Below are positions 1 through 32,406 of a stretch of DNA of 32,406 nucleotides, one piece after another. The notes beneath the pieces are model-generated. The model had not been told where the DNA came from. It made no database searches and saw only the letters and a list, made by a program, of their open reading frames with translations. Source of the DNA: an archaeon. Lineage in GTDB: Archaea; Thermoplasmatota; E2; UBA202; JdFR-43. The DNA lies in NCBI GenBank assembly GCA_024275755.1, contig JAJRYN010000095.1, positions 1 to 32,406 on the forward strand, given 5' to 3'. The translations under genes and the position numbers were made by a program. Numbering within the stretch: the stretch's first letter is position 1; each line of letters begins with the position of its first letter.

Positions 1-1005
1 ATGGCAGCAGGCGCAAGTGGGTATGACGTGTATATAACAAATGAACCGATGGATGAGGCAGATGCATATTTCATCTACACCAGAGGTAAAATGAACAATA
101 CTCTATTTCTGCCTCCGTCCATTCTAAATCTTTTCAATCAGAGTAAGCCGGTATTTCTTGAAGTGGCCTATGATTTGCCAAATGAGGGAAGTTGGGAGTA
201 TATAAGGAGTAAACTTGGAATTAATCAGAAAGAATTTTTGAGTCTTTTTGGGACATGGCAAGTAGAAGCCTAATACAATGGCGTAAAATATTATCATCTG
301 AGTGATGACTGGTATTTGTTCAATCCTATTGAACCTGAAGATGTTGACGGAGAAATTCTATCATACGGAAAATTTTTGGGAAAAACATATGCATTTGTCA
401 TCAAAAATGAGAATTTTGTTTTCATAAATGGAGCTGGCTTGGATGCGGAGGCAAGCTTTCCAATATCAAACATACTGAATGATGCTCTGCAAAGACCATT
501 TCATGGAATCTGCAGCGTAGGCAAAACATCTGTTTTTTATGCATATGATGACACGATATTGAAGATAAAATTCCCTTATGATGTGGAAAGAGTTGAATAT
601 ATGGAAAGAGGCATGGAAGGAAATGTAGAAACTGGAGAAATTGTTTATACAGATGAGTTTAGCTATGCCCTTGACAGGGGAGACTTGCTCATTCTGAAAC
701 TCACACTCAATGAAACATTCAGCATATCTATAAAAAGACCAAGAAATCATTTATACATAAATGACAGAGAAATTATACCGCTGCAAAAAACTGTTGTTAT
801 AGGAAAAATAACAATAGAAATGGAAACAATAAACATTGATTCAATTGAAATTTATGTAGATGGTGTCCTAAAATATAAAGGCAATGAAACACAATGGCTT
901 TTTGATGAAAAAGCATTTGGCACTTATGAAATAAAAGCGGTTGGCTATCATGATAGCGAGACATGCGAGGATATTGTGGAAGCGTTTATGGTGAATGTGT
1001 TCTAA
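1..1005 (+). pseudogene. Interrupted CDS of unknown function with a C-terminal Ig/PKD-like domain; 5' end truncated by the window edge. ORFs 1..273 and 316..1005 are the same frame, separated by one TAA at 271..273
   Basis: Frame 1 reads ...FGTWQVEA-*-YNGVKYYHLSDDWYLFNPIEPED... with no other stop from 1 to 1005. C-terminus (IEIYVDGVLKYKGNETQWLFDEKAFGTYEIKAVGYHD) resembles Ig-like repeats of archaeal secreted proteins. Confidence 0.6.
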
Positions 1006-1025
1006 GTACAAATGTTTTTACTATG

Positions 1026-1916
1026 TTAAGAAATGTGAATCTTTACAACGTCATATTCAATATTGTTCCCTTCATCTGCTGCCGTAACTCTTATCCAGTA
1101 CTCTCCATACTGTTCAATTTTTTCCTTCTCTAGTATACACTCCCATTTTTCCCATTCCATGGCAGATTTTTCTTCTATCACAATCCAATCTGATGTTGAA
1201 CTTTTATATTCAACTTTGATGTATTTAATACCAATATCATCGAATACAACCCATTGGATAAGTATGTCACCGTACGAATACGTTCCCTCTACTGGGCTGA
1301 TTATAGAAACAAAAGGAGGATTATTATCAAAATAAGGGATAAAATTGGAATTGTTAGAATGAATGAGAATGTATTTTTTATTATGATACTTAACTAACTC
1401 GAATGTTATTTCAAATTTTCCTTCAGCTTTTAGTATGAGACCTTCTTCGGGCTTTTTAATCAGCCAGTTGCCATCCTTGTATTCTCCCAATCTGATTCTT
1501 ATATCTTCATCAAGCCAGTGAATCTTTTTACTTCTCCCTTCTACTTTATATACGATAACAGTTCCATCTTCCATCAGGTTTCTCTCTAATTGTCCATCGT
1601 TATCTGGATCTGGATCTGTGCCTATACCAAGATAATTTAATTGTGACGGGAGATCAAAACTAAAGGTTCTTCTTTCTCCACTCTGTGTCTTATAGTCCTC
1701 ATAAAGTGCAACATCTCGTGCATCTCCAGTAATCATTTCCTGAAAAAGATTGTCTAGTGCATTAACTTGCCTTTCCACCTTTGCTTCAGCAATCGAGGGC
1801 ATTATATTTTTTAATCCAACATAAAATAGGCTACTTATCACAACTATAACAACTATACTCATCAATAGCCGCATTGATATAAATGTCGCCCCCCTTCTAT
1901 CGACTATCATGTTCAT
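1026..1916 (-). CDS. Pilin/pseudopilin-like secreted protein with C-terminal Ig-like domain
   Basis: N-terminus MIVDRRG^ATFISMRLLMSIVVIVVISSLFYVGL fits a class III signal peptide (basic-G followed by hydrophobic helix). C-terminal NPPFVSIISPVEGTYSYGDILIQWVVFDDIGI is Ig-like. Confidence 0.75.
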   Translation of the reverse strand: MNMIVDRRGATFISMRLLMSIVVIVVISSLFYVGLKNIMPSIAEAKVERQVNALDNLFQEMITGDARDVALYEDYKTQSGERRTFSFDLPSQLNYLGIGTDPDPDNDGQLERNLMEDGTVIVYKVEGRSKKIHWLDEDIRIRLGEYKDGNWLIKKPEEGLILKAEGKFEITFELVKYHNKKYILIHSNNSNFIPYFDNNPPFVSIISPVEGTYSYGDILIQWVVFDDIGIKYIKVEYKSSTSDWIVIEEKSAMEWEKWECILEKEKIEQYGEYWIRVTAADEGNNIEYDVVKIHIS

Positions 1917-1929
1917 TTTAATTTTATTC

Positions 1930-2526
1930 TTATTTTTTTGTCTTTCTTCTAATTAAAACAAATGACATACCCACCGCTGCCAACAAAAATCCAGTTTCAA
2001 ATCCTGGTATTCCCCCACCTCCGTTCTCATCTCCACCACCGCCATTAGCGTCTCCATTCCATTCCTCTGAGGAAATGTAAGCAAGGAGGATGGTTTTATC
2101 AATGGCGCAAGCATCACTCATGGTTTTAGTAAACTGCGCATAAAAATTAAGAGGAGCTGTTCCTCCTGCCCAGTTTTCTGTAGATCTAATAACCCAGTTG
2201 TATGTATAAGTCTGCCCAGCTGGGGCATTCTCTTTATGAATGTCCTCGTCCATTCTCGATGGACCATCAATGATTTCAAAAGCAGGTGTGGCACCTGGTT
2301 CATATAGATGTAAATCAAGGTGGCATTCTTTTTTGATTCGCACCTCTATTTTCACTTCAAAGGGCTCGTGCACCTTCAAAGTAATATCCTCTACGGGGGT
2401 TTCCCTCCATCCAACATCTTCGTGTAACTTTATCCAAACATTTATTTCTCCATATTCACATTCCCAAGCGTTACAAAGAGGTAGTAAAAACACTATCCCA
2501 AACAATATGTACAACACTCTCTTCAA
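1930..2526 (-). CDS. Secreted protein with PGF-CTERM-type sorting signal (sarcinarray-family-like, tentative)
   Basis: Signal peptide MKRVLYILFGIVFLLPLCNA; Gly-rich linker then PGFETGFLLAAVGMSFVLIRRKTKK. TTG start preceded by SD-like GGAGGTGA. Confidence 0.75.
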   Translation of the reverse strand: MKRVLYILFGIVFLLPLCNAWECEYGEINVWIKLHEDVGWRETPVEDITLKVHEPFEVKIEVRIKKECHLDLHLYEPGATPAFEIIDGPSRMDEDIHKENAPAGQTYTYNWVIRSTENWAGGTAPLNFYAQFTKTMSDACAIDKTILLAYISSEEWNGDANGGGGDENGGGGIPGFETGFLLAAVGMSFVLIRRKTKK

Positions 2527-3231
2527 TTAATCACCTCCTATTTTTTTAGATGGTAAACCATTTTCCTCATAGGGGTAACTCGTTGGATTTATATCCCCTA
2601 CAAAACCTGGAGGAGTGATGGCTATATTTATTGTTTTTATTTCAAAATCAATTGGCATGTTTACACCTATTTTATGTCCTGAGCACAAATCATCATAAAC
2701 AGCTATCAAATTATTCTCCATGTAACCTCTCACGAAGCTGGTTTCTTTGTTTCCAAACAAAAGGTCAGGCATCATTTCTCCTATGGTGTCAGTAACTTCA
2801 AATTTTGCGAATTGTCCTTGAATTTCAATATACCATGCATTTACTGTGATGACCCAAGGAGTAATGGGCGTAGGAAGAATTGGTAAACCAGTTGGACCAA
2901 AAAGACAAATGTTCTTCACTTTGAAACGATATGGAGAATTGCTATTCAGATTCTTATAAGTAAAATAGTCTGGTTCTTGATTTATAGCAAAACCTATTTG
3001 TTCTTCCCATTTTATATCTTCCGTTTTTATATCCATTTTAAGGGGCATGGTTAGCCCAAATTGCAAGGAAGGTAAACTATAAGCATCGAGTCCACTTTCT
3101 GCAGCTTTTTTCTTAGCATCTTCTCTTTCCTTCATTAAATTTCCTCCAACATTCTGTTTTTCAAGTGCTTTTGTTATATTTTCTCCAATACTTTCCTTCA
3201 GATTTTTTTTGATTGATTTAATGCATTCCAT
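2527..3231 (-). CDS. Likely C-terminal part of the large secreted protein encoded by 3198..5597 (DUF7286-like, tentative), in the -1 frame
   Basis: ORF continues coding in the -1 frame from the A8 tract at 3203..3210; TPITPWVITVNAWYIEIQGQFAKFEVTD segment. No strong SD before the candidate ATGs (3249, 3231). Confidence 0.65.
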   Translation of the reverse strand: MECIKSIKKNLKESIGENITKALEKQNVGGNLMKEREDAKKKAAESGLDAYSLPSLQFGLTMPLKMDIKTEDIKWEEQIGFAINQEPDYFTYKNLNSNSPYRFKVKNICLFGPTGLPILPTPITPWVITVNAWYIEIQGQFAKFEVTDTIGEMMPDLLFGNKETSFVRGYMENNLIAVYDDLCSGHKIGVNMPIDFEIKTINIAITPPGFVGDINPTSYPYEENGLPSKKIGGD

Positions 3232-5597
3232 ATCGTATGTACATACCATGCTCTCATCTTTGCTATTATTCTAGCTGCACAGCTGATGTAATTGCTATCT
3301 TCGCCCCTGTATCTCTCGTCGTCAATGTATTTGTATACCCTTCTACTAAATTTGTCATTAAGCTGAGAAATGTGATTTTCAATAGTTTCATTATAATCCT
3401 TTTTTCTATATTCATACCCTTCATCAATGGTTGCATTTATTTTATCATCTTTTATCATTTCCAATATCTCTCGTAATGCGAATTCAACTTCACCTCCGTA
3501 ACCTTCCAACCATTTCATAGCATAGTCTTTCTTATTCTCGTTACTCCTCCAAGTAAAGCTGGTAAAACTTGATTCTTTATGAAATTCTTTCAATATGTAT
3601 TCTCTCTTCTGTATAAAATAAGTAACGAAATCTTTAGAGATGTTATATAGATTGTAATCAAGTCTTGAATGTGCTACACCATTTGTCTCAAGAATTATTT
3701 GTTTCTTTAGGAAGGGCTTATCTACATCATTAATAACATTTACGGCAACTACATTGAAAGTTATTCTTTCTTTCCAGATTTCCGTGAATATTTTTTGATC
3801 TGTTATTTCCCATCCCACTATCCTGTCATTTACAATAATTGGTTCTTTATGAACATATGTATGGTCTCTACGCCGTGTGACTATCCAGCTTTCTTCATAG
3901 GGATATTGATTTACGATGTCTCCAGTATCCAGCTTTTTAGTAATACTAGATGCATTATATGACCACTCAGTGGATGATGCCTTTTCCCAGTATGAATCAT
4001 CTCTCGGATCATAAGGATTCCAAATATTATCTATGCTTATAGAAACTGTTGTCCTAAAATCGGCTTTATACGTTTCATCTATTAATTGTCCCAGTCGGTT
4101 AACAACTTTTTCGTTTAAATCATGTAATACCGTTCTTTCATATCCTCTTGGTTCTTTAGAAGGTATGTATTCGTATATTTTTCCACTAATATTTAGATAA
4201 GGGCCGTGATATGTATTCTCTTGTCTAATATCATTTGTTGAAGCATTTTTATAAATATATGGAGGGGGAGAAATATAAACGTACTTTTTATCATCTTCAC
4301 TGAAGCTATATCCTTTGAATTCTTGTAAAGGTTTATTTTCGCCTGTCTCCTCACAATAGTAATAATATGTGTAAATTGTTTTATATAGTATATCTTCCGC
4401 TATTCGTGTTATATTTAGTTCTCCTCTTGTCTCTGGGTCAAAAACGTTTTTTTCAGCTTCCGAGAGAACCTCCGGATTGTTACTTATAGAAAGAATAGCA
4501 TTTTCATCCATATTAGAAAAAATATCATCGATGCTCCTTTCAAGAAATGCATCCTTGACTTTTTCTTCCATTTCTTCTGTTCCAGGCATTCCAGTAGCTG
4601 CAAAATCTTTTATATTCAGGAGTAAATGAATGGCAGCAAGAGGGTCAATACTGTTAAACACCATAAATTCTTCAAATAAAAGCACTCCATTTATAAGATA
4701 ACGCAACCACCTATTATCAACAATGTTTGGAATTTTTTCATACATTCCTGCATATTGAGCTAAAGCTCTCGCCTCAGTGTATATTTCGCTCAGCAATGTA
4801 GTAAGAATGAATGCACCATTTCCATTCAAACTCTTTTCATAAATATGCGTCATTTCCATGAGGAGAGGCATTCTCGAAGTTACTAAAGTAGAAACTTTAA
4901 TAGTTTTTCTTCCTATAACCTTATTTTCATCCAGATCAATGATTTCAATTTGCAAGGGAAGACTAAATTTCCAATATGCCGCTATTTTATCTACAGGTTC
5001 GGAAAATAAACTTCTTATGCTTTCAGAAGGGGCAGATACAGGAGATGTATGTTCTCTATCCAATTTCATCTCAACTTCTTCTATTGTTATTTTTTTCCAA
5101 GTTTCTATAGGTTCATCTTCTTTTCCTACAACATTTATTGCATATCGCCCATTATTATAGGCGTTCCCCATATAATTCGCTAGTATATACGGGTTTAAAT
5201 AAACCCGAGTGATGTTTTTTGCCCAGTTCATATTAAATTTTTTCATATCTTCAAAGGTTTTCCATTGATGATTTTCAAAATCATAATTATTCCAGTCCCC
5301 TCCATTATACTCCATCGCTACCTTGCTATTTATATTTGGCTTGGTAACTGGATGTTTCCCCACAAAATCCATAGCTTTCATTCCTGCATAATTTAAAGCA
5401 ATAGATAAATCTGCTTGCATAAAGGAAAGCATGCTATCTATTTCTCCTATTTCTAAAGATAATTTAGTTTCTTCTGCAAGTTTATTTTCTAAATTTACTA
5501 TTACCGTAGATGTTACTACACTTCCAAATAACAAAAATACACCCAACACAGCAAATGGTATCCTCCCCCTCACATCATTCCAAAATTTCATTTTCAT
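3198..5597 (-). CDS. Large pilus-operon secreted/membrane-anchored protein, N-terminal part (DUF7286-like, tentative)
   Basis: 798 aa from MKMKFWNDVRGRIPFAVLGVFLLFGSVV; several N-x-S/T sequons (NIT, NAS, NIS, NAT, NET). Start overlaps the upstream stop. Confidence 0.75.
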   Translation of the reverse strand: MKMKFWNDVRGRIPFAVLGVFLLFGSVVTSTVIVNLENKLAEETKLSLEIGEIDSMLSFMQADLSIALNYAGMKAMDFVGKHPVTKPNINSKVAMEYNGGDWNNYDFENHQWKTFEDMKKFNMNWAKNITRVYLNPYILANYMGNAYNNGRYAINVVGKEDEPIETWKKITIEEVEMKLDREHTSPVSAPSESIRSLFSEPVDKIAAYWKFSLPLQIEIIDLDENKVIGRKTIKVSTLVTSRMPLLMEMTHIYEKSLNGNGAFILTTLLSEIYTEARALAQYAGMYEKIPNIVDNRWLRYLINGVLLFEEFMVFNSIDPLAAIHLLLNIKDFAATGMPGTEEMEEKVKDAFLERSIDDIFSNMDENAILSISNNPEVLSEAEKNVFDPETRGELNITRIAEDILYKTIYTYYYYCEETGENKPLQEFKGYSFSEDDKKYVYISPPPYIYKNASTNDIRQENTYHGPYLNISGKIYEYIPSKEPRGYERTVLHDLNEKVVNRLGQLIDETYKADFRTTVSISIDNIWNPYDPRDDSYWEKASSTEWSYNASSITKKLDTGDIVNQYPYEESWIVTRRRDHTYVHKEPIIVNDRIVGWEITDQKIFTEIWKERITFNVVAVNVINDVDKPFLKKQIILETNGVAHSRLDYNLYNISKDFVTYFIQKREYILKEFHKESSFTSFTWRSNENKKDYAMKWLEGYGGEVEFALREILEMIKDDKINATIDEGYEYRKKDYNETIENHISQLNDKFSRRVYKYIDDERYRGEDSNYISCAARIIAKMRAWYVHTIWNALNQSKKI

Positions 5598-6895
5598 ACA
5601 CCCCATACCATAAGAGTGATTTCTGCCCGGGTTATGCTTATTCTATTTAGTGTCCAATCATATATTATCTCTTCAAATTCCCTAATTTCTTCTATGCCTT
5701 TCTTTATTAAATCCAATATATAATGAACAAATTCCCTCACACAGTTTTCAATATAATTGCTAAGTGTTGTAGCAGCCCCTTCCACAATCTCCTTAACGAA
5801 ATAATCAGCAACATCAGTTATTAAGGAAGAAACAGTTATTTCTTCTGTGGGCGGTTTCTCTATTTCTAATTTTTCGTAAATAAATTCTCCAATTATTTTA
5901 AATGAACTATTCAGTATGCTCATTATAGGTGCTCCGACTGTTTTTTCAAATTTTTCCGTTGTTTTCTCCGTTAATTTTTCTATTATTTTTTCCAGTTCAT
6001 CAAAAATCATGTGGAGTACAATATTAACTACACCTTCAAAAATTATATTCCCTTCCTCATCTTCTAGTCCCAAGAATAGAAAGCCATTTATCAGTCCAGT
6101 GATATTTTCTACCAAACTGTTCTCCAATTTTTTCCAGCTTTCATCGCTATGTGGCATACTATCTAAACATTCTTCTATGCGCCCAATCGTATTCATATAA
6201 TATGAGGATTCTTCGATCCTCTTTCTTAATTGATTAGGCGCCAAAATTATTTCATCATCTCCTATCTTCACCTTTGGTGAAAATGGCATCGTTATCCAAG
6301 TTTTTGCCACGTACGCATTTTTTGGAGGAGAGGGACCAAGATACATTTCTCCACCAAAAGGTATTCCTATAATTGGATGCCATCTTGCTGAAAAATTAAA
6401 TTGATATTCGGTACCTAAAATAAGATTTAATTGTCGTGATATATTTTCTTTCAATTTATCGGTAAAGCTCTTTGTTAATAAATTTGCTTGTATTTTTTTC
6501 TTGTCGGCAGGTATTAAAAGCTGGCAAGCCAAACATTCTGCTATAAGTTCTCCGTAGCTCTTGTGATTTTGTGTTCTCCCTGCAATCCAGTCCAAGATTG
6601 CACCACCAAAATCTTTACTATCAAGAATATTTATCTCTTGCTTTTCAAACAAAGATTTTATTATATCTTCTGCTAAACAATAACTAAAGTTGTCTTTTGT
6701 TGTTGCTAAAAGAACTAAAAGAGTTTCATCGACTATCTCATTTTTTTCTCTTTCTATTTGACTCTCCATAATGATGTCATTTGTGAAAGCAGGCATCAAA
6801 ATTGCTCCTGAAATCGAAACCATTAGTACAAAAAGAATTGCATCTTGCATTGCTGAAAGCCCTCTTTTATCTTTTAAAAAACGGTTTTCTTTCAA
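5594..6895 (-). CDS. Pilin-like protein, class III signal (DUF7284-like, tentative)
   Basis: MKENRFLKDKRG^LSAMQDAILFVLMVSISGAIL; TTG start preceded by GGAGGGTA; C-terminus ITRAEITLMVWGV. Confidence 0.75.
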   Translation of the reverse strand: MKENRFLKDKRGLSAMQDAILFVLMVSISGAILMPAFTNDIIMESQIEREKNEIVDETLLVLLATTKDNFSYCLAEDIIKSLFEKQEINILDSKDFGGAILDWIAGRTQNHKSYGELIAECLACQLLIPADKKKIQANLLTKSFTDKLKENISRQLNLILGTEYQFNFSARWHPIIGIPFGGEMYLGPSPPKNAYVAKTWITMPFSPKVKIGDDEIILAPNQLRKRIEESSYYMNTIGRIEECLDSMPHSDESWKKLENSLVENITGLINGFLFLGLEDEEGNIIFEGVVNIVLHMIFDELEKIIEKLTEKTTEKFEKTVGAPIMSILNSSFKIIGEFIYEKLEIEKPPTEEITVSSLITDVADYFVKEIVEGAATTLSNYIENCVREFVHYILDLIKKGIEEIREFEEIIYDWTLNRISITRAEITLMVWGV

Positions 6896-6896
6896 T

Positions 6897-7393
6897 TTAT
6901 ACCCTCCATACTGTTACTACAATCTCGCCGTATCTTATGTCTCCTTCAAAGAACTTAATTGCTACTTTTCTGGATGCTGATACCATCTCCTTATCCTGGA
7001 TGCTACTTTCAGATTTTATTCTGATGGTTTCTTTTTTCCATTTTCATCATACCAGAAAAATTTGACACTGTAGTCGTAACCTACCGGATTGCAAAAATTT
7101 TTCAATTCTTCGATACTTACACTTTTTATAGAGCTCTCATCAATTAGGAGAGGATTATTTGCATCACTTGTGCTTATTATTGGGCTATCTTGCGTAGTCA
7201 ACTTCAAAACAACATAATGAGCCACTTCATATAATTCCTTGTTTTCCACTTTTTGATTATGTATATAATATACTCCTGCTATCATTGCAAAAAATAAAGC
7301 GAAACCTATCATAACTATCATTAGAGCGGGTAAGGAAGTAAATTCTTCTGCCACCCCTCTCTTATTTTTTATGAACTTTTTAAAGCTTTCCAT
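6897..7393 (-). CDS. Pilin-like protein, frame-broken at A6 tract 7032..7037. The annotated ORF stops at 7016, but coding continues in the -1 frame to TAA at 6897..6899
   Basis: Start MESFKKFIKNKRG^VAEEFTSLPALMIVMIGFALFF with SD GGAGGAGTGAT. -1 frame reads KKETIRIKSESSIQDKEMVSASRKVAIKFFEGDIRYGEIVVTVWRV*, ending 1 nt before the next gene's start. Confidence 0.75.
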
Positions 7394-7394
7394 A

Positions 7395-8048
7395 TCACTC
7401 CTCCGATTGATACACAACAACTAATCCTATACTCTCAAGATTTCCCTTTTCCTTTCCCTCCTTTTCGAAATAGATAAATGTCTTTTCAATAACTAAAGGC
7501 TTTTTAATATCCAAATGGAGAGGGTTAAGGGCTAAATTTTTAGCAGTTTCTTCTAATTCACTTTCTAAAAGAGATTCTACATCTGTTTTCTTTTGATAAG
7601 GTAAAGGGTCGATGCTATCGCCGGAATAGCCATATAACTCTTTTAACCACTGGTGCAGTTCCTCGCCAGTACACCACTCATGCTTCAAATAATCGATGCG
7701 AATATGGGGTTTTATAATTAGAGCTTCTACTTCTTTTATTTCTTTTTTAATTCGACCGTCCGTTCTTATTACAATAACATAATCAGTCGAAAGGTATGCA
7801 TCGTAAGAAAAATTTTTTTGAGGCAACATAAAAAGCGCGGAATTAGGTGCTGTTTTTAAATCGGCTATCTCTATCATGGTAGCTATTTCTGATGCTACTG
7901 CTTTTGCTTCCGCCTCCTTCTGCCAGTCGGAATAAAATGTCAAGCTTGCAATCGACATTAGTAGAACGGCTGTAGCCAATAAAAGAGCTATTTGACTTAA
8001 TAGCCAAGATACAACACCCTCTTTATTGAGATGGATAAATTTTAACAT
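7395..8048 (-). CDS. Pilin-like protein, class III signal
   Basis: MLKFIHLNKEG^VVSWLLSQIALLLATAVLLMSIASL; SD GGAGGTAGTGAG before the internal ATG at 8048 favours it over the 8066 start. Confidence 0.75.
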   Translation of the reverse strand: MLKFIHLNKEGVVSWLLSQIALLLATAVLLMSIASLTFYSDWQKEAEAKAVASEIATMIEIADLKTAPNSALFMLPQKNFSYDAYLSTDYVIVIRTDGRIKKEIKEVEALIIKPHIRIDYLKHEWCTGEELHQWLKELYGYSGDSIDPLPYQKKTDVESLLESELEETAKNLALNPLHLDIKKPLVIEKTFIYFEKEGKEKGNLESIGLVVVYQSEE

Positions 8049-8493
8049 ATTTCTCACTACCTCCATTTACCCTTTCAATCTCTAAGACAATTCTCGAAGA
8101 GCCGCCATGTAAAACCGCCTTGGTACTTTCTTTTCCTTTAAATTTTACATGTTCTGCAAAAAAGCTTTTATTGGTCCCCCATCTCATAAGAGTATAGTAA
8201 TGATTTGCTAAATTTTCGTCGGAAGAACCAAATACAACTCTTTTAACACTGTTAGGTAGATTAACATCTATTGTTATCCTCGTTCCTTCTTCTCCTGTTA
8301 TATACATTAATTCTGCCTCATTAACGATTTGTTTGACCTCTCTTACCGCCTTTTTCATTTCATTCTCTTTCCAAAGAGTATATGCAGCAGCGCTCATTAG
8401 AAAAATCGCTATTCCTGCAACAATTACTGCTATTACATATTGCATAGGCAACTCCAGAATGCCCTGTCTATTTTTACAAATATTTTGTCTCAT
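8023..8493 (-). CDS. Pilin-like protein, class III signal
   Basis: MRQNICKNRQG^ILELPMQYVIAVIVAGIAIFLM; 4-nt-type overlap with the upstream gene. Confidence 0.8.
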   Translation of the reverse strand: MRQNICKNRQGILELPMQYVIAVIVAGIAIFLMSAAAYTLWKENEMKKAVREVKQIVNEAELMYITGEEGTRITIDVNLPNSVKRVVFGSSDENLANHYYTLMRWGTNKSFFAEHVKFKGKESTKAVLHGGSSRIVLEIERVNGGSEKYVKIYPSQ

Positions 8494-9129
8494 CTTCTTG
8501 AAACATTTATTATATACGTTTTTAGAGCAGTAGCAGTGAGTAAAACCAGCCCAATAAACATAACGAAAGGTGGCGATATAACCAGATTTTTGTACCCTCC
8601 AAACAATAGTATCGCTATAATAAATGCTAAAAAACCACCAACAATCCCTGTTATCTCTATGGGTACCTCTATTTTCCCTACCTTCACTGTAGCAGTAGCT
8701 TTTTTCTTCTCTAACCTTTCCAACCTTCTTTCTATGTTTGCTATTTCCTTTGCAAAGTTTGTTATATTTTCTCCGCTTCTTTTTAAAGAAATTGTTACAG
8801 GGCTTTCTGCCTTAGCTACGCCTTTAGCTTTTATTGCCTCTATTTCTTTTTTTAGGATTTTTATTTCCTCTCCTAGGGTTCTAGCAATTTCTTTTAGCCT
8901 ATCTTCATAATTTTTTTCTATTGCAATGCTTTTGCTACCAAATTTAGATCCTTCAAAAGGCTCGTTAGACAATCTTCTTTCTACTGCATCACAATCTTTT
9001 TTCAAGACTATTTATGTGTTGTTGTATTCTCTGAATTATATTATTTAATTCTCTATCTTCTTTGGGGCTTATTCCTTTTTCTTTATCTCTTTTTCCTCCC
9101 AATTTTATCTCTTTTCCAAATTTAACCAT
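8490..9129 (-). CDS. Coiled-coil protein with two C-terminal TM helices, probably one gene split into 8989..9129 (46 aa) and 8490..9005 (171 aa) at an A6 tract
   Basis: ATG at 9129 lies 1 nt after the upstream stop (MVKFGKEIKLGGKRDKEKGISPKEDRELNNIIQRIQQHINSLEKRL*). The downstream ORF (TTG at 9005) has no SD; both parts are charged/coiled-coil-like and overlap at T6 8997..9002. Confidence 0.55.
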
Positions 9130-9130
9130 T

Positions 9131-9544
9131 TTACCACATAACAACCTTTATGGCGTTTTCTTGGTAAAATTTTTTATAGCATCCTCCCACCGTAACCCGT
9201 ATATTTAGATACCCTTCTTTTCTATACTGAGGTAAAGTAGCCTTGATGTATAAAGTGGTTTTTCCGTGGGCATTAGTTTTATTAACGCTCGCTGTTCCTA
9301 ATCCGCTAATTAAAACTGTAGCCCCCGAAATAGGATTACCCCTCGAATTTTTTACTTCAACAGAAATTTTCTCCTCCATATCACTTTCGATCACGGAAGG
9401 CTGCCAACTTACTTGCAAATCAGATGGGAACAAACAAGGTTGCAAAATAAAAGACAATATTGTAGCTAACGCAACACCCCCTATCACAATAGTTACGACC
9501 ATTCGCAAAGGTAATTCAAGTATACCACTTTTGTCTACGAACAT
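9131..9544 (-). CDS. Pilin-like protein with Ig-like (Big_1-type) domain
   Basis: MFVDKSG^ILELPLRMVVTIVIGGVALATILSF plus VKNSRGNPISGATVLISGLGTASVNKTNAHGKTTLYIKA. Confidence 0.8.
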   Translation of the reverse strand: MFVDKSGILELPLRMVVTIVIGGVALATILSFILQPCLFPSDLQVSWQPSVIESDMEEKISVEVKNSRGNPISGATVLISGLGTASVNKTNAHGKTTLYIKATLPQYRKEGYLNIRVTVGGCYKKFYQENAIKVVMW

Positions 9545-9546
9545 TA

Positions 9547-10053
9547 TTATGTATATACACGCTGTAAAATTATTCCTTCCTCGTCTATATATTTGTTATA
9601 ACCTGATGCCTTTACTTCTATTTTCATATAAGCTGTTTCCTGATTCTCTTCTAATTTTGCATTAGTCACATCTATAGGAACTGTTCCATCTCCTCCTGTA
9701 GTGCCTCCTGCTGCAGTCCCGGCTCCAGAGAGGATAACAGTTGCTCCTGAGACGGGTTTCCCTTTGCTATCTGTTACTTTTACGGTGATTGTAAAACTTA
9801 TACCTTCTATTTTGCTCGAACCCACATCACCACTTGCATCCACCAGTATTACATTTCCTGAGGAGCCATCCTTAACATGCAACTGTGGTATAATGCTTTC
9901 GCAACTAACCTTGAGAGTTCCTGGAGGATTTATATAATTAATCATTGCCAATATCGCCGCCAAAACAGCTGCTGCCACAACCACGATTATTATTAATCGC
10001 ATTGGCAGCCCTTCAATACCTCTTTTATCTTTCAACCATCTATTTTTAAACAT
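9547..10053 (-). CDS. Pilin-like protein with Ig-like/carboxypeptidase-regulatory-like domain; first gene of the operon
   Basis: MFKNRWLKDKRG^IEGLPMRLIIIVVVAAAVLAAILAM plus VTDSKGKPVSGATVILSGAGTAAGGTTGGDGTVPIDV. ATG at 10053 preceded by GGGGGAG. Confidence 0.8.
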   Translation of the reverse strand: MFKNRWLKDKRGIEGLPMRLIIIVVVAAAVLAAILAMINYINPPGTLKVSCESIIPQLHVKDGSSGNVILVDASGDVGSSKIEGISFTITVKVTDSKGKPVSGATVILSGAGTAAGGTTGGDGTVPIDVTNAKLEENQETAYMKIEVKASGYNKYIDEEGIILQRVYT

Positions 10054-10274
10054 TTTCTCCCCCAATTAAGTAACAGAAAATTATTTTTAAATTTTTGCAA
10101 CCCTATAGAGTTTCCTGATAATAAAACAAATACACCCCCTTATTTCGCCTGCAAGAGCAGATGAAAGAGAGTGCTACCAGCCATATTTGTAAGGACTTTC
10201 GAAAAACTTTCATTCATTGTCTCTCACCATTAAACCAAATTATTTCCTAAAATTATTATTTGAGAAATGCATAA

Positions 10275-11207
10275 ATGCTTGTGAGATTAAAAGATAAAGG
10301 GAAAATAGTTATCAGAATAGCAATAAGTGCGATTCTGCTTTCATTCATTATTTATGCAATTGGATTGGAAAAAATAAAAGATGTAATTTCACATACAACT
10401 CTCTGGTTGTTTATTGTTGCCATACTTGTTGAAAATATTGGTGTTGCTATAAGCGCTAAAAAATGGCAGATTTTATTAAAAAGTAAAGATGTAAAAATAA
10501 CTTATTCCGATGCCATTTCCTATTATTACATTGGCTCATTCTTTAATACAATGATGCCTTCTTCAGTAGGAGGAGATGTTATAAAGGCGTATAAACTCGG
10601 GAAGAAAACAAATAACATAGAAGCATTTTCCTCTGTTGTCATGGACAGGGTAACGGGTTTAATAGCGGTTGTTTTAATTGCTTTATTTGCTATTGCAACA
10701 TCCTATGAAATGCTGCCCCAAATAGCCATAACACTTGCATTCATTCTCATCCTATGCTTTCTTGTTTTTCTATTAATGCTTTTTAAAACAAATTTTTTTG
10801 AAAAGGTTGTCAAAAAATTATTTTCCCGATGGGATAAGCCAAAAAGGTTTCTCCATGACATTATTTCTTCTGTTAAATCTTATAGAGATAAAAAAACATT
10901 ATATGCTGCCATGTCCATCTCTCTTCTCTTCCATATAATACTTATCCTGAATAACTATGTTTTATCGCTCGCTCTCAATTTAAAGATTAATATCACATAT
11001 TTTTTCATATTTATACCTATAGCAGAAATTTTGGTGGCTCTGCCTATATCCATTCAAGGGTTTGGTGTAAGAGAAAGCAGCTATGCCCTTCTTTTTTCTT
11101 CCATTGGGGTAAGCTATGCAGCCGCTTTTTCGTTAGGTTTTTTAAACCAGCTTGTTAAGGTAATAACAAGCATAGTAGGAGGAATAGTATATGTCATTAA
11201 AAAATAA
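10275..11207 (+). CDS. Flippase-like membrane protein (UPF0104 / LPG-synthase TM family)
   Basis: Multi-TM; FFNTMMPSSVGGDVIKAYKLGKKTN and PISIQGFGVRESSY motifs typical of the family. Confidence 0.85.
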   Translation: MLVRLKDKGKIVIRIAISAILLSFIIYAIGLEKIKDVISHTTLWLFIVAILVENIGVAISAKKWQILLKSKDVKITYSDAISYYYIGSFFNTMMPSSVGGDVIKAYKLGKKTNNIEAFSSVVMDRVTGLIAVVLIALFAIATSYEMLPQIAITLAFILILCFLVFLLMLFKTNFFEKVVKKLFSRWDKPKRFLHDIISSVKSYRDKKTLYAAMSISLLFHIILILNNYVLSLALNLKINITYFFIFIPIAEILVALPISIQGFGVRESSYALLFSSIGVSYAAAFSLGFLNQLVKVITSIVGGIVYVIKK

Positions 11208-12546
11208 AGTAATCATTTCAATTATTCTTTTTTCCATAGCAATCAGAGCATACAATATTGAAAATCCTTTTTCCACAAATGGAATTGATGAGGGCATACA
11301 TCTGCTGCAGGCAAAAATGGTAAGAGAAGGATACAACTACTATAATGATTTGCAAGGAGATCAAGCTCCATTGGCTATCCTAACATTCTCCATCTTCGAA
11401 GGAAATGTGCTGACATGCAGATATCTTTCCTATTTTCTTTTCATTATCTCTTCCATTTTTCTGTTTTTCATCGCAAAAAAATTTGGAAAAGATGTGGCAC
11501 TAATAGCATTGCTCATCATATCTCTTGATTTTACATTACTTAGAGAATCGAGACTTGCAAGCTTGGACTTGTTTTCTGCTACTTTGCTTTGCATCTCTTC
11601 TTTCTTTTTCCTTAATTATATTGAAAAAGGATGCATTGCAAATCTCGCTCTTTCAGCAATTTTCTTCTCCTTATCTCTCCTTTCCAAAATAGTGCCAGTT
11701 TTTTTTATTCTCTTTCCTCTTTTCTATCTTTTCCTACGTAAAAAGAATTTGAGATATGGCATTATATACATCTTTTTCCTTGTTGCTCCATTACTCGCCA
11801 TTTTTTTGATTTTTTCACCTCATCAGCTCATTGAAGGTGTGTTGTTACGCCAAGCCCATAGAGATTTTGACTTTTACAGCAAACTGAGTTTGCTCATTTT
11901 CATTGCATCCTGTTTCATTTACCTTTTTGCCATAAGAAAATGGAATATTAAAAATGAGAAAATTTCATATCTTGTTGCATGGGTTCTTCTTATCTTAATT
12001 CCTCTGCTATTTCAAGGCCGTACATTCCAGCATCATTTTGTTTATATTTCCTATCCTCTTGCAATACTTGCCTCCATAGCATTGCATGAGAAATGGGTCA
12101 GGAAGAGAGAGATTCTTTTAGCAATATTTATTGCATTCAATTTATTTTTGGTGGTATTTTTCATATTCACAGCTCCAAAAGATTTGGCATATAACGTGGC
12201 AGATGAAATTGAAAATATTACAGATGAAAATGATTTGGTGATTTCTGGTAATCCTTTGGTGAATGTTATTGCTAATCGTTCTGCCCCACCAAATTTAACA
12301 AATCTGGCAAAATATCATTATCCGGAAACAACATTAAATGACATAATCTACTGGCTAGAAAAGAACGAGACAAAAGTTATAGTGCTTTATTATCATCTGT
12401 ATGAAATAGAAGGATTACAAGATTATCTTAATACGAGTAGGGAATGGTATCTTTACGAGAAAATAAAAGGGAAAGGACAAGTGTTATTTTATGGCATTTC
12501 TATGAAATTCTCAAGGGATGTTTATGAGATATATGTAAAGACATGA
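11191..12546 (+). CDS. GT39-like (ArnT/PMT-type) membrane glycosyltransferase
   Basis: N-terminal AYNIENPFSTNGIDEGIHLLQAKMVREG acidic loop, multi-TM; overlaps the upstream CDS by 17 nt. Confidence 0.75.
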   Translation: MSLKNKVIISIILFSIAIRAYNIENPFSTNGIDEGIHLLQAKMVREGYNYYNDLQGDQAPLAILTFSIFEGNVLTCRYLSYFLFIISSIFLFFIAKKFGKDVALIALLIISLDFTLLRESRLASLDLFSATLLCISSFFFLNYIEKGCIANLALSAIFFSLSLLSKIVPVFFILFPLFYLFLRKKNLRYGIIYIFFLVAPLLAIFLIFSPHQLIEGVLLRQAHRDFDFYSKLSLLIFIASCFIYLFAIRKWNIKNEKISYLVAWVLLILIPLLFQGRTFQHHFVYISYPLAILASIALHEKWVRKREILLAIFIAFNLFLVVFFIFTAPKDLAYNVADEIENITDENDLVISGNPLVNVIANRSAPPNLTNLAKYHYPETTLNDIIYWLEKNETKVIVLYYHLYEIEGLQDYLNTSREWYLYEKIKGKGQVLFYGISMKFSRDVYEIYVKT

Positions 12547-12548
12547 GC

Positions 12549-13631
12549 TTACTGCACTTTTCTCCAGGTCCATAAGCTGTTGGCAACAAAGTTCCATATA
12601 AAAACAATTAAAATGCCGACTAATGCTGCCATCAAATAATAAACGCCGAAGAGTTCTTTAAGAAGACCCATGACAGAAAGCTGCATTGGAAAAGCAGGTA
12701 AACTAATTAGATTGAATTTTGCCAATCTCTTAAACCATTCCTTTGCTCCTTTTTCCTTTCTATCCTTAAAAGTCCATATATCATTCAGCAAAAAATTTGA
12801 TATGATGGATGCTTCTATTGAAAAAATAGCGGACAGAAGATAATAAATGCCTGCAATGTCTGTCAAAGTCCACAGTATGCCGAGATTAACAAAAACCCCT
12901 GTTAAGCCCACGAATGCAAACTTCAGCATGCGATGTATCTCTTTAGTTTCCCAAGAGAGGCGGAGCAAATGCCTCAAATATTTTATCTGATTGGCTAGAT
13001 TCAGGGAGCTTTTTCCTTTTTCTCTCTTTCTGAACCTTATCGGCACTTCCTCAATACTATTATATTTTCCTTTAGCCAGGATTTCAAGAAGAATTTTATA
13101 TCCTATTGGATTGAGTTCAACATTTTCTATCACTTTTCTTTTAAGCATAAAAAACCCTGACATTGGATCTTTTATTATCCTACTTCTTGGCAAAAAAATA
13201 TGGGCAAGTAAAGTAGCAAATTTTGAATAAAATTTTCTTACTACATCCCACTCTTCGATTTCTCCACCTTCAACATATCTGCTTCCTATGACAATATCTG
13301 CTCCCTTTATTATCTTTTCAAACATGCCCATAAGTTTTTCAGGAGGATGCTGCAAATCTGCGTCCATTACAGCCAAAATATCGCCTTTACTATTCCTAAA
13401 TCCCTCTAAAACCGCGGTTGCTAAATCCCTCTCATTTATTCTTCGTATGACTTTAGTAAATGGATATTCTTTTGCCATTTGCTGCGCCAGTTCCCACGTT
13501 TTATCCGGGCTGTCGTCATCCACAACAATCAATTCAAAGTCAATTTCTTTTAATACATCATTTATTTTTTTGATTAACAAAGGCAGATTTTCTCTTTCAT
13601 TGTATGTCGGCACTACAATGGAAAGTTTCAT
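12549..13631 (-). CDS. Dolichyl-phosphate mannosyltransferase-like GT2 fused to a C-terminal GtrA domain
   Basis: SIVVPTYNERENLP, VVDDDSPDKT, MDADLQHPPE, GSRYVEGG, plus GtrA-like FVGLTGVFVNLGILW. Confidence 0.9.
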   Translation of the reverse strand: MKLSIVVPTYNERENLPLLIKKINDVLKEIDFELIVVDDDSPDKTWELAQQMAKEYPFTKVIRRINERDLATAVLEGFRNSKGDILAVMDADLQHPPEKLMGMFEKIIKGADIVIGSRYVEGGEIEEWDVVRKFYSKFATLLAHIFLPRSRIIKDPMSGFFMLKRKVIENVELNPIGYKILLEILAKGKYNSIEEVPIRFRKREKGKSSLNLANQIKYLRHLLRLSWETKEIHRMLKFAFVGLTGVFVNLGILWTLTDIAGIYYLLSAIFSIEASIISNFLLNDIWTFKDRKEKGAKEWFKRLAKFNLISLPAFPMQLSVMGLLKELFGVYYLMAALVGILIVFIWNFVANSLWTWRKVQ

Positions 13632-13782
13632 TGCATCATCAAATTTTATCTGTATAAATACTTTCTTTTATTTCTAAAAGGATAAAGACATTGCAAAGAA
13701 AATAAGATAATTTTATCACTTATTAAGGAAATGAAGATGGCGCTTGCCGATCATTTTACAAGAAATTAGCAGCAAATAACTA

Positions 13783-14790
13783 TCATTCTTCCATTAGTTC
13801 TTCATACATTTTTATCAACGCTTCTATTGTTTTTGAAATATCCTGCTGCTTCGCTGTCTTATATGCATTATCTGCTATCTTTTGCCGTAGTTTTTCATCA
13901 TTAACAAGCTCTTTTATACCATCTATAAACTCATCTACATTTTTTCCCTTTAAACAATTTTCCCCGTGAATAAACCAATCCTTATATACCTCTATATCTC
14001 TTATAACCAAGGCTTTCTTGCATGCTGCCGCTTCCATCAAAACATTTCCATAACTCTCTGCATATGTTGGAAAGAAGAAGACGTCTCCACCATTGTAAGC
14101 AAGGGGCATTTCCTGGAAAGGCAAATAAGGAATATGAATAAAATTATCAGGGAAACCAATATCTACTCTCTCCAGCCCCTTTTCAGTTGAGCCAATCCAT
14201 ATGAATGTCATGTCCTTACATTTTCTTGCAACTTCAACAAAATCATGAATTCCTTTCCTTGGAATCATTAAGCCAACAGAAAATACAACAAATTTATCAT
14301 TTAAGTTGTATCTTTCTCTGAATTCTTCTCTCATCTCTTTAGATGGTTTGAAAATCGAGCAATCTACTCCATTTGGAATGACATAAAGTTTTGCCTTTAT
14401 TCCATTTCTCTCCATCCAATTTTTAACATAAGGTGTAGCACAAACAACAGCATCTGCTAAATTATAAAGATATCTTGAATATTTATCAAAGATCGGGTAG
14501 ATTATATTGCCGAATTTAAATCCGCCTTTTACCAACTCTGGCAGATGACGCGCGTGTATTACAATTTTCTTCCCCTCTTTCTTGGCTTTTTTTATTAAAA
14601 AAAGGAAATTCGGCATTGGATTGTGTAAATGAATGATATCGCAACTTTGTGTTTCATCAATGCATACATCTATTTCTCTGTCCTTTAGCTTTTCTACCAG
14701 AATCGGCACCTGCGTTCCCATTCCACCTGCATTTTTAAAATCAATGAATTTCTTGAGTTTATTCAGCCCAGTTACCATACACACTTTCAT
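13783..14790 (-). CDS. GT4-family glycosyltransferase
   Basis: IPNGVDCSIFKPS, VFSVGLMIPRKGIHDFVEVAR, FFPTYAESYGNVLMEAAACKKALV. Confidence 0.9.
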   Translation of the reverse strand: MKVCMVTGLNKLKKFIDFKNAGGMGTQVPILVEKLKDREIDVCIDETQSCDIIHLHNPMPNFLFLIKKAKKEGKKIVIHARHLPELVKGGFKFGNIIYPIFDKYSRYLYNLADAVVCATPYVKNWMERNGIKAKLYVIPNGVDCSIFKPSKEMREEFRERYNLNDKFVVFSVGLMIPRKGIHDFVEVARKCKDMTFIWIGSTEKGLERVDIGFPDNFIHIPYLPFQEMPLAYNGGDVFFFPTYAESYGNVLMEAAACKKALVIRDIEVYKDWFIHGENCLKGKNVDEFIDGIKELVNDEKLRQKIADNAYKTAKQQDISKTIEALIKMYEELMEE

Positions 14791-14791
14791 T

Positions 14792-15715
14792 TTATTCCAA
14801 TTTCTCCTTTATTACATAAATCTTTTTGTTTGATGAAGAATAATAATTTCTTATCATAATCTCTGCCAGGAAGCCAGTCATGAATATCTGGAAACCCATT
14901 ATCATCAAAAGTATGCCCAATAAAAGCAATGGGCGATTTGATAGAGTTTCGCCATAAAATAATTTTAAAATCAAGAGATAAAAATTAATTAAAAATCCGG
15001 CGAGAAACATTGTTAAGCCAATGCCTCCAAAGAAATGGAGGGGGCGTGTAGAATATCCAGCCCAGAATTTGAAATTTATTAGATCAAAAAGCCCTCTTGC
15101 CAGTCTTGCCATGCCGTATTTACTTTCTCCATACTTCCTGGGATAATGCTTCACCTTTACCTCCCCAACTTTATATCCTTTCCAGGCTAAAATAGCAGGA
15201 ATATAGCGGTGCATTTCCCCATATAATTCTAAATCATCCAAACATTCTTTCTTATATGCTTTGAGGCCGCAATTAAAATCATGAAGTTTTAATCCGGTGA
15301 GCCATCTCGAAATTTTATTAGAAATGATGGACGGGAGCTTCTTTGATAAAAAAGGGTCCTTCCTGTCATATCTCCATCCATTAACCACATCACATTCTTC
15401 CAGTTTTTCAACTAATTTTGGAATATCTTCTGGATCGTTTTGCAAATCACCATCTATTGTTACAATTATATCTCCTTTAGCCATCTCAAATCCTGCCATT
15501 AAAGCAGCTGTTTTCCCAAAGTTTCTTGAGAATTTAACGCATTTAACTTTTTTATCTTTTGAATGTAACTCTTTTAAAATCTCGTAGCTTCCGTCTGTAC
15601 TGCCGTCATCAACAAAGATTATTTCGTCTTCTTCCTTCAAAACTTTTTTCAATCTTTCATACAATGGCAAAATATTCTCTTTTTCGTTGTATATTGGCAC
15701 TACAACTGAAATCAT
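14792..15715 (-). CDS. GT2-family glycosyltransferase (DPMS/ArnC-like) with C-terminal TM helices
   Basis: ISVVVPIYNEKENILPLYERL, FVDDGSTDGS, TIDGDLQNDPEDIPKL. Start could also be ATG 15724. Confidence 0.9.
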   Translation of the reverse strand: MISVVVPIYNEKENILPLYERLKKVLKEEDEIIFVDDGSTDGSYEILKELHSKDKKVKCVKFSRNFGKTAALMAGFEMAKGDIIVTIDGDLQNDPEDIPKLVEKLEECDVVNGWRYDRKDPFLSKKLPSIISNKISRWLTGLKLHDFNCGLKAYKKECLDDLELYGEMHRYIPAILAWKGYKVGEVKVKHYPRKYGESKYGMARLARGLFDLINFKFWAGYSTRPLHFFGGIGLTMFLAGFLINFYLLILKLFYGETLSNRPLLLLGILLMIMGFQIFMTGFLAEIMIRNYYSSSNKKIYVIKEKLE

Positions 15716-15754
15716 TAACATCATATATTGCTTATATATTTAAAAGATTAGATT

Positions 15755-16555
15755 ATGGAAGGAGAGTTGTTAGAAAAAGCAAAAGAAACGATGGCAAAGG
15801 AGCCAGCACTTTTAAAGTTAAGTGGAAAAATAATGGTGGCAGGCGATACGCATGGTGATGTAATTATAACAAAACAAATAGTGAAAAAATTTTTTGACGA
15901 AAAATATGAGTATCTTATATTTCTAGGAGATTATATAGATAGAGCGCCTCCTGATGTCGGCTCTTCTCTACCAAACATAAACTTTTTGCTGGAAGCGAAA
16001 ATTAAACACCCTAATAAAATTTATTTGCTTAAGGGGAATCATGAAACAAATTATGCTATTCCATGTTATCCTCATGATTTTGAATATGAAGCGGGACAGC
16101 TGTATAGAAATTATATTGAAATTTTTATGGAAATGCCCTTGGCAGCTATACTTAATAATGCTTTTGCTGCTCATGGGGGATTCCCGATTAAAAGGAGCAT
16201 ATATGAAATTGATAAAAACGATGTTGAAGTCATAGAAGAAATAACATGGAGTGATGTGGCTATCTCGCCATTATATAGAGGAGCAGGCCATAAATTTGGG
16301 AAAAAGGAATTAAATGAATTTCTGGATAAAATAAAAGCAAAAGCATTTGTGAGAGGACACGATTATAATATGAATGGCATGGTTGTATATGAAAAATGCC
16401 TTACTATATTTTCTTCCCGTTTATACAAAGATATGGGAAATAGAGGGGTCCTTATAGCGAAAATTGATGGAAATATTGAAAGCATAAAAGATATCGAAAT
16501 AGAGGATTTTTCTAGTGGAGAGTGGAGAAAATATAAGATAAAGTATATTCATTAG
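15755..16555 (+). CDS. PPP-family serine/threonine protein phosphatase
   Basis: AGDTHGD, FLGDYIDRAPPDVG, LLKGNHE motifs. Confidence 0.9.
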   Translation: MEGELLEKAKETMAKEPALLKLSGKIMVAGDTHGDVIITKQIVKKFFDEKYEYLIFLGDYIDRAPPDVGSSLPNINFLLEAKIKHPNKIYLLKGNHETNYAIPCYPHDFEYEAGQLYRNYIEIFMEMPLAAILNNAFAAHGGFPIKRSIYEIDKNDVEVIEEITWSDVAISPLYRGAGHKFGKKELNEFLDKIKAKAFVRGHDYNMNGMVVYEKCLTIFSSRLYKDMGNRGVLIAKIDGNIESIKDIEIEDFSSGEWRKYKIKYIH

Positions 16556-16593
16556 GGACAACGTGATTAATTTCTGTTAACAGCAGCATCTCT

Positions 16594-16686
16594 TTATGTA
16601 TGGTAAAATATAACTATAAAACCAGATAATATCATGAATAGCACGATGAGTATTGCTATAAGCCGCATTAACCATTCTCTTTTCAT
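16594..16686 (-). CDS. 30-aa single-TM microprotein, ATGA-coupled to valS
   Basis: MKREWLMRLIAILIVLFMILSGFIVIFYHT*; its ATG overlaps the valS stop (ATGA). Below the supplied ORF-track cut-off. Confidence 0.5.
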   Translation of the reverse strand: MKREWLMRLIAILIVLFMILSGFIVIFYHT

Positions 16687-19295
16687 TTTTCTACCAATAT
16701 AAACATACCTTTCGCTTTTATTAGATTTTCTTTTGCCTCTTCCACTATTTCAACAAATTCTTTGTCTATCTTTACTTCTTTGCCGCCTATCATAAGGGTG
16801 TGGTATCCTTTTTCTTCTATCTCTTTTGCAATTGTCTCTCCATTCTTCTTTATCTCTTCAATTATTATTTTGCTTTTGTCTCTGAAATGAGGGCCTATTT
16901 TGTTATATAGAGGTACTGCAATCTTTTTTGCCACCGGCTTTTCCTCTGAAACAACAATTTCGCTTACCTTCAGAGTGCCAGCAATAACATCTTTCCCATC
17001 TATTTCACCATAAACAATTATCTTTGAGATTGGTGCGTTCAACGCCATTCCTTGCTTGCTCTTCCAGTCTCTTATCCTAGCAATCACTTCTTTTATCACC
17101 TCTCCTTTTTTCTCCGCTTTTTCATCCATTAAGATTGGCTCAGGCCATTTGGAAAGATGTATGCTTTCATCACCTTCAAATTTTTTGTAAAATTGATGAT
17201 ATATTTCTTCGGTTATAAATGGCAGGAACGGAGCAAATAGCTTTGTCATGCCCAGACCAATGGTGTATAGAGTATATAAAGCTGCTTTGTCATCTTTTTC
17301 ATAAATTCTATGCTTGGTCATTTCCACATAATGATCAGCAAACTCATGCCATAAGAAATATTCCGCCTCTTTCATTGCACTTGAATATTCAAATTTATTC
17401 ATATGTTCTGTAACTTTCTTTACAACCTTGCTATATAAACTCAAAATCCATTTATCTACAACATGCAATTCAGTTTCTTCTGGCTTTTCTTTAATAACAC
17501 TTCCTATAAATTTCTCGACATTCCATAGCTTGTTCATCAATCTTATTCCTCTAACAAGATCCTTAAATCGGAAAGGATTGTCCTCGCCAAGCTTGCAAGT
17601 TGCTGCATAATAGCGGAGAGCATCAGTTCCATATTCCCCAATTATTTCTAAAGGATCCACCACATTACCCAAAGAAGTATGCATTGGTTTTCCATCAGGT
17701 GCAAGAATAAAGCCATCTATCATTACTTCCTCAAATGGTTTTTCATCTGTAATAAGGAAACATCGCAAGATTGTATAGAAGGCCCAAGTCCTTATTATGT
17801 CATGGGCTTGAGGACGCAGAGACATCGGATATAATTTTTTGAATATCTCTTCATCCCTCTCCCAAAAAGTATTATATAGAGGAGTGATTGAGGAATCCAT
17901 CCATGTATCAAAAACATCTTCACACCCTTTTAATTTACCGCCGCATTTTGGGCATTTCTCAACAGGTGGCTTATCAACTGTAGGATCCACATAACATTGC
18001 TCCTCTTCTGCTAATACAACTTCCTTGCAATCTTCGCATTCCCATAAAGGTATAGGGGTGGCGAAATAACGCTGCCTTGAAATCACCCAATCCCATTTTA
18101 AGGAATTAACCCATTCCTCTAACCTTTTGAACATATATTCTGGATACCATTTCATACTTTTTGCAACCTCTAAAATTTTTTCCTTAAATGGTAAAATTTT
18201 CAAGAACCACTGCTCTGCTTGGATAAATTCTATAGGTGTTTTGCATCTCCAGCAGATACCAACGCTTTGCTCAATTTCTTCCTGGCTCGTTAGATATCCT
18301 TCTTTCTTCAAATCTTCTATTATTGCTTTTCTTGCCTCCTCCACCTTCATCCCGGCATATTTTCCAGCAAGCTCATTCATTGTTCCATCTTCGTTTATGC
18401 ATATTTCTATAGGCAAATCGTATTTCATCACCCATTCCAAGTCTTCTTTATCACCTATAGTACAAACCATAACAATGCCTGTACCGAATTCTGGGTCTAC
18501 ACTTTCATCTTCAATAATTTTTACTTTTTTATCATATAGAGGGACAATAACCTCTTTACCAACCAGAAAGGCAGCCCTCTCATCATCTGGATGAATGGCA
18601 ACAACCTGACATGTTGAGAGCATTTCTGGACGAGTTGTAGCTATTTCAATATAACTTCCCTTTTCATCCTTTTTTATTCCTCGGCCTTCCACATTTTCTG
18701 CAAGATAAAATTTTATTGTATTCAGCAATGTTTTCCTTTCTGTATGCTCTATTTCTGCATCTGCCATCGCCGTCATACAACGAGGACACCAGTTGACAGG
18801 AAACTTTCCCTTGTAAATATATCCTTTCTTATAAAGACGTATGAAAGAAATTTGGGTGAGGCGACGATAATATTCAGCATCCGTTCTGTAAAAAACGCTG
18901 TCATCCATGGATTCGCCCAGAATAATAAATTGATGTATCATTTCCTTTATATTTTCATCTGCAAATTGCTTACATAATTTAACGAATTCGTGTCTATCTA
19001 TATCTTTCCTAGTTATGCCATACTTTCTTTCCACCCTCTCTTCAATAGGAATTCCGTTTACGTCAAAACATAAAGGAAAGAAAACATTGTAGCCACACAT
19101 TCTTTTATATCTCGCAATAAAATCAATATGAGTATAATGCACTGCATGCCCAATATGGAGTGCTCCAGAGGCATAACGAGGAGGATTATCTATGGAATAT
19201 ACAGGCTGCCTATTTCTATCAAATTTATAAATTTTTGATTCCTGCCATCTTTTCTGCCATTTTTTCTCGATTTCCTTTGCGTTATAAGCGCTCAT
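16683..19295 (-). CDS. valS: Valyl-tRNA synthetase
   Basis: NPPRYASGALHIGHAVHYTHIDFIARYKRM (HIGH motif), class I architecture, C-terminal coiled region. Confidence 0.93.
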   Translation of the reverse strand: MSAYNAKEIEKKWQKRWQESKIYKFDRNRQPVYSIDNPPRYASGALHIGHAVHYTHIDFIARYKRMCGYNVFFPLCFDVNGIPIEERVERKYGITRKDIDRHEFVKLCKQFADENIKEMIHQFIILGESMDDSVFYRTDAEYYRRLTQISFIRLYKKGYIYKGKFPVNWCPRCMTAMADAEIEHTERKTLLNTIKFYLAENVEGRGIKKDEKGSYIEIATTRPEMLSTCQVVAIHPDDERAAFLVGKEVIVPLYDKKVKIIEDESVDPEFGTGIVMVCTIGDKEDLEWVMKYDLPIEICINEDGTMNELAGKYAGMKVEEARKAIIEDLKKEGYLTSQEEIEQSVGICWRCKTPIEFIQAEQWFLKILPFKEKILEVAKSMKWYPEYMFKRLEEWVNSLKWDWVISRQRYFATPIPLWECEDCKEVVLAEEEQCYVDPTVDKPPVEKCPKCGGKLKGCEDVFDTWMDSSITPLYNTFWERDEEIFKKLYPMSLRPQAHDIIRTWAFYTILRCFLITDEKPFEEVMIDGFILAPDGKPMHTSLGNVVDPLEIIGEYGTDALRYYAATCKLGEDNPFRFKDLVRGIRLMNKLWNVEKFIGSVIKEKPEETELHVVDKWILSLYSKVVKKVTEHMNKFEYSSAMKEAEYFLWHEFADHYVEMTKHRIYEKDDKAALYTLYTIGLGMTKLFAPFLPFITEEIYHQFYKKFEGDESIHLSKWPEPILMDEKAEKKGEVIKEVIARIRDWKSKQGMALNAPISKIIVYGEIDGKDVIAGTLKVSEIVVSEEKPVAKKIAVPLYNKIGPHFRDKSKIIIEEIKKNGETIAKEIEEKGYHTLMIGGKEVKIDKEFVEIVEEAKENLIKAKGMFILVEK

Positions 19296-19337
19296 TTTCT
19301 TCTGAAGTATATTATTGCTTATAAATTTGTTGGATAA

Positions 19338-19379
19338 TTAACCCACCCCCCTTTATTTCCACTGGAAAGTTTATATGGG
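19338..19379 (+). repeat. 42-bp inverted repeat, arm 1 (identical on the opposite strand at 23802..23843)
   Basis: TTAACCCACCCCCCTTTATTTCCACTGGAAAGTTTATATGGG. Confidence 0.95.
19356..19376 (+). promoter_or_regulatory. hflX core promoter with operator-like palindrome
   Basis: TTTCCACTGGAAA (19356..19368) followed by TTTATAT (19370..19376), about 24 nt upstream of the GTG start. Confidence 0.65.
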
Positions 19380-19396
19380 AGCAAGATATTAAAAAT

Positions 19397-20638
19397 GTGG
19401 ATGGAATAATTCTTTCGATAAAAAAAGATACAAAAGAGCTTAGAGAGCTGGTGAAATCTCTAGGACATGAAGTAAAAAAAGAATTTATACAGATTAGAGA
19501 AAAGCCTACACCATACTATATAGGAAAAGGAAAAATTGAAGAAATTAAAGAATATGTCGAGGAAAAAAATATAGAGGTCGCATTTGTAAATGATGCTCTA
19601 CGTCCTTCCCAGTGGTTTAACTTGGAAAAGTACCTGAATATTCCTATCTATGATAGGATAAGAGTGATTCTTGAAATATTTGCCGATAGAGCAAAAAGAA
19701 AGGAGGCGCAATTACAGGTTAAGCTGGCAAAACTCAGATACGAGAAACCGTTTGTAAGAGAGCTTTTCCATCGCGTAAAAGAAGGGGAGCGCCCCGGATT
19801 TTTAGGAGGAGGGGAGTATGTAGTGGCAGATTACTATGAAATGATAAAAAAACAGATGAGAAAGATAAGGGAAGAACTGAAAAAAATTGAAAAGGAGAGG
19901 GAGATAAGAAGAAGTAAAAGAAAGGAGTGGGGTTTTTATTTAGTTTCAATAGCAGGATATGCCAATGCAGGAAAAAGCTCATTACTTAATTATCTTACAG
20001 GAGAAAAAGTAGTTGTCGAGGAAAGGGTTTTTTCTACACTTTCAACAAAAACAAGTAAATTAAAGATTAAAGGAGATATTCCTTTGCTTTTTACAGATAC
20101 TGTAGGATTTATCAAGGATTTGCCACACTGGATGATAGATGCTTTTCATTCGACGCTGGAAGAGATTTATCTGGCTGATGTAGTGATATTATTAATAGAT
20201 GCGAGTGAAAAATTAGATGAAATGAGAGAGAAGGCCTTTACTTCATTAAAAGAAATTTATGGGTTGAAAGAAAAGCCAAATGTAGTTGTCGCTCTAAATA
20301 AAGTGGATTTATTGAAAAAAGAGGAAGTAGAGATAAAGAAAAAGGAGATGGAAAAATTACTAGGATATAAATGCATTCCAATATCTGCAAAAACTGGGGA
20401 AAATGTTGACATGCTTTTACAAGAAATTTATAATGTTTTACCAGTACCTTCAAAATTAGAAATTAAACTTCCTATAGATAATAATAAAGAAATAATTGGA
20501 TGGATAGAAAAAAATGCGAATATTTTGGAGTGGAATTTAGATGGTTGTCTGAAAATAAAAATAAAGTGCAGTGAGAGATTAAAAGAAAAGATAATAGGAA
20601 GATGTAAGAAGGCTGGAGGAGAGGTAAGAGTGATATGA
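19397..20638 (+). CDS. hflX: HflX-family GTPase
   Basis: GYANAGKSSLLNYL, TDTVGFIKDLPHWMIDAFHSTLEE, NKVDLL. GTG start, apparently leaderless. Confidence 0.92.
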   Translation: MDGIILSIKKDTKELRELVKSLGHEVKKEFIQIREKPTPYYIGKGKIEEIKEYVEEKNIEVAFVNDALRPSQWFNLEKYLNIPIYDRIRVILEIFADRAKRKEAQLQVKLAKLRYEKPFVRELFHRVKEGERPGFLGGGEYVVADYYEMIKKQMRKIREELKKIEKEREIRRSKRKEWGFYLVSIAGYANAGKSSLLNYLTGEKVVVEERVFSTLSTKTSKLKIKGDIPLLFTDTVGFIKDLPHWMIDAFHSTLEEIYLADVVILLIDASEKLDEMREKAFTSLKEIYGLKEKPNVVVALNKVDLLKKEEVEIKKKEMEKLLGYKCIPISAKTGENVDMLLQEIYNVLPVPSKLEIKLPIDNNKEIIGWIEKNANILEWNLDGCLKIKIKCSERLKEKIIGRCKKAGGEVRVI

Positions 20639-20844
20639 ATATGGAAGAAAGAATAAAAAAAGATATTGAGCTATTCGAAAAAAATTGTAAAGAAATAGAA
20701 GATATGGAAATCTTAGAGATGGCAAAAAGATATTATGAAGATGCAAAATATTATTTTTCTAAAGGAGATTTTTTCACATCTTTTGGTTGTATAAATTATG
20801 CCCATGGTTTGATAGATGCTATAAGAATGAAGAAAGAAAAATAA
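20635..20844 (+). CDS. DUF357 family protein
   Basis: Small helical protein EERIKKDIELFEKNCKEI...YYEDAKYYFSKGDFFTSFGCINYAHGLIDA; 4-nt overlap with hflX. Confidence 0.8.
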   Translation: MNMEERIKKDIELFEKNCKEIEDMEILEMAKRYYEDAKYYFSKGDFFTSFGCINYAHGLIDAIRMKKEK

Positions 20845-20886
20845 AAGTCATGAAAAGGTTTTAATTATTAATTTGTTTAATCAAAC

Positions 20887-21525
20887 ATGCATAAGATAGA
20901 TCTACAAATAGGGAAGGACATATACGAGGCAAATAGGAAAATTGCTGCAGAAATAAGAAAAATGCTTGATGAAAGAGGAATAATGGCTATAGATTTCATG
21001 GGCTCAATCGGCTCTGGAAAAACGTTAATTATTGAAAAACTTATAGAACTTTTAAAGGATAAAAAAATCGGAGTGATAGTTGGAGATGTAACCGGTGATG
21101 ATGATTATAAAAGGATAAAAAAATATGGAGTGCCGGTGGTTAATGTAAATACTGGTAAGGAATGCCATTTAGATGCCCACTTAATTGAGCACGCAATTGA
21201 GGAAATGGACTTGGACAGTATCGATATCTTATTTATTGAAAATATTGGTAATCTTGTCTGCCCTGCAGATTTTGAATTGGGAACCCACAAAAGAGGAGTT
21301 GTAATTTCTGTTACTGAAGGGGATGATATGGTGAGAAAGCACCCGCTTATATTCCAGATATCCGATTTCATTGTAATAAATAAAATAGATTTGTTGCCCT
21401 ACATGAATGTTAATATTGATAAGGTATTAGAAGATATTAAGAAAATAGCGCCGAAAGAGGTTTTTTTAACAGATGCTAGAAGTGGAAAAGGAATAAAAGA
21501 GCTTGCAGAATGGCTGCTGAATTAA
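20887..21525 (+). CDS. hypB: HypB-like nickel-incorporation GTPase
   Basis: FMGSIGSGKT, GDVTGDDDYKRIKKYGVPVVNVNTGKECHLDAHL, IENIGNLVCPADFELG. Confidence 0.9.
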   Translation: MHKIDLQIGKDIYEANRKIAAEIRKMLDERGIMAIDFMGSIGSGKTLIIEKLIELLKDKKIGVIVGDVTGDDDYKRIKKYGVPVVNVNTGKECHLDAHLIEHAIEEMDLDSIDILFIENIGNLVCPADFELGTHKRGVVISVTEGDDMVRKHPLIFQISDFIVINKIDLLPYMNVNIDKVLEDIKKIAPKEVFLTDARSGKGIKELAEWLLN

Positions 21526-22166
21526 TTTTGATTGGGGTGGGGCATGTTTTTGACATTAGAGATAAAATAGAAGAGATTATAGAAAAAGAAGTACCAGATG
21601 CCATTGCTTTAGAGCTTGATAAAGAAAGGGCGTTTGCTCTGCAATCCAGCAGGAGAGGGAGAAAATATCCTAATTTTTTATATTCTCTTCTCGCAAAATT
21701 ACAGGAGAATATTGCCAAAAAATTTGGAAATGCTGCCGGTAGTGAAATGATGGTAGCCATGAAGAAGGCGAAAGAATTGGAAATACCTGTATTTTATATC
21801 GACATAAATGCTGAAAAAATAATAAAGCAATTATGGCAAAATCTTTCGTTAAGAAAGAAGATATCTATCTTATTTTCTATCTTCCTTTCCTTATTTATGA
21901 GAAAAGAGAGGATAGAAAGAGAAGTAGAAAAATTTCAGGAAGATGTAGATTATTTTATGAAAAAAATGGAAGAAAATTTTCCAGAAATAAAAAAGGTGTT
22001 AATTGATAAAAGAAATTGGCATATGGCCAAAAGATTGGAGGAAATACTAAAAGAGAATGGCAAAGTAATAGCTATTGTAGGGGAGGGACATATACAAGGT
22101 TTAGAGAATCTGTTGGAGAAAGAAGAAATAAAATTGAAAATAATACACCTAAAAGACCTTATATAA
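21510..22166 (+). CDS. TraB/PrgY-like protein (short form)
   Basis: LIGVGHVFDIRDKIEEIIEKEVPDAIALELDKERAFAL; GEGHIQGLENLL. Confidence 0.8.
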   Translation: MAAELILIGVGHVFDIRDKIEEIIEKEVPDAIALELDKERAFALQSSRRGRKYPNFLYSLLAKLQENIAKKFGNAAGSEMMVAMKKAKELEIPVFYIDINAEKIIKQLWQNLSLRKKISILFSIFLSLFMRKERIEREVEKFQEDVDYFMKKMEENFPEIKKVLIDKRNWHMAKRLEEILKENGKVIAIVGEGHIQGLENLLEKEEIKLKIIHLKDLI

Positions 22167-23781
22167 TCCATTTTACTATTTCTTCTCTTACATCTTTTTC
22201 TTTTTCAAACAATTTCAATAAGTCTTTCTTTTCATTAAAAGGCCTGTTTCTAATTATTTTTGCTGCTCTCTTTTCCCCAATAAAAGGAATATTTTTCAAC
22301 ATATCAAGTGTCGCAACATTTATGTCGATCGGATATTCTAGAGCAGTAATACTTCTATAAGAATGATTGAGGACTTTGACATCTGTAAATCTATTCACTC
22401 TTGTTTTATATGGTAGACAAACAAGTATAGGGTAACTACCAATTTGTCTCCCAAAAGTTTTATTCCCGATATTTATTTCCAGATACACTTCTTTCAGCAC
22501 GGTTTCTTTCGGTAATAATTTTTCAAGCATTGGTTTATTTATTTCTTCATTAACTCTTCTTTTAAATCTCTTAAATAATTCTCTATTTATTCTTACTTTC
22601 CAACCCTTCAGGTTTGCCACTTGTCTTATATTTATTCTCCTTAATAAATAACCTTTTTCCAAAACCTTTTTCAAAAATCTGTAATTTTTTGCATAGGTTT
22701 CTTTACTCTCTCCTTTTAATCCATAGATTATGTTTATGCCTGGCAAAAAATGTGGCATACCATTTTCCCCTCTTTCTTTACCAACCTCATTTATTATTCT
22801 AACTGCATTCATTACCTGTTCAGGAGTTGAATTAAGATTATTCTCTTTAATTACTTTCTCGTCGGCGCTTTCCATACCAAATGCTGCCGTATTGCCAGGG
22901 GTACAATATTTTACTATCAACTCTGATATTTTTGTGCTTTCTTCTTCCCATTCTGATATCACTGCAGGGTTTACATTATCAATATGCAGCACCTTGGGCT
23001 TTAATTTCGCTATGCCTTCCAATAATCTTTTAATAGCATTTATATTGGGCTGGGGCGCCTCGCTCTTTCCTATTCCTTTTGCCTTATAAGAAAAGAAGCA
23101 TGACTGAGAACCTAATCTAAAATTGACTATGCCATTTTTCCTTAGTTCTTTAACCTCTTTTATAATATCTCTTTCATCTCTCATAAGAGGTTTCCCAAAA
23201 ATAGGTTCAACACAAAAAGAACAGCCACTGGTAAACCATCTTACGCATCCTCTATATGTTTCTATTTCTGCTATCAATGGTAAAGGATAGTCAGGATGTT
23301 GTTTGACAACTTCTGCCCCCAAAATACTCCATTTCTTCCATTCTTCCGCGCTCCTTTTTCTATGCTGGATCTTACCATTAAGAAAATCATATATAAAAGC
23401 GTCGCCATCTTCTATCGCTGCATACTCGACAAATTTATTACCATTTATTAAGCCCCTCCCTCCTCCACTTCCAAAGCCATATTTTGCAGCTGCTCCCACA
23501 AGAATTTTAATCCCTTTAAAATTTTCGCAAATTTCACAAAACTCTTTAAAAGAAATTGGCATCCCACGAAGATATCTCCCAGGAACAATAGCTCCAGCTA
23601 ATATTACAAGAACATCTCCTTTTATTTTTCTTCCTCGCCTCCACTCCTCTATAGTCATATACTCATAATTTTCCCCGGCATCCTTTATTGCACCGGCTAT
23701 GTAACGAGCATAAGGAGAAATATATGGGGGCACACCTAAGCATGCAGGTTCATCGACGAATCCATCTAATAATGTAAGCAT
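22159..23781 (-). CDS. Radical SAM protein with C-terminal helix-hairpin-helix (COG1031-like)
   Basis: ETYRGCVRWFTSGCSFCVEPIFGKPLMRDERDI; HhH-like NVATLDMLKNIPFIGEKRAAKIIRNRPF. ATG 23781 favoured by TATA spacing. Confidence 0.85.
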   Translation of the reverse strand: MLTLLDGFVDEPACLGVPPYISPYARYIAGAIKDAGENYEYMTIEEWRRGRKIKGDVLVILAGAIVPGRYLRGMPISFKEFCEICENFKGIKILVGAAAKYGFGSGGGRGLINGNKFVEYAAIEDGDAFIYDFLNGKIQHRKRSAEEWKKWSILGAEVVKQHPDYPLPLIAEIETYRGCVRWFTSGCSFCVEPIFGKPLMRDERDIIKEVKELRKNGIVNFRLGSQSCFFSYKAKGIGKSEAPQPNINAIKRLLEGIAKLKPKVLHIDNVNPAVISEWEEESTKISELIVKYCTPGNTAAFGMESADEKVIKENNLNSTPEQVMNAVRIINEVGKERGENGMPHFLPGINIIYGLKGESKETYAKNYRFLKKVLEKGYLLRRINIRQVANLKGWKVRINRELFKRFKRRVNEEINKPMLEKLLPKETVLKEVYLEINIGNKTFGRQIGSYPILVCLPYKTRVNRFTDVKVLNHSYRSITALEYPIDINVATLDMLKNIPFIGEKRAAKIIRNRPFNEKKDLLKLFEKEKDVREEIVKWII

Positions 23782-23801
23782 CAATAAAACTAAACAACGC
23801 C

Positions 23802-23843
23802 CCCATATAAACTTTCCAGTGGAAATAAAGGGGGGTGGGTTAA
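23802..23843 (-). repeat. 42-bp inverted repeat, arm 2
   Basis: The reverse complement is identical to 19338..19379; its TATA box is about 25 nt upstream of ATG 23781, and it overlaps the PolD small-subunit stop codon. Confidence 0.95.
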
Positions 23844-25291
23844 GCAAACTGAATAACAGATGGTATTAAATTTCTTAAATTTACAACAACAGCCTTTGCA
23901 GGATCTGGCATAAAATTCATCATTCTCTGATAGTCTGTCTGGGATTGCCAGGCTGAGGCATTAATAAGCAAAACATTCCTATATTGCTCGATGGCTGTTA
24001 CATGAACATGGCCTGTTACAAAAATATCAGGAACAGCATCAATCACCATATAATCCTGTTTTTCTGGAGCCAATGAAGAGATGCCACCATATATTGGCGC
24101 CATATGGCGGCGCTTAAGCATCTCCTTCATTATCTTTGTTGGCTGGTTTTGATTCATATTTGGCAAACAAGTTGCGAAATCCTGTATGGACTGGCCATGA
24201 TATGCAAGTATGAGCACTCCTTCTATTTCCATGTAACAGGGGTTTCCAATAAAGGTTATATTAAGATGAGAAAATAAATCTTTTATCTCTTTTTCAAAAG
24301 CAGGTTGTGGCAAGGCAGGACGCACAGCATCGTGATTTCCAGGTTGCATCAATATTTTTATCTCTGAAGGAATCTCAGATAATTTTTCCGCCAAAAGCTC
24401 ATACTGCTCATATAAATCTTCAACCATCAAATCTTTTTCCTGTCCAGGATATATTCCTACCCCTTCTATATTGTCTCCGGAAATTACAATATATTTCGCC
24501 TTTTCAGCCACACTTTTTTGCCTTTCATTTCCTCTCCTGCCATTTATCCAGTCTAAGAAAGCATCCCATTCTTTTTCCAGAAAACTTTTGCTGCCAACAT
24601 GTAAATCTGACAGGAAGACAACATAAATCTCTTCGGAAGAAAAATTCTTCCTTCTCTCTACTGGAATTTCTGGCCTCACTATACTTCTCGCAATAAACAT
24701 TTCTCCTTTTCTCTTACCCACGATACCCAATACTTCATCATGCACTATCAGTGAATCGACATTTTTTGGCACATATACTCTAATTGACTCTTCCTCATCT
24801 TCTATTTCAACAAACAAACCATTTGGGGTGCTAACAACATCCTTCACAATTCCTATGGTTGCTATCTCTTCACTACTCCTCAAAGCTTTTTTAATTGGCA
24901 CTGCATTTTTCATTTCCTGCCTCTTTCTTAAAAAGCCGCTTAATTTTTCAAACCTACTACGAAACAATCTCACAAAATCCTCAAGTGTGCCCTCGCATGT
25001 ACTATTTCCTGTAACATCTCTCAAAATTTTAAATTTTCCTCTCTCTATTCCTCTCTCCGATACTTGCACCTCCTCTCTTTTCCTCTTCTCTTCTCTCTTT
25101 TCCTCTTTTCTCTCAAAAAAACTCCTTATCATGTCAACAGACAGTATGAAAGGCTTCTCTTCCAACTCTTTCAAAATATTTTTACATTCCTCAACACCAT
25201 TTCCTCTACTAACTAAATATTCAACAGCTTCTGGTTGTATGAGCATCCCTTCCCTCTGAAAGAAATTAACTATCTCTTTCCTCACATCCAT
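23840..25291 (-). CDS. polB: DNA polymerase II (PolD) small subunit DP1
   Basis: Calcineurin-like FLSDLHVGSKSFLEKEW, ISGDNIEGVGIYPGQ, MQPGNHDAVRPALPQP, VTGHVHV plus OB-fold region. Start MDVRKEIVNFF. Confidence 0.92.
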   Translation of the reverse strand: MDVRKEIVNFFQREGMLIQPEAVEYLVSRGNGVEECKNILKELEEKPFILSVDMIRSFFERKEEKREEKRKREEVQVSERGIERGKFKILRDVTGNSTCEGTLEDFVRLFRSRFEKLSGFLRKRQEMKNAVPIKKALRSSEEIATIGIVKDVVSTPNGLFVEIEDEEESIRVYVPKNVDSLIVHDEVLGIVGKRKGEMFIARSIVRPEIPVERRKNFSSEEIYVVFLSDLHVGSKSFLEKEWDAFLDWINGRRGNERQKSVAEKAKYIVISGDNIEGVGIYPGQEKDLMVEDLYEQYELLAEKLSEIPSEIKILMQPGNHDAVRPALPQPAFEKEIKDLFSHLNITFIGNPCYMEIEGVLILAYHGQSIQDFATCLPNMNQNQPTKIMKEMLKRRHMAPIYGGISSLAPEKQDYMVIDAVPDIFVTGHVHVTAIEQYRNVLLINASAWQSQTDYQRMMNFMPDPAKAVVVNLRNLIPSVIQFA

Positions 25292-25298
25292 TTTTAGC

Positions 25299-25616
25299 CA
25301 GCGCAGACACGCCCCAAGTGGGCACATACCACCACCAACGATTTACTCCAGCACCCTCCTTAGTTCCGCGCCCCTCCGAGCACCGGTAGTTCCTGGCTGG
25401 GCCGCTCCCTTCCGGGCCTAACCCCTTGGCCAGGACAAAGGCAGGCAGACTGGCCCTCCAGCCAGCCGGTCTGCCACCTCCAGTCCCAGAGGACGAAACT
25501 TCATCGTTGGATGCTGGATCGTTGGCAGCAGCATGTGCCGCCTTGGAAGCTTCGGCTCCGGCTAAGGCGATTTCCGGTTACAGGGGACGCCTAACCCCCC
25601 AGCCTAGTCTGCGCTT
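25299..25616 (-). ncRNA. Archaeal SRP (7S) RNA
   Basis: GC-rich island in an AT-rich genome. Minus strand has TAGGCTGGGGGGTTAGGCGTCCCCTGTAACCGGAAATCGCC (5' domain), GGCAGACCGGC...GTCTGCC (helix 6) and GGGGTTAGGCCCGGAAGGGAGCGGCC (helix 8, GGAA tetraloop). Terminal GCGCAGA/TCTGCGC pairing closes the ends. Confidence 0.95.
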
Positions 25617-25652
25617 TTGGCCAGAAACAAAAATTGGCTTGGCTTAATAAAG

Positions 25653-25907
25653 TTATGGCTTTTTGAGCAGCAGGAATTGACAGCGGAAGAAACGATAGAA
25701 AATCCATGCTAATGCCGCTACTTGAAAAGCAACATCTCTGGCGAGATGCCACAATGCTTTGCCATATTCATTTATATGCGAGGCACCAAAAGCTCTGTAA
25801 TAGCCGGCCCAGAAAGCATCTTTTGCCATATATACCGTTGCTATTGCAAATATTGCAATTACCATTACATCCACGTAAAAAAGCCATCTCTGCCAGGTTT
25901 TTTCCAT
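25653..25907 (-). CDS. Small predicted multi-TM protein
   Basis: 84 aa hydrophobic MEKTWQRWLFYVDVMVIAIFAIATVYMAK...; TATA-like TTTATA about 26 nt upstream. Confidence 0.6.
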   Translation of the reverse strand: MEKTWQRWLFYVDVMVIAIFAIATVYMAKDAFWAGYYRAFGASHINEYGKALWHLARDVAFQVAALAWIFYRFFRCQFLLLKKP

Positions 25908-26128
25908 GCAGAAAAATTGAAAAGGAATATAAAAGCTTATATGTTTTGTTTCCTCATTTTCAGTGAGTATATTTTACAAAGAAAAACGGATGAATTGATA
26001 TTGAAGATATGTACGGCAGCAATTCGTTTTCTCTAAGTTAGACCATTGCGTCCATTTTTCAATTCAATTTGCTCCATTTATATTCTTGTTTAACCAATGT
26101 TTAAAAACAATTTCTCATTTATCTCAAA

Positions 26129-26506
26129 ATGATCGTCACTGCTGCCATTATAGTCGAAGACGAAAAAATTTTAATTGCAAAGAGAAAAGAAGGAAAATGG
26201 GAATTTCCAGGAGGACGCGCGGAAGCAGGGGAAAGTTTGGAGGGCTGTTTAAAAAGAGAGTTGAAAGAGGAGCTGGATATAGAAGCGAAATCCATCAAAT
26301 CCTTTATGTGCGTAAAGCATGAATACGATTTTGGAAACATTGAACTACATGTTTTCATTGTGAGATGTAGTGGAGATGTAAAAGCAAAGGAACATGAAGA
26401 AATAAAATGGGTTAGGATAAGTGAAATTGATCATGACGATTTCATGGATGCAGATAAAAAAGTAGTGGAAGAATTGAAGAAAAGATGGGATGAAATAAGG
26501 AAATGA
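26129..26506 (+). CDS. NUDIX hydrolase (MutT-like)
   Basis: Nudix box GGRAEAGESLEGCLKRELKEELDI. Confidence 0.92.
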   Translation: MIVTAAIIVEDEKILIAKRKEGKWEFPGGRAEAGESLEGCLKRELKEELDIEAKSIKSFMCVKHEYDFGNIELHVFIVRCSGDVKAKEHEEIKWVRISEIDHDDFMDADKKVVEELKKRWDEIRK

Positions 26507-26579
26507 AATTTGTAGCCCTTTTCTTTTCCTTAAATCTTTTTAGAAATTTATATTAAGGCGAAACTATTTCAAAAATTCT

Positions 26580-27401
26580 GTGATAAGAATCGGGCCGGCC
26601 GGCATACCTTTATCGTGTAAGGAAAGAACAAACATAGATGGAATAATTTATACAAGATGTCTTGGTTTATCAGCAATGGAAATAAGATTTGCTCGCGGGT
26701 TTATTAGTGAGGAAGAAGCAAGAGAAATTAAAAAAGTTGCGAAGAAATGCGACATTGCAATATATGTTCATGCTCCTTATTATATAAATCTAGCAGGAGA
26801 TAAAAGAAATGTTAAGATGAGCAGGGAGAAGATAGAAAAGACGATGAAACTCGGTCAACTTATGGGGGCCAAAATCGCAACAACACATCTGGGCTTTTAT
26901 GGTGGGTTATCCAAAAAAGAGACTATGCATAGGATAGTGAAAAATCTTCGCCAAATAAGAGACAAAATGAAGAAAAAAGGCGTTGAAATTCCTATTGGCT
27001 TGGAAACAATGGGTAAAAAAGAAGTTTTTGGAAGCCTTGAAGAAATTGTTGAAGTCTGCAAACGTGTTAGAGGAACTGTGCCTGTGCTGGATATAGGCCA
27101 CATCCATGCAAGATGCATAGGCTGCCTCAAAGAAAAAGAAGATTTCCAGAAAGTTTTTGATACAGTTGAAGAGCTGAATCTTAATCACTATCTCATTCAT
27201 TTAACTGGAGTAAAATATGATAGCAATGGCGAGTTATATCATGTACCAATCAAAAAAGGGGATTTGCCCGTAATAAAGCTTATGGAATGTATACTCGAAA
27301 ATGATTATGATGTCACCATCATATCTGAATCTCCTGTTGTGGAACATGATGCAGTTTATACTCAAATCTTGTTAGATAGGGCCATGGAAATGATGAAATG
27401 A
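26580..27401 (+). CDS. Endonuclease IV-like TIM-barrel protein
   Basis: IYVHAPYYINLA, GAKIATTHLGFY, IGLETMGKKEVFGSLEEI, VLDIGHIHA; GTG start. Confidence 0.8.
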   Translation: MIRIGPAGIPLSCKERTNIDGIIYTRCLGLSAMEIRFARGFISEEEAREIKKVAKKCDIAIYVHAPYYINLAGDKRNVKMSREKIEKTMKLGQLMGAKIATTHLGFYGGLSKKETMHRIVKNLRQIRDKMKKKGVEIPIGLETMGKKEVFGSLEEIVEVCKRVRGTVPVLDIGHIHARCIGCLKEKEDFQKVFDTVEELNLNHYLIHLTGVKYDSNGELYHVPIKKGDLPVIKLMECILENDYDVTIISESPVVEHDAVYTQILLDRAMEMMK

Positions 27402-27937
27402 AGTTTAATGATGCTTTACAGCATATCCAGGAGCAGATTCAAAAAATGCTTGAGGAGATTGGGGAAGATAAAATCGAAAAGGCCATGGAATATTTTTTTG
27501 AAGCAAACAATATCTTTGTGTATGGCGCAGGCAGGAGCGGCTTAGTAGGAAAAGCATTTGCCATTCGCCTGGTCCATCTTGGTTTCCCAACATTTGTCAT
27601 TGGAGAAACAATAACAAAGCCTGTTAAGAAGGGTGATTTGGTTGTTTTAATATCTGGTTCTGGAGAGACAATTCCGGTTACCATGACCGCAGAAATTGCT
27701 CGTCGTCTCGGAGCAAAAATAATTTCCATAACTGCCAACCCTGATTCGCATATCGCCAGATTTGCTGATTTGCTTATTGTGCTGAGACCAAAAAAGAAAA
27801 TAGCTGAGTTAGCTCCACTAGGCACGCTATTCGAGGCTGCCGCTTGGTTATTTCTAGATGCAATAATTGCTGAGTTAATGGCAAGAAAAGGTGAAAATGA
27901 AGAAAGCATGAAAAGAAGGCATGCAACACTTGAGTAA
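27398..27937 (+). CDS. hxlB: 6-phospho-3-hexuloisomerase (SIS domain)
   Basis: FVYGAGRSGLVGKAFAIRLVHLGFPTFVIGETITKPVKKGDLVVLISGSGETIP. Confidence 0.9.
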   Translation: MKFNDALQHIQEQIQKMLEEIGEDKIEKAMEYFFEANNIFVYGAGRSGLVGKAFAIRLVHLGFPTFVIGETITKPVKKGDLVVLISGSGETIPVTMTAEIARRLGAKIISITANPDSHIARFADLLIVLRPKKKIAELAPLGTLFEAAAWLFLDAIIAELMARKGENEESMKRRHATLE

Positions 27938-28019
27938 ATTTTAAGAATTAAAATGAAAAATATAATGGTGGCAGCAAATCATTACAATACATATTTATAC
28001 CACTATATAATGCAAAAGC

Positions 28020-28454
28020 ATGCAACATTCACCAAAATATGATTATCAAAAGTTGCTCACCAGAGCATTGGATGCTTTGCCAAAAGATATAGTAGTTAAG
28101 GATAGATTTCAGATGCCTAAAGGAATTATTTTTTACGAAGGGAATACAACTATTCTGAAGAATATTGCTGAAATCGCCGATATTGTCAATAGAGATGTAG
28201 AACATCTCTTCAAGTATTTATTGAAAGAGTTGGGAACTGCTGGCGAAATAGATGGTGAGAGAGCTGTTTTTCAGGGTAAGATTCCGGAGAACAGGGTGCA
28301 GGAAAGGATAGAGAGATACGTCAACAGATTTGTTTTGTGCAGAGAATGTGGCAGGCCAGATACGAAATTGATAAAGAAAAATAGAACGCTGATGCTTAAG
28401 TGTGAGGCATGTGGTGCAATTCATCCGGTTACCGGGAAAATAAGGAAAGGATAA
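28020..28454 (+). CDS. eif2b: Translation initiation factor aIF2 subunit beta
   Basis: C-terminal zinc ribbon CRECGRPDT...LKCEACGA; HLFKYLLKELGTAGEIDG. Confidence 0.95.
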   Translation: MQHSPKYDYQKLLTRALDALPKDIVVKDRFQMPKGIIFYEGNTTILKNIAEIADIVNRDVEHLFKYLLKELGTAGEIDGERAVFQGKIPENRVQERIERYVNRFVLCRECGRPDTKLIKKNRTLMLKCEACGAIHPVTGKIRKG

Positions 28455-29408
28455 TTATCTATACCAGGTCCATAAATTGTGGGCAAAAAAGTTCCATATA
28501 AAAGCAGCTGCTATACCGGCGATATTGGCTTTTAAAGGGTGAATAAGAAAAACTTTTGTCAGGAAAGCAAGAATAAATAAATTCAAGAGCAACCCTATTA
28601 GACTCGCAAAATTGAATTTTGCCATTCTTTTCAGAAACTCTCTTACTCCTCTTTTTCCTCTATCCCTAAATGTCCAAATTTCATTGAGTGTAAAAGAGGA
28701 TAGTATGGACGTTTCTATACTCATTAAGCTGGCAACTAGTAAATAAATTCCATGAGATATCAAAAACCACAGCAAAAATTCATTTATCAAGACGCTGAAT
28801 GCCCCCACTATACCAAATTTTACAAATCTTTTTATTTCCCCTTCATCCCATGCCATTCTGAGTAAATGCTTTGAATATGTGGAATATCTTTCATTAAATG
28901 TATCATCTCCTCTCAAAAGCACTGGCACTTCTTCTAGTCTTTCATATTTTCCTTTTGCTAAAATTTCCAGCAAAATTTTATTGCCTATGGGATGCAATTT
29001 CGCATTTTTAATAACATCTCTTTTTACTAAAAAAATTTCTGATAACGGGTCTTCGACTATTCTGCTTTTTGGGAAGAGAAGATTAACAAACATTTTTCCT
29101 GCTACTGATTTTTTATTCCTTTTGCCTATAACAATATCTGCTCCCCCTTCCGCCTTTTTTATCATTTCCTCAACGCACTTTTTCGCATTTTGTATGTTGT
29201 CATTTAGCAGCACAATATATTCTCCTCTGCTTTCTTCAATACATTTAAGAATGGAAGTCGCTAGATTACTTTCTAGAACAAATTTCACTCCCTTTTCTCT
29301 CAAACTTTTATTGGGGGAACCAGCAACTAGAATTTCACAGTTCTCTCTATCCAGTGAATCTATAACTCTTGCCAGTCTTCTTCCATATGGAAATATAATC
29401 GAAATCAT
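28455..29408 (-). CDS. Degenerate GT2-like domain fused to GtrA (paralogue of 12549..13631)
   Basis: Colinear with 12549..13631 (GKRNKKSVAGK...LLFPKSRIVEDPLSEIFLVKRDVI; NEIWTFRDRGKRGVREFLKRMAKFNF) but lacks the DXD-type motif. Confidence 0.8.
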   Translation of the reverse strand: MISIIFPYGRRLARVIDSLDRENCEILVAGSPNKSLREKGVKFVLESNLATSILKCIEESRGEYIVLLNDNIQNAKKCVEEMIKKAEGGADIVIGKRNKKSVAGKMFVNLLFPKSRIVEDPLSEIFLVKRDVIKNAKLHPIGNKILLEILAKGKYERLEEVPVLLRGDDTFNERYSTYSKHLLRMAWDEGEIKRFVKFGIVGAFSVLINEFLLWFLISHGIYLLVASLMSIETSILSSFTLNEIWTFRDRGKRGVREFLKRMAKFNFASLIGLLLNLFILAFLTKVFLIHPLKANIAGIAAAFIWNFFAHNLWTWYR

Positions 29409-30697
29409 ATTTTTCTTACCTTTAATGTCAATCCTTTTTGTTCAACCACAACAATTTCTTCCCCTTCTTTTATCTTTTCATTAGCCTCCGCCCGCCATAT
29501 ACTGCCTTTCACCTTAACCTGACCCGGCTTTTCAGGGTTTATATCTGTGATTGCTTTTCCTTTTGATCCAATCATATCTTTCTCACCTATTTTTGGTCTC
29601 TTCCTCTTTGCTTTTATTGCTTTTGCAAGAGCATATGAAAAGAAAGCAGTTAAAAATATTGCTACAACTAGGCTTGCTATTCTGAACGAGGTGTACCAGC
29701 TTAAAGGCATTTCATGCATAGCCTTTTCAGCCGGGATAAGCATTATCCCAAATATAAAAGTAATGATAGCTGCTGCAGTCCAGAAGCCAAATGTTGGAGT
29801 TAAAGCTTCCACTATAAAAAATAGGAAGGCCAGCAAAATAAGCAGGAGCCCTGCCACATTAATCCCTATAAATGAAAGCCCATATAGTGCCAAAATTATG
29901 AAAATAGCACCTATTGTTTCTGGCAAATGGAAGCCAGGCGTTAAAAAACCAAAGATTAGGCCAAAGATGCCAATTGTTAGAAGAAGAGAAGCTATCTGAG
30001 GATCAGAAATATAATTTATGAATTTATCTCTGATACCCCATTTTATTATTTTTATGCTGGCATTTGAAACATTTATTTTATAAACTTTTCCTTTCACATT
30101 AACTTCTATTCCATCCAGCTTGTCAAGCAAGTCCTTCAAATCTGATGCAACAATCTCTATTACTCCTGCATCCAAAGCCTCTCTTTCATTAAGAGCGACA
30201 TTTTCAGTAACAAATTTTTCTGCCATACTCTCATTTCTTCCATGAGTTAAAGCCAGGGTTTTAATCAAAGCAACATATGCATTGATTTCCTTTTCATCAG
30301 CTTTCTCCGGCAAACCAGTGGCAGGATTTACTATACGAGGCTGACATGCCCCGATTACCGTAGAATTTGCCATGGCTGCTACATGAGAAGCCATTAAGAT
30401 AAATGTGCCAGCAGAAAAAGCTTTAGCGCCAGAAGGAGCAACATATATGACAACCGGTAAATCAGCGTTTTCTATCATTTTAATAATTTTTTCCATCGAG
30501 CCAGTCATCCCGCCATTTGTATCCAGTTTTATGATCAATATTTCTCCCTCTTTGGCTTCACTGAGAGCTTTCTCAAATTGATTAACTGTCCCCTGAGCGA
30601 TCATTCCTTCCACTTCTGCAACATATATTTTTTTGGCGGACGCTAGCGATGAAATGAATAGCAAGGTAATAAATGCTATAATCAGCAACTTTTTCAT
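29405..30697 (-). CDS. NfeD-like ClpP-class membrane serine protease
   Basis: YVAPSGAKAFSAGTFILMASHVAAMANSTVIGACQP; four TM helices; C-terminal OB-fold NfeD domain. Confidence 0.92.
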   Translation of the reverse strand: MKKLLIIAFITLLFISSLASAKKIYVAEVEGMIAQGTVNQFEKALSEAKEGEILIIKLDTNGGMTGSMEKIIKMIENADLPVVIYVAPSGAKAFSAGTFILMASHVAAMANSTVIGACQPRIVNPATGLPEKADEKEINAYVALIKTLALTHGRNESMAEKFVTENVALNEREALDAGVIEIVASDLKDLLDKLDGIEVNVKGKVYKINVSNASIKIIKWGIRDKFINYISDPQIASLLLTIGIFGLIFGFLTPGFHLPETIGAIFIILALYGLSFIGINVAGLLLILLAFLFFIVEALTPTFGFWTAAAIITFIFGIMLIPAEKAMHEMPLSWYTSFRIASLVVAIFLTAFFSYALAKAIKAKRKRPKIGEKDMIGSKGKAITDINPEKPGQVKVKGSIWRAEANEKIKEGEEIVVVEQKGLTLKVRKI

Positions 30698-30735
30698 CGA
30701 GATATGAACTAAAAGAAATTATAAAGTTATTCTTT

Positions 30736-31797
30736 TTATTCAACCTTCATTATCCTCTTTTCTCTATATCCTGTAATCACTTCTATATAGCCATGCAACA
30801 TTTTATTTACTCTCTCATCTCCAGTATCCACCCTCAAACTCTTTAAGTTATTCAATTTGTCCTTTGTTGCAACAACAATAATATTTTCTCTACCAACCTT
30901 CCTTATTATATCAGCACTAATTGGCTGATTTCCTCTCCCAAAAATAAAGCCTGTGCCGCCCAAAGGACTCACTATGATTTTTGCTTTGCCATCCAAAAAT
31001 TTTTTAATGTCTTTTTCTCCAGCATCTCTACAAAGCAATTTATTTCCTCTAATGACATCTATCCCCAAAAAACTTCCTTCTATGCCTAGAGCCTTTTTAA
31101 TTTCCCATGTTGTACTTCCACCCCCTATGATGTATACTGTTTCCTTGTCCATTTCCTCAATAAACCATTCAGCAATCTCCTTTTTGCCTCCTCCCCTCAG
31201 AACATCCTTGCCTGCTTGAATTTTGGCATGAATTGGTGTGAGAGCATATCCTTTAAGCTTGACTTTAAATTCTCCTCTCCTAAAAGCCTCTTCATCAATA
31301 TCCATCACCTCTCTCTCCTCAATATCCAGCGTTTCAAGGGAATCAACAATCTCTGCAGCGTCTCTAGGTGTAAAAGCAAATACAGCAGAATACATTTTCA
31401 CTCCAGCAGGCACCCCAAGAATTGGTATTTTGCTATCTATAGCATCGAGCAAATCGCAGGCGGTGCCATCGCCACCAACAAAAACTATTATATCTGCCAC
31501 TTCAGCCATTTTTATTGCAGCTTTTTTGGTATCTTCAGCAGTGGTTTCCTCTGGGGTATCATATATTATCTCTGCTTTTTTATCCAGTTTTTTAAAAACA
31601 TCTCCTCCCATCTTGCCCGAGCAAATAAAAAAATCTCTTTCAATTCTCAAAGCTCGCAGAAATTCTTCAGCTCTTTTTGGAGCTATTGGCTTGGCTCCTC
31701 TTTTAATTGCCTCTTCTACTATTCCATCAGTTCCTTTAAGTCCCACTTTACCTCCCATTCCTGCAATGGGATTCAAAATAAATGCTACCTTCATCAT
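30736..31797 (-). CDS. ATP-NAD kinase family protein (COG3199-like)
   Basis: FVGGDGTACDLLDAI, ILGVPAGVKMYSAVFA, GGGSTTWEIKKALG. Confidence 0.88.
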   Translation of the reverse strand: MMKVAFILNPIAGMGGKVGLKGTDGIVEEAIKRGAKPIAPKRAEEFLRALRIERDFFICSGKMGGDVFKKLDKKAEIIYDTPEETTAEDTKKAAIKMAEVADIIVFVGGDGTACDLLDAIDSKIPILGVPAGVKMYSAVFAFTPRDAAEIVDSLETLDIEEREVMDIDEEAFRRGEFKVKLKGYALTPIHAKIQAGKDVLRGGGKKEIAEWFIEEMDKETVYIIGGGSTTWEIKKALGIEGSFLGIDVIRGNKLLCRDAGEKDIKKFLDGKAKIIVSPLGGTGFIFGRGNQPISADIIRKVGRENIIVVATKDKLNNLKSLRVDTGDERVNKMLHGYIEVITGYREKRIMKVE

Positions 31798-32201
31798 TTA
31801 ATGGCTTCAATTCTTTCCTGTATGATTTTCTGTGCCTTGAATAAAGCCTGCCTTAAACTCTCAAATTTTTCTCTTGCAGATGGCGGTAAATCTTCCGCCT
31901 CTTCCTCAATCTGCTCCAGATATGCGCGGCATGCCACTATAGTGTTGAGCAAATCATATGATACTTCCTTCAGGGGCTTTACTTCGATATCTCCCGCTCT
32001 CTCTTTTATAAGTTGTGTCTCTGGCTCCTTTTTGCTGTTACTCACTCTTTCATATAACTCCAGATAAAGTTGTAGAGCTTTTACAAGTTCGTTCCCCAAA
32101 ACGGTATGTTTCTTCCCATACTTTTCTTCCACAAACTCTTTAAATCTACGCCAAATCTCTTCTTGCTTTGAATCCACTCTTACTCCAATCGGTTTACTCA
32201 T
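31794..32201 (-). CDS. Conserved hypothetical protein with RHH-like N-terminus
   Basis: 135 aa; KPIGVRVDSKQEEIWRRFKEFVEEKYGKKHTVLGNELVKALQLYLE; ATGA overlap with the downstream gene. Confidence 0.65.
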   Translation of the reverse strand: MSKPIGVRVDSKQEEIWRRFKEFVEEKYGKKHTVLGNELVKALQLYLELYERVSNSKKEPETQLIKERAGDIEVKPLKEVSYDLLNTIVACRAYLEQIEEEAEDLPPSAREKFESLRQALFKAQKIIQERIEAIK

Positions 32202-32231
32202 AATATCATTTTGCTAACAATTTGTTGATAA

Positions 32232-32406
32232 TCATTCTTTTACATATAAATTTTTTGGTTTTAGTGAGCTTGTCGAAAAAACCAGAATAAATAAAGAAAT
32301 TGCCATGTAAGTGTTTATGTTATGCACTATTGCCATGGCAATTATGTGCTTCATTCTCATAGATTTTTTCTTATATCTCGTGAATAATAATCTTCTTGTT
32401 TCCAAT
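32232..32406 (-). CDS. Partial CDS (C-terminal end) running off the window, possible membrane protein
   Basis: Open minus frame ...LETRRLLFTRYKKKSMRMKHIIAMAIVHNINTYMAISLFILVFSTSSLKPKNLYVKE*. Confidence 0.35.
   Translation of the reverse strand, partial: LETRRLLFTRYKKKSMRMKHIIAMAIVHNINTYMAISLFILVFSTSSLKPKNLYVKE

Follow-up and report, generated by a model that had tools for sequence, protein, structure and literature searches.

A frame break at a dnaX-type heptamer in an archaeal pilin-like gene and its probable origin in a missing base

The operon and its two broken genes

Is a gene that is split at a slippery heptamer in a draft archaeal genome read through by programmed frameshifting, or is a base missing, either from the DNA of the organism or from the deposited sequence? 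The question is raised by a small protein gene encoding a pilin-like product in the window analyzed here, which is one whole contig (32,406 bases) from a draft metagenome-assembled genome of 1.42 Mb in 161 contigs. The valyl-tRNA synthetase of this genome has its nearest matches, at up to 94%, in MAGs labelled Thermoplasmatales or Thermoplasmatota, so that the organism belongs to the uncultured thermoplasmatotal archaea. The frame of this gene breaks at A_AAA_AAG, a heptamer identical in sequence and phase to that of the dnaX −1 frameshift, and a −1 step at this site opens a further coding tail.

The gene belongs to a packed operon on the minus strand (~10,065 to 1,026) that encodes pilin-like and membrane-anchored proteins and is syntenic, gene by gene, with an operon of a relative, G005. 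Three ORFs of the operon match the archaeal Pfam families DUF7284 and DUF7286 above the cut-off (Table 1). The first two genes of the operon (9131-10065, minus strand) lie side by side and encode pilin-like proteins that contain Ig-like (Big_1) domains; the two proteins are similar to each other, perhaps owing to a tandem duplication, and their order is kept in G005.

Table 1. Features of the interrupted part of the operon, with positions in the window.
Feature	Position	Strand	Remarks
Pilin-like gene, zero-frame ORF	7016..7393	-	N-terminal pilin-like segment (KRGVAEEFTSLPALMIVMIGFALFFAMIAGVYY) and central part, 125 aa; premature end
A_AAA_AAG heptamer	7031..7037	-	A6 run 7032-7037; frame breaks here by −1
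Pilin-like gene, C-terminal part, −1 frame	6897..7030	-	ETIRIKSES...VVTVWRV, stop 6899-6897
DUF7284-family gene, next in operon, intact	5594..6895	-	E 2.3e-8; whole in relatives
DUF7286-family gene, N-terminal part, broken at 3' end	3198..5606	-	Profile positions 2-74 of 1000
A8 run, break site of the DUF7286-family gene, also −1	3203..3210	-	Protein alignment with G005
DUF7286-family gene, C-terminal part, −1 frame	2527..3249	-	Profile positions 894-989 of 1000

On the minus strand the junction reads GAT GAA AAT GGA AAA AAG AAA CCA TCA GAA TAA, with the heptamer, of the X_XXY_YYZ type, in frame (GGA AAA AAG, 7039-7031) and the stop codon of the zero frame ending at 7016. Shifting the frame by −1 on the A run opens ...GKKETIRIKSESSIQDKEMVSASRKVAIKFFEGDIRYGEIVVTVWRV, the stop of which lies one base before the TTG (6895) of the next gene. 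The first-pass annotation of this locus had described a second pilin-like gene broken at A_AAA_AAG, with a zero frame running from GGA to the TAA given above and a missed C-terminus in the −1 frame that reaches 6897 and adjoins the next TTG. Its reading of the codons and of the stop is exact; the break was confirmed by strand reading and by whole copies of the gene in relatives, and the one-base spacing was confirmed as well.

The DUF7286-family gene of the same operon also falls into two ORFs, the frame shifting by −1 at an A8 run. The alignment with the G005 protein runs on past this run once the shift is made. In G005 a single open frame encodes all 1,018 aa of the protein, and other relatives likewise have full-length DUF7286 frames. 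Both breaks in the operon are −1 steps at in-frame A_AAA_AAR.

The pilin-like gene in relatives

With the read-through protein as a query, relatives were found in 41 of 100 genomes at a loose threshold (E <= 10), and 17 relatives (Thermoplasmatota MAGs) with a full-length readable copy formed the set used for the alignment and the profile. In all of them the pilin-like gene is uninterrupted, with one open frame that includes the C-terminus, as an alignment with homologues, the check proposed in the first-pass annotation, made plain; none of the 17 ends at ...GKKKPSE, the terminus of the zero frame. Identity to the relatives ranges from 62% (same family) down to ~27%, the match in G005 covering residues 4-165 at 62% in one open frame. 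The zero-frame part can be aligned with the 17 homologues as far as residue ~120, and the alignment is unbroken across the junction. In its own genome the gene is matched in two frames, each half forming a piece of its own, while each relative gives one piece. The pilin-like gene is thus whole in relatives and broken in this sequence.

A Ser and a Trp of the tail are nearly invariant across the family. Scored alone against the profile of the 17 homologues, the −1 tail reached 27.9-28.0 bits (E 2.5e-8); the other frames of the same region gave no score, and the best of 200 shuffled controls reached 5.9 bits. Given the continuity with homologues, the invariant Ser and Trp, and the 28-bit score, the tail is coding and forms part of the pilin-like gene, so that the C-terminus placed in the −1 frame by the first-pass annotation is recovered. 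It should be annotated from that frame, as should the C-terminal part of the DUF7286 gene.

Three genomes of the same genus were also searched. The match in G001, the closest of them (95% DNA identity), covers one end of the operon and breaks off after 437 bases, the contig ending inside the operon; the operon locus was not matched in G002; and the pilin-like copy of G003 is diverged but in one frame.

The surroundings of the gene resemble the DUF7284/7285/7286 cluster (PF23955, PF23956, PF23957), as its neighbors are the above-cut-off members of DUF7284 and DUF7286 and the gene order is shared by the window operon and G005. Against DUF7285 (PF23956) the read-through product scored 14.8 bits and the G005 protein 18.2 bits, both under the curated Pfam cut-off of 27, and 7 of the 19 aligned sequences touched this family, always weakly (best E 0.0022). 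Within this DUF7285-like family the window copy is interrupted, whereas the other copies are not.

Frame breaks elsewhere in the genome

Frame breaks were counted by tblastn in both directions between 1.13 Mb of G005 and 705 kb (about half) of this genome, the comparison resting on 564 non-overlapping G005 ORFs (509 kb). Nine raw hits were obtained for this genome, and inspection showed five of them to be antisense or rRNA-like ORFs, which were left out. The remaining four are real genes, encoding the AglB-like, SecY, pilin-like, and DUF7286 proteins, and correspond to ~1 break per 130 kb of compared coding sequence; at this low rate the assembly is not grossly error-ridden. For G005, two of three raw hits were dropped on the same grounds, and a single real break in 506 ORFs was retained, in a gene for an Lrp/AsnC-like regulator with one base missing next to an A6 run. 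The latter lies on contig C3, near 64,930.

In each of the four broken genes the offset corresponds to one missing base, in or beside a short one-base run. The gene for the AglB-like oligosaccharyltransferase, named from its sequence, breaks near a T4 run (C42, reverse strand, around position 6815), and the site is not an X_XXY_YYZ slippery one. Nor is that of secY, the sole copy in this genome, which is present as two pieces on C67 and breaks at CCACCAATCC (reverse strand, around position 3390). SecY is essential, and a living cell is not expected to survive with this protein truncated. Since, moreover, the site of the break is not slippery, the assembly evidently holds one-base gaps that are absent from the living cell, and the break in the pilin-like gene is most simply explained as another such gap.

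We infer that the pilin-like gene was probably broken by the under-call of a single base in a short homopolymer run, that is, by a sequencing or assembly error and not by a true mutation. It would be an ordinary uninterrupted gene, the deposited sequence being one base short within the A run (7032-7037), which would place the last ~45 codons in the −1 frame; the DUF7286 gene would likewise be one base short in its A8 run. The most likely origin would be a homopolymer under-call in the reads or in the consensus, as in the SecY and AglB-like genes. Two observations are those expected of a homopolymer indel artefact: the pilin-like break falls in an A6 run of a gene that relatives carry intact, and frame offsets of the same sign are seen in the only copy of secY, the AglB-like gene and the DUF7286 gene. 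The pattern also resembles that of homopolymer deletion errors in draft genomes, as all four breaks in the sampled half show the one-base-missing offset, though here the error origin is deduced from it. Against this reading stand the low rate of breaks, the closeness of two of them in one surface-structure operon, and the shared nature of these two as −1 steps at in-frame A_AAA_AAR. A simple assembly indel, which the first-pass annotation had itself listed as an alternative, fits best and is the most likely explanation.

As the main alternative, the bases could be missing from the organism, the population having one-base deletions in the A runs of two pilus-like operon genes through recent loss of function or reversible phase variation. 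Two breaks in one surface-structure operon, both at A runs and one of them at an A8, are consistent with this, and such clustering would fit either decay or switching by slipped-strand mispairing, pili and other surface structures being typical phase-variable products. The pilin-like and DUF7286 breaks, two of the four found, are 3.8 kb apart; by a rough estimate (six pairs, 509 kb) the chance of such a close pair is about 9%. The compared coding sequence contains 24 A8 runs. The presence of poly-A/T stretches of at least 7 has served as a marker of phase variation (PMC3711429), but the A6 run of the pilin-like gene is shorter than the usual phase-variable tracts. Moreover, a single base is likewise missing from the SecY and AglB-like genes, and neither of these two sites is a long repeat or a contingency locus. 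Since the remainder of the operon is undamaged and the −1 tail shows good conservation, any loss would have to be very recent. Overall, we consider real deletions unlikely.

Programmed frameshifting at A_AAA_AAG

If A_AAA_AAG were a site of programmed −1 ribosomal frameshifting, or of transcriptional slippage, the full-length product would be made, perhaps alongside a shorter one. The idea is a reasonable one, since the heptamer is followed, at a suitable distance of ~6 nt on its 3' side, by a 5-bp hairpin (UCAGA/UCUGA), and since −1 frameshifting at A_AAA_AAT has been documented in an archaeon, for fucA1 of Sulfolobus solfataricus (PMC8211752). The DUF7286 break also falls at an in-frame heptamer, A_AAA_AAA. 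The pilin-like gene resembles fucA1 in that both are archaeal, are interrupted by −1 at an A-rich heptamer and have full-length relatives; in the case of fucA1 the related full-length genes carry a run differing by one A (PMC8211752). However, the frame break of fucA1 recurs in two strains and its full-length product has been demonstrated (PMC8211752), whereas the break described here is a single occurrence in a genome where the essential SecY is broken too.

Several further results count against this possibility. First, all homologues are read in one frame, and the heptamer was found at the junction position in none of the 17. Second, the heptamer is unexceptional here: in the comparison of about half of this genome with G005, intact, homology-supported genes contain 115 in-frame copies of A_AAA_AAG, and the intact alignments a further 119 of A_AAA_AAA; in the window AAAAAAG occurs 39 times, as against 31 +/- 5 in shuffles. 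Third, the stem-loop and the upstream stimulator that the first-pass annotation had suggested looking for did not stand out: the downstream fold has z = -1.36 and, over 60 nt, is equalled or bettered by that of 34 of 107 control heptamers, so the hairpin is not above the controls, and no SD-like stimulator is present upstream, in AATTTTTCTGGTATGATGAAAATGG. In contrast to a dnaX-type system, then, the heptamer is unconserved, the fold is ordinary, the SD-like element is absent, and the tail is the normal C-terminus in relatives.

With an unconserved heptamer, 115 intact in-frame copies of it, and unremarkable stimulators, the break is probably not a site of programmed frameshifting. Most frame breaks that occur as singletons are expected to reflect indels or errors of sequencing (PMC3711429), and the pilin-like break is such a singleton. 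The mechanism put forward in the first-pass annotation, in which the heptamer acts as a dnaX-type signal, is not supported, as homologues are uninterrupted and lack the heptamer, no stimulator stands out, and breaks at non-slippery sites occur elsewhere in the genome. We regard frameshifting or slippage at this site as very unlikely. It is highly improbable that the lineage sets a ratio of short to full-length products by −1 frameshifting, ribosomal or transcriptional, at the A runs of both the pilin-like and the DUF7286 genes.

If true, recoding at this locus would add a rare archaeal −1 case. The main value of the locus, with a missing base as the preferred explanation, is as a caution for draft genomes: A-rich genomes contain many in-frame copies of the dnaX heptamer, and its presence at a single break in a draft genome is therefore weak evidence of recoding.

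Finally, the short zero-frame form (...GKKKPSE), with the tail separate or non-coding, has almost no chance of being the true protein: the zero frame is open to 7016, but this end is contradicted by the homologues, which continue in frame through a tail holding the nearly invariant Ser and Trp.
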